Assembly: GCA_950295325.1 (NCBI GenBank)
Contig: OX485805.1
Coordinates: 53,902,758 to 53,966,757 of the forward strand
From: Polytrichum commune
Taxonomy: Eukaryota > Streptophyta > Polytrichopsida > Polytrichales > Polytrichaceae
Length of the DNA stretch: 64,000 nucleotides
Direction of reading: 5' to 3'
Made by a program: the position numbers and the translations under genes. The notes beneath the pieces are model-generated. The model made no database searches. It saw only the letters and a list, made by a program, of their open reading frames with translations, and was not told the origin of the DNA. Shown in pieces: positions 1 through 64,000 of this stretch. Every line of letters begins with the position of its first letter. Positions within the stretch are counted from its first letter, which is position 1.

Positions 1-3000
1 AACACCTTTGAGTGCCATGTATAGACATCACTGTTCAGGGTTGGTGCACGATCAAGTTCCAAGAATAGCATTGCATTTATCACAGGGGCGGCGCATGACC
101 CTTTCGGCTACTACAATCTGTCCATCCAACCATCACATACAATCCATCCATACTTGGTATTATCACATAACACTACGGATTTTGGAAAAAAAATGGTGAC
201 ATTACCAAGGGTGATAGGGATAATAACGAGGGAGTTTTACACAATGAAAATCGGTTTCAAACTTTTAGGTGATAATATCAAGGTGTTCTATTAACAAGGG
301 TGACATTATCAAGGTTAGACTGTAGCCGAGTCAGTGACTGCAGTGGCTGCAGTTCTCGGTTTTGAAAGAGTCTGGTGTCAGCAAACTCGAACAAGGTCAA
401 ACCAAGGCTGTTGTTATAAGGTATGTGGGCTTTATTTGGTTCGTTTTCCATGTTCTCCAACTTCTACCCCCGATTGGAGTTAAACAGCAGTACTCGTGTT
501 GGATTACCAAATCTACAATGAAATGAAATGTTTGCGAAAACCGGATTTTCCTTGATTTGGTTATGGTTATTGGAAGTGTATGTTTGTTGATTTCTTAAGT
601 GGGATAATATAGGTCCTCCCAATTGTGTTCATGATTGAGTGTTGAGTAGTTATATATATTTGAAAAGACGTAGTCCAATCTCTTTTAAACATGTGTGTGC
701 AAGCATGGTGAAGAGGACGGCTCCTTATCCTTGCTCAGTGTTAAGTGAAAGTGATTCAAAACTATACACTAACTTTGAATTTTGAGAAGGAAAAAATCAT
801 AGACATTTAAAGAAAAATACTAATCTACAGAGCCAAGCAATTTATGATGACAAAAAAAATTCCAAGAAAAGTCCACATTTTCTAGAAGATGATGCAAGTG
901 GTGTGCAAGTAATTTTCTAAAACTTGTTTAAAATATGATCAAATTACATTAAATTGATGGTTTTCTACAAAGTTGTGTGACGATACCCTCGAGAAGATAA
1001 TGAATCATTCAAGGAAAATGAAAAAAATAAAAATAAATTTCACCCTCAAAATATTTGAGGTCATGAAATCTACGTCCAAAACTAGATTCAACCATTCGGT
1101 TTTGAGCATCACTATTAATGATGAGTTTTGAAGATCTCAGCTTGATATTCTACATTTGAGTATTTAACACAACAATAGAGGTCACCATGAAAAAAAAAAT
1201 TCAATCTAAACAACACTTTGCTACTACGTTTAGGCCTTTGACCAAAAACCTTATACTGGAGCACTTTTTTAGACCACTTTACCATGCTCTTTGATCCCAA
1301 CGAACCACATAGTAATCAAATATAAGGGTTCGAGCCAAAAACAAGCCACTTAGCCCCTACCTTCCCACGCTCAATTTCCCTTAGATCTGCCTAGAAAATC
1401 TAACCTCGATTTCAGTGATCGTAGCTGAAGATCTAAAGTTTTTTTGGTTGTATATATGTTTGCAAGTTAGAGGTGACTACTCATAGTCCAAATTTTAAAA
1501 TTCTAAGTTATATTCTGTAGGAGATTATAATAGGAATATCAATAGTGGTCTTGAGACGTAGCAATTTAGAAATTAAATTGAAGTTGGTTTTTTGATCAAA
1601 CCTCCACTCATACCATCTTCAAAGGACAAAATGTTACCCTCATTCAAAAGAGGGGCAATATACCTACTCAAATCAACTCACAAATCTCGAAACCATTATT
1701 TTGTGATTTTGGGGGAAGCTTTGCAATTTGAGGCAACGGTGCCACATTCCACATGGATTTACACCCACCACCACTTGTCCTAACTAGAAATTCCTATGAT
1801 AGATGTTTAGGATATGTTGCGTTTGAGTGTCATGCAAAAATTCAAATCAGTTGAGAATCATTTGTCCATAGAGATGAACTAAAAAAAGAAAAAAGAAAAA
1901 GAAGAATATGCTGCCCCTAAACCGCGGAGGTGACAAATGTCAAGTTTTGGTTCGTGGGTTGGTTCCATTGTACACCAATTGAAAGCACACTCCCATATTT
2001 AAATTAATCTAAAAACAATTAACGTTGTAGAATTTAAATTATCCATGTGACAAGACATAGCATACTTGAACATGAACGAGAGGAGTAGTTGAAACAGTCA
2101 AAAAACCATCCAAACTGGTGTCAAAGGGGTCAGAACGCATTGTTCACGACCATATTATGGTCGCATAAGACATTAGGGGTTAAGACCCATCCACCTCAGC
2201 GGCGAGTGTTGCTTCTTCCAGGGTTCTGAATGTGAAGTTGAACCAGAAATATGGGAAATGGACCACCAAATTAACCGCTACAGATTGCAAAATGATTGGA
2301 ATTGAAAACATCACATCAAGTAACTCAAGAAGGGGGCCAATCCTGTATAAACAGAGCAGGCTTTATTCTACAGTCGCCGTCCATAGCCAGTTTTGTTAGA
2401 ATGGACACATATCAACCATTAAAACAAGGTTGAAAGACAATTAATTAAGTAGAGCACTCATAATTCTTTATTCACCTCCCTTGATAGGCGTCACAAAACT
2501 TCACTCGTGAAAGACTGTTTTATCATCACCAAAAGCAAACTTGTCCATTACGAACATCCACTCGTGGCAAGAAAATACAGGATGAATCATTCTAATTGCC
2601 AACCTGAAGTTTTTGGTCACCAACTGTCCAAAAACCACGACCCAAAACCTCTCATTGACAACCTAGAATAATTGATTCATACATTCTCCTGATTCATACA
2701 TTCTCCTGCCACGAGTTGCAATGAACAAGTCGCGATGGATACTAGTTGCAATGGAAAAGCCTTTTTGAGTGTATCTCCATGAATGATTACAAATAGTGTG
2801 GGTTGTGTATGGAACACCACAACTTTTGTTATGTTTAGAAATCCAATGTTCCTGGCCGGCTCACGCTGAATCCAAAACGTCTGTGCTGGCAGCACCTTTG
2901 GATGCATCGGCCGATGCGTGAAGGGTTTTGTGTGAGAAGGGAATGTGATGCAAGTGTGCTCCAAGCGGATCATCGTACAAAGCTTCGGCCAAGGTTTGGT

Positions 3001-3183
3001 CCCTTTATACGGTTTTTTTGGGGGGGCACATGATGTCATGCTTTGCCATTGGGTTTTGTCACATGTGGCTCTGCCAAAGCCAAGGGTAGCAAGCAGGCTG
3101 GGTGGCCTCCTGAATTATATAACCTGTCGTGCTTTCTGACGTTGAGCAAACTTGATGGATGGTAGCTTAGCTTTAGCTTTAGC
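1..3183. other. AT-rich intergenic DNA, no gene seen
   Basis: Both strands carry only short open frames (under about 120 codons) with no recognisable domain. Near 2673-2708 a 17-bp unit (GATTCATACATTCTCCT) occurs twice in tandem. Just before the next element the sequence is a run of TTAGCT-like hexamers (about 3164-3186). Confidence 0.6.
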
Positions 3184-3186
3184 TTA

Positions 3187-3694
3187 GGGCCACTTCACAC
3201 ATGAGACTGAGAGCCTGTGACCATTTACACTTCAAGCACTCTCGTTGGTGGAAAAGGCGGAGCCGGTCCAAGTTCGTTTCTTCACACTGTGCTTGAGGGA
3301 CCAACGGAGTATGTGAATGCAGGATGGATATAATGTCTACATGGATTCCCTACATGGCATCGAATGGATCATGTTTCATGGTCACTTGGACTATTTTCAA
3401 AAACCACCTCTTGGAGGTAGGTCTAACGTAAAATTGGGAGACCATGGCACTTCGAACGATGCTCACAACCGTTGGTTTATTCTATTTTATCATGTGTGAG
3501 GACCCGCATGAATGGAATTTCCTTGAAATAGCATTTGGTTGAGGGTCCGGTCACATGTGACTTCACACTACACTTGAGGGTTTGTGACCACACTACATGA
3601 TTTTGGAGGTGTCTTGGGACACCCTTTGGACACTTTCTTTTAGGCTCTCACAATTTCACGGTCACAGCTCTTGGCTCGTCTGTGAAGTGGCCCT
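3187..3694. mobile_element. PIF/Harbinger-like MITE, 508 bp, copy 1
   Basis: The element begins GGGCCACTTCACA and ends with its complement TGTGAAGTGGCCC; the terminal inverted repeat continues imperfectly for about 27 bp. It is flanked by the 3-bp duplication TTA (3184-3186 and 3695-3697), which is typical of PIF/Harbinger (Tourist-like) elements. It encodes no protein, so it would have moved with a transposase supplied in trans. A second full copy (16516-17024) and a truncated one (16038-16476) lie in this window; the interiors align over nearly the whole length. Confidence 0.8.
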
Positions 3695-3964
3695 TAGCCT
3701 TGGTTGACATGACAATTCATCCCGGTCACCCCTTTGCTTTCAACTTACTTGAAATAGGACTATATGCTTATAAGGGTCAGTTCAGACTAAAGGGAAGAAG
3801 TGCACCGTTCAAGAATTTAAGGGGAATGGAGCAATATGATTGGCTATGAAATGGGTTCTTCATTGGTCGGGGTTTACACTATGGCCAAGACTTTTCTAGT
3901 GGAAAACTTCAAGCATGAATGAAAAATTAACATGGATGTCAACATGGCAACACTTTTTGGTAGG

Positions 3965-4038
3965 GGAGTTCTCCGGAGGTCAAGTTTCTTGGGCAACCTC
4001 AAATCCTCAGACAAAAAACTCGACCTCCGGAGAACTCC
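3965..4038. repeat. Short near-perfect hairpin
   Basis: Two 23-bp arms (3965-3987 and 4016-4038) are inverted complements with one mismatch, around a 28-bp loop. The arm begins GGAGTTCTCCGGAGGTC. The size suits a small-RNA precursor or the core of a tiny foldback element. Nothing shows that it is transcribed. Confidence 0.6.
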
Positions 4039-6390
4039 AACTTAAGGCCTTTTTTTTTTGTAAAGGGTTTTAGAGTTCAACACAAAATTCTTCTTATTTA
4101 ATTCTAAACTTATTTGGTCTAAAATCTCTCATGAGTGGTTTGAATGTACATTTTTTTAGGGCCACATTATCCCCCCTTCCACCCATAGACAACCTAAATC
4201 TAAGGTAGATGGTTTTAAAAACTACCACCATAAGCAACGAGTGTATTTATTATCATTAGATGCAAATACTTTTGGGTAATGGTCAGTAGCAATTCAAATG
4301 GAATTCCAACGCATCAAAGTATGTCTTATTTAAATGTCGCGTGGGATTGAAGTTATAAGCTTGGTTCAAAGTTTTAATTGTAGATGAATTGAAACTAGCA
4401 TGGGAGCTTGATGTCAAGGTGGTGGACGTTCCCAAAATCAATATGTACTTATTTCCTAGAGTTTTAGGATGTTTATTTTAGGTGGGGTGTTAGCTTAAGC
4501 AACATCTACCTTAGGCATTTCAGTGAGTCCTTGACTCCATGGTCAATCTCACCTGACACTTATACATTATCTTCGTAATAGAAAGAGAATTATGAGCCCC
4601 AACTGAATCATGTTATGTACAATGGCATATTATGATAATTTTCTATCAATTCATATGATATCATGGGAGCAATATGAAAATGTGATCCTATAAATTTTGT
4701 TTAGGAAATCCCTATCCTACTTATGACCTCCTTCATGACAATGTTGGGTACCTATTTGATCATTGATGATTTTTGTGAATTGCAATCACATTAACCTCCC
4801 CTAGATTTAATAGACAATTTACTAAAAACAACTCGCATATGAACTCATTTCCAGATTTGATGAGTGTAATGCTCTTCATGGTACACTTTGGTGGGGTATA
4901 TTTTGTGTGTGTGTGGGTGGGGGGGGGGGTTGTGGGTGTGTGGGTGGTGCACATATGACTTACACTATGACAAGCCACGACAAGGGCTTTCCACCCCTTT
5001 TCATATACTTATGTTTGGTTTATGAACATAAAGTTACACTTTATACGATAAGATTTTTTTTCTATAACATCTACCTACTACCCGCCTTTAAATGACCTTG
5101 GAAGCCCATTTGCAAATATCAAAACTTGAATGATTTTTATTGCCATATTAGATAATATAATTCCAAATCTGACCATATAGGTTTTAAGAATTAAAGGTAA
5201 AAAAGAATTTAGTGGTCCAAGTATCTCAATAGTTAATATGGAGTTGAGCTTGTTATTTTCAAAGTCAATGTGAATACATCTTATGAATTCAAAAGAACCA
5301 TTGTTCTATAACTATGACCTAAACTTGATCTATTCGACCACTACACAATTATGATATTTAGTGTCACATACATTGTTTGCGGCAAGCCTAATATGGATGC
5401 CTATAGGTTTCAAAGTGTCATGTCTATTGCCAATATGGTACTATTTGTCAACACAAGTAATTGTTCTAAGTGACAATTTATTTGAATTATTGAATTTAGT
5501 GTAGCACACTAGGCTCGGGGAGATCACTTCCTCTTATAATGAATATACACGTGCGATAACATTGTCTACTTTAGGGATACACATTAGTGTAATCTAGCTT
5601 ATGCCTCAAAATAGGGTAAGTGACAATAGTACACATGTAACACTAAATACCTTAAATGGTGTAGATGACATGAATGGGAGCCCAAAAGCACATGGAAGTT
5701 CGATTGTACTAGGAAATGTTGATGGTCTAGTTTGCATTTACTAAGGTTGAAGTATGTGAGGTGTTTGATCTTAGTACGTTGACTTTGGTGCACAAGGGAC
5801 TTGATGTATTAGGTTGAAGGCTTTGAATTTGTCTATAGAGTGTTGGTGGATGCCAATGTGAACTATGACAATGATGGCTAGGAGGAAGACGACTTTCCAA
5901 CCGATGTGGGGTCCGAAGAAGGACCTACGAACATAAGTGATTGGAAAGCATGAGGAATTATAGGGTGTGAGTGGGGAGTGTTGCCTACCGTTCTTTCATT
6001 CATTGAGAATATTGAACAATATGAAGTATTTGATCGCAATAGGTGGAATTTGATGCACAAGGAATTGATATGATAGTGGTATTTTGGGTGCCTTTGCGAA
6101 AGCTGAGTGGATGACTTTCCACCAAACTGTTGGAGTAAGAGTTAAATGACAAGGGTTGAAAGGACGTTCAAATCGAGGTGATTTTATTGGTGGGTCCTTG
6201 AATCATGTGTGTTGCAACAGTTCACAAAATTGTTTGAGCACCAAGTTGCACGAATTGTACATAACAATCATCCCAAACATGTGTGCAATGTCCTTGTTGT
6301 CATGGACCTCCCAATCTTCCTTCCCATGGGCCCCCACCCGGCTCCACAAAAATAAAATAAAACAAAACTTAACCATGTTTCAACCTACAT
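4039..6390. other. Intergenic DNA with old duplicated segments
   Basis: No coding region is supported. A G/T-rich low-complexity run lies at about 4899-4950. The segment 5346-5660 is a diverged duplicate of 6565-7090. All open frames here are short and lack domains. Confidence 0.55.
5346..5660. repeat. Degenerate repeat, copy 1
   Basis: It shares, in the same order, several anchors with 6565-7090: a stretch around GTGTCA.. CATTGTTTGCGGCAAGC versus CTATTGGCGAGC, then TCAAAG.GTCATGTC, then ATTGTTC.AAG, and finally GCCTCAAAATAGGGT.AGTGACA. This looks like two copies of one decayed, unidentified element. Confidence 0.5.
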
Positions 6391-6484
6391 GGCTGGGGCG
6401 AAACAACCCGTACATTGGTTCCTTGGAGGCAAGGGTTTAGGAATCCAACAAGGAATGGGTGTTAGGGTTGGTTCGTCCAAATCC
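6391..6484. mobile_element. Mutator-like micro-MITE, 94 bp, copy 1
   Basis: The element is bounded by a perfect 9-bp direct repeat AACCTACAT (6382-6390 and 6485-6493). Its ends are imperfect inverted repeats: GGCTGGGGCGAAACAACCC at the left, and GGATTTGGACGAACCAACCC when the right end is read on the other strand. A 9-bp TSD is the mark of Mutator-like elements. It is non-coding. The sister copy at 12834-12926 has the same length to within one base. Confidence 0.75.
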
Positions 6485-6564
6485 AACCTACATGGTCTAC
6501 TTAAAAAACAAATTACACATTCAACCAACATGCATCAATGAAAGGCCTCATCCCGGTCCTTTGA

Positions 6565-7090
6565 GCATCACCGAGTTACATCATGTATAGTATTTGGTGT
6601 CATGCACACTATTGGCGAGCGGTCTAAACAAGATGCATGGAGGTCTCAAAGCGTCATGTCCGTTAATTGTCAACATACATAATTGTTCGAAGCGTTTACA
6701 TTATGATATATAGCACGGCGCATTGGGATACTGGAAATGATAGTTTGGCGTTTTAATATGCAGGTTAAAGTTGTTCTTGATCATGCAAATGGCATGTGCC
6801 ACGTGTTTACATTCTAGTATGCAAGTGGAAGATACTCTTGAACATATGAATGAAAAGCGTCATTTGTGTACATTTCCAGTCAACTTGTAGACCGTTATGC
6901 AACATAAGCATACACCTTCTGACACGATTGAACATACCTATGCCAAGATATTAGTGAGTGCACTTGAATGTTAAGTGTTGTGAGGTGACAATACTAATGA
7001 AGTTGTTGATCATTAGTACAACCTAACATACGCCTCAAAATAGGGTTAGTGACACTATTACGCATGTGACAATAAATACCACAAACGGTG
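6565..7090. repeat. Degenerate repeat, copy 2
   Basis: This is the partner of 5346-5660; see there for the shared anchors. It is about 200 bp longer because of extra sequence between the second and third anchors (about 6690-7010). No open frame is conserved between the two copies. Confidence 0.5.
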
Positions 7091-7855
7091 CTGTTCATAT
7101 TGTCAAGATACGAGGTTATTGTTTTTCCTTTCATTTCCTTCTTCGTTGGTGCTTTCACCTAGCAAGAATCATTTGTGTGGTTTTAAGAATATTGGGTTAA
7201 TTTATTTATTCTCAATATCCATTTTTTGGAGTACACTTTTAAATTCCCTAACGACCTATGATTGAGGAATTGACAGTAGGTTTTGATTGATTTCGTTTCT
7301 CAATAATGATTAAATAAGTCAGGTAGGGTTGGAGTTTGATGTTCCCATCACGGGCCCATCATGGGAACATTGTAATCCATCCCATCACAGCAATTGCTAT
7401 TAATGAAAATCATTGGGGACTGAATGGTAGCATCGACATTGTAGCGTGTCAAGTAATCAAGGTGAATGCATGACCATGGGCTAACAAGACCACATATAAG
7501 CTAGGCTCATAGGAAAGCGAGCCATGGGCAAAATATGCTTGGATACTTATTGCAAGGTTCTTGAGATGAGGTAGTGTATAAGTTCATGAATAGGTTAGGG
7601 GTTCAACTGGGACATTTGTCCATATATCCAAACCCACTCCGTACACAACACTAATGTATGGAGCTTTCATACGGAAAATCTCGTAAATCTCCAATTAATG
7701 TTGTAAACAATATTAGTGAGATGTTGACCTTGTCAAATATGGTTCATCTATATCATGTATTGCTAAAGCCTTGGATTCCATGATGATATAATGGTGTGAC
7801 GGTGCAATTAATCTATATACCAACGATACGTTGCTTGTTGCTAGTGTGTGTGAAG

Positions 7856-8083
7856 CTATGTCCGGGAAGAACCGGCGGTGAGTTACGCATGAACCGGTTG
7901 AGTTTGAGGAATAACCGGTGGAAGTTGGAGACTTCAGGAGAATTACCGATCATCCTAGAGGAATCTATGGAAGAATATACCTCAAATGAATGAAGCAAAA
8001 CTGGAAGATGTCAACATGTAATCGGCTGGATTTAGAATCACTAGGATCTTGACCGACTATGCCCAAAAACTTCCCGGGCACTG
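7856..8083. mobile_element. hAT-like MITE, 228 bp, copy 1
   Basis: It begins CTATGTCCGGG and ends CCCGGGCACTG, with 8-bp flanks GTGTGAAG and GTGTGAGG (7 of 8 match). An 8-bp TSD and a CA(G/C)TG terminus fit hAT elements. The interior is rich in ACCGGTT-type motifs. Three more copies occur at 16092-16318 (inverted), 22869-23073 and 23516-23722. Confidence 0.75.
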
Positions 8084-9299
8084 GTGTGAGGGAATCAATG
8101 TTGCAACCTGCAATTGATTATCAAATTTCAGATATCAATACAAATCATTTATATATCACTATTATAACCTCAATATAACAACTTTTCAACAATAAAAATC
8201 TACGATTATATTTATAAACTGAACATTATTTAGATACAAGTTGTAACGTCAATTACTTTCAATGACAAGAAACCATGCATGCATAGTATTGGACATTGAG
8301 GTACACGTAGGAGGTGTGTTTCCTGTTACTTGGGACAATTGGACCACTCTTCATTGAGTACCTTAGTTGAAGAAGTGTCGTTCTTAATAAACAAGTTTGT
8401 CATTGTTCAAGTGTCCATCTAAAGGGTAAGCAACACTAAATCACTTGAACTCAACTTGCCCTTGACAAGTAACATCTAGACTTTGTAACAAGTTAACGAC
8501 CAACCTACTTTTAACTCAAGGGTGATCGACTTCATATTCATCCTAGGGTTGGCCCGAGCACCAACCCAATTCTCAAGCATTAAGCCCTCAATCTGACCCT
8601 ACTTTCCACTTTTTTCGGGTCCAACCTTGTCGCATGTAGAAGTGATGAGGTTCGATATAGGTTTTGATGTTCTTTGGGGGAAAAGTTTAGTGAAGAGAAT
8701 CAACCTTTCATGGATCAATGATAGAGATGCTCATTATCCAACATATGAGCCCAATCCGGTCCATGTTAAGAGTTCAAGCCAAGGAAAGCCTCGTCCTAAT
8801 TTTTGAAAGCCAACGTGAAGATTTGACACCAAATTTTTTCCACCTAGAATACCACATAGGATGAGTAAATATTTAGCCCAACCCTAACATGAAGCCCTTG
8901 CACCGAATTTGATGAAACCGAGTGATCCTATCAATTGAAATTATTAGAGTTCGGCACCAGGTATGAAGTGGGCATGAGTGTACCTTTGCTTCCAAGTTCC
9001 TCTCAACAAGTGAGAAAGAGTCACTTCGTTGTTCTTACATTTACGTCTCTAGTGCAGTTTTCTTTCAAGAAGGACTTCCGGCCACAAGTCCAAACTCCTA
9101 CAAGCAATCACTTCTCGTGTTCTTTCCACCTTATACATACATGAAGTGATGATCAATCATTATTTTGGGATGTCCCTTGGAAATATTGCACAATACAAGT
9201 AGGACCTACACAACCTTTTGCTTTTGATGAGCGTAATACACTAGCCAAAGGTATGCAATGGTGCCACGTACCTTGGGGTATCTTTGAATCTTTCATACT
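8084..9299. other. Intergenic DNA, nothing recognised
   Basis: AT-rich sequence without repeats that I could pair elsewhere in the window and without a credible exon. Confidence 0.5.
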
Positions 9300-10890
9300 T
9301 CACTATCACCTCTATGATATGAGCTCCACATGAAAAGGGGTATAGTTTCATGACACGTATCGTGGGGAAGTTTCACAACACTACCACAATTCCAAAACAA
9401 AGGCAACTTTAGAAGAATGTTGTACCAAATACAAACATGCACCCAAAATGGTACAAAATCCCATGCCATGATTAGCACCAAACCATCAACATAAAAGACA
9501 AATTTGGGGTGAGGGGGGGGGGGGGGAGGGCACAAACCATCAAACAATAATACCAAAGCCAATGGAATATCCCACAAGGCACCACACAACAATGGCACAA
9601 GGAAGAAGAACTCCTAAACTCTTACAACATCCTACTAGATCACAACCTACTACTCTTAACACAATGCCATACAAGAACCCTCAAAACATATTAAAATTGC
9701 CTCAACCACACTCAATCCATAGACATTAGATATGCATGGCCATCTCTACAAATAACCAACCTCAAGCTATCCACCCAAGAATGCAACCAATATAAAGATA
9801 TCCTCACAAAGAAACAAACCATACAAATACAGGGCATAGAATCCCGCATATACGATCAAAATGGGGATTACATGGCTAGGGACATGCTAAATCCCCCAAA
9901 TGGTCTAGCGTAGGCCTAGCATACCCCATTGATTAAAACACGGCTTTGGAGGCTATCCACTAGGTTCGAATGGCTACCAAAGAAGACACACACGCAATAA
10001 CCTTCCTAATAGTCAAACACAAAGATTGGACACCACAACAACTTCATGTCATCAAACATGTTGACATGTACACCATAGTGGCCATCCCACCACACACTGT
10101 AATCTTCCAACCACTTCTGGAAGGCCACAGACATTACCGACCCCCAAATCATGCAAACTCTAAAAATCCAGTATGCCCGATACATGGGAAACCATTAAAA
10201 AATGAAAAAAAATTGGCCCTCACCCAGCTCATCCCTAAGTGAACCTTATGCCCCAAAAACGCCAAAGACACATGGCCCCACCTCTTATCCATGTGGGAGA
10301 ACCACCACATAGAAGGCCTCTAAATATCACACCACAACAAAGCAATACACCTCATTGCCCAAACACTACAAGCCAACAAAGTTCACTTGGTAATTCACAT
10401 TAATCAACGTAGGGAACTTCAACAACAAGCCACCCAATACTACAATCATGGAATGACTATTCATATGCACCTGCATGCGCACACCATGGTAATGCCAAGC
10501 AAAACCAAGACCTAACATCCTATGCATAATAGGAGCCCCAAACCAAAGTCAAACATCAATATTCTCCTCCCCCGCATATTTTATTTTAATTCATAGAATT
10601 CGCATGTTGACACGATAGGTTCCTTGAACATAAACACACCAAATACAACCCACTAATTAACACCCTACAAAACAAAGAATGGAAAGTAGGCCACCACATA
10701 TGGGAACAAGGAGCCATTCAAAAACACTCCACAAGCGAACTCACTAAACTCAATATCCCAAAATCTAATATCGAAACCCTCATGAAAAACACACATCAAA
10801 ATGCCATCAAGTACCTCACATACTTACTCCTAAACAAAAGACAACTAGACAACAAACAAACAAATAAACAAACACATGTCCTCCCTCCAC
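9300..10890 (+). repeat. A/C-rich strand-asymmetric block, possible decayed retroelement
   Basis: The plus strand is strongly rich in A and C and poor in G and T for about 1.5 kb, unlike both flanks. The longest open frame (9970-10242) and broken frames after it carry many Thr, His, Asn, Gln and Lys residues. One later frame (about 10650-10860) reads like a tail rich in short helices, ending in a Lys/Gln/Asn-rich low-complexity run. Several stops and frame changes interrupt it. Some plant and algal retroelements have such a biased coding strand, but I cannot name a domain. Confidence 0.35.
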
Positions 10891-12833
10891 CGTAACATCG
10901 GATGACTATTTTGCTACTATAACCCACAGCCTGAAAGGAGGCATAAGTTCATATGTTGCATCATGGACAACCATGAACAACAAAAGGCTCATGGGACTCA
11001 CATTCACGTTGGTACTTGGTTACGGGCATTACATTTTCTTTTTCTTTGCAGGAGGGTAAAAATTAGTACGCAAAGAAGTGTTGTATAGCCCAAGGATCTT
11101 TATTCAAAGCTAAATTGATCCTTGATTATGTTCATTTTTTCCTAGATATAGTTGAAATGAGTTTACAACAAATTTGGCAAGGACATGTGTCTATCACATA
11201 ATTATTCGGCATAGTGGTGCCAAAGTGGTCAATCAATTACATGCATCACTAAAAAAAGGTCAGAGGAGAAAATGTTAGGTACTCTTTTAGGTTCGGAGGA
11301 CTAGTTTTTTTCATATTCGACCCCGGTATTAACATCAAAACCCTTAAAAATGAATCTTTCGAATTGGCCATGGTCATCCGGTTGCTACTATCCATCTCAA
11401 ACCATTGAAGTGTATTTTGGTTGCTGCCTAGCTGCTCTCACATTCTTAAAAATGAGATGGAACATGGAAATGTTGGGATCTATGAAAGTCTAGTAGCCTA
11501 GTAAGTGTTGAATGAACATATATTATATGATGTTTTCCTTGTATTAAAGGGAAATCATTAAGATAACAATGAAAGCAACACACCAAATAGTCAATACATA
11601 TCCCACATATCATGTTCTAAACAAACAAAAACTGAATAGTAAACACGAGCTAATGCTCTTTCCTAGTGTCTACATAGGATTCTTAGCACTATAAACATAG
11701 TACTCAAACAAAGTCAACCTACCACAAGGTAGGTAGTAAACCCTTGCTTGAGACTTGTAATAAGATGACTTATGAACAAAGTAGGATCAACATGCTCAAA
11801 TTCATGTCAAAAATAATAATGATGTTAGTTTTTCTTTTCTTTTCTTAAAGGAAATTGTTGCTATAGTCGGGCTACTTCTAGTAGGTGGGTATCATGAACA
11901 TTTTGACTATTGAGAAATAGTGCAATTTTTATGTTTGAGGTCTTCGGCTCTCTCACAAGCTCTTTCTGCTTTAAGATGAATTGCTCAAACACCTTGTTGT
12001 TGAAAATGTTGCTCGCGATTTTACAATATCTTTATGTGAATACCTATAAAATTATTGATTGCTAATATTGAGATGATATGGCTATAACATTATTTAGTTG
12101 AGTGACCAAGTTGGGTGGGACCAAGACAATGCCATGTAAGGTGCTATAATTATACCTTTCGGGTGCTTGTTAGTAGTTAGATTCAGTTTGAAAACGAATA
12201 AGATTTGGGTGAAGCATTGTCATTGAATAGTATCAGAATGAGAACGGCTAGATAATGTGATGGCTTTTGGTGATTTTGAATAGAATATCAACATAGATTG
12301 TACTAAGATAGTCATAGTTTCTAGTGTTAAGCACCAATATGTATCCTCATGAAATTATGCCCAAATAATAATAATAATAATACAGGCACCTAGATTTATA
12401 AGTAGGCACTCCATTTTGTGGCCTGACTAATTTTTTATGTAATAGGTCATAGCAAACGTCCGAAGATGATCATGTTAATGGCCATATTTAGTGTAATTCT
12501 TCATGATCCAACGTGGTGTCTAAAGTGAAACAGTAATACAAACGACGACCTCACGAGGAAGCAGTACTCAAGATCTTCTTTACCAAATGACTATCTTTAG
12601 AGTGCTCAAATCCAATATATAATTATAGTTGAGCATCTAAAACTAGGTACCAACTTCCGATATTGTCACCAAGTTTCTAGTGGTGGGTCTCTCATGTCAC
12701 AAAGAGTGAGATGGATCTCACACCCCTCATGTTGCTATCTCATTTCAAGGTTGTTGACAACGTGAGTGCAAATTAACGCTCACTTTGCACTTTGGGAAGT
12801 AATAAACCCAAATTAGTGTATGTGATTCTAGCG
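10891..12833. other. Intergenic DNA, nothing recognised
   Basis: AT-rich non-coding DNA. A short (AAT)n run lies at about 12367-12381. No exon or paired repeat was found. Confidence 0.5.
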
Positions 12834-12926
12834 GGCTGTGGCGAACCAACCCGTACACTGGTGTCTTCGAGGCAAGGGTTTAGACATCCCACAAAAAACA
12901 AGTGTACATGTTGATTCGCCCCAGTC
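12834..12926. mobile_element. Mutator-like micro-MITE, 93 bp, copy 2
   Basis: It is flanked by ATTCTAGCG (12825-12833) and ATTCTAGTG (12927-12935), a 9-bp duplication with one mismatch. It starts GGCTGTGGCGAACCAACCC, and the right end read on the other strand starts GACTGGGGCGAATCAAC. The interior (CGAGGCAAGGGTTTAG) matches copy 1 at 6391-6484 (TGGAGGCAAGGGTTTAG). Confidence 0.75.
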
Positions 12927-13307
12927 ATTCTAGTGTACGTAACACGGAATAAATGAATTTGATGACCACCATGCACGTGAATGATAACATAGTGTTGTTA
13001 AAAACCTATCGCCCTTGTGTTCCAATGCCCATGCACCTTGTTGTGTGGTTATTAGGGCTCCTTGGCCAAACCACATTTATAAGCTTTGGCATCCCATCAT
13101 TTCAATGTCCCTTACTAGTTGCACATTGGCAGCCAGTTTATAATATTTTAACCCTTTGCTACAAATAGAAGGGTTCCGACAAAACCTAGTACAAGCAGGC
13201 CCTTTCTTGACATATCATATAGTAGGAAAATGGGTAATATCTGGTAGTGGGGAAATAAAGAGGAATGTTATTACTTCAGCAATTCTTTCATTCTTGGTTA
13301 TGCCCAA

Positions 13308-13308
<1 letters not shown>

Positions 13309-13381
<73 letters not shown>
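13309..13381. repeat. Compound (GT)n(GA)n microsatellite
   Basis: About 10 GT dinucleotides run directly into about 26 GA dinucleotides. Open frames across it encode only RERERE or SLSLSL and are artefacts. Confidence 0.95.
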
Positions 13382-13384
<3 letters not shown>

Positions 13385-13633
13385 AGCTAGGACCAACCTG
13401 GACTTGAGTTTTTTTCTTCAAAATTTGAAAAACGTTCTTTGCCCCCATCTGGATTGAAAACATGATCTTTGTATTCTTGAAAGGTTGCCTTGTATGCAAA
13501 AGCCATTATGATTCCACATTATGTGTGTGTGTCCACGCCACTTGGTAAATGAGCAATTGACTTGGATTTCATCTCCAAAATGAAACCATCAATTTTGCAT
13601 TCAATTAACATGGAAGTAAGGAATAAGCAAAAA

Positions 13634-13875
13634 AATGAGGTCATATTTGAAACTTAGAAAATATGGTGGCCTTTGTAGTTCTTGAGAACTAACTTGACTA
13701 ATATGTGAGATAATGCTCTATGTGCATTGATTGAAATATAATGTTTTTTGAATTGATATTTTATTATATTTAAGTCAACCCACATAGAACATCATCTCAC
13801 ATATAAGCTAAGTTAGTTCTCAAAAATTTCAAAGGCCACTATACTTTCTAAATTTCTAAATATCCTTATAATAGT
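13634..13875. repeat. Foldback (inverted repeat) element, about 240 bp
   Basis: Left arm 13634-13741 and right arm about 13763-13875 are inverted complements with scattered mismatches. Anchors are GTGGCCTTTG, TTGAGAACTAACTT and ATATGTGAGAT in the left arm, with their complements in the right arm. The loop is about 20 bp. It is non-coding and MITE-like. A transcript would form a long hairpin. Confidence 0.75.
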
Positions 13876-13920
13876 AATAGTAATAGTAATAGTAATAGTA
13901 ATAGTAATAATTATTATTAT
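13868..13920. repeat. (TAGTAA)n then (TTA)n microsatellite
   Basis: About seven hexamer units abut the right arm of the foldback and pass into ATTATTATTAT. Confidence 0.9.
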
Positions 13921-15122
13921 GGTTTTTTTTTTACTTATGAGTGCATTGAATGCATTAATGATGATTCAGGACCTTCAAGGGGAGGTGCACTCATTATGGA
14001 TTTTTGTGTACAAGTTGGCCCTTCAAAATACAAAGACAACAATTTTTGATTTGGACAGGGGCGAGCAACCATTTTCATGGCGAAAGCTTTTTGGTGGGCG
14101 ACTCAAGGTTCACATGATGCCGGTCTTGGATGGATAGATCCCCCCCCCCCCTCCCTTTGGCCCTTATAAATGTTCATAGGGGGTAGTTTAACATCCCATG
14201 TTGGTTATTGACCTGCTAGATTTTGATCGGTTATAATGAACTCACCTCTCTATCAAATTAAGCATTTAGTGTATACGTAGTGGGTAAGCTCTTACAAATG
14301 CATCTTAGATGATATAGGATATCTCTCATATTTAATATAAATGAATATACCCAAAGCCCTTGAAGTTGGTTTTAAGGGATGGATAGGAGAGACGTGGGAA
14401 TGGAGCAATGAGAACAACCGTGAACAAGATTAAGACACTCCTCCAAAGGTCTCAAATCCCTTCTACCAAGGTTCTGAAATGGATATGGTAAGAAAATAAA
14501 TTAACACAATAAAATACCTATCATATGATTTATTATTGAGTTAATATCTTTGAAGGATCAAGAGTAATATATTTACAAGTGTTCATTTTTAAAAACCTCA
14601 ACATGTATGTATTGTAAATATATATATGCACACACATGTATTTATATTTCCGACATGTATGCATGGGGTTTATTTATTTTTTAGCCTATGAATGCACATG
14701 CTATGTCAAGTGAAATACAAAGAACGCATCCCATCATCCATGGCAACTTGCATAATATTTTTCAGCTACATGTTTGTGTTCCGTTCTATATGTAGCATAT
14801 GACATGGGCCTCCATTATCTTACCTTCATGGGAAGAAACTTTGAAAATAAGAAGAAACCGACGCCGGTACAAATAATGAATAGTACTAGCTTATATAATA
14901 AGTATATTGTGCATAGTGTCGGTATTTTCAATGAAAGTATAATTATTAACAATAAACACATGGAATATTAAGATGAACAATGTTTCCTACAAATATTCTT
15001 GGGATGAACAACGATTCCCATGCACAGTCCGGGAGTATGACTCCACCCAGTTCTCCAAGTTCAACCTATATGCACGAATAATAAACAAATATTCCTACTG
15101 ACCCACATGGCTGAATAATGTT
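13921..15122. other. Intergenic DNA, nothing recognised
   Basis: Contains a C-run at about 14140-14152 and otherwise AT-rich sequence. The open frames at 13919-14137 and 14774-14971 have no recognisable domain. Confidence 0.5.
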
Positions 15123-15280
15123 ACGTGGTTCATCCATTTTCAGCATTTACAAAAAAGCGAAGTCGTAATTCCCACACGGAATCTTAAGGGGAGGGGAGGG
15201 GACGTGGTTCATCCATTTTCAGCATTTACAAAAAAGCGAAGTCGTAATTCCCACACGGAATCTTAAGGGGAGGGGAGGGG
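15123..15280. repeat. Near-identical 79-bp tandem duplication
   Basis: The unit 15123-15201 is repeated at 15202-15280 with no difference that I can see. Both start ACGTGGTTCATCC and end in a GGGGA run. The second copy continues into extra GGGGA units. Identity implies a recent slippage or duplication. Confidence 0.9.
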
Positions 15281-15459
15281 AGGGGAGGCTCAACAAATTT
15301 GTACGAGTGCCTTGTGGCCAAAATTGAAAGAATCAATAATTTTATCAGAAGCGGAGGCAGAGGCAGCTTCAACACTCCACCTTTAGGCGTAGTGGGGTGT
15401 AAGTGAATTCTGTGGCCTTTTGCCATCACCATCATGTTAGCTAGGCAGGGGTAAAGTAG

Positions 15460-15487
15460 ACACACACACACACACACACACACACAC
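15460..15487. repeat. (CA)n microsatellite
   Basis: About 14 CA dinucleotides. Confidence 0.95.
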
Positions 15488-16037
15488 GAACGATTTGCAT
15501 CGACTTGGGCAGGGCCTGTTACCAGCTGCAGTTGGGTGTCCGTGAGAGCAAGATAAGTGCAGTAGGATGTATATGAGGTATCAGTCATAAATAAATTCCT
15601 TGTTCTTTTCTTTTATATCGGCAGGCAGGCAGTGTGAAATGCATATTGAAATTGCAAGCAGCAGCAGCAGCAGCAGAGGGCCAGGGTGAGGTGAGGGAGG
15701 GTGAGGTGGTGGTGGTGGTTGTGAAACCCTCCAGCTCTTCAGATTTGCAATTAATCGGCCCTCACAACACTCATCAACTTCCTGGCTCCTCCCTGGCGTC
15801 CACTTCAATGCCCTGCTCCAAACAGCCACTGTGGATTGCAGCAGCATGGAGCGGCCTCAGCAAGCAGCAGGTCCAAACCCAACCGCATTCTCAACTCCCT
15901 GATTGAGATTGGCAGGATTGGTGTACCCAGCAAATCCAACTGATCCTATTTATGGCTCCCCTGACACGCGTATTATGCCTGCCGACTTAGTAGTCTCATA
16001 CCATGCCTGCTTCACAACCGTCGTTTCCTAAGGCTCA
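15488..16037. other. Intergenic DNA with short triplet runs
   Basis: A (GCA)n run at about 15656-15675 and a (GGT)n run at about 15703-15720. Overlapping open frames on both strands here come from these biased runs, and no exon is supported. Confidence 0.5.
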
Positions 16038-16476
16038 GGGCCACTTCACACACATGTGACTGAGAGGCCGTGACCCTTACGCTTCAAGCACCAGTGATTG
16101 GGGAGATTGTTGGGCATAATCGGTTGAGATCCTAGTGTTTGCAAGTCCAACCGGTTGCATGTTGACAACCTTCCGTTTTCCTTTATTAAATTGGGGTATA
16201 TTCTATAAATTCCTCTAAAATGATGGGTAATTTTTCTGCAGTCTTGAACTTCACCCGGTTATTTTTCAAACTCAACCGGTTCCATCTGTAACTAACTGCC
16301 GGTTCTCCCCGATCATAGTCAAGCACTCTCGTTGGTGGGAAACGGCGGAGCCGCTCCAAGTTCGCTGCTTCCTACCATGCTTGAGGGAGCAGCGGAGTGG
16401 GTGAATGTGAGATGGATGTAACGTCTACATGGATTCCCTACATGGCATCAAATGGATCATGTTTCATGGTCACTTG
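16038..16476. mobile_element. Truncated PIF/Harbinger-like MITE interrupted by a hAT MITE
   Basis: The left end GGGCCACTTCACACAC matches the 508-bp family. The copy is interrupted at 16092-16318 by the hAT-like MITE and stops at about 16476, where the left flank of the next copy begins. The 30-odd bp before this copy (CTTCACAACCGTCGTTT..AAGG) recur before the full copy (CTTCACAACCATCGTTT..AAGG). The pair therefore arose by tandem duplication of element plus flank. Confidence 0.75.
16092..16318 (-). mobile_element. hAT-like MITE, 227 bp, copy 2, nested
   Basis: It is inserted in the truncated PIF-like MITE with a perfect 8-bp duplication TCAAGCAC (16084-16091 and 16319-16326). It begins CAGTGATTGGGGAGAT; read on the other strand it starts CTATGATCGGGGAGAAC. 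It is the inverse orientation of copies 1, 3 and 4. The nesting shows the hAT family was active after the PIF-like copy arrived. Confidence 0.85.
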
Positions 16477-16515
16477 GATTGTTCATGCTTCACAACCATC
16501 GTTTTGTAAGGTTGA

Positions 16516-17024
16516 GGGCCACCTCACACACATGTGACTGAGAGCCCATGACCGTTCCACTTCAAGCACTCTTGTTGGTGGGAAACAACGGAGCCGCCCC
16601 AAGTTCGTTGCTTCCCACCACGCTTGAGGGACCAGCGGAGTGTGTGAATGCGAGATGGATGTAATGTCTACATGGATTCCCTACATGGCATCGAATCGAT
16701 CATGTTTCATGGTCGCGTGGGTTGTTTTCCAAGGCCACCTTTTGGAGGTAGGCTGAACGCAAAACCAGGAGACCATGGCACTCCGAACGATGCTTACAAT
16801 TGTTGGTTTATTCTATTTGATCATGTGTGGGGACCTGCGTGAATAGAACTTCATTGAAATAGCATTTGGTTGAGGGCCCGGTCACGTATGACTTCACACT
16901 ACACTTGAGGGTCCGTGACCACACTACATGATTTTGGAGGTGTGTTGGGACGGCATTTGGACACTTTCTTTTGGGCTCTCACAATTTCATGGTCACGGCT
17001 CTTGGCTCGTCTGTGAAGTGGCCT
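16516..17024. mobile_element. PIF/Harbinger-like MITE, 509 bp, copy 2
   Basis: Full-length relative of 3187-3694, starting GGGCCACCTCACAC and ending GTGAAGTGGCCT. It is flanked by TGA on both sides (16513-16515 and 17025-17027), against TTA for copy 1. Clear colinear similarity runs through the whole interior. It encodes no protein. Confidence 0.8.
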
Positions 17025-17027
17025 TGA

Positions 17028-18819
17028 GGCATCCATAACTGCCGATGAAAATAAGAGAGTTTGCATCTGCTTAGGAGAATCATTTTTGTTGCAAAGAGAA
17101 ACGATTTGTAAGGAGACTATCAAAAATATATTAAAATATTATGGATATGGAAAAGTGCTACAAAATTTCAAAGTAGTAAAGTTAGGGTAACACATAGTGA
17201 TGTATAGGTTAATCCACAACCACCCATCTATATTCTAATGCTTGGCTACGACAATTGCCAAAAAAATTACAAGGGTAATCGATCACAAGCCACCACCACA
17301 TAAACTTTAACATTCAAATGCTCAAGCAACCTGAAATGGGTTGTCACCTAATATTCTACTGGGTTTGTGACCCACTTCGTGGCAATCTACGTGGATGGAA
17401 AGGTTTTCTACTGGTGTAGGGTGGTGCCCACTACAATGTGGGCCAAAATAACATATAAAAACCTCATACTCCAAGCGTGTAGGAATTTTTTTTTTAGATT
17501 AGCATTGTTTGTTTTGGGGGGTGGTTCCATGTGTTACTCAGATGTAGGAGCCAAATTTCCATTTCCATTTCACTTTCCATTTTCGCATATGTCCAACATC
17601 AGTGCTTGAATTTTCAATCTTGTAGCAAAATAGAGCTTGTATTTTCAATTCCAACCGTATGAAAGTGAACTACACTACTACATATTCTTGATGTGAACTA
17701 CATTGCCATATATTCTTGATGTGGACTACACTACATTGCTATATATCCTTGGTGTGAAAATTTGGAATCAACCATACCACATTTGCAAGGCCAAATGCCT
17801 TCATTAAGGGGGCAACTCCAAAAAATATGAAAAATTCCGCTTGATGCCAACTCGGATCATCGCATAGTATTTTTGCACACTATAAATTTGGCCATACTAT
17901 ATTATATGGTTGTCAAGTGAGCTCCTTCAAGAAAGTTGGGGTTTTTTTATGAAATATATATCAAGTCTACCGCCCTCAAAGTTGAAGGTCCAAATTAGGA
18001 CATTTTTAGAGATTTACCCTTTGATTGGGAACACTCAAAGTTTGCCAAATCTATCCAGTGGGAAAAAACCCTCATCCAATTTGGACATGCTAGCTAAAAT
18101 ATATGGGTTGCAAACTAGAAAGGTCACATGTGGTTATGTTTGCACTTGACACACATTGAGTATATCATGGGACCACCTTCCAAAACATGTAGTTCCAAAC
18201 CCTCAAAAAATCCAACATGCTTGGAGTATGACTTTTATACATGTTATTTTGGCCCACATGATAGTGGGCAACACCCTAAACCAATACATACCTTCCATCA
18301 ATGTAGATTGCCACCTAGGGAGTCACAAACCCCATAAGAATATTAGGTGGCTACCCATTTTGGGTTGCGTGAACGCTTGAGGTTTAAGTTAGCCATACAT
18401 GTTGCTTGATGTGCAATTTGTCCAACTTTTTGATATTGTTTACATCCAAACTATAGTGTGAGTTTTTTCTAGTCATCAATCAATGTTTTGGTAATTTGAG
18501 GAAATTTATGATCAAGTGCATAATCAAATCCTACTATGTCCATAGTTCAACTACTACACCGATTTATCCCAATTAGTGCATGCGAGTACTAATTCCCGAA
18601 AAATGCACTATTTTGTCAAGTCTCAAAATTTGTAAGAGCTGAAATTTTCAATGAGTGATATTAAATTCATGAATACATGCTTATATAACATGCATTTCAA
18701 AAAAATCAATGCGTGTTCTAAGGTGCTTGTAGAGTGATAAAAAAAAACTATATGCAAACACATGCTTGTCAATAAATAAAGCCATGATGAATAATACATC
18801 TATGAATATTATTTTTAGT
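17028..18819. other. Intergenic DNA, nothing recognised
   Basis: AT-rich. A short internal repeat of a TATTCTTGATGTG-type unit occurs about three times at 17675-17760. No exon was found. Confidence 0.5.
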
Positions 18820-19800
18820 GAATAATGTCAAAGTGCACAAAGTGGGATTGTATCCACAAGCTACCTCCACCACTATAGAGTGTTTACTTAGATTAAATAA
18901 GTGAGCTCTAAAAGAACATTATACGCCACATTACACATATGTTCATGGCCGAAGTCTCTCCGAAGGAAAAATCCAATAGTTCATGCATCGCCATAGTTCA
19001 ACACAATGCCCATCTTACCTGAGCCAATACTCTTTGTAATTGATGAGCTTGTCCCGCAAGTACCCAAGTTCCATGATCCTTAAATACTCTGATTAAGCAT
19101 GTAAAACCCGCCACTAACTTAGGATGCCTATGAGGTATGTAGTGTTGAAAATAAACTTGTTGGTCCAACACTTGCGAATTACTTTGTTAAGCAACAATGT
19201 TCCTCTCACTCCATAGAATCTTTGGTTACTATTTATATGTCCAATTCATAAAGTGTCAATCAAAATATGTTGTGCGCTTTTCCCTTATCAAAATGAGAGT
19301 GTCAAGCCTTATTAACTCCCATGTATTTATAAATACACATGAGAACCATAAAATTACAAATCACATCATCCCTTTCAATTACGTCGATTGCATATGACTT
19401 GATTGCCGATATGGGCTTCATCAACTTTGATATGATATGATCTTGCACTATGTCATTGGAAAGGCCGTGATTAAACGTATGTTCCATCATCTTGTAGAAA
19501 ATTTACTTGCCTCATATACACAAAAATCACTGACCCTCCTTCCCGTTCGTTTCACAGTATGAAAACCATGCTATAACAAGCTAGGCCAATGAAGAACTTG
19601 GGAATGAGGCCAATATGAGGTGGGGTTTGTTAATATAAGCCCCCATTGTAATGATTATGGTGAATTGATATGATGTGGCTAACTTAATGCTCCTCACTTG
19701 GCAACCATTGAGCTCTCATTGAACCCAACTAATCGATTATTGATCAACATTCCACCAAGGTAGTAAACTATTGCCTAACAATCGGCTTGCCTAGTTGGTT
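18820..19800 (-). repeat. Diverged duplicated segment, copy 1
   Basis: Colinear with 20095-21000. Shared anchors include AAATCCAATAGTT, TGAAAATAAAC, GTCAAGC/GTTAAGCAA, TTAACTCCCATGTAT and CTAGGCCAATG (CTAGACCAATG in copy 2). On the minus strand both copies keep a short frame starting near the same place (19302-19490 here). Its N-terminus resembles the LPxDIV start of plant F-box-type proteins, but only weakly. Probably two copies of a decayed gene or element. Confidence 0.5.
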
Positions 19801-19859
19801 GTTTTATGGCATACATTCAAAGCCATTGATTGATGACTTGCGTAGGATATATTATTTGC

Positions 19860-19898
19860 CTACATACATACATACATACATACATACATACATACATA
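19860..19898. repeat. (TACA)n microsatellite
   Basis: About nine tetranucleotide units. Confidence 0.95.
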
Positions 19899-20094
19899 GT
19901 TGGCTAATTTTTCATACATGTTTTACGGAGCGCCTAAGCCTTTAAAAAATAACATAATTATCAAACATTTGAAACCCAACATACTTTCAACCTATGGTAT
20001 ATGTAACTATGTACATACAATGTGTATTGCAAATATAAAAAGTAATGCACTCAAAGTTATGATGGCACAACCATATAATATATGGTGATGAAAA

Positions 20095-21000
20095 TTTGTG
20101 TCAGATGCATGAATACATATTGCAAGTAGTACAATTCTATCCACGAGCTATTTAAATCACTACAATGTGTTTTTCGGATTAAATGGCAAACTAAAAACAA
20201 TATTGATCCGATACTATATGTTTATGGCAGAAGTCGTTGTGAAGGCAAATCCAATAGTTGATGTAACTTCATAGTTTGATGAGATATCTATTGCAAAAAA
20301 ATTCATATTTTTCACAAGCATGTCTCAAAGGTACTGAAGCTACATGATCCCTGCATTTTTCATTTGAGCATGTTGAACCCATCACTCAATTTGGATGACT
20401 ATCGGGTGCGTGACGCTGAAAATAAACCGAAAATATTTGCAAATTGTTTGTCAAGCAATATGAATCCTTTCATACCAATGAATGTGTAAGGACTATGATT
20501 GCCCAATTCAAAAAGAGCTAATCAAAGTGCGTTGTGTACTCCTCCCATGCCAAAATAAAGGCATCAAGCTTTGTTAACTCCCATGTATAAATACATAGGA
20601 GACATGTAAAGTCCCTCAAGGAGACATTATAGCCGATGTATTGGGATGGATTTGGCATGACTACCATTATGGGCTCCCACACCTTGGGCACAATATATTT
20701 GGCTACTATGTTCTTGGGAAGGCCCGGGATAAGCGTGGACTCTACCATCTTGTTAGAAAATAGCTTGGCCTAATATAGACCAAAATCATCGATCACGCTT
20801 GGAACCTTGTTTGTTCTTTGCATGCAAAACTTGTTAAAAATAAACTAGACCAATGGATAGCTTGGGAATGAGGTCAAAGTGAGGTAGAGCTTGCTACATA
20901 TATGCCCCCATTATAATGATTATGGGCAATCAATTTATAATGTGACTAAATTAATGCTTCAATTGATCCCAAGTTTTGGTTAAATGTCTGACAACAATCA
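20095..21000 (-). repeat. Diverged duplicated segment, copy 2
   Basis: Partner of 18820-19800. Its minus-strand frame 20518-20748 (76 codons) starts with a segment containing LIPGLPKNIVAKYI, the equivalent of LSNDIVQDHII in copy 1. F-box domains often begin LPxDI, which is the only hint of identity. No second exon could be assigned. Confidence 0.5.
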
Positions 21001-22868
21001 ATTGGCTTGGACAATTGCATTGCAACTGTCAATTGGCATGAGTGATTTCTTTGGAGCAGTCGACATGGGCAATCCATTGCTCCAAAGTAGTTGTCCATGC
21101 AAGTCTATTGCCACTGAACAATCGACTGCTCATAGGTTTGGTTAGTTCATAGGTGTGCTATGGCTGGGAGTGGAATGACAATGGCCATAGTTAGTTTGTC
21201 TAGAAGTATATATTACAATCCCCAATATACGTGGGGTTTATTAGATGAAGCAGACGAGTCTATACCCGAAGAGGTTGCGGAGAACACTCGAAATGAGGAC
21301 AATTTGCGCAACGTGTTACGACCAATTTAAGCACCCAATGAATTCTATTGGGCCCGACTCCCGATGAGAAAGGTTGATCGATTCCAAGTAGTAAGTTGGA
21401 CCCCCATTGCAAGAGAGGTCGGCATGTTGCATTGGTGACAAATTGGGGGGTGGATTCTTCATACCAAATATGAACTAAATTGAGTGTAAGAACGGGTACT
21501 ATTTTAGGCATGAGCGTACATAGTATACATAAGGGAGAGGTATTATTTTTCTTTAGTGTGTACATCCAAAAAAGCTATTAAGAACTATAAAAGTAAATGT
21601 AGATGTACAAAAGAGAGCTCTAAGATTTTGAGAAAAACTTGATAGTAAATGTGTTAGTTCCGTCCAACTCACGTTATCATCCATTGTTGTCATATAGTAA
21701 TAGTCCTTAATGACTATCATTTCCATTTTTGTTAAGGTTTGCATTTTTGATTCTAGGTATTTACAAGTTGGAGGGTATTGAAGTGCTCATGGGCTCCCTT
21801 GAGATTGGCTCTCCATATTGTGGCTAAGTTATTATGCATTTGTCTTTGTTTGTTTGATGCAATTGTTGAGTTACATGCTATGGATGAAAAATTGTTCAAT
21901 ATTTTCTCATTGGAAAGTGAAAGTGGGAATGATTTTCTCATTGTTCAATAATCTTTATTACATTTCATATATAATGAAGGAGTATTTAATTCATGATTAA
22001 TGTCTTGTATATGCAGTGCAAGCATTCATCACATTAAATTGAAAAGTTTACTATAAATACACGAGTCCATTTTCTTGCGTGTAGTTTGTAGGTGTACATT
22101 TGTTTCTTTTTTCTTATAAACTTCTCGTATATATTGGGTTTATACACGGTAGCAGTCGATTAGTTTAGAAGCCGAGTACTGCAAGCGCTCGACTTAGCCG
22201 GACCACTACTTGCCAACAATTTATGTAATTGTTGACTGCTCATTAACAATCAACTTTGCTGAATGACTTCTTATTAGTAGTCAACTTAGGTCATTGACTA
22301 CTCGCCAACAATCGATATTTTGCCCCCCCCCCCCCGCCTAATGCGACATTTTTGGGTCCGGTGTCACGTCATCATCACATAATGTGACATGACGTGATGG
22401 ATGTTGACGTAATAACCCTAATAGTTAGCCTTGCATGTACTGTATATCTAAGGTAGGCAACCCTTATTCGATTACTAGAACACTTATATTTTCGTGTTAT
22501 GTGGTTTGTTGTGGTATACCACATAAATAGAATTGATACCAAAAAGACATGTGTTTGAAAGAGATTGGATTCTGTGCTCAAAATATGTTAACCATTCTAG
22601 GCTCAATAGTCAACATAATTGGGGGGGGGGACCTATATGACCATTTAAATGAGCACAAGAATCTACACCTTGGTAATGAATAAGATATTCATGCAAGCTC
22701 CAAAAGTTATAAGGAAAATGACTATGACCTTGATTTGGATTTGTTGACCATCTTGTACTAATTATGTGTTTCACACCCCAAGAAAAGTGGGCTAGTTGGA
22801 AAAAGTAGCCATTTAAGATAGATCTACCTTAGTTGCCACCTTGGGCTTGATGTTGTTTGCATGAACAC
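21001..22868. other. Intergenic DNA with CAATCGACT-type motifs and a small hairpin
   Basis: Scattered CAATCGACT/CAATCAACT-like words occur at about 21000-21130 and 22150-22320. A perfect 10-bp inverted repeat (CTTTGGAGCA / TGCTCCAAAG) lies at about 21050-21090. C-runs lie near 22324 and G-runs near 22621. A short palindromic stretch around CACGTCAT..ATGACGTG lies at 22366-22398. No gene is supported. Confidence 0.45.
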
Positions 22869-23073
22869 CAATGAACCGGGAGAACCAACCACAGAGTTAT
22901 AGATGAAACGGTTGAGTTTGAGAAATAACCAGTTGAAGTTCAAAACTTCAAGAATACTACTGATCATCTTAGAGGAATATAGAGAATATCCGAAAGAAGT
23001 CAACATATAACCGCTTGGACTTGGAAACACTAGGGCCTTGACCGATTACGCCCAAAAATCTCCCCGGACACTG
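22869..23073. mobile_element. hAT-like MITE, 205 bp, copy 3
   Basis: Starts CAATGAACCGGGAGAACC and ends CTCCCCGGACACTG. Flanking octamers are ATGAACAC and TTGGACAC (6 of 8 match). Interior anchors shared with copy 1 are GGTTGAGTTTGAG, ACTTCA, TTAGAGGAAT, GTCAACAT and TTGACCGA.TA.GCCCAAAAA. Confidence 0.75.
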
Positions 23074-23515
23074 TTGGACACCTCCATTATTCCAGATTCT
23101 TATTCAAAGCTCAGAAGATTAAAGTGGGGTCTGAGTGTTTTCAGTTGCTACCAATTCTAAGTTAGCTGAGCTTAGACTCTGGAGTCACCAGCGCCTTTGT
23201 CGGTTGTATATAAGCATGGGGTTGGGTTTAGTCATAGTGGTGTCTGGCTCAGCCCCTGGCACTCTATATTATTGTCTAAAAGTCTACTCATGGTTTTTGC
23301 ACACATTAATTTTCCCCAGGAATACAGACAACCCTGTTTGCCATTGCATTGAACCCGCATGTACTCCCACATCAGTGTGGGTCATTGATAACCTGGGTTT
23401 CTCCCCGCCACATCTTCCCACATGATTGATTCCGTTTCTGCAATTTGGGAGTGACAAGTCAGTGCCAGTAAGCACTTACTGATAGTTGGGCAGGCCCCAG
23501 GGTTGCCATAGTGAT

Positions 23516-23722
23516 GAATGAAAGGGGAGAACCGACAGCAAGTTGAGTTTGAGAAACTGACCGGTTCAATTTCAGGGCTTTACGAAAATCACCGATCGAT
23601 TTAGAGGAATTTTCAGAATATTCCTCAATTTAGTAAAGAAAACCGACAGATGTCAACATGTAACTGGTTGATATTGGGAACAGTAGAATCTCAATTATGC
23701 TCAACTATCTCCTCGGACACTG
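23516..23722. mobile_element. hAT-like MITE, 207 bp, copy 4
   Basis: Ends CTCGGACACTG. The left edge is placed at GAATGAAAGGGGAGAACC because the flanks ATAGTGAT and ACAATGAT then match at 6 of 8 positions. The interior is colinear with copies 1 and 3. Only about 440 bp separate it from copy 3, in the same orientation. Confidence 0.65.
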
Positions 23723-24781
23723 ACAATGATGGTTGGATTATAATGCAAAACCCAGTTACAGTTGCCCTTGTAGATTCCATGGACCGCCAGGCCTACACAT
23801 CCCATCTCCATGATAGTCGCCTTTTTTACAGCCAGCCCCTGAACTTTTACCAGAACGTACTCTGGCCACTTATAGCAGTCCTCATCAGGCCATTCTCTCA
23901 CCAGATCTTGCTCCTCTCCTCCTCTCCACCCTCTAAGTAGTGGCTCCCACTGGTTCTCTTTAGCTAGCTAGCTACCTCCTTGCCGCCATTCCTGGAGCTT
24001 CATCAAACCTACAGTAGTGCTGATACATACAGCTACGTCCAGATTTGCACAAGCTTGACATGTTCCACGAACTAGACAGCATGTCACCTTGATCAAGATT
24101 CAAGGCTTTAGAAGCCCCAGTGACCCGCTCTCAGTGCTGTGACCGTGGGACATGTAGTTGTCGACAGTCTGTGGAGCTTTCAGAAGGTGAGAAACATTTG
24201 CATCTCTACTTCAAAGAATAACAACTGGTAGCTGGTAGCTGCTAGAAAGGATATTTCTGCGAGTGTTGTGGATAGTAGAATTACATCAGGGAAACATTAC
24301 AAAACAGACGAATCTAGCCTTGTAACCCTGGATGAATCCTGCGGAAGTTGTTCCAGTTTATATTACTACTAGCGCACCCGATTCCTGGCTTTTCGAATTG
24401 TGTCCAGGATTTGATATGTGTGAGTAGTGATATTGAAATGAGTGCCCCCATGGATGCACAATTCTAATCGAAACTGCTATCGAGAATGAGATTTTAAAAC
24501 ACATTATATATGGGCAGTAGAGGACATTATCAAATCTAAAGTCATTCAATGTGCAGGTTTGTTAGAGGCGGTGGAATCTCATTGATTGAATCAATACTCT
24601 GGTACTGCAATGCCTGCTAGAATTCTGTTCCAGAGATTATTCCACATTAGAGTGCATTAAGTATAGCATTCGGACGCTTACAGCATTGAAAAGTTTGGTT
24701 CTTTCTGTCTGCAGGCTGGTTGCAGGAGTCTCTGCACGAGGAGAGTAGATTTCTGTAACCCGCAGTCTGAGGATCGGAGCA
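23723..24781 (+). promoter_or_regulatory. Upstream region of the XTH gene
   Basis: Non-coding DNA before the XTH start codon. A TATA-like stretch (ATTATATAT) lies at about 24503-24511. A pyrimidine tract followed by TCTGCAG at about 24704-24715 could be the acceptor of a 5'-leader intron. The transcription start cannot be placed from sequence alone. Confidence 0.35.
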
Positions 24782-26664
24782 ATGGGGCCCAAGAGGTTGG
24801 CTGTTCTGGTGATGATAGCTGCGACTATTCAGGCTGTGGTGGCAGTCATACCCTTCACAGCAAACTACATGGCTTCAACTGATGCAACTCACACCAGAGT
24901 TGTGAATGGGGGTGAATACGTGGACCTTGTTCTTGACCGGACTTCAGGTACGAGTTCGACTTTAATTTCTACTACATGATGGTTGGATCCTGAATCTGCA
25001 CTAGGTTTTGAGCTGGAGCCCATTTCCCAATGATCGGTCCGCTAAAATCGATTAGACAGCCATTTGTGTGAGAAGATACTGTAACTGGTGACGAAATCCA
25101 AGATAGGCACTGGTTCAACCTCTGCGTGTGTAGTGTGTGTATAGCAGATTGGATCTTAGCATACAGAAGATTTCTCATTACATGTAAAAGTAATCCATTG
25201 TGTAGCATTGTCAGAAATCTTAATGGGTTGATTGTCTGTTACTGTGCAGCTGCGGCGTTTGGGTCCAAAAGCACCTTCTTATTTGGAAGCATTGGAATGG
25301 GTATCAAGTTGGTGCCTGGGAACTCTGCTGGAACAGTAACGGCATACTATGTAAGCTCAAACTGAATACCATAGTGATACAACCTCTTGGAGGGCCTATG
25401 ATCACTCAGGATCGTTAACGTAGAATCCAAACGGAGTGCTACCAATTTGACACAGAATCTTTCTGCGTATTTTCTGGCATTTAAGGACGAAATTTTGTTG
25501 TGGTTGTTCTGATAGGATTCTCTCTATTCTTCCATGTGCAGCTGTCTTCACAAGGCGACTACCATGATGAGATGGATTTTGAGTTCCTAGGGAACAGCTC
25601 AGGCCAACCCTACATTCTTCAAACAAATGTTTTCGCCAAAGGCGTAGGCGGACGCGAGCAGCGCATTACCCTCTGGTTCGACCCAACTACAGAGTTCCAC
25701 ACCTACTCCCTGCTCTGGAACAAGAATATGATCATGTAAGGCACTGCTGATAATTCCCTCACTCAACCAGCTGCTACTCTGGGATTAAAAAAAACATTGT
25801 TCCAAGACAATCACAAGATCTAGGTGCCCAGTTTAGGGTGATCACTGTTGTGTTAGCTGTATTTAATCACAGTATAGGTCATGGCTCTGGAGATGGACAA
25901 GCCGATTCCAACCCCAAACTTCACTTGCACATTTTCTTCACGGATTTAGATTGCATACGTTGTGAGAACGGCCATGATCTGCATGAAGGGGATAAAAGGG
26001 TACGAAACATCCCACTTGAAACATTATTGCAGCTAACAACGTCACTCCCTGCTACCTCAAGTGACAAAATAAAAAATGTGACACGTGCAGTACAACTTGG
26101 GCAGATTATATAAGGATACCGAACTAAATTTAGGAGTTTTGGATGGTGTCTAGCTGATAGCACTGTAGTGGATCTTTTGAGCATGGTCAGGGTATCCTGA
26201 AGCATTGCAAAGTCAAGGGGGACTTATATACAAGAATGATTTCCTCCTCATTTTGCAGATTCTATGTGGACACCACCCCTGTTCGCGTGTTCAAAAACAG
26301 TGAGGACCTTGGTGTGCCCTTCCCCAACAGCCAGGGAGTGGGCATCTACGCGAGCTTGTGGGACGGCAGCAAGTGGGCAACGCAAGGGGGCAAGGTTGGA
26401 CTCGACTGGAATGCGTCACCCTTTGTCGCGTCTTTCCAGGGTTTTGGCGTGGACTCGTGCGAGGTCACAGGCTACAATGTGAATGCATGCAAATATGCGC
26501 AGGGGAAATGGTGGGATAGCCCGGAATTCCAAAGCCTTACGCCCAACCAGATCGGCCAATTGAAATCTGTCCGATACAACCACATTGTGTATGACTATTG
26601 CACAGATAAGCAGAGGTTCCCAACCACACCTGCCGAATGTGCGCGCAACTGGTTCGAATATTAA
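24782..26664 (+). CDS. XTH: Xyloglucan endotransglucosylase/hydrolase (GH16), four exons
   Basis: Secreted cell-wall enzyme of glycoside hydrolase family 16 that cuts xyloglucan and rejoins it to another chain or to water. The model has exons 24782-24947, 25250-25350, 25542-25735 and 26259-26664 with GT-AG introns, and gives 288 residues, normal for the family. Residues 1 to about 21 form a hydrophobic signal peptide. The catalytic motif [10 protein letters not shown] is at residues 97-106, with E99 as nucleophile and E103 as acid/base (family HDEIDFEFLG; Met for Ile is conservative). It is followed by the usual N-glycosylation site N107-[16 protein letters not shown] precedes it. The C-terminal half carries [17 protein letters not shown] and the XET_C domain with four cysteines (DSCEV, NACKY, YDYCTD, AECAR), enough for two disulfides. 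Intron positions (after AYY and inside the FYVD region) are typical. It is expected in the apoplast. The gene appears intact. The substrate preference cannot be read from the sequence. Confidence 0.93.
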
Positions 26665-28810
26665 CCTGAGCAAGATCGGTTGGTCTGCACCCAAGCAAAA
26701 TTTGAAACAGCTGCACAGTATCATGGGTGTTTAGTCGGCTCCTCGGTATAGAATGCCACTTACTTCAAAGGTTTTTTACTTTTCTCTTTTTTTTTGTGGG
26801 TGGAGGGAGGGGGTATCTCTCTCTCAATGTCAACTTCTCGAAAAGGAACAAGACATAATGTCTCCTGTCCAGGAGATTTATGTGAGTCAGTCGACTAGTA
26901 GACCTGCAGCTAAGCCATGCTTGCACGGTCCTCAAAAAGAAATTGTAAATTGTCCCAGTCTGTAGAGCGTACCCACGGTGGTCGTCAGTCACCTTCCAAT
27001 TTGAAGAGGCTAAACTCATCCTGAAAAGCATTTCAGTGTGGAGGGCCAATTCGATGCCTTCAGAGAATAAAAATGTAGATTATTGCTTCGATCTTCTTTC
27101 TCAGGTTGGCCTATTTTGTGTTTTTGCATCAAGATTTTGCGCCAACAACGCGCCTTATTCCATTTGTGGCCACTACCACGTCAGCAGGCACATGTTTCCA
27201 TGGCTCTTAGTTGGATCAACCTTCAACCAGGGTAGCTTGTGTTTGGGTAATGCATACTATGGGCAGGATGCCGAAGGGCTTTTTTCAACCTGCTCTGGGC
27301 TTTTTTCAGGATGTGTAGAATCGTGCATGTGCCACAGACATGTCCATACTTCTCCTCAATAAATTTTATTGGCCAAAATGGCAATTTTTTTAATCAAAAT
27401 TGATCATAACATTTGCAAGTGACTGCTGTGTGACATATAAATTGTATGATTCACATTTCAGGAGGACCGTGATATTGAAGCAGGAAATTTTAAGTGTTCC
27501 TTAATGATCATCCATGCTCATATATGTGCCCACCTGTCTCTGTGCTCCATGTTCCTAGATGGATACATTCTTGGATATGGCTTTAAACCTGCTTTAAATC
27601 TCCACACAGATTTCAAAGGATAAACTTCTGACACGTAGGTCTAGATAAACTTACATCTTTGAAGGGTAACTTTGTTTATGGCTAAAATATTTACATATTT
27701 TTGTAAGCAGCACAAGAGCACGCTGCTGTTGCAAGAGATTATACCTCATCATTAGAAATGATTTGTTCACAAAGCTTGACAACATGCTATGCTCGCATCA
27801 CATGATCAAAAGTGGCCAAATTCTTTCAGGTGAATACATAGGCTTTCCAGATAGGTTAGTTTTTTATGAGGTTGGTGGAAGGATATCATCCAGGTGAATA
27901 AACATCGACTGGAGAAGATGTTCATACCATGGATGATTCGTGGTTGTATTTTTATCAGCAGTAACCCAGATTCCACATGCTAATTGCCAAGTTATAGTTT
28001 GGAAAGTTCAGACTCGAGAGGCCCAAATTTGAAAAAGCACAATGAAACTAGGAAAAACCTTTTCTTAGGACTGACCAGCATTGGTACTAAAAAACAACAA
28101 CATAATCAACATATGGTAATGTAATCAGTATTGTTTTCCCCAAGATCAACAAAGTCACTTATTTTCTATGCAGTATTAAGAGTTGAAGGTCTTCAACTGG
28201 ATTGATATTGCAGGCATCTCGAACTGAATTGCAAAAACTTTAGAGACTTCTTTCTTTTTCTCTAGAACCTTCCTCAAAATGTATGATTACAGCAGCCTTC
28301 TAAATATTGGAAGCTTCAAAATGTATTACAATGTTAGAATCTATGAGTAAGGAACAAGACATTGTCCAATATTTACCAAGCATTAATGTGCAGCCTGCTT
28401 GAAGCCCTTTTTTTTTCCAAATAATTTAAAGACAGAAGGCAAATGAAAAGCCAATGCCGGAAAATGAATCGAAAGGGCCAAGAAGACACACCTACTTGAA
28501 GGGGAGTTATCAAGCAGTTTAAAGTGCTTCATTCAAACTCGACAATCATAACAAGAAGAGTTTCAATGGATATTTGTATTCTTGTTGAAAAGTGGCATAA
28601 ATGCTGTCGTAGTGACGTTACAGTGCTTTGAGGGATGAATTTTCTTATCAATCCCAAAAGTAATATTGCTTTGGACAAGTACATCGAAGGCTTGAAATCC
28701 CATGGGGATAGCCGGTGCCAATTACAGTTTTCTTGGACCTTATATGATTGAAAGGGCATTTTGCCTGCCATTAGATTCTCCTTTTTTTACACAAGACTGC
28801 CATGTGCAAG
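26665..28810 (+). other. XTH 3' flank and intergenic DNA
   Basis: Possible polyadenylation signals AATAAA lie at 27066-27071 and 27358-27363. Beyond them the DNA is AT-rich, with no exon and no repeat paired elsewhere in the window. Confidence 0.45.
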
Positions 28811-28931
28811 TGAAAGGTGAGGCCAGCATATGAACAACGTTGCCAAATTGACTACTACATTACGTTGGTGAATATGCATGACTTGCAATCAATATGGCAA
28901 TGTTGTTCATACTATGCTGGCCTCTTTCATT
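28811..28931. ncRNA. miRNA-sized hairpin candidate
   Basis: Left arm 28811-28851 and right arm 28889-28931 form a stem of about 35-40 bp with a small bulge and two isolated mismatches, around a 37-nt loop. The outer part pairs GAGGCCAGCAT with ATGCTGGCCTC, and the inner part pairs TGAACAACGTTGCC with GGCAATGTTGTTCA. The geometry fits a plant MIRNA foldback better than an ordinary intergenic palindrome. I recognise no known mature miRNA in it, so it may equally be a small MITE. Confidence 0.4.
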
Positions 28932-30116
28932 TGTTCTTTTGTATGCATGATTCACTCAATGATTTGCCCTTCCTTTGGACTACCCAGGTTGCATTTCAAT
29001 GAACTTGGCACTTTCATACCATCCTTGATATCGAAGGCAATTCCGTTCACTATCATCAACATATAAAGTTATGATTGGTCATTTGAAATAAAGCAATAAA
29101 GTGTTAGTTATTTGCAAGTATGGAGAAGCCTATGAAGCCACCCAAAAAGACTCATAGCATTACTAACCCTTTCACCTTGGTTCCTTTATTATATGTGGGT
29201 GGCAGTTGAGCACCTTCATACCTCCCCTTCACATTAAACTGCATATGAAGGAATAGTGGGATTCATGCACTCTATGCTTGGATTGTGGGAAGCATATTCG
29301 TTAATCCAAGGAGCAGCTTGATAAAGCCAATAAATGTTATGTCGGTTGTCGAAGGAAAAAATACAAGGAAAGAACAAGGGTCAAAATTTTGAATTTAAAG
29401 CTTGTGGTTTAATTGGAGAATTTATACTAGATGAACTATGCGGCGATTGAAAGCCTTAGGGCCACTTTCCACTATGTCCTAAGTCCAAGTTTCCATAGAC
29501 TTAATTTTATGGACCCTACAAGACTTGAACAAAAATGGGGAAGATGCATTTGATGAGACTCTAGGTACTATGGTGTGAGGGCAAAGTCATGAGAACAAGT
29601 TCCATCCTCATAAAATTTCTAAATTTCCAAGCTTTAGAATTCGCTCTTCAAAAGCTTCTTAGATATGATTATGAGAAATAAACACATTCCTTTTGTTCTT
29701 TACCTTCAAGTCACACGGCTGTGAAAGACATTATCATCCTTGACATTTGATCTTTGGATATAATTATTAATATAATGTCAAACTGATGATGTCATTCCAC
29801 AAGACGGTGACTCATTAGGGGGGTTTGTATGCCCTATGTGACTGAGGGGTATTTTTCTAGGGATTATTTTGATGTAGAGGATATATTAAATAGACAATTG
29901 CATTACTTAATTTTCTAATTAGTGGTAATTTAAACTACTATACCATTACTTACAATTGAGGGCTCAGGACAATAATACTTTACAATATTCATTTTTTATA
30001 ATAAAAATCATTGTGTGTAAGGGATAACCTAATGATGTGGGATAGGTAGACCGTCTACCTCATGCCCAAGGGACTGACTTCTTGTCCCATGGAGAAAAAT
30101 TGGCTTCGAATTCAAA
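28932..30116. other. Intergenic DNA, nothing recognised
   Basis: AT-rich, with no exon or repeat supported. Confidence 0.5.
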
Positions 30117-32919
30117 ATGGCGAGTATCAATGATCAGCACAGCTTGGAGGCATCACAAATACTCTTGAAGGACATCAATTTTCAGCACAAGCTCAAGGCG
30201 GACCTACAATATTGGAAGTCTTTCCTCGTATGGTCGGACGACTGGGACAAACTTAGGAAAATATCCACATTTTTGAATTCCATAAACAAGCTCAAGGCAT
30301 TTGAGGCGTCATAGGCGGTAAATATAGTGGCGGGGAGAGACGTTTGGGTTGCACACAGGTGCCCACCAAAAGAGAAGGAGAACGCGAAGAACCAATCTCC
30401 ACAGTGGAATGTAAGTTTTTGAACGAACGTTCGTAAAATTTAGGTTGCAATTGAAATTTGGAAAACTTATCAACTTACGAACGTGCGCTCGTATTAAGTG
30501 TAAAACACTGACACCCTTGTATGTACGTTGTAGGCCTTCTATGATGCGATGGTGGACAAGTTTTCCTTCATCGACATGAAGTTCACAACAACAAAATCAG
30601 TCTTGGAACTCAAGGGTGAGTTCCATCTAATTTGCTGCAACAAAGACACCTAGGAGTTGTGGACCCAATTTTTCAACGCTCACAGCTCGGGCGATCTGGT
30701 CAACCCCAAGCGCAAAGAAGCCCCTCCATTGCTAAGGGAGTTTTTCAGGGCCCTGCAAGGACTGACAGAGTCAGAGTTGCAGCGATGTGCGGTGCACGTT
30801 CGTGGGAACACCATGGGAAGACCATCCTTTATCCCAAGATATTTTTGAAGAGACCAAAGCACAAGCCCGATACGTACTCCATCAAGGAGTGATGCGACCA
30901 CAGGAAACTAAAGATTGTTGCGATGCGGGAATTGAATGGACTCTTGCCAGAGATACACTTCTTCCATGCCGACATCAACATCAACTGGACAAAATGGAAG
31001 GAGTTCAAGGCGTTGTACAACATCAACGGTGCCTCAATGCGCAATTTGGTCAAGGAGCACGTCTCCGTTCTGAAGCTCAAAGGGAACAAAAAATCCAAAA
31101 AAAAAAAAATGAAACCCGAAGAGCTACAGTGGTACATCTCCTTCTTGGAGAGGAAGAGGAATGCCACATTCGAAGGCATGACAAGATTTTGTGTGGTGAC
31201 AACGGGGTTGGAAAAGATAACATTTTCTAAGTGGGACGACACCATCAGCAGGGCCAAGGTAAGGGAGGACCAAAGGGGTTGCCCCTTCGCATTTATTGAT
31301 TTCAGGGGGATACCGGGTGCATCAAGGCAGGGGGCGAAGGGGGTGCTATTTTACAACCCTTTCATGGCAAAATTCATGAAGTACAAATCGCCAACCATGA
31401 GGGAGCCACACGTATGGCTGTGGATTGTGGATCAAGGCAAAGTCTTCGTCGTCACCGAGCTGTACGAGGACACGATCAAGTTTGAGTTTAACATCTTCCA
31501 CAACACATACATGCATGCGAAGATGGAAGGGGTCGTGGCCATCAACGAGGCTAGGGGCAATAAACATGTGGGAGCGGTGAGCCTCATCTTCTTGACCTAC
31601 AATGCGCTTAGGAATGGGCGAGAACCCATCAAGGCGAACAACAAGTTCAAGAAGATCTAGAGTATCCCTCACCCCCCTCCAAAGGATCTCTTCCAGGAGA
31701 CATTATACACAGTCTTCCCGGAGTTGGAGCTTAAGATGGAATTCTACATTTCTGTATTGCAGGGTTTGGCAATGAATGGAGAGATGGTTTATAACGTGTT
31801 TGGAGGCAGTAAATTTATGTACGTTGCCATGATTAGCCATCTCCTAGTATGTTTTACGAATGCTCGTTTGTAAAACATTGTATGCTACACTTTTCAACTA
31901 TCTCCAACATTCAATGTTTTTTTCTATGTTATTTTTTATTGGTCTTAAGTTATTTTTTCACTCATAGCGTTGATATTTACGAACGCACGTTCGTATATGA
32001 CTGACTCATTTGCCTCTATGTCTTAGATGTTAGGGTTGTGTGTCAACACATATATAGACGTTATCGACGAGGAGGAGTACAAGTTCCACAAGTCGAAGGC
32101 ATCGACAATGAACTTGGGTGACATGACCATCCCCAGACGGATTTCAATATGCCCGTTGACAAGGGCATGCCCGTTTTGGAGACAAACGACGATGAGTCCG
32201 TCTCCTCCGTCAACGTGGACGCAATTGTCCAGGCTTTCGACATCACCCCGCTCTGAATGATGGCCCCAATGATAAATCCATTGGACCCGCAAGGGACTCC
32301 GGGTGGTTATACGGAATTGTCAGCGGGTGCCACCCAAGATGTACTCCCCGAGCGAACCTCTAGCGCGGAGGCCCTCGGCACGCCATGCGACTGTTCAACG
32401 TCGGTGTCCCCTAGGCCCAGGTTGGTGGTCCCAAAAATGGAAAACCTAGATGTCCTCGACCAACGCTCCCGTTCATCGTTGGACCACCTCCGCAATATGC
32501 GACGGAGGATGAAGAAGACCCTGTATGTGGAGTTGCCGGAGGGAGCAATCATCGAGGTCTCCGACGAGGACGAGGAGGACATGGACATCATGGTCGACCT
32601 TGGGGTGGAGTTCGACAAGAACAAGAGGATGAAGGAGGAGGCCCTCTCCATCGCCAAGCTCGAGCAGAAGATGAAGGAAGACATGGCGGCAGTTGCAACA
32701 GAGAATGCGAGGAAGATGTCCGTCATTCAGGAGGAGTTGAGGGCCTCCAACGCGAAGATGGACGTGATACTGGAGATGTTGAGCAGGATGCAAAGCTTTG
32801 CGGCAGCCCCTCAGCCAGCATACCCCTTCCCTGCTGGATACTCCCCACATGGTCCGTTCCCAGGAGGACATTCCTACCAGCTAGCACCCACTGTCGCAAC
32901 CCTTGCTAGTTTTCCTTAA
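30117..32919 (+). pseudogene. Unrecognised multi-exon gene-like sequence, decayed
   Basis: I do not recognise this protein. Three exon-like blocks are joined by two good GT-AG introns: 30117-30410, 30534-31846 and 32027-32919. They are distinctly GC-richer than the flanks. The middle block holds the best-kept frame (30923-31660, 245 codons), a mixed alpha/beta sequence with EPHVWLWIVDQGKVFVVTEL. The last block (32257-32919, 220 codons) has an acidic patch (SDEDEEDMD) and then a coiled coil (about LEQKMKEDM to EMLSRM) and a Pro/Gly/Tyr-rich tail. Reading is broken by stops near 30312, 30651, 30893 and 31658, and by frame changes near 30840 and 32140. It could be a decayed host gene or the cargo or coding part of an unfamiliar transposon. 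The FCP1-like pseudogene follows on the same strand. Confidence 0.5.
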
Positions 32920-34891
32920 CTTAGCTTGACCGCCTTCCAACCTAGCAAGTGCCACGAGCGCTAACCTGCACATCCCACGCACATGCATGGTTAGCTCCCA
33001 ATACCGCGGACCTTCAAGCTCATAGCTTGGTCACCAAACCCTCCTACACATGCATTCGGGACTCTCCCCTTAGTAGGTAGCCAATGGCTAAGGTGGACTT
33101 CCATCCATGAAAGTCCACTCTTGAGTTGATCATTGTGTTGCCAAAACAACACTATAACTACCCAGAGCACATTGCCAAGTATGCTCCGGGGGGGAGGGGG
33201 GGTCGGCTAAGCCGCCTCACCCATATAAGCCTCTAGGACTTTGGGCGGGGCCCCTACCCCACCGTCAAGTATCCTTTTGTCTCTCTACAAGGGTTGGGGC
33301 CAAGTAGATAATTTCCCTTAGCCGTTGGGGCTAGAACCCCCCAGCAGCTTCAAACCACCATAACTTCTACATATGATGTCTAATGCTATCAAGCAACCAC
33401 TCTATCGTCATCTTCTCTTTGTGTAGATGCCAATGGATCCTTCTTTTTCCCTATTTGGGCAAGTATTGAGGAATTTATGGCTCTTCAAACCTAGGCAGTC
33501 CCGGGCGCCACTCCCAGGTCACTGCTGTCCCAGGGTGTTGTCCCGGTACAGCACCCCACTCAATTTGCCATATCTCCTAGCTCGCACCTCCGATTGAGGT
33601 GTTCCTTAGCATTCTAGAATTCCGCCACCATAAGCTACTCAAAATTCATGGCCTTATCCTCATGACTCTTAGTCTCTGTGGGTGAGAGGCGTTCTCAACG
33701 CCTGGGGCCCTCACCCACACTAGGAGTACTTGGGCCCTCTCACCAATGGGGCCACAAGTCCCGGGTGTCACTCCGGGGTCCCCCTTGTGCCCATGGTGTT
33801 GCAGGCACTCCTCATAAAGAGGTGCGCGACACCCACCCAACGCCGGTGAGGACTCCTCCACCCCATGTAATGCCGGCAGACACCACCATCCACAATGCGA
33901 TCTCGGCGGCCATCCGAGAGGACGAGGGTTTATGAACGCACATTCATGAATCTTCAGGTCCAGTAGTCCTCACCCATTCCCCACCAAAGGTAGGACTGCC
34001 TTCAAACACAAGCACGGCCTCTTTCACCGTCGTCCCTAGGGTTAGTAGATAGGTAGGGTGATGATATTGTGCGACACACTGACATGGTCATTGTGGAGGG
34101 CATGTAGGGGAGCCTGATTGACACGGCAGGGGTCCAAGGATGGACGTCGAGGACAGCCCTACGCAGGACCGGCAACCCTCTGCATCCATGGGGGATGTAC
34201 ACATGGGGATGCTCGACCTGGGTGGCAAAGATGACGACACAAAGCACATCCAGCAGACCTAGGCGTCTCAAGCGGCGCGTGCGGACGATGTCATGGAGAC
34301 GAAGGCGCCTGGAGCGGTGGAGGTGACGAACATGTGTTCGATCCTCGCTAAGGAGGGAATTTTTGCTCGCTCCAGCGCCGCTGCCCCTCCCTCCAATGAC
34401 AAGGTAACTCATCTCTGAGAATACCACATGCATTGACGAACGCGCGTTCATAAAATCTCTAACCACCTGTGTTTGTGTTTTTGGCGCATTCTCTTCATCG
34501 ACATCCGAGACCTGCAAGAGGTTTTTTTGTGTAATCCCTTAGGTCGATCAATTTTGTAGGATACGACATCATGTTGCCTTGGGAACTTGTGTGATAGATT
34601 ATCACCTGAGACAAATTGTACATTTTCAACGAATTAATATATGATCAAATGAACTTTGCATCGGATTGCACATACTTTGTATCATCTCGCATTCCTTGTA
34701 TTGCGTATGATCATGCGGGTTCATTTGCATCCTCATTCACGAACGCACGCTCATAAAAGGGTGTGACCCCGTGTCCACCTCATTCATGAACGACCGTTCG
34801 TAAATGTTCACTAAGGCGTGCTCATGAACAAACGTTCATGAATGATGCACCTTGCCACTAGTGGCCTTCATTCACGAACGAGCGTTCGCAA
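30423..34891. repeat. Dispersed short palindrome family, about ten copies
   Basis: Near-palindromes of the form ACGAACGNNCGTTCGT, often with TT before and AA after, lie at about 30423, 30475, 31851, 31973, 33931, 34435, 34737, 34783, 34822 and 34870. The first two fall in one predicted intron (30411-30533) and the next two in the other (31847-32026). In both introns one copy sits near the donor and the other nearer the acceptor. None lies in exon-like sequence, and I saw none elsewhere in the window. Confidence 0.75.
32920..33677. other. GC-rich spacer between two pseudogenes
   Basis: No exon with a clear reading frame. A G-run lies at 33188-33202. The tail contains CCTAGGCAGTCCCGGGCGCCACTC-like repeated words that recur at about 33753-33780 (CACAAGTCCCGGGTGTCACTC). 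Possibly part of an intron or a separate small insertion. Confidence 0.4.
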
Positions 34892-36840
34892 ATGTATCCT
34901 TCAACACATTTTCCTTACAATATTGTTTTCGCTCCTCGTCTTTTTCCATAATACATCGTTTTCATGTTTGACGCAAATTTCTTTACTGGATCATAACATT
35001 AAACTAGTCAAATTGTTAATCACAAGACCCCTTGAAAATAGATCGTAACCCCTCGGCCAATGGACTTGAGACCCAAAACAAACCGTTCATAGTTTTTGAC
35101 CTCAACGGGGTGTTGTGTCACACCAAAAATATCCCCAAGGTCCCCAGCGTCCCTTCTATCATCCTGACGAGAGGGACTATGACAGCGAGTTTGACACCCT
35201 CATAAACCGCAAGGTTGTCCGCGCCCGTCCCGGCTTGTGAGACTTCCTTCGCGAGGTGCTCGACTTTGCTCACGTCATCGTGTGGAGCTCCATGGTCATG
35301 GAGAACACGGAGCCCATCGTCAACTTCCTCTTCCGTGATCTTTCGAGACCTTGCCTCATCCTCAACCAAGAGGCATGCGATGAGCTCCTCGATGAGAAGG
35401 GTCTATTGGTGCCCAAGTCCAATGGTTGAGACGGAGGACAATAGTTCCTCAAGGTCCTCAAGTCCAAACTGTGGCGAGGCGTCCCCCCGCTGGAGGGGGT
35501 ACCCCACACGTGCTGGCCAACTCCGGAGATCACCCTCCTCATCGACGACAACCCCACCAAGGGCGTTTTGAACCCCTCGGGCAACGTCATCTTCCCCGAC
35601 CCGTGGACCGGCGATAGGAACGATACATTTTTGGTCCATACGCTAGCACCTTACCTTAGAAGGCTTGTGTTTCACGCCGGTAGCATCCCTTTTTTTGTTA
35701 GGTCCAACCCCATCGGCAATGCGGCACTCATCCCCCGCGATAATGTATATAAGAGCATCATGAGGCTCGCGAAATATAATAAATTCATTTGAAATATCTA
35801 TGTGCATGTGGTTGTGTCCATGTGGTTTACATATCTAATGCTTGCTCCATACTTGGGTGTCTTTGTTTTTGCGCATAGTTTGCCCCCCTATGTGACACCC
35901 CTTTCCTCGACGGCCCTTCCCCTCCCCCCTCGTCCCTTGGCTCCCCTTCCCGCGGCGTGACAGATTCCCAGATCCCTTCCCTCTACCAATTCTCGGCGGC
36001 GGATGCAGCCTTGGCCATGGATTACTCTTGGGATGTCAACATTGACAACGGCGTTGTGAATAGCCCGCCCCCTAGAGTTGTCACCCGCGCGTACGCCCCG
36101 TCGCCCTCTCCCCTCTCCAAGGAGAAGTGAACGCTCGTTTGGTTGGGACATGTGTCGCCCTCGAGGGACGACATCGTTGCTCGTCATGGGCCGAGCCCGC
36201 CTCTCCACATGGAAGCTCCCTGGTGCGACCCCTCCCCCGTCAACTCCGTTCCTCCTCCCACAAACTTGTCCACGATTGTCAGCCCTCCATGCCTTGCTCC
36301 CCCCCCCCCCATTACTCAAGCAGCTCCAGATGCTCCCGTCGACGCCCCCGCCGTACCCATCATCCCCAGGATCAACGTCACCAAAGCCAAGGTGTCTTTC
36401 TTTGTCCCCTCCCCCTTTTTCACCGTTGTTTTCCTTTTGTCTTTGCGTGTCATGAACTTTACAAGCGCCCATCCCAAACCGCCCTTATTATTTTCCCCAC
36501 TCCATTCTTATTTTTATTTTCCTATGGCGTTGTTTTGCAAGTGGCTCCTCGCTCGCTTGGTGGCCGGCCCTCCTCGACTTCTTCATTGGATAGGCATGCC
36601 CTCAAGGCCGCATCTTACGAGTCTGATCGTTGTTTGGCACTCTGGAGAAGTGCACGACGCTCCCTCTCGCAAGCGCCCTCGTATTCCACTTACAATATCA
36701 CCTCGTATAATTCAAGAGCGCGTCCGGATATATGGAAGAACGACACATATTCCGGTCCAATCAACAAACGTGGATACAGCCATGGGCGGAGATTTTCACA
36801 GCCATGGAGGCCGCCAAAAACAAGGACAGAATTGTGAAAA
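33678..36840 (+). pseudogene. FCP1/SCP-like (HAD superfamily) phosphatase pseudogene
   Basis: Blocks at about 33678-33930 and 34150-34403 encode disordered, acidic or Ala/Pro-rich sequence. 35092-35792 encodes an FCP1-homology (NIF) domain. It starts with VFDLNGVLC, the plant DLNG variant of the HAD motif DxDx[T/V], then ARPGL.DFL, a VIVWSSM segment (motif II Ser) and LLIDDNP (motif III Asp pair). A Pro-rich tail follows at about 35880-36384, and perhaps one more exon after it. Intact members are protein phosphatases. This copy is dead: the frame shifts between 35100 and 35166, and in-frame stops lie at 35238, 35427 and 35442. All three stops sit where a Trp codon would fit. It lies on the same strand as the preceding decayed gene and shares its intronic palindromes. 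Confidence 0.65.
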
Positions 36841-37331
36841 AAAAAAAGTGGGACGTGCATGTGGGACTAGAAACGTCTACTTGATACCTAAATGCGTGTA
36901 GGGGTAGAACGTAGTGCTTGGTTAATTATTATATTTGAAGGTCTTCAAGACATTGATGGTATTTCCATTATATTTGAATTTCAAGCCCATTGAATAGATT
37001 CAATTTGCAATTGTTCTCCACATATTCCCTTCCATTGGCATTGATTTCTCATTTCATACGCAAATGTTTTCATGTGTGCTTCATAATTTTTTCACTTTGA
37101 TGCATTTATGTTTGATAATTGTATCCAAAATTGTATATATGGGATTTTTATGTTGTCATTATTGGACTAAATCTAAAAAACACGTCCTTAAAAAGTCTCA
37201 AAATCATCAAAAAAATCTCCGATTACTTAATATAATGATGTTGCCTCCCGCAACCATTCTAATGCAAAAACAATACACATACGCAATTCATATTCAAACG
37301 CAGTCCTATACATACACCCCGGAGTTACTAC
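36841..37331. other. AT-rich spacer before the Copia element
   Basis: Nothing recognised. The possible 5-bp target duplication ACTAC is at 37327-37331. Confidence 0.45.
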
Positions 37332-37656
37332 ATATTACATCACAATCCCAGCAAATGCATTCAGGAAAATCAATTAAATATATATTCTAAAAATATTTTG
37401 TGAGAAATTAAAAACAAACTCTCAACTCTCGGCTCTGCATGGGAGCGTATTAATTACTAGTTGGTACGAGAGAATACCCGTTGAGGGTTCTTAAAATACA
37501 ACTCAACCATTCTAATACATCCACACACGTTTGTAAAACCATGCAAATAATCAATTGTAATATGGAAGATCTCATCAATTGTGACAAAAAGATTATCTCA
37601 TAATGGCCCAATTGGCTTATTTTAGTTGATAAGGCCATTAACACTATCTTCCAATA
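37332..37656 (-). repeat. Candidate 3' LTR of the Copia element
   Basis: Begins (minus strand) TATTGGAAGATAGTGTTAAT right after the purine-rich tract and ends before GTAGT. It is not clearly homologous to the sequence at the other end beyond the first 18 bp. Confidence 0.35.
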
Positions 37657-37689
37657 CTCCCACTTTGCGAGGTGGCATTGTACTCCAAC

Positions 37690-38751
37690 CCCATTATTTC
37701 ACTTAACAACTCATGCATATCTCTCGCTAATGCCTTTGTTAGAATATTCGTTATCATATATTATTTTGGACAATATTCTAGCTCTACAATTTTGTTTTCA
37801 ACATTTTCTCTAATAAAATGATGTTGCACGTCTATATGCTTCGACCTATCATGGTTGGTGGGGTTCTTGGCGAGTGTCATAGAATCTTAGTTGTCGCACA
37901 TGATAGTTGTAGCCTCCTCTTGTACACAACCTACGTCCTTCATTAGTTGCCTAAGCCAAATGGCCTCCCTCATGTATCGATTCATGACCATATACTCTGC
38001 CTTCATTATATATTGTATCACCGTTTGTTGCCGTTTTCTATTTTATGAAATGGCCCCCTCTCCAACAAAGAAAACGTATCCGGAGGTGGACCTACGGTTT
38101 TCTACATCGCCGGCCCAATCCGCATCGGAATAACCTTTAATGCCGATATGTTGGCCGCCGATGCGCAACTTCATATCTAAGGTGTCCTTCAAGTACCGCA
38201 TGATTTGTTTGACGGCCATCCAATGCATCGGACCCGGTTTCAACGTAAATCGGTTTACCACGCTTACTGCAAATGCGAGGTCCGGTCTTGTGGCCACCAT
38301 TGCGTACATCAATGACCCCACCGTTTCTTGATACGGAATGTCTTTCATTTCGTGTGAAAGCTCATCATATTCCTCCTCCGAAATCTTTGTCAATGAGGTC
38401 TTGGTGTCGAGCGGCGTTACAATGGGTTTGCAATCACCCATGCTAAATCGGTCCAAAATGTTTTCGATGTAGCTTCGTTGATACATGGTAATGATGTGCG
38501 TCCTCCTATCCCGCTCGAAATAAACTCCGCTGAAGAAATGCAACTCGCCGAGGTCACTCATCTCGAATTTGTGCTTGAGGCTAGACTTCAACTCGTTGAT
38601 CGTGTCCACATTGTTTGATAAGATCGTGAGGTCATCTACATTTATAATTACAATCATAATGTAGTCGCAAGTTTGTAGAACATACAACGAGTAGTCCGCA
38701 TGGCTCCTCATAAAGCCTCTATTTACAAAGAATATTTAAATGCATTCGTAC
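37690..38751 (-). pseudogene. Copia reverse transcriptase (C-terminal part) and RNase H
   Basis: Frame 38711-38043 carries the Copia RT core: a VDDLTI segment equivalent to the YVDD box (here NVDDLTI), FEMSDLGELHFFSG, and the RNase H start YSDADWAGD. Further RNase H sequence continues to about 37690 (a KAEYM segment equivalent to the family EAEY, then RSKHIDVQHHFIRE), interrupted by at least three stops. The N-terminal RT half lies beyond the CACTA insertion. Confidence 0.85.
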
Positions 38752-39039
38752 CATCACTACTAGAAAATCATGACCAAATCAACAAAAAATCAACAGATCT
38801 TTGTCGATCTGGGCACTGCAATGACCGATTTCACTGATTTTTGAATTTTTGTAAAAATCAACAGTTTACTGCCTACATTTTTGTTAATTAGAATAGTACA
38901 ATGACCAAATCAACAAAATTTTAGTAAATGTGGAATCTTTTTGGAATATTCTAAGATCTATTGGAATATTGTAAAATATTTTTAATTTTTTGCAATTTAT
39001 GGTCTTGTAAATGTATGGGTATGGAAATAATTACGAATT

Positions 39040-39430
39040 CAAAGGTGTGTAAATATTATAAATATTATATTAGTTGATATTTTATATTTTATATATTAAT
39101 ATATTAATATGTATATGTATATGAATTCATATTAATATGTATAATATGTATATAATATATGTAACATATAATATATATATATGTATATAATATGTATGTA
39201 TATAATGTGTATATATATAATATATGTAACATATATGTATATAATATATGTATACAATATATGTAACATGTATGTATATAATATATAATATATAAATATG
39301 TATATATTTACTGTAATTATATACAGTATATATTTACTGTAATTATATACTGTATATATACTGTATATATTTACTGTAATTATATACTGTATATATTTAC
39401 TGTAATTATATACTGTATATATTTACTGTA
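39040..39430. repeat. AT-rich tandem repeats inside the CACTA element
   Basis: First (ATATGTAT)n-like sequence, then about five units of roughly 26 bp of the type TATATATTTACTGTAATTA, the last at about 39425. Confidence 0.8.
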
Positions 39431-39504
39431 AATATATACATCAAGTAGGTAGTAAAGAGAAAATAGTGGCCTTATTCTAGAAAGGTTTAAAACACTCCAC
39501 TTAT

Positions 39505-39745
39505 ATCATGTGTGATGTGATGACCTAGTGGTTAAGGCACATGTGTGGGTGTCACTAGGTGCAAGGTTCGATTCCTGTGGCCCACACCTTCGGCCTTGGC
39601 CTTGCCACCTATGTGAGTTGTAGGTAGTCTATACTTGTAGGTGAGGTATAGGTTGAGGGTTACTTGGGAGGGGTTAGGAATTGCAGATCTGACATTTATT
39701 CATTTTTTATTTTTTAATGTTATATATATATATATATATATAATA
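39505..39745 (+). mobile_element. tRNA-derived SINE nested in the CACTA element
   Basis: An A box TGACCTAGTGG (39521-39531) and a B box GGTTCGATTCC (39565-39575) stand about 33 bp apart, the spacing of a tRNA-type RNA polymerase III promoter. About 140 bp of unrelated body follow, then a T-rich and (TA)n tail at about 39700-39742. This is the layout of a plant SINE. The exact 5' end is not fixed, because no clear target duplication was found. Confidence 0.6.
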
Positions 39746-39894
39746 AGTTTTTTTAAAAAAATATTTTTGTGACCATATCAACAGAAAAAATCAACAAAAT
39801 TGTGTTACATCATGTCCAGGTCAACGCGTCCTAAGTGACAACCGCGACCAACGCCTTTCTGTTGATCCGGACGCAGAATTTTCTACTAGTGCAT

Positions 39895-41450
39895 GCTCGC
39901 CCGGATTGCTTCAATCCGTAGAGCAATTTATTCAAGTTGCATACGAGATGCTCGCGGCCTTTTTGTACAAACCCCTCCGGTTGCTCCATGTAGATGACCA
40001 CATCCAATTTGCCATTTAAGAATGCAATCTTGACGTCCATTTGATGCATTTCCAACCCCATTGAGGCCCTGATTGCAAGGATGACTTATATATTGTTGAA
40101 TTTGGCCACGGGTGCAAATGTTTCATCAAAATCGACACCTTCCACTTGCGAGCACCCCTTGGCCACCAACCTTGTTTAGAAACGCACAACCATGTCGTTG
40201 GCATTCTTTTTTGTGCAAAACACTCACTTACACTTTACGGCCTTGCGGCCCTTGGGTAATGGAGTTAACTCCCACGTACCGTTGGCTATAAAATATTCGT
40301 ATTCCTCTTACATAGCCAACTCCTACTTGCTCGCATCACTTGATTCACTTGTCTCTCTCAAGTTTCTAGGTTCCCCAACGATTGTCATGTTTGCATGCTC
40401 TTTGTCTTGGGGTTGCAGAATGTGGTTCTTCCACCATTCCCCAAGTGGTTTGCGTGGCATATCCGGGTACCTAGAATTGCCCATGGTTTCATTGTCATAT
40501 TGCGGTGATGGAGGTGTTTTGGTTGCGGTTTTCTGACCATGGTCAAGTTTTAATGTCTCCCCGCTACGAGTGGATTTCGCAGTCGATACGTCGGCCTCTG
40601 CATCCTCCTCCATGTCAGGCTCCTGATCTTGCTCTGAAACGTTGCCGCTCGCGTCCAAGTCCTCCACGTCCGATTTGGGGGATATGTCCACTTTGACCGC
40701 GGATGCTTTGTCAACTCTCCCACTTGGACAATCCTCCAAATGCGTTTTGTCTTCGAAAAACACCACATCCAGACTCTTAATAATTTTTTTCGTCTCCAAG
40801 CAAATGAGTCGATACGCCTTGGTGCCTTCGCAATATCCGAGAAACAAACACTTGACGCCCTTCACGTCCAACTTCGTTCGCCTTTGATCTGACACCTTTG
40901 CATGAGCCACACAACCGAAAACGCGTATGTAGGAGATATGCGGCATTCTCCCATTCCACGCCTCCTCGGGTGTCTTACCGTCCACGACCTTGGTTGGACA
41001 CCGGTTGCACACGTACACTGCATTGCACACCGCCTCCACCCAAAATTCATGGCCAAGGCGTTGGGTATGAATCATGGACCGCGCCATCTCCACGATGATT
41101 TGGTTGGCTCGCTCCGCCACGCCATTTTGTTGTGGCATATAAGATGATGAAATTTGCAGTGCAATGTCATGTTTGCTCAAAAAATCATCAAATGCCTTTG
41201 ACACATATCCCCCACCGTTGTCCATCCTAAGAACCTTCACTACATGCTTCGATTGTCTCTCCACCAAGGTTTTCCATTCTTTGAACCTTATCAACACCTC
41301 GCTTTTGAATTTGAGCACGTACACCTAAATCTTGCGCGAGAAATCGTCAATGAAAATGAAAAAATACCTTGCACCTCCCATGGACGGCGTTTTCATCGGC
41401 CCGCATACGTCGGAATACACGAGCTCCAAGATCTGGGTGGCGCGGGTACC
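39895..41450 (-). pseudogene. Copia integrase and N-terminal reverse transcriptase
   Basis: Frame 41324-40323 contains the integrase core: VLRMDNGGGY with the second catalytic Asp, then PQQNGVAERANQ with the catalytic Glu, and downstream FGCVAHAK and KCLFLGYCEGTKAYR. Frames at 40204-39895 hold the RT start (MHQMDVKIAFLNGKL, YMEQPEGF, LLYGLKQS). The upstream part with the first integrase Asp (41450-41330) is frame-shifted. The RT is cut at 39894 by the CACTA element. Confidence 0.85.
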
Positions 41451-41990
41451 TCCATCCATGGAGAATGGTCGCCTCGCTTGTTTGTCCTCTACACATCTTT
41501 ATCATGCAAAGGAATGCGTATCGTCTTGCGTCGCTTCCACGTCCATCCCGCTCATCATGCCTTGAAGTATTTTCACGCTATTCGCGTTGAGATGCCCCAA
41601 TCTTTTGTGCCAAAGCTCCAAAGAATGCGAGTTCCCATCGAAATGTGCCAAAGAACTCGTTTCCATCCCATTCATCACATTCGTGTCCAATTGGTACAAG
41701 TTTGACTCTAATGATGCAACGGCCAACATATCCCCGTTGTTTGCCCTCACCATGCATCCCAACAAGTTGAAATGCACCTTCAAACCCTTCGAAATGAGCT
41801 TGCTCGCCGAAAGCAAGTTGGAATGCATTTTCGACATATGAAGCACGTCATGCATTCTCATGTTCCTCACACATTATTTCACACGTGTTTCCACTGGTGC
41901 AAAGCCTTTGCCTACGGCCTTTACCATGCTGTTATCACCCATAAACACTTTGCAATCCGACACGGGTTCGTAAGTGTCAAAAAAATGCTT
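41451..41990 (-). pseudogene. Copia GAG-pre-integrase region
   Basis: Frame 41870-41502 reads VLHMSKMHSNLLSASKL then LELWHKRLGHLN, the zinc-binding H..H part of the Copia pre-integrase domain. It continues from the protease region after a stop and a frame change. Confidence 0.8.
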
Positions 41991-42862
41991 ATACGGTGTC
42001 ATGTGTTACGAAGCCCCCGAATCAGCGATCCATTTAGTGGCAGCGGTGTTAGATGCTTCATCTCTCACGACAAATGCAAAATCATCGCTCGACCTTGCAA
42101 TGTTGGCATTCACCCTGCGTTTGTTTCGACAATGACGAGCAATGTGGCCCAACTTATCATAATTGTAGCACCTCGGGGTGTCGGGGCGCCGTTCGTTGTT
42201 GTCGAACGCTCGAGGTTGGCGTGACAACATGACCGCATCATCTCCTTGAGGTTCCTTCTCCTTCCTCTTGGACACCTCGTGCATGAGACGTGCGGTGATG
42301 AAATCCAACGTGAGCTCGGAAAATGGCCGCGTGTCCAATGTGGTGATCAAATGGTCGAACGAGGGTGGTAGGCTATCCAACAAGGTCATGACCACATCCT
42401 CGCCTTTCATAGGCACCTCCAAGCATGTGAGTTGGTCGGCAAGAGATTTTACCTTGTTGATGTTGTCGAGGATGTCGACGCCTTCGTCCATTTTGATGGT
42501 GAAGAACTTGCACCTTATGAACAAGTTTTTGGTCGCGTGGATGTTGCATAGCGTCTTCTACGCTTCCGCGGGTCCTTTACACCTTTTGATATGCACCAAC
42601 TTCTTGTCCATAAGCTCGTGGCAATGATGAAGAAGGCCTTCTTGCATCGCCGTTCGTACATTTTTTTGACCTCATCGCTCGCCGTGGACGGTGGCGGCAA
42701 CTCCATACCTTCCACGATCTCCCAAAGATCTTTGATGGACAACACCATCTCCAACTTGAACTTGTAGAGGTGGAAGTTGTCGCCGCCGAACTTGTCGAGC
42801 GTGGTGTATCCATCAGCCTCACTAGAAGTCATTTTGCGACTCAAATGCAAACTCCCACTCAT
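41991..42862 (-). pseudogene. Copia gag with zinc knuckle and protease start
   Basis: The gag start at 42862 reads DKFGGDNFHLYKFKLEMVL and is frame-shifted near 42600. Gag continues in frame 42524-42006 with SLPPSFDHLITTL. The zinc knuckle CYNYDKLGHIARHC has lost its second Cys (Tyr instead; consensus CX2CX4HX4C). The protease active site WIADSGAS ends this frame at a stop. Confidence 0.85.
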
Positions 42863-42960
42863 TCAATGTACACCGAGGTTTTAAAAAACCCTCAATACGA
42901 CTCGGATTATGACCAAACTAAGTGGAATTGATTCAAACTATTCATTTAATGTCATTCCAC

Positions 42961-43790
42961 TCTCAAATCAGCACCTTCACTCCTCAAGGTGGTGCAAAAC
43001 AACTCATAATCTTCAAGAAGTACAACTAAGCTTCTTGGAACCCAAAAGACCTCAAAACACTCAGAATGTTGTAATCTCACAAGTCAGCACCTTTGTGATC
43101 CAATTAGATGCAATATCACTCCTCAACACTTCAAAGAGCTAATCTAAACCCTTTGGCACTCCAATAACTTCAAACTAGTGTAGGAATGAGGCAAACACTC
43201 AAGTCAACACCTAAACGATCGGGATAGATGTAAAATAACTCTTAAATACTTCAAAGAACTAATCTAATCCCTTTGGCACTTCAATAATTTCAAATTAATG
43301 TAAGAATGAAGCAAACACTCAAGTCAACACCTAAATGATCGGAATAGATGCAAAATCACTCCAAAATGCTTCAAAGAGCTAATCTAAATCTTTTGGCACT
43401 CCAATAACTTTAAACTAGTGTAAGAATGAAGCAAACATTCAAGTCAACACCTAAACGATTGGGTTAGATGCAAAATCACTCCAAAACACATCAAAGAGCT
43501 AATCTAAGTCCTTTGACACTCAAATATCTTCAAATTTGTGTAAGAAAGAAGCAAATATTCAAGTCAACACCTAAATAATCCAATTAGATGCAAAATCATT
43601 TCAAAATACTTCAAAGAGCTAATCCAAATCCTTTGGCACTCAAATGTCTTCAAACTTGTGTGAAAATGAAACAAACACTCAAGTCATCACCTAAATGATT
43701 TGATTAGATGCAAAATTACTCCAAAACACATCAAATAACTTATCTAAGTCCTTTGGCACTCAAATGTCCTTCACCCATTCAAAAATGGAT
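42961..43790. repeat. 120-bp tandem repeat array, about 6-7 units
   Basis: Units start AAGTCA.CACCT at 43081, 43201, 43321, 43441, 43561 and 43681, spaced exactly 120 bp, with a weaker unit near 42961. Each contains GCAAAATCACTCCAAAA-, CAAAGAGCTAATCTAA- and CTTTGGCACTC-type words. The array lies between the Copia gag start and its 5' end, i.e. in the leader or LTR region. No frame is conserved across units. Confidence 0.9.
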
Positions 43791-43899
43791 CTGATGTACA
43801 CTTAAGCCTTCAAGATGATATGAACATGTATCTAAAAAGATCTAGAATGTAAAAACACTTTTCTAAGGTCCCTCACGCTGGTTCACTCCTCCAAGAATG

Positions 43900-44228
43900 C
43901 TCCAAGGCGCTTCAAAAGCTTCAAGACTCCGCCACAAGCCCTAAAATACTTCTAAATGACCTCCGATCATATTCGGCCCTCTCCAATCTCTTCCTAAGTC
44001 GATCTCTTACTTCTAAAGCAAAATGGGCCCATGACCTATTAAGAAATGAGGGAAGAAAACAAGGATATTAACGTAGGAAGTAAAAACACAAGACACTATG
44101 ATTGCATACAATGGAGAGAGTGATTAACTCCTCCCCTTATGCTTTTGTTTATATGTATGGGTTAGGACCAGCGTTGACAACCCATATGAGACAATGTCGC
44201 CGATGCAATCTAACATTATCTTCCAATA
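43900..44228 (-). repeat. Candidate 5' LTR fragment of the Copia element
   Basis: On the minus strand it starts TATTGGAAGATAATGTTAGA, and about 90 bp downstream lies a TATA-like CATATAAACA (about 44145-44154), as in an LTR promoter. Its inner boundary and a primer-binding site could not be found. Confidence 0.35.
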
Positions 44229-47200
44229 ACTACCACATCTGCCAATAGACTATTGTCCTAACTATTAACTTTTCTGATCTCACAAGACTATTGCCCGTTT
44301 TCACTGGTCCTTTCAAGCAATATCTAGTTTACTAAATATTTTGTTTCCACCTTTTTCAAAATTGAATCAAAAAATCAAAATTTTACTACTACATGGTTCA
44401 TGATAAAATAAAATACACATTTTCAAATGAGTTTGCAAGCAAGTATTTACCATCGATATTTACCCCTTAAAGTACAAGAGGTAGTATACTAAGCTAAGAT
44501 GTGTTATAGAAGTATACTCTCAAGCATCTTATAAGAATTGTCACAAAGGGGATCATATATTTTTGTAGCATCATAGAATCATGTAAATACTCCATGCAAA
44601 AACCAAAAAAGAAATTAATTTTTTTTTAACTTCCCATATTGAATTTAGAGGTAAATGCTTCAAAAGTTTATCACAAACACATATCTCATGCTATTGATAA
44701 AACTTGATATGGTTAGCTGGAATCAAAATTATCCTCAAGGGAGGGAAGTTGCAATATATGTCAAGATGTTTTGGTAAATTTTGGAGCGTGTAGTCCTTGG
44801 TTAAATGAATTATTTTCTTTAAAAAAATTTTACCAAGACAAAGGCTTGGAGTTGTGTCGTTACTTTTGGCCAACCCAACTCCAAAGCAAAGTCCCAACTT
44901 CTTGGTGTCATGTAGGATACTAGTTTGGGCACATGTTGACGAGGCATGTTGCACACATGCAAAAATGATTTTCCATTATTTTCCTCCCTTTATTTCAACT
45001 CTTAACCTCTACCCTCCCAACCCCAGCCTATAATTTGACCACTTGATGCAACCCTAGGTCCCTAGCAATGTTTTCAATGAATAAACACATCTTAATCTAG
45101 GACATGGACCTCTGATGTTAAATATTGTAGGTTGGTAAATATTATGCACCCACAATATTGTCCCCAATGTTTTTTGCAAAGAAACATATCTCAATATTGT
45201 GGCCCACAATAACCATCGTACTCAATCTAGTTCGTTTTCTAACGATCACGCATTATAAGACATATGAGTTCAAAAACTTTTTGCATTTAGTATGTGTTTA
45301 GTATATCGTGGTCACATGGACATCTAGCATCAACCCAAATCAAGGTCAACTCATTAAACAATTTGAATAAATGAAAAGTTTCAATCATTATAGAATCCTT
45401 TGGTGCCACATTGTTCATTGTATAGAGTAAGACTTGTATTTAGGCCAACAATCACTTAAATGCCACATTAGGGATCTTCACCTTGGGCATTTGAAAGTAG
45501 TGACCATGGCCAACATTTGAAGGATAAACCCACAATTTCATGCCATGTGTGCGATGGCAAACAATTTACAATACGGATGGTTGATTATTGTGATATGCAA
45601 TCCAAAGATGTCACAACCCAACTACAATTTGAATAACTCTCTATGATCAAGATCACCCAACAATGCATTTAATTATTGGTGCAGTTTTAACACGAAAACC
45701 TTGTAGATGTACAAAATACAATGAAGGATGTTGCATAATATTGTGGTGGTGGTTGTATTCTAATGCAATTACAAAAGAAGGCTTTCACAATCGTTCAAAA
45801 CATTTGAGATTGTAACCTTTTTTTATTACAAACAATGACTTGGTCACATGCTCATGGTAGGTTCTTAGGGAGGAAAAGTAATATGTGATGTGTTGTGTTA
45901 TACATATCCATTAAGAGGGTATTCTTTGCAGAGGTAAGTATGTTTTTTGGACATCACAAATAAAAATAACATGAGTGCATTAAAGGGAATTTTTAGAGGC
46001 ATTGGTGTTTATGATATATGTGAGAGGAAGTTTTTGTTTACTATAATTTGATGTTGTCTATAAATAAAATGGTTATTGATAATTTTAAAGTAGAGTAGAT
46101 GTTCAAATTAAAATCCTATTGTTAAATTAAATTTTTGATAATATTTGTGCTTACCATATGACTTAAACAATTATTTGTTGGTAAACTTAGATCTTATCAT
46201 TTCCCCATCTTCAATGATGCATGTTGCTATCTTTTCAAGAACTATGATCAAATCCATATTCATGATGTGTGTACAAAGGTGATGCAAAAGTACGGCAAGA
46301 TTGGAAAACATCCATTTTCCTTTGGGAATTCTCCAAGAACACTACATTAATTATTGTTTATCCAAGTACATCCTTAAGGGTTACATGTTGTGGATAAGAA
46401 TGCACATATTTACCCACATATGTGTACATTCATCCATTATACACAAAATTTGTCCTTTTAATACATAAAATAAACAAGAGTATGCTACTGGAATAATCCC
46501 TTGAGATTTTGAGACAATTTTTTTTTGTTGCCTTCTACCACAAAGAAAAATGATGTTGGAAAACACTTGGACTAGGTAGGAGCTAGATTGTGTTGACATT
46601 ACTAAGTCATGGTTCAATTTGGCCCATGAACATTCTCATTTAAGTGACAAATTCTTAGTGGTCATGTTGAATTTGGTATCATAACTCCACACAAGTTGGG
46701 CTTGCCACATGCCAATTTGGTGTAATAGAAATTGAAGTCAACCATATAACTAAATAATGTTATGGCAACCTCTTCCCATGAACATGTGTTTTTTTTTTTT
46801 TTTTTTTGCAATTTTTTTTTTCAAATGATTGCTATCAACAATTATGGAGACATGGTCAACCCTAGGTGGACTCATAGAGACCAACTGTAAGTTAAATTGT
46901 TCCAATTTGACAAAGTCGAAGTTGAATTACAAACTTCAAATTAATGAGGGGAACTTAAGTAAGGAGTAAAGCTTGATAATACTTACTACAAGAAGGACAA
47001 TACTCGATAATTATTGGCCCACTTTGGATGGTTGTGTGGTGGTTGTTACAAATTCATAACCCATTGTTTTATTTATGTACGACGGTCACATCCGCCCACT
47101 TTCATCCGATTCACATCTCAAGTTTCCCAGAAAAGAACAGCTTGTTAAGTAAACGACCTTAAGAGAGATGATTATTAGTCTACTTGTCCCACGATTCATC

Positions 47201-47320
47201 ATCCTTTGAAGTGGATGTGAGCCTCTAATGATTCATGTATTAATTTCAGAAGCGCTACCAGGCTCTCTTGTCAGATGAGAAATGGAGATTCTCCACAGCA
47301 AAGGGATGAATAGCCATAAA
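44229..47320. other. Intergenic DNA, nothing recognised
   Basis: AT-rich. A poly-T run lies at about 46789-46820. No exon or paired repeat is supported. Confidence 0.5.
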
Positions 47321-47700
47321 TCATCCATGAGCTTCCGTGGGATGAAAATACAATCATCTGCTGGGAAGGCTGTCCTCGGGTCCTCCACATGGATGAGAGG
47401 TTGAAATCATCCATAATGATAACTGGACATATATAGTCCTGACAGGTGAGCGAAGATTCCCATACATTCATCCACGATCCTCAGTGGGATGAAACATCCA
47501 CCTCGTCTATTGGTGAGAAGACTCTCCTCCTGCTGCTGTGGCGGGGGTTAAAAGATCATTCATCCACGAGGCACAGCAGGATACGAAACCCTGGTCCTGT
47601 CAGATGAAAGAACCAAGATTCTTTCATGTGACAATTTGGTTCCAGGGATGAAAATACGTACGCCATCCATCGCCTTCCGTAGGATGTAAAGCCGCCAACC
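47321..47700. repeat. Interspersed CATCCAyGA..GGGATGAAA motif, four copies
   Basis: Related 25-30-bp blocks (CATCCATGAGCTTCCGTGGG, CATCCACGATCCTCAGTGGG and two weaker ones) occur near 47327, 47470, 47560 and 47660, about 90-140 bp apart. Each is followed by GATGAAA or GGATGTAAA. This looks like a worn tandem array. Confidence 0.5.
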
Positions 47701-48993
47701 CTCGGGTGCTTGGTGCGGAGAAGGAGACATTCATCCAAATGAACGGCTCCACGGTTCGGAATCTCGCATTAAGCCCTGATTAGGGATGTGATTTGAGACC
47801 TGGTTTAAAAAACCATACAGCACATGTTGGGATGACAATTCCAACCCCTCCACCTTGGAAGCCCCTCCCTTCATGCCCTATAAGTTAACTTAGGTATTAA
47901 TTGTGCCGGAATGTGTAGAGGGTTCTCTATTTCATCATCAATTGTGCCGGAATGTAGTTTCCACGTGGGATGCAAGTGGGTCTTAGCGAATGTGAGCATG
48001 ACATGTTGCAATATTTGAGGGGGAATAGTTCTTTTGTGTTGGAATAGAGAGCCCTTTATGATACTTTTGACCTTAAGCAATTACTAGGCGTATTGCATAA
48101 ACTTTCAATTACTTATATGATAATATGAGGGAGTCACTTGCAAAATCTTATTTTATGAACATCTTAACAAACTTGGGGTGTGAGAATCAAAATATGGTAT
48201 CAAAATGTCCAATAAATGTATTATAAATTCCCTTTTAAAAGTAATTTCAGCATGTGTAGGTTGCAATTAAGACTATTGGCTCACATCATTTGTGAATGCA
48301 TGAGTAGACTTTTTGTATTGATCAATCGTGTATGTAGAGATTTGACAATATTATTGGATTGTCATTCACCCTACTATCAATTCTCCAAAATGTATACCCG
48401 CTCAAAGGAGAGACCCCTAATGCCTCTATCCCAAGTTGGGACAAAGACAATAAAAAAATGATAGGTGATTCTCAACCATGTAGATAAAATGGATTGGCCC
48501 CATGTTGTTATGGCATGTTGCACTCGTGTATATGATTAATGGTTTGGGCTATCCCCACATTGTTTGCTCAACATGCGGCCATTGACGGCAAAATGTTATG
48601 TCAAAGGTTGAATGTTGATGACCTCACCACATGTGCAATCACAATTCAATGTCTCCCACATGTCTAGTAGATAAATCTATAATGCACAAAGGTCCACTCC
48701 AAGGAAAGATAACTAGATCTTCAACCTTGCATGCATTTGTCTTGTTCATAGCTATAATCTCTTAAATAACTTGAGCAATGTAACTTGTAACTTCAAAAAT
48801 GATTTAAGTTTTCCTTTCTTTCACTCTAAAATCTCCATTTTTTCCCTTTCATGTTATAGATAAGGTGTTTGATTCTATCTATCTATATGTATTAAAAATG
48901 TTGAAGGGTGTTTTTATCCAACATATCGAGGAGCCTTGTCAAACATGCACATGGAATTGCAACAACACTCACTAAATTTTTGTAACACATAAT
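47701..48993. other. Intergenic DNA, nothing recognised
   Basis: AATTGTGCCGGAATGT occurs twice (about 47899 and 47939). No gene was found. Confidence 0.45.
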
Positions 48994-49401
48994 GTTAATT
49001 AGAGTTATCCCTAAAGTCTCTCTAAAACTCATGATTTGATAGAAAGTTTGCCCCATTTTTGACATTTTATAATATTGAGGAGTGTGGACATGGTGTTGGA
49101 ACCCCCCAATTTTGGTGAACGAAGGGGAATGTTTGACTTTGGCCAAAAAGATGGCTATATAAAAACAAATTTCATGAAAAACTTTTGAAGCCACCTAAAA
49201 TGATGATCAACTTTTGATAAAGATTTTGTTACTATATAACCATCTTTTGGTCAATATCAAACATCTCTCCTACAATTCATTGAAATCGGAGGTTTTGACG
49301 CCAATCAAACGCTCTTTAAACAATATAAAATGTCAAAAGTGGGGTGATAATCCCTATCAAAACATGTCAATTTGCAAGACTTTAAGGATAACTTTAGAAT
49401 G
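48994..49401. repeat. Foldback element, about 400 bp
   Basis: Left arm about 48994-49190 and right arm about 49205-49401 are inverted complements with moderate divergence. Anchors in the left arm are AGTTATCC.TAAAGTC, TTTTGACATTTTATA and GATGGCTATATA, with their complements on the right. Minus-strand and plus-strand open frames over the two arms encode recognisably similar peptides for the same reason. The spacer is short (about 15-55 bp). It stands 2 kb upstream of the CLASSY-like gene. Confidence 0.75.
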
Positions 49402-51385
49402 CAAAGTGGCTAGACCGGTGTTTTTAATCTCTACTTCACCTTTCCCCACTTACAAATTGGGATAAGGGCGTAATAAGTTAGTTGAATGAGAAGTTGACAT
49501 CAGACCGGAGTCCAGTGTTTGGGACTCCGGTCAGGATCTGGTTCGAGACCTGGTTTGGGATATGATTGGAGACCTGCTTGTTGGTTTCTCGACGCCGGAC
49601 GGAAACCGATGAAGGAGCGAGCACTACCGGACATCTTGTAAAACCTCTGAACATAGCTGCATCGTGCAATGCGCGAACGAACGATGAAGCTCCTACGCGT
49701 TGTAGCTTAGAGCATATCGCGACCTCTCGGTTGCTAGTTTTGTGAAATCATCTGGTGACCTGTGCACCAGTGTATATACCGTGCTTCGGCTATTCGTACT
49801 CTTTCTTTCTCTCAGCCTTCTGCCGTGGCACATTTGCTTGTGTACCAGGTTCTTGCAAATCATCATCAAGTTGCCTGCGGAATAAAGTGTTAGGTCATAA
49901 AGTTAATCCTTTTCGAGGCTTCGGAGGTATGTGAGTTTGAAAGTTTGCTTTTAAAATTGGAAGTCTCCCGCCATTCTTTCATCGCCGAAATCTGGTACCT
50001 GCAATTGACTAGAATCATCGGACAGTTGTAGTAGTGTGTTTATCAAGGTTTTCTGTGGTATTTATTTTATGTTTTTTTGTATTGGAGACAGCAGCCAGTG
50101 GAGATTGTTTCTTTGCTGGAGTTGAAATTCCGGAGTTTTGAGAGTTTAGGCTGTGCATGTTGACGAATCCAGTTTGTGTAGCGTCTTCTGTTTTTTTTTG
50201 GGGTCTCTTACTTAATCGATTTACTGCGTGAGGTTTTCAGCATTCTGAGAAGGACGGTAGGTAAGTAATTAACTAAAGTTCTCTATCCAATTGGCGGAAA
50301 TTCCGAGCTCGTCTTGGAGAACCGGAGGGCTATGTTCTTCTTAAGTCGTCCCTTATTAGTATTTTGCCAATGTACAACTTTTCTATTCCCCATTCTTGAA
50401 AATAATGCTTTCCAGAACGGATGTCAATTGCTGTTATCCTCCTTCGGCCGAAGCAAATACTTGACGGTCGTTCTGCTGATCTGATAAGTTCAAATGCGAT
50501 AAGGCACAATCCTAATTACTCAAATGTCGTGACAGCACGGTGCAAGACAAAGATTAAAGAAAAAGATGCGTCGAAGACAGGGAGGACATTTTCGTTCTTA
50601 ATCGCGACGATGATGTGGAAAGGCCTGGAATGGGTGGAAATAACAATGACAGGGATGGATCGAAGCGATCAGCAATGCAATGATTCTATAAAGCGAAGGT
50701 TAGGGATGTAAGTCTCCTCTACTCTGGCTGACGAACTCCTTTATGTTCAGGCTTTCATTGAGATTTGAGGTTCCTATCACCCCTTGTTCAGGAGGATTAT
50801 TATGCTCTAACTTCATTTACTGAATACTTCATGTCCAGTCTTTTTGCGAACTTATGCTGTAGTAGATAAGGTGCTCTTGAACTCCGTTCTTCTTCAATCA
50901 ATTTTCTGCATCGAGCTAATTCTAACCTGACCGCCACCTCGAAGGGAGGGTAGTAACTCCTGCACCCTTTCCTCTAATGACTTATTAGTGAAGTGCGTCG
51001 TTGTGTTCATGCTTAACATACCTGGTGCTTAAGTGCAAGTTTCCTCTGAGAATCCTCTTAATATGAGTTTATTCAAGTCTCAAGAAAGGTAGAAACTATC
51101 CTCACGAAAATTTGCACTTATTTGAGGTCTTGCATTGTCATTCCCTTGTCATAACACATGTCTTTCATCCATTGTTTATATTTCACATGTGGTCTTTTGC
51201 TATCTCGTGTCTTTTACAAAATAGTCACCTAGATGATTCCTTTTACTAGCTTGTGTTAATCAAGTGCATGTTTCAATATGTTGAACTTGCAAATTCACGC
51301 ATGCAGTTACTGACCTATGGTTAATCCTGGATTCCACCCTTGTGATGCATCACAGTGGCTCTGATCTGATTTCGCCAAGCTAGGC
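49402..51385 (+). promoter_or_regulatory. Upstream region and probable 5' leader of the SNF2 gene
   Basis: The base composition becomes less AT-rich from about 49490. A strong donor GATGTAAGT at about 50706-50714 and an acceptor ATCACAG at about 51348-51354 suggest a leader intron. An open frame at 50421-50711 could be part of the leader, but it does not join the coding frame across that intron. The true transcription start cannot be fixed. Confidence 0.4.
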
Positions 51386-54300
51386 ATGGCAAGGGGAAAC
51401 AAACAGCGATTTTTGAGGAGAAAAACAAATCCTGGGGAGTGTTCTACGTCCGTGGAATCTTCATCACGGGCCTCTCGTGACATGCAGTATCCCGCTGGTT
51501 CTGCAGGGGAGTCATCTTCATCGAAGTATAAACCCTATTTTGATACTTCCAAACATGGAGACTCCGGTGACTCCAGCTTTGAAGATGACTATATTAATGG
51601 TAGAAGAGCAGTTGAGTATGAGGATGTTGCTACTTCTGAGGCAGGTACGAGGTAGAGTTGTTTCTGTTCCTGAAGAGATTTTTTTGTGGGTGTGATTGAT
51701 TGCATGATTTCACTCGAGCACTTGTCATTCACTGTACTCTTTTGATCTGATTACAACTAAAGCTTCCTTTCCCATCCTATTATAACTGCTTTCGTGAACG
51801 AAATCATATTCCACTTACCATTGATTTTACTTCACAATGTAGACTTCAGAACTTTAGATCAAAACTCTCTTTCCTGTCCTACTCATGCACAACAACTCCT
51901 GGTTCTTATAGTTTTACTGTTTCTGAATTTCACATTGCAGAATTAGAGGCATATTGCAATGGATCCTGGTGGGATGCAACAGTTCTGAAAAAGGATAGAG
52001 ATCGTTATTTTGTCCATTATGAGAAATTTGATGAAGATCAAGATGAGTGGGTGCCCCTTGGCCATCTTCGACTTCGTTCACGAATTGCAGTTATGGCTGA
52101 TTGTCAGAATGTGCTGGATCCTGGGGTGGACGTGTGCTTGATGTCACATCACCCGCATTCTGACCATTCACATCCAGTACTTCTCTCTCCCTTTGTATAG
52201 CATGTATTTCTGTTTGAAATGATCCATAACTCCTCTTGCACACTACTCAAACATTCAGATGTTGCAGATCATAAGGTCTGCCAGATGTGGCACAAAACTA
52301 CTGTCCCACAAGTTTTGGTTCCAAGTCAAATATTGTTCTCTACCTTAAAGGAAAACATCTTTGACACATTTGTTAGTGAAGTAAGTTGATTTGGCAGGAA
52401 CAGAGGCAGCTCGTCATAGTTTGCACAATTCCAGAAGTTGATACGCTTGAATCACTCAAGTAACCCTAGTCTCAGGGAGGGTGGCATTGATGTAAATCTG
52501 CAATGAATTTCTTGATGAATGACCACAGAAATTAATGGCAGTATTTTGTGACTATTAAAAACTACCTTGTTGCAGTAGTAATAATTTAAATGGCCGTTCT
52601 GCTCCTAGGGGGCACATATATTTCCTTCAGTGGGCATTTGGCCTAACAATGGACTTGTGTGACAGGCATGGTATGATGCAAAAATCATTGATATTGAGAG
52701 AAAGCCCCATACTCCGTGGTCATGCAAGTGCTTGTTTGACATACGACTCTACACCATACCAGATACTCTTCCCAGTGACTACAAACAGAGAAGACTTTTG
52801 CCCATCTATCCAAATAAAATGCGACTGTCGAGTATAAGCATCATAAGAACAGCAAACAACATGTCTTTTCATCAACTAGTAGCAGCTGCTTTGCCTCATG
52901 TGAGCTCTGGAGTCAAGAGAAGGTGGGCAGTAGATGGAACGTTCTGGTATTCTTCCTTCCTAGAAGCAACTACCACATTCAAAGACCACAGCTTCTCCTT
53001 GGAGAGCAGGGTAGCTGGTGGAAGTGAGGTCCCAACGACCACTCTAGGTCACCTTGAGGAAAGTACACCAAAGGTTGTGGAGCTCATGCCCTTTGATGCC
53101 TTTTTGGAGGAGGAAGGCCTCATGGATGATGACTTTAATTTAACTCCTGAAAGAAAATCTGAGGAGGAAGGCTTTATGGATGATGACTTGAATTTAACTC
53201 CTGAAAGAAAACCTGAGGAGGAAGGCTTTATGGAAGATGACTTGAATTTAACTCCTGAAAGAAATCCTGAGGCGGAAGGCCTTGTGGATGACGACTTGAA
53301 TTTAATTCCTGAAAGAAAACCTGAGGAGGAAGGCCTTGTGGATGATGACTTGAATTTAATTCCTGAAAGAAAACCTGAGGAGGAAGGCCTTGTGGATGAT
53401 GACTTGGATTCAATTCCTGAAAGAAAACCTGAAGAGGATGTTATTCCAATATGCGTGCACAGCTCCCCTGTCCAGGTCCCAATAGATCATGCCAAGGTGG
53501 ACCCTGCTGTTTCTGGCTCTAAAACCCAGCCCATTCTTCTGGACTTGGACAATGACACAGACAGTGTTGACATTTCTGACAAAGAAGATACTTCATTTCC
53601 TGTCTTCAGGTTTTTGGATAGGTTTCCAAGTGAGGAGCGGGCCACAAGCCCTGAGAGTGTTGAGGATGATGTTGGGGAAGCGCCAGCGGATATAGGCACG
53701 AGTTCAGAGATTTCAGAAAGTCATAGTGATGAATTGGAAGATATAATTCTGTCTGAGCTCAATACTTCAAATTACAGGGGTCCTCGGCAACTTCCTGCTA
53801 AGTCAGTGTCTTTGGTTAGAGATAAATCAGCATCCTTAACTGCAGGGAAACCGGCTGCCAGAATCTCAAAGTCTGTTGGTCCTTCCATATCATCTGAAAG
53901 CTCTGATCTAGATGATTTTGTGGGATATCTGGAGCGCAATATTGAGGTAAATACTCTGCCTAATCGGGCTTTTCCTTCTACAAAAGCGAAATCAACATCC
54001 AAATTTCCAGCATCTGGTCTGCAGCGACGCACAGGTGCAAAGCCTAGGTTTACCCAAAAATTAATTTCAAAGGGAAATTCAAGGATTGTACCAAAACAGG
54101 TTCCAGTTATTGCAACGCCTCAAAAGGCCCTACGCAGTGCTAGTGTGGAGATTGACAAGCTTGATTCGGGATTGGAAGACTTTGCAGATGAACTACAAAG
54201 TGTTCTTGTTACTGAGGGCCCTGTTGTGCGGGAACTTCTTACTCAGAAAAAAGAAGAAACCAAGGCTGGACATCTGGGCCAGGTTTGAATCTCAATCAAT

Positions 54301-57300
54301 GCTTCACATTGAGTTGGTCTTGCCCAATTTTCTTCTTTTTGTATACTTCAAGCCATATCTACACATCTGGATAGAAATTGCTTCAGAGTCTTTCCCCTAA
54401 ATTTGTTGACAAGAGTGTGTGACATATCTATATTATATGACGTTCTTAACTCAGATCTGTCTATTTGCTTCAAAGGCTATCTATGTGTATTTTCACCCAC
54501 ACTCTTGAGCTCCTTGGACATCCCTGAAATGACAAATAGATAGGGTTTTGGTACTTTTCTAGCTACTGCACAGTTGTGTTGTTTGGAGTTTGTTCTTGAC
54601 ATTTGGAATGCAGTCTGACCTCCTTACAATGCTGGACGTTAAGTAGTTCCCTGGGAGAGGGCTTCCAATTGCAGAAGATAGTGGAATATTTAATATGAAG
54701 CCATATGGAACTGGATAACCAAAGTCCTTGTGTTGTAATAATTCAGGGGTTTCCACCTACGCTAGATGTAGTCAAAGCACTGTAGAAACTCAAGCACTCT
54801 TGTAAATTTCTTGACCATGACCAACAGTGGTACCGTTCTGAATATCATATCCATGTAGTAAAGTAGACATTGAAGCACCAGAAGAATGCGTTTTACGAGC
54901 AGTGAAGCTCAAACAAGTTGAAGAGTTTACAAGCAGCTGGTTTAAGGAATTCCTACATTTGTTCTCACAGAAAACTGGAATATTAAATACTCCTTGATAG
55001 GCCATTTTACAGTTCTTGATGATAGTTGCAGACCAAATTCATGTGCTAGGTTCATTTAGAAAAACCAGTAGTTGAGACAACTGTCATTAAATCTGCTGAT
55101 GTTGTAGAAGTTTCCTTTCCTACCTTTCATTGATTGTTCATCATGCCATTGGAACTATAAATCAAAGCAAGCTCTGTAGGCAGAGAGGTCATAATTATGT
55201 GTTGGTGCTGCACTGTGGTAAAGTCCTGGCAATCATTTCTGAGCTAACTTCTTAGTTTGAAGCAAGTCATTATGGAAGTTTTTCACTCCAGAATTGTCAG
55301 TTGTATACTAACCTGCACTGATCTGTGTTTCCAGTCTTTTGGACGCAAGCCAAAAAGGCCCAGAAATGGTGGAAACATTGGTGAGTTGAAGCGTGCGAAA
55401 GAGGTCACCTATGCAGATTTATTTAAAACTGTGGAAGACAATCCAAAGATTCTACCAGCGCAGAACTACATCAATACTGGGGCATGCCTTTCACCATCAT
55501 GGAATCCTTTGATGGAGTCTTGGGGTTTAGAATCTCAGCAAGAGGTTCAAGAAGACTCTAACCTTGATGATGTCTGGGAGGACATGCGGTTGGCATTGGA
55601 GATTGAAGAGATCGCAGAAGCTAGGAAGGTAGAATGACTTGCCCTTCACAGCTAAGCAAATTACCTAATGTTAGTGATGAACAATGGTCGATCTGCTTTT
55701 CTATGATCCAGCTCAAGTTTTAAGAATACTGCTTACGTAAGTATACAGATGGAATTTGAGAATAGCTGAGTGTTTAATGAAGTTGGCTCCTTGAAACCGA
55801 GGTATTGTAAATTATGGTACATATATTGCTGGAAGGTATGCTATTTGGTTTTGCAGGCTGTTACAATGGACTAAGGTCCAGATCTTATCTGTTCACTTGC
55901 ATTCCTGTTGGCTTGAGTAAAGGTAGCTGAAAAAGGAGAGAAGAGTGCTGCAGCTGTTGGAGAAAGCAACAAGTGCATCAATCCAGATGGAAGCGCAAGT
56001 GAGGAGGATCATGTCTTTGAGTTCAGTCCAGAGGTTGGGCTGGTCTGTGAGATATGTGGCATCGTGGGTTTGGAAATCGAGAACATGTGGGAGCGTGATG
56101 TAAGTCCAACACTTCATATATATTCAGTTATTCTTTCAGTAATTTGTCTAGTACGTACTTTGGTTTGCATTCCTCTTCTTATCAAGTGACTCATACAAAT
56201 CTGGGTTGTCAGTCTCTGGCTGCAGTATAATAGTTGAGATTCAAGATGTTATTGTTGGTACAAACAGGCAGGCTGGGCTATAATGTGCACAAGCTCATTT
56301 TGTACTAGCACTCTGACCCACCATCAACAGCAAAAATGCAGAAGCGGAAGGAATTTTAATTGGTCTTGAGGTGTTTCTTGTCACATGGTGTCTGCGTCTT
56401 CCTAGCTATTCTCATCAACTTCAACGTTTTCTATCATTCCTATCATTTCAACGTTTTTATACTGTCACTTTCATCCAATTAGTAACCTTTAAAATATAAT
56501 AACTTTAAAGTGATGCAATATTGAGTGTCAGAATCTGCTACTTTGGAAATATTGCAATTGAGATTAGAGATGGAGGTGCAATTGTCTCCAACATCAGTTT
56601 CATGGACAATGATGTCTTTCAGGCTCTCCAGCATTTATACACATCAGCACTAGAGCCTCATCCTGCCATGCCTTTGCAATGAAATGAAAGGCTATTAATG
56701 CTTTGACATCTTACATGCTTTAAAGTGCCCATTCAGAAGATAGTATGGGCTAATATGTCTATAAACGGTCCCATCTGTGAACATATCCTACTGTTGTAAG
56801 AGGATGATTTGTTCCTGTGGATCCAGAATGCTAAAAGAATTGCAACAACCAAAGTGGGCAACAGTGAAGAGAGCGGCTCTGATCATGACGGACTGCATTG
56901 GGATTCAGATGAAGAAAATAACATGCGACAGAAGAGTCCTAAGGGAGGTTCTATTTTTGAGTTGATTCCAGATTTGGAGAAACACTTACAAGAACATCAA
57001 AGAGAAGGGTTTCGATTTCTTTGGCGTAATCTTGCTGGAGTGGATCCTGGAGGAAATCCTTGTGTTCCTCCAATGGAACCAGGAGGTTGTGTCCTCTCTC
57101 ATGCTCCAGGCACTGGAAAAAGCTTGCTCATCATTAGTTTCTTGCAGAGCTACATGAAGGTCAGCATTGCAAATCCCACTGATAGTTTTAACATTCTAGA
57201 GAATTTGATATTATTCCTCTTGAGCTCCATAAGGGTAACTTTAGAACCACATCTCATATTCTTATCAATGGGATCCATGCTGATATGGTTGTGCTCATGA

Positions 57301-60300
57301 AGGTGAATCCACAATGTCGGCCACTGATTGTTGCACCAAAAATCATGCTGAAGCCATGGGAAAGAGAGTTTCGGAAATGGAATGTAAATATACCAGTCTT
57401 CAACCTCAACCAGGCCTATGAAGTAGGACGGCAGCTATTTCAACAGCATGAGGAAGCTGGTGATGTGCTGTTGAAGTGTGGAGGGAAGATATCTACTAAG
57501 CGCTTACGCACGTTCCACCGCCAGGTATCAAGATTGGGGCTGCATAGAGACTTGAGATTGTCATTGTGCTGAAATTCTCAATGGATTTTATGTGCATATA
57601 GTTCCCAAATAGAGAGCATATATGGATACTATGCACAAAAAAGCATTTAATCTATGCAATACTTTAGCTTTTCTTATATGGCTTGCCAAAAAGTTGTTGA
57701 TGAGGGACGACTGCTTTCATGATCAACTATGGCATGTCATTAACCTGAAACCCATATGGTTGAAATAAAACACAATACTCCAGAAGGTGTGGTTCTTGGT
57801 AGGTTTTACTTACCTGATAATATTGCAGGCAGTACTGTGGGAATGGACGAAGACACCAAGCGTTCTGGTCATAAGTTATGCAATGTATTCAGGTTTGACA
57901 TATCAATCATCCACCTGTGACGAAAAGTCACAAATCAGAAAGCTACTTCAAGTCCGTCCAAACATTCTTATACTGGATGAGGGTCATTATGTTCGCAACA
58001 AAGACTCTATTATTCGAAGACAGCTTATGACTGTGAAGACCCCACTGAGGATAATGTTGTCAGGCACGTTTCAATTTTCCTTCTGTAGGTATTGTTGGTG
58101 TGTATTTGAACAAAGTTTACCCTTCAGAAAAACTATATCGTTAGTCATCACTTCATGCCACTGCAATGTCTCTTGGATGTGCTCCTTGGGATGTGATTTG
58201 CTCTTGGATGTGATGATCTTGATTAGAATTACATTTTTTAAAGAATTGGGGGCAGTTTTTGCAGGTATTAGATCTATCTTTTTTGCGTGTGATTCATTAG
58301 TTTGGCACCTCGGGTTTCAGTTCCTTTCATCTGACACCTTGCTGTTGTTTATAGGAACATTGTTCCAGAACAACTTTGAGGAGCTTTTCACATCCCTTAA
58401 CCTCGTGCGTACTGGATTTGTGAAGACATTTGCAAAATCAGCTGGCCTTAACTACAACCTTCCGGTAATTTCCTCTGATATTCCAGACCTTTTCCTTTTT
58501 GCTATAACTGAATCAATGGGTGCTAAATTGTATCATTTGATCTTTCTCTACAACTTTGACTGGGCAGAATAGAGTTGAATAAACAGCGGTCTATTTGGAG
58601 AATCGATAATCTATTGAAGATGTGAAAGGATTCCACATCGATTTCACAAGTCGATCAATGAGTTGGTCTTCCTGAAGTCAAGATGTGCTATTTTGAAGCA
58701 TCAACCTTTCATTTCCTTAAACAATTGCATATCACATCATATTTGGTTGTTGGTTTGTTGGTATTAGTATGCGTGCATCAAATACAGTCACATAGAATAT
58801 GCTCACTAATGTAAACTGGGTTCTTCACTTTGGCGATGTTTACTCCTTTCTATCTAAGATATGTGGAAACACAAGCACATTGAAGTGTTACATCCCTCAC
58901 CAGCTGATAGAATTCGCAACAAGAATTGAAGTCTGGAGTAACCCTTTTACGAAAATAATTCTGGCATGACTTTTTGTTGCGGATGACCAATCTATCTACC
59001 CTGTAGGCTTTACTTATATTTGAATATAGTGTTTGAGTGAGCATGTAGTACACAAGGCAGGAAGACATGTATCAGTTGTTTGCCAGGTGACACACAGAAT
59101 GCTTGCTTGAAAGAGAACAGAAGCCCGTCATAAGCACTTTATTATCATATCTGGAGCAAATGGGAAACAAACAATTTAGGGGGATATCTGAAATCAACAG
59201 TAGAGTCACAGCCATGGGAATGCTTATTTCAGATGATATGTGTGATTCTTTGTGAAGTGTTTTGTCTACATGGGGGTTTTCCATGACTAAGTTCGGCTAA
59301 CTGACTGGATGGTGCAGGAATATGAGCCATCTCGTGACCTTGATAAGGGAATGGGCATATCAGCAGCTTTGGAGAAAGCAGCCAAAGCTGAGGAGACTTA
59401 TGCAAGGAAGTTGTTTATTGAAGAGATTGGAAGTAAGATTGACAAAGGCCAGAAATCCCAAGGGTTTACAGAATCCTTGACTCAAGGGCTAGAACAGCTA
59501 CACAGATTGACTAGTCCCTTTGTCAATCATTACACCGGTGGAGTTCTACGGAATCTTCCTCCTCTACGAGACTTTTCCATACTGTTAAAACCAACAGATC
59601 TTCAAGAAAAGATGCTTCAAAAGTTAACAGAAATACTGGTGGGGAAATCAATGCTGGAGCAAGAATGTTTGCTGTCTCTAGTCAGCATCCACCCTTACTT
59701 ATTCTCAACACACACGATAGGAAAGTTAATGGGTGACTTACTATCACCTCAGGTAATGATCAAGTTATTTTCTTACTGTGTACCATCTTGGTTTCTCCTT
59801 GTTTCCTTTGGTAATTGTTTACAGTATCTTTTCCTGCTTCTCTGTGATTCTATGATACCATATTGTATCCAACTAGGCTGGCAGAGGATGCTGCTGTATC
59901 TATTAGTTCTGTTTGGGGCTATGGAGGCAAGTTTGGCAGTCTGCTTGTATCATCATTGGATGATAGTCCATTTGAATCCTTCTAATGTTTACACTGAACA
60001 CCTTACATATACTGCAGGAGATGATGGAAGTGGCTACCAATCAAGACCCACATGTAGGAGTCAAGACACGGTTTATTATTGGCCTTCTGAAGCTTTTGAA
60101 GGCTGGGAGCGAGAAGGTACTTGTTTTCAGTCAAAATCTAGACCCTCTGTTACTTTTAGAAAGGATGCTAAACAAGGAATTCGGGTGGGTTCAAGACCGA
60201 GAATTTCTACAACTGGATGGGAAGGTCCCAATGAATGAGAGGCAAAGCATTATTCAGCGGTACAATGATCCTAAAGGACGAGTTCGGGTCTTGCTAGCAT

Positions 60301-61670
60301 CAACAAAAGCTTGTGGGGAGGGTATTACTCTCACTGGTGCTTCCCGGGTTATTTTCATGGACGTCCTTTGGAATCCTGCAGTAATCAGACAGGCCATCCA
60401 TCGTGCATTTCGAATTGGACAAACCAAGATTGTGCATGTGTATCGACTTATTTCTTCAGGTAAATGCACCCGACATAAAATATCATATTGTCTTACCTTT
60501 CCATTATATCCTGCTCCCCTCCTCTTAGTATCTCCATTAGCACACTCACTCGCTTTGTAGCTCTATTGTATGTAGACTTTTTCTTTCATTCTCCCCTGCT
60601 TATCATTTGCTGAACCCTTAATGGTCCAACATTCCCATTATGGGCCTCAAGGTGTCATATGGAGGAGTTTGCGCTTACTTCTCTATATGTTTAGCTGAAA
60701 GTATCCAAAGTGACCCTATTTATAATGACACCATTAATTATAGGCATTATTCCAACTGGACCACATGTATGTGTAGATTTGATTATAGGTGTATTTACAC
60801 TTGTATGAATGACCCATACTCAAATACTTACCATGTATATTCAATCACCATTGTCACATATGACCTTGTTCTCACTTCCTCGTTTTTAATATATTGTGCT
60901 AAATATAGATTAGTATCATAGACCGAATGAGATATTATTTTAATCTTTGTTTGGGATTTGTGCAATTTGTCACGTATTCTGTATAAGCACACTCCCGGTC
61001 ATGTAAGGATTTACTGCATATGAATTCCTACCTAAGATCACCTCACTGCATGATCTTGCTGGTCCTACAGCATTTGGTGTTGATTGAACATCCCCCACTC
61101 ATGTTCTCCAAGGAGACCTCTAAGTGCATATGCTTTTCAGGTACCTTTGAAGAGGCGAAGTACCGCAAAATGGTCTGGAAGGATTGGAAATCTCAAGCTA
61201 TTTTCAACATATCAGCTGAAAACTCAGAGCAAGTGAAAAATAAGGTGAAAGAATCACGGGGGGCTCCCCAGCATTGCTTCTGGGAAATAATGGATAAAGA
61301 TAAAGTGAAATTACATACCAAGGACACTCTTCTTAAAGAGCTCTTCCGACAGGACATATCATCAGACTTACCAGCATTCAGACATGTATTCAGGCATGGG
61401 GGTTTATTTGATGAGGACTATTCCAATGAACCCGAAGACAAAGGCGAGGATGCAACAGATTGGTTACGTGGAGGTGCAGGGGCTGATTCTATTGATCTTG
61501 ATGCATATGATTTTGGTGCTGATGCTGACAACGATGACTGTGACAATCTTGAGGAGGAAGATCTTTTGATACAACCTCCTCCTTCTCGCAGAACCTCATT
61601 GAGTGCTTTTGAGAAGGCACTTCGACTTCAAATGGGAGAGAGTGCCTTGAAAATGAAAATAACATCATAA
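51386..61670 (+). CDS. CLSY-like: CLASSY-like SNF2 chromatin remodeler, twelve exons
   Basis: Nuclear SNF2 ATPase of the plant CLASSY/DRD1 group; Arabidopsis CLSY proteins guide RNA polymerase IV in RNA-directed DNA methylation. Exons: 51386-51644, 51941-52194, 52666-54282, 55335-55628, 55923-56099, 56827-57159, 57303-57524, 57829-58063, 58355-58464, 59318-59752, 60018-60459, 61141-61670; phases agree and give 1,635 residues. An in-frame TGA at 51362 supports the start. A Tudor-like stretch (CNGSWWDATVL..VHYEKFDEDQDEWVPL) and a second WYDAKIIDIERKPH segment lead. A repeat array (residues 319-426) follows, then a CxxC element (GLVCEICG), motif I HAPGTGKS (about 959-966), motif II DEGH (about 1102), LSGT, and motif VI QAIHRAFRIGQ (about 1437). 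The 177-residue C-terminal exon ends very acidic. Exon edges 2-3 are the least certain. It is longer than Arabidopsis CLSYs (about 1,100-1,400). Confidence 0.82.
53107..53430 (+). repeat. In-frame 54-bp repeats encoding six 18-residue EAR-like units
   Basis: Six uninterrupted units starting at 53107, 53161, 53215, 53269, 53323 and 53377, each of the type EEEGLVDDDLNLIPERKP. Cores are DFNLTP, DLNLTP, DLNLTP, DLNLIP, DLNLIP and DLDSIP. Four match the EAR motif DLNxxP, which binds TOPLESS co-repressors. Outer units have drifted most. The array lies in exon 3 of the CLASSY-like gene, between the Tudor-like N-terminus and the helicase. Confidence 0.9.
58064..58354 (+). other. Probable GC-AG intron in the SNF2 gene
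   Basis: To keep the conserved LSGTLFQNNF reading frame, exon 8 must end TTGTCAG and exon 9 begin GAACATTG. The intron then starts GCACGT and ends TATAG. GC donors with a CAG before them are the main non-canonical class in plants. Using the GT three bases further on would break the frame. Confidence 0.65.
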
Positions 61671-62884
61671 CATGCAAATCAAGGAGATCGACAGAGAACC
61701 AGCAGCAACATGCAGATGAGAGGAACTCAAGTCCAAGAGAGCCCAAGATGCAATTGGAATATTTATAGTGTGTTTTGAAGTTCTGCTGACGAAGCCCTTT
61801 GCCCTTTTTACCATAAATTCAGTGCTCAAGACCACTAACATGTCAATTGCTCAATGTATGAGGATAAGTGAAATCGGACTAATTTTGTAAGGTGATTCTT
61901 ACAACTTGATAACATGATTAAACAGATGTTCGCTGGAGGAAGCAGGAGGAATTTCTTCCTTAACAAACTTCACAAACTGTAAGAATAACCGACAGTCTTG
62001 ACCTTGCGCAGCAGGAAACATTGAACTTGAGGTTGACCTTAATGTTAAGACACTTTTGGCACTTTGGGAAGCTATTTTTGGAGATAACAGTCAGGTCTCT
62101 TCTTCAGAATTCTATAAACTAATGAAACTGCAAAATTGACCAACTTGTCCTCAACAACAAGAGCATTAACATCCTGACCTGTGTAACATAGTGACTCACC
62201 AGGTGTCAAGCCCAAAATATGGCTTCAAATTTGAAGGACGGTTATAACTCCGTGTATGCAGATTTGAAAGAATTATGAACCTCGACATTTGTAAACGGAA
62301 TTTTTGGCGAGAGGGCTTCTGGTCTTGGTAACACATCCGATCACACCCCTGCAGAACCATCGTTATGGTTTAAAACCTGCCAAAGTTTGTAATATCAGGT
62401 TTGGTAAGTTTGTAAAACCTGTATAGAATTTCTTCTCCTTCTACAATGCTTAGTCTTGACGATTGAGCAGATATTATCCAGGTGGGTACATACAAATACA
62501 CTTCAGTTGCTCTTGATGTAATACAAGGAAATTGTAAGTCTTTACAGCAACAGGTAATTACTTTTGGATTTTCTTGTGGTCATGACCAGAAGGTGATCAT
62601 GCATTATGCATTCATGGGATGTTGAGCTCGTTGAGGATTGGTGCTCTTACGAGTGGGAGGTTAATCCTCATGATGATTGGGAGATGCTTTGGTCGGTATG
62701 TTGCAAATTTAATGCCACGAAGTTCAGTTTGAAGATGCTTGAATGTTATGTTGTCAATCTTCTAATTTAAGGGTGATATTTAGTAGGACTTACCAAGGGG
62801 AGGTGGAAAATGCTGACATCTATGTAGAGCCCTGGGGTTATTATTTCTAGCCAAATTCAGACCTTATTAAAGATGAGAGGTCCT
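61671..62884. other. 3' flank of the SNF2 gene
   Basis: Non-coding AT-rich DNA. No clear AATAAA was found directly downstream, and no other gene is seen. Confidence 0.45.
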
Positions 62885-63135
62885 GAATTAGACTATCGAG
62901 ATCAAATTAGGGTGAATTGGCAACAACCTATTGGGAGCAGGGTTTTTGTTGCACCCCCATGGCAGGTGCTGAGAAACGAAATCCCTAATCTAATGGGTGG
63001 GAGGTTACTATCCTAAGTCTAAATTATTTCTAAATCAGGAGAGAGACTCAAATCAGTCTATTGAGATCAAATCAGGATGAATCAGCAAACCTAGAGGGGG
63101 CAGGTTTTTGACTGCATGCTCCATGGTAGGTTCTT
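62885..63135. repeat. Two-copy direct repeat, spacing about 165 bp
   Basis: 62885-62970 and about 63047-63135 share GA.TCAAAT.AGG.TGAAT, then a G-rich GGGGGCAGG/GGGAGCAGG, GTTTTTG and CCATGG.AGGT. Diverged tandem copies of unknown origin. Confidence 0.6.
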
Positions 63136-64000
63136 CTTTTCAAGTTCATTAAAGCGAATTTTTCTGATGAGAATTTAAATAGTATGATTATCGTTTTTTG
63201 GGCCAAATGGCAGGTCTTCCTCACTATGGTACTTCAAAGCTTTTAAAAAAGCTCTATACAAGTTGTACATGATAGGACCATTGTTTATTTCATGTAAGCA
63301 ATTGAATCTGGTGAATACGGGGCTAACTTATGTGTAAATGAAGGATTCAATACATGAGTCTTTTTGGTATTGCTGAAACATTAGAGTTGAACTTTCAGAG
63401 AAACTGAATTGAAACGTTTCAACCCTTGCACTTACACATTTTGGAGTGAAAATGGGTGAACTCAATGATGTAGGTTTAGAAATTGGCTGGAGATTGAAAC
63501 ATGTTGAGTGAAATTAACCTTATGGATGTGAGTTGTTTGTAGTTTATAAATTTCATAATTATTTTGCAGCCATGCACGTGTCATCCTTAGGCATGATTGA
63601 AATATGGATGGAAATTGACTTAGTAAGTGATAGTAATTGCAACATTGTAAATCTATAATGCCCAAAATGTTTTAACTAGGGATGACAATTGGGTTAACAT
63701 ATAGTGTTGGTGACACTATACCAGGGTTTTCAATTAGTACTAAGCAAAACAATCACAATTGGTGATAGTAAATACAATATGTAGTGTAAAATCAATTAGC
63801 GCGTCAATAAATCATGCAACATCTCACTAAACACATGATAAACTAGGCCATATGATTTTGGAAGTTCCACCTATCCATCTAATTTCACATTGCAAAACTT
63901 GGCCAATTGAGCTAAATTTTTTGTGTGGTAGTAAGATTAGCATTTACAGTACATCCACCATTAGGGTTTTCCAGATATGTTGTTTTAAGTGTCCATCCAT
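63136..64000. other. Intergenic DNA, nothing recognised
   Basis: AT-rich to the end of the window; no exon or repeat supported. Confidence 0.5.

Follow-up and report, generated by a model that had tools for sequence, protein, structure and literature searches.

Six acidic tandem repeats in a probable CLASSY orthologue of the moss Polytrichum commune: a coding minisatellite or an array of EAR motifs?

Does an array of six acidic repeats inside a CLASSY-like remodeler of the moss Polytrichum commune constitute a working co-repressor signal, or is it a piece of coding DNA that has multiplied in a tolerant linker? The question arises from a 64,000-nucleotide stretch of DNA (the window), located on contig C3 of a genome that was searched as 407.8 Mb in 64 contigs. 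The original prediction, made on this stretch, read the repeats as EAR motifs recruiting TOPLESS, and mentioned as an alternative an acidic minisatellite with a chance match to the motif. It is this alternative that we prefer, given the pattern of changes among the units, the rate of chance matches and the greater likeness of nearer units: the array is probably a coding minisatellite, situated in the acidic linker that separates SAWADEE from the helicase part in a moss CLASSY orthologue. The features on which the argument draws are the following.

51386-61670, + strand: CLASSY-like gene, 12 coding exons, 1629 aa; spliced open reading frame with one terminal stop
51386-51644, 51941-52176, 52666-54282, 55335-55628, 55923-56099, 56827-57159, 57303-57524, 57829-58063, 58355-58464, 59318-59752, 60018-60459, 61141-61670, + strand: exons 1 to 12 of the CLASSY-like gene
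51952-52176, + strand: SAWADEE domain, first part (exon 2); Pfam PF16719, E=1.1e-6 for the exon 2 frame alone
52666-52749, + strand: remainder of the SAWADEE domain, at the start of exon 3, including the H...CxC positions; Pfam, and for H...CxC the alignment to PDB chain 7ef1_A
53107-53430, + strand: six 54-bp (18-aa) in-frame tandem repeats, acidic, residues 313-420 of the modelled protein; Tandem Repeats Finder and codon table
56827-58464, + strand: exons 6-9, N-lobe of the SNF2 helicase, carrying the motifs GTGK and DEGH; PF00176 matches to the frames of exons 6-8, and the protein
60018-60459, + strand: helicase C-lobe (exon 11); PF00271, E=1e-19, and SNF2-family chains in PDB

The gene model was placed by hand on open reading frames, a start codon and splice sites, and was built from genomic sequence alone. 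Ten of its introns are of the GT-AG type and one is GC-AG; the latter is the best reading of the intron after exon 8 (58063/58355), which falls within an LSGTLFQNN motif. At the N-terminus, the SAWADEE domain is interrupted by an intron, and joining exons 2 and 3 raises the PF16719 match to E=6.3e-15 and 55.8 bits against a cut-off of 28, which places the domain in the SAWADEE family. The original prediction had set the repeats between Tudor-like and helicase parts of the protein; their placement stands, and the Tudor-like label gives way to SAWADEE once the two exons are joined. A search of the genome with the SAWADEE profile listed two other places (three exon matches) and not the present gene, in which an intron divides the domain. 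On the helicase side, PF00176 matches the frames of exon 6 (E=0.075), exon 7 (3.5e-4) and exon 8 (2.4e-7), with the cut-off of 24.9 bits exceeded in exon 8 only (30.6 bits). The protein possesses both the SNF2 N-lobe and the helicase C-lobe expected of a member of the CLSY/DRD1 subfamily.

SAWADEE is a histone-reading module best known from SHH1, a partner of CLASSY. Among PDB chains, the domain found here is closest to those described as 'HB transcription factor' (7ef1 and others, E about 1e-5), sharing H...CxC with 7ef1_A in the printed alignment, and it also matches the SAWADEE chains of SHH1 (4iup, 4iuq and others) at E of about 0.009-0.012. In SHH1 the module is combined with a homeodomain (PMC3141008), whereas here it is combined with an SNF2 motor.

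Kinship to the CLASSY proteins is evident from Arabidopsis CLSY1 (At3g42670), with identities of 35% on the helicase side (769 aa) and 33% for the N-terminal domain (107 aa, E=1e-16), both measured against a reference sequence that is not a database record. Arabidopsis CLASSY1 is not known to carry a DLNxxP array. Its gene differs in structure, with 5 exons and 1257 aa, as listed in a CLSY survey (PMC12389316), against 12 exons and 1629 aa here. The survey describes a closer counterpart in the moss Physcomitrium patens, Pp3c25_10710V3.1, the only CLSY that it counts for this species; the gene has 12 exons, and its 1534-aa protein combines SAWADEE with the SNF2 parts (PMC12389316). The two moss genes differ in length, and agree in exon number and in the SAWADEE/SNF2 architecture; the gene studied here is thus of the same kind. 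With the array collapsed to a single unit our protein would measure 1539 aa, and this is compatible, given the 1534 aa reported for the P. patens protein (PMC12389316), with there being no array in P. patens, even if a near-equal length can also come from compensating insertions and deletions. The SNF2 lobes, the SAWADEE domain, the 12 exons and the likeness to CLSY1 all bear out the initial assignment of the gene as CLASSY-like, and it is probably, judging by its predicted protein, a moss CLASSY orthologue that carries a SAWADEE domain. The presence of SAWADEE in a probable moss CLASSY is the more solid point to emerge from the locus, and this architecture is already in print: the survey (PMC12389316) reports it for the Physcomitrium CLSY and for one soybean CLSY.

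The array itself lies in exon 3. Tandem Repeats Finder, run on the window, reports it at 53107-53438 with a period of 54, 6.1 copies, 93% match and 0% indels, and with the codon table this agrees with the six in-frame 18-residue repeats originally described. Units 1 to 6 translate as EEEGLMDDDFNLTPERKS, EEEGFMDDDLNLTPERKP, EEEGFMEDDLNLTPERNP, EAEGLVDDDLNLIPERKP, EEEGLVDDDLNLIPERKP and EEEGLVDDDLDSIPERKP, each rich in D and E, so that the acidic residues recur periodically. Two blocks can be told apart in the codon table, units 1-3 with M...T and units 4-6 with V...I, and the similarity of units rises with their proximity in the array (Spearman 0.53, p 0.04, for 15 pairs that are not independent). 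The proximity effect and the two blocks are therefore as in stepwise tandem duplication. Head-to-tail order, a unit length divisible by three, freedom from indels and the likeness of nearer units are, in combination, the marks of a coding minisatellite. An open frame of 145 aa crosses the whole array on the opposite strand; we regard it as a probable side effect of the repetition.

Before the array is given any meaning, it must be asked whether it is an artefact of assembly, or part of a dead copy of the gene. Such a reading draws on two partial copies on contig C2, which cover the gene's middle portion and are 80-89% similar, but the twelve exons join in one frame of 1629 aa with usable splice sites, and the units differ pairwise by 2-7 bases. 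Moreover, the C2 copies match the window only from 54084 and 54206 onward, that is, downstream of the array, and the helicase-C exon has no close second copy, the next best match to it in the genome standing at 46%. Intact frame, differing units, position of the C2 copies and lack of a close second helicase-C copy rule against both forms of the idea, which we regard as hardly credible.

A further reading takes the repeats for EAR motifs. Of the two EAR consensus patterns, LxLxL and DLNxxP, the first is absent from the 1629-aa protein, and the second is matched literally in units 2-5, as DLNLTP or DLNLIP, just as the original prediction had counted; the corresponding residues of unit 1, DFNLTP, and of unit 6, DLDSIP, do not fit. 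Under this reading, the DLNL[T/I]P copies would bind TOPLESS, most likely at its C-terminal WD40 part, and a Pol IV guide protein would thereby deliver TOPLESS, along with histone deacetylases, to the sites that it targets. If so, a single protein would link two silencing routes of plants, RNA-directed DNA methylation and repression through TOPLESS and histone deacetylases. The same hexapeptide pattern is found in known EAR-motif repressors, among them ERF and C2H2 factors and the fungal effector Jsi1; they differ from the present case in that this protein is not a transcription factor and its putative motif sits in a diverging tandem array. Apart from the four literal matches, the reading can point to a TOPLESS-family domain (PF21889) in the same genome, at one place with three exon matches (C1:34420330-34421464), and to Jsi1, which depends critically on one DLNxxP to bind TOPLESS (PMC8126959).

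The same study also bears on where such a motif would dock. It states that proteins with LxLxL engage TOPLESS at its N-terminal part and those with DLNxxP at its C-terminal part, and it assigns the contact with Jsi1 to the second WD40 domain (PMC8126959). Docking in the TOPLESS CTLH groove, as originally proposed, conflicts with this study, and the CTLH-groove model is therefore, along with the avidity argument built on it, unfit for this class of motif. Binding of the array to TOPLESS by way of the WD40 part is possible. CLASSY is absent from all 6 papers that contain three of the four terms EAR motif, DLNxxP, chromatin remodeler and CLASSY, and the one paper that brings together CLASSY, Pol IV and TOPLESS names CLASSY and TOPLESS in unrelated places. 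Nor does the available text of a CLSY-docking paper (PMC11603163) contain a match for EAR motif or TOPLESS. The claim that no CLASSY protein is known with an EAR array accords with searches of an open-access library with few subscription papers, in which we found no CLASSY EAR motif.

How surprising is a DLNxxP match in the first place? In 20,000 shuffles of the protein, with the array counted as one origin because its copies are not independent, DLNxxP turned up in 2.1%, and DLNx(x)P or LxLxL, either EAR consensus, in 73%. A chance of 2.1% is low for one protein taken alone. In a proteome that numbers tens of thousands of proteins, by our estimate, hundreds of chance DLNxxP matches are to be expected, and this base rate counts against reading function into a single origin of the motif. 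For rice, one publication credits 266 transcription factors and regulators with DLNxxP or its modifications (PMC6479872).

Selection among the units offers a more direct view. To relate the six units takes at least 12 base changes, of which 9 are private, each to a single unit, and 3 are shared; by the codon table 10 are replacements and 2 are silent. Nei-Gojobori estimates among the units are dN 0.099 and dS 0.068, a dN/dS of 1.45. With 10.2 silent sites in the 54 of each unit, an absence of constraint predicts 2.3 silent changes, and 2 are observed. The probability of two or fewer silent changes is 0.60 at an omega of 1, 0.21 at 0.5, 0.05 at 0.3 and 0.01 at 0.2, the units being treated in the count as independent, which tandem copies are not. 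Strong purifying selection on the units is thus disfavoured; weak selection (omega 0.5, p = 0.21) is compatible with the data, 12 changes giving little power. The hexapeptide core, on one third of the unit length, has taken 4 of the 12 changes, all of them replacements, at L, N, L and T/I, and is as variable as the rest of the unit. Its D and P, residues D9 and P14 of the unit, are invariant across all six units, a point against the minisatellite reading. At this low power, neither the units nor their core bear a sign of purifying selection, and the change pattern is that expected without constraint. A working EAR array, as originally claimed, finds no support in these figures.

The prediction had also described drifted outer and intact inner units, and had seen in them a recently expanded, kept core. 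This description holds for the six-residue core and fails over whole units, where private base changes in units 1-6 number 3, 0, 2, 2, 0 and 2. Within the core, 3 of the 5 private changes of the outer units fall there, against none of the 4 in the inner units, a difference that does not reach significance (one-sided Fisher p = 0.12) and so does not establish a kept core. Confinement of core changes to the outer units is nevertheless the main, if weak, hint in favour of selection, and belongs on the credit side of the EAR reading. Weighing this against the change pattern, the base rate and the docking-site literature, we do not adopt the EAR array as best explanation and judge it very unlikely. 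In its fullest form, one moss lineage would have gained a CLASSY with a multivalent DLNxxP array that recruits TOPLESS through its WD40 part; Pol IV guidance would then be physically tied to histone deacetylation, and evolution could tune the link through the number of repeats. To this scenario, built on the predicted protein, we attach very little credence.

A different function may be sought in the acidity of the array. The units could form an array of other acidic linear motifs, such as a tract that binds histones or another partner, or a row of proline-directed kinase sites, with copy number setting the affinity. Periodic D/E-rich units would suit such a role, and TPER in units 1, 2 and 3 fits [ST]P.[KR], the pattern of a proline-directed kinase site. 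T is replaced by I in units 4-6, however, leaving half of the units without a site, which is why the kinase array was rejected, and the change pattern, which is as expected without constraint, tells against any motif of this kind. A reading of the array as acidic motifs is unlikely.

Returning to the coding minisatellite, its history can be sketched as follows. A 54-bp stretch would have been multiplied by unequal exchange or slippage; given a unit length divisible by three and a linker tolerant of changes in length, the frame would have survived. The DLNL[T/I]P match presumably arose once, in the founder unit, and was then copied. In a linker that is presumably disordered, the array is probably no more than an acidic spacer, and the protein would do ordinary CLASSY work, with the SAWADEE domain reading histone tails and the SNF2 part serving recruitment of Pol IV. 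On such an account, the locus mainly illustrates how, through tandem repetition, a single chance match of six residues comes to look like a striking 'array'.

Several related loci were encountered in the same genome. Searches with exon 3 returned three matches each, out of 7 candidates scored for the protein and 3 for the DNA, these being the gene itself and the two partial copies on C2 (C2:11021274-11021515 and C2:68098976-68099098). The latter cover the gene, together with its introns, from the later part of exon 3 as far as intron 5, one having been followed only to the end of its locus; the exon 3 frame is shifted in one of the two, and they look like decayed segmental duplicates. The helicase-C exon matched 23 places out of 38 candidates scored. 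The next best of these, at 46%, is a DRD1/CLSY-like SNF2 gene that is present twice on C2 (C2:48901082-48901546 and C2:48999724-49000188), the two copies being separated by 98.6 kb and sharing 99.6% identity over 7.9 kb, representing either a recent duplication or an assembly duplicate. This gene (at 48.90 and 49.00 Mb) is 35% identical over 604 aa to the CLASSY-like protein, could be a DRD1 counterpart, and has no DLNxxP in the stretches scanned. As evidence of conservation these copies are uninformative on the array, since the partial copies start past it and the DRD1-like gene lacks the motif where scanned. DUF3223, which we take to be a domain of the kind found in the C-termini of the largest subunits of Pol IV and Pol V, has 9 exon matches in the genome. 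A light-harvesting protein encoded in this genome finds its best matches among single-domain PDB chains in 8htu_U and 7xqp_a, which belong to Physcomitrium entries, though the multi-domain chain 9vfj_2 has a higher summed score; with the SAWADEE-CLSY architecture of 12 exons, this points to a moss. The window holds another tandem repeat at 43080-43765, with a 120-bp unit in 5.7 copies (also scored as 240 bp in 2.9 copies), and elsewhere in the genome 14 equal-scoring matches to light-harvesting chlorophyll-binding proteins are clustered within about 95 kb (C5:1751760-1846160).
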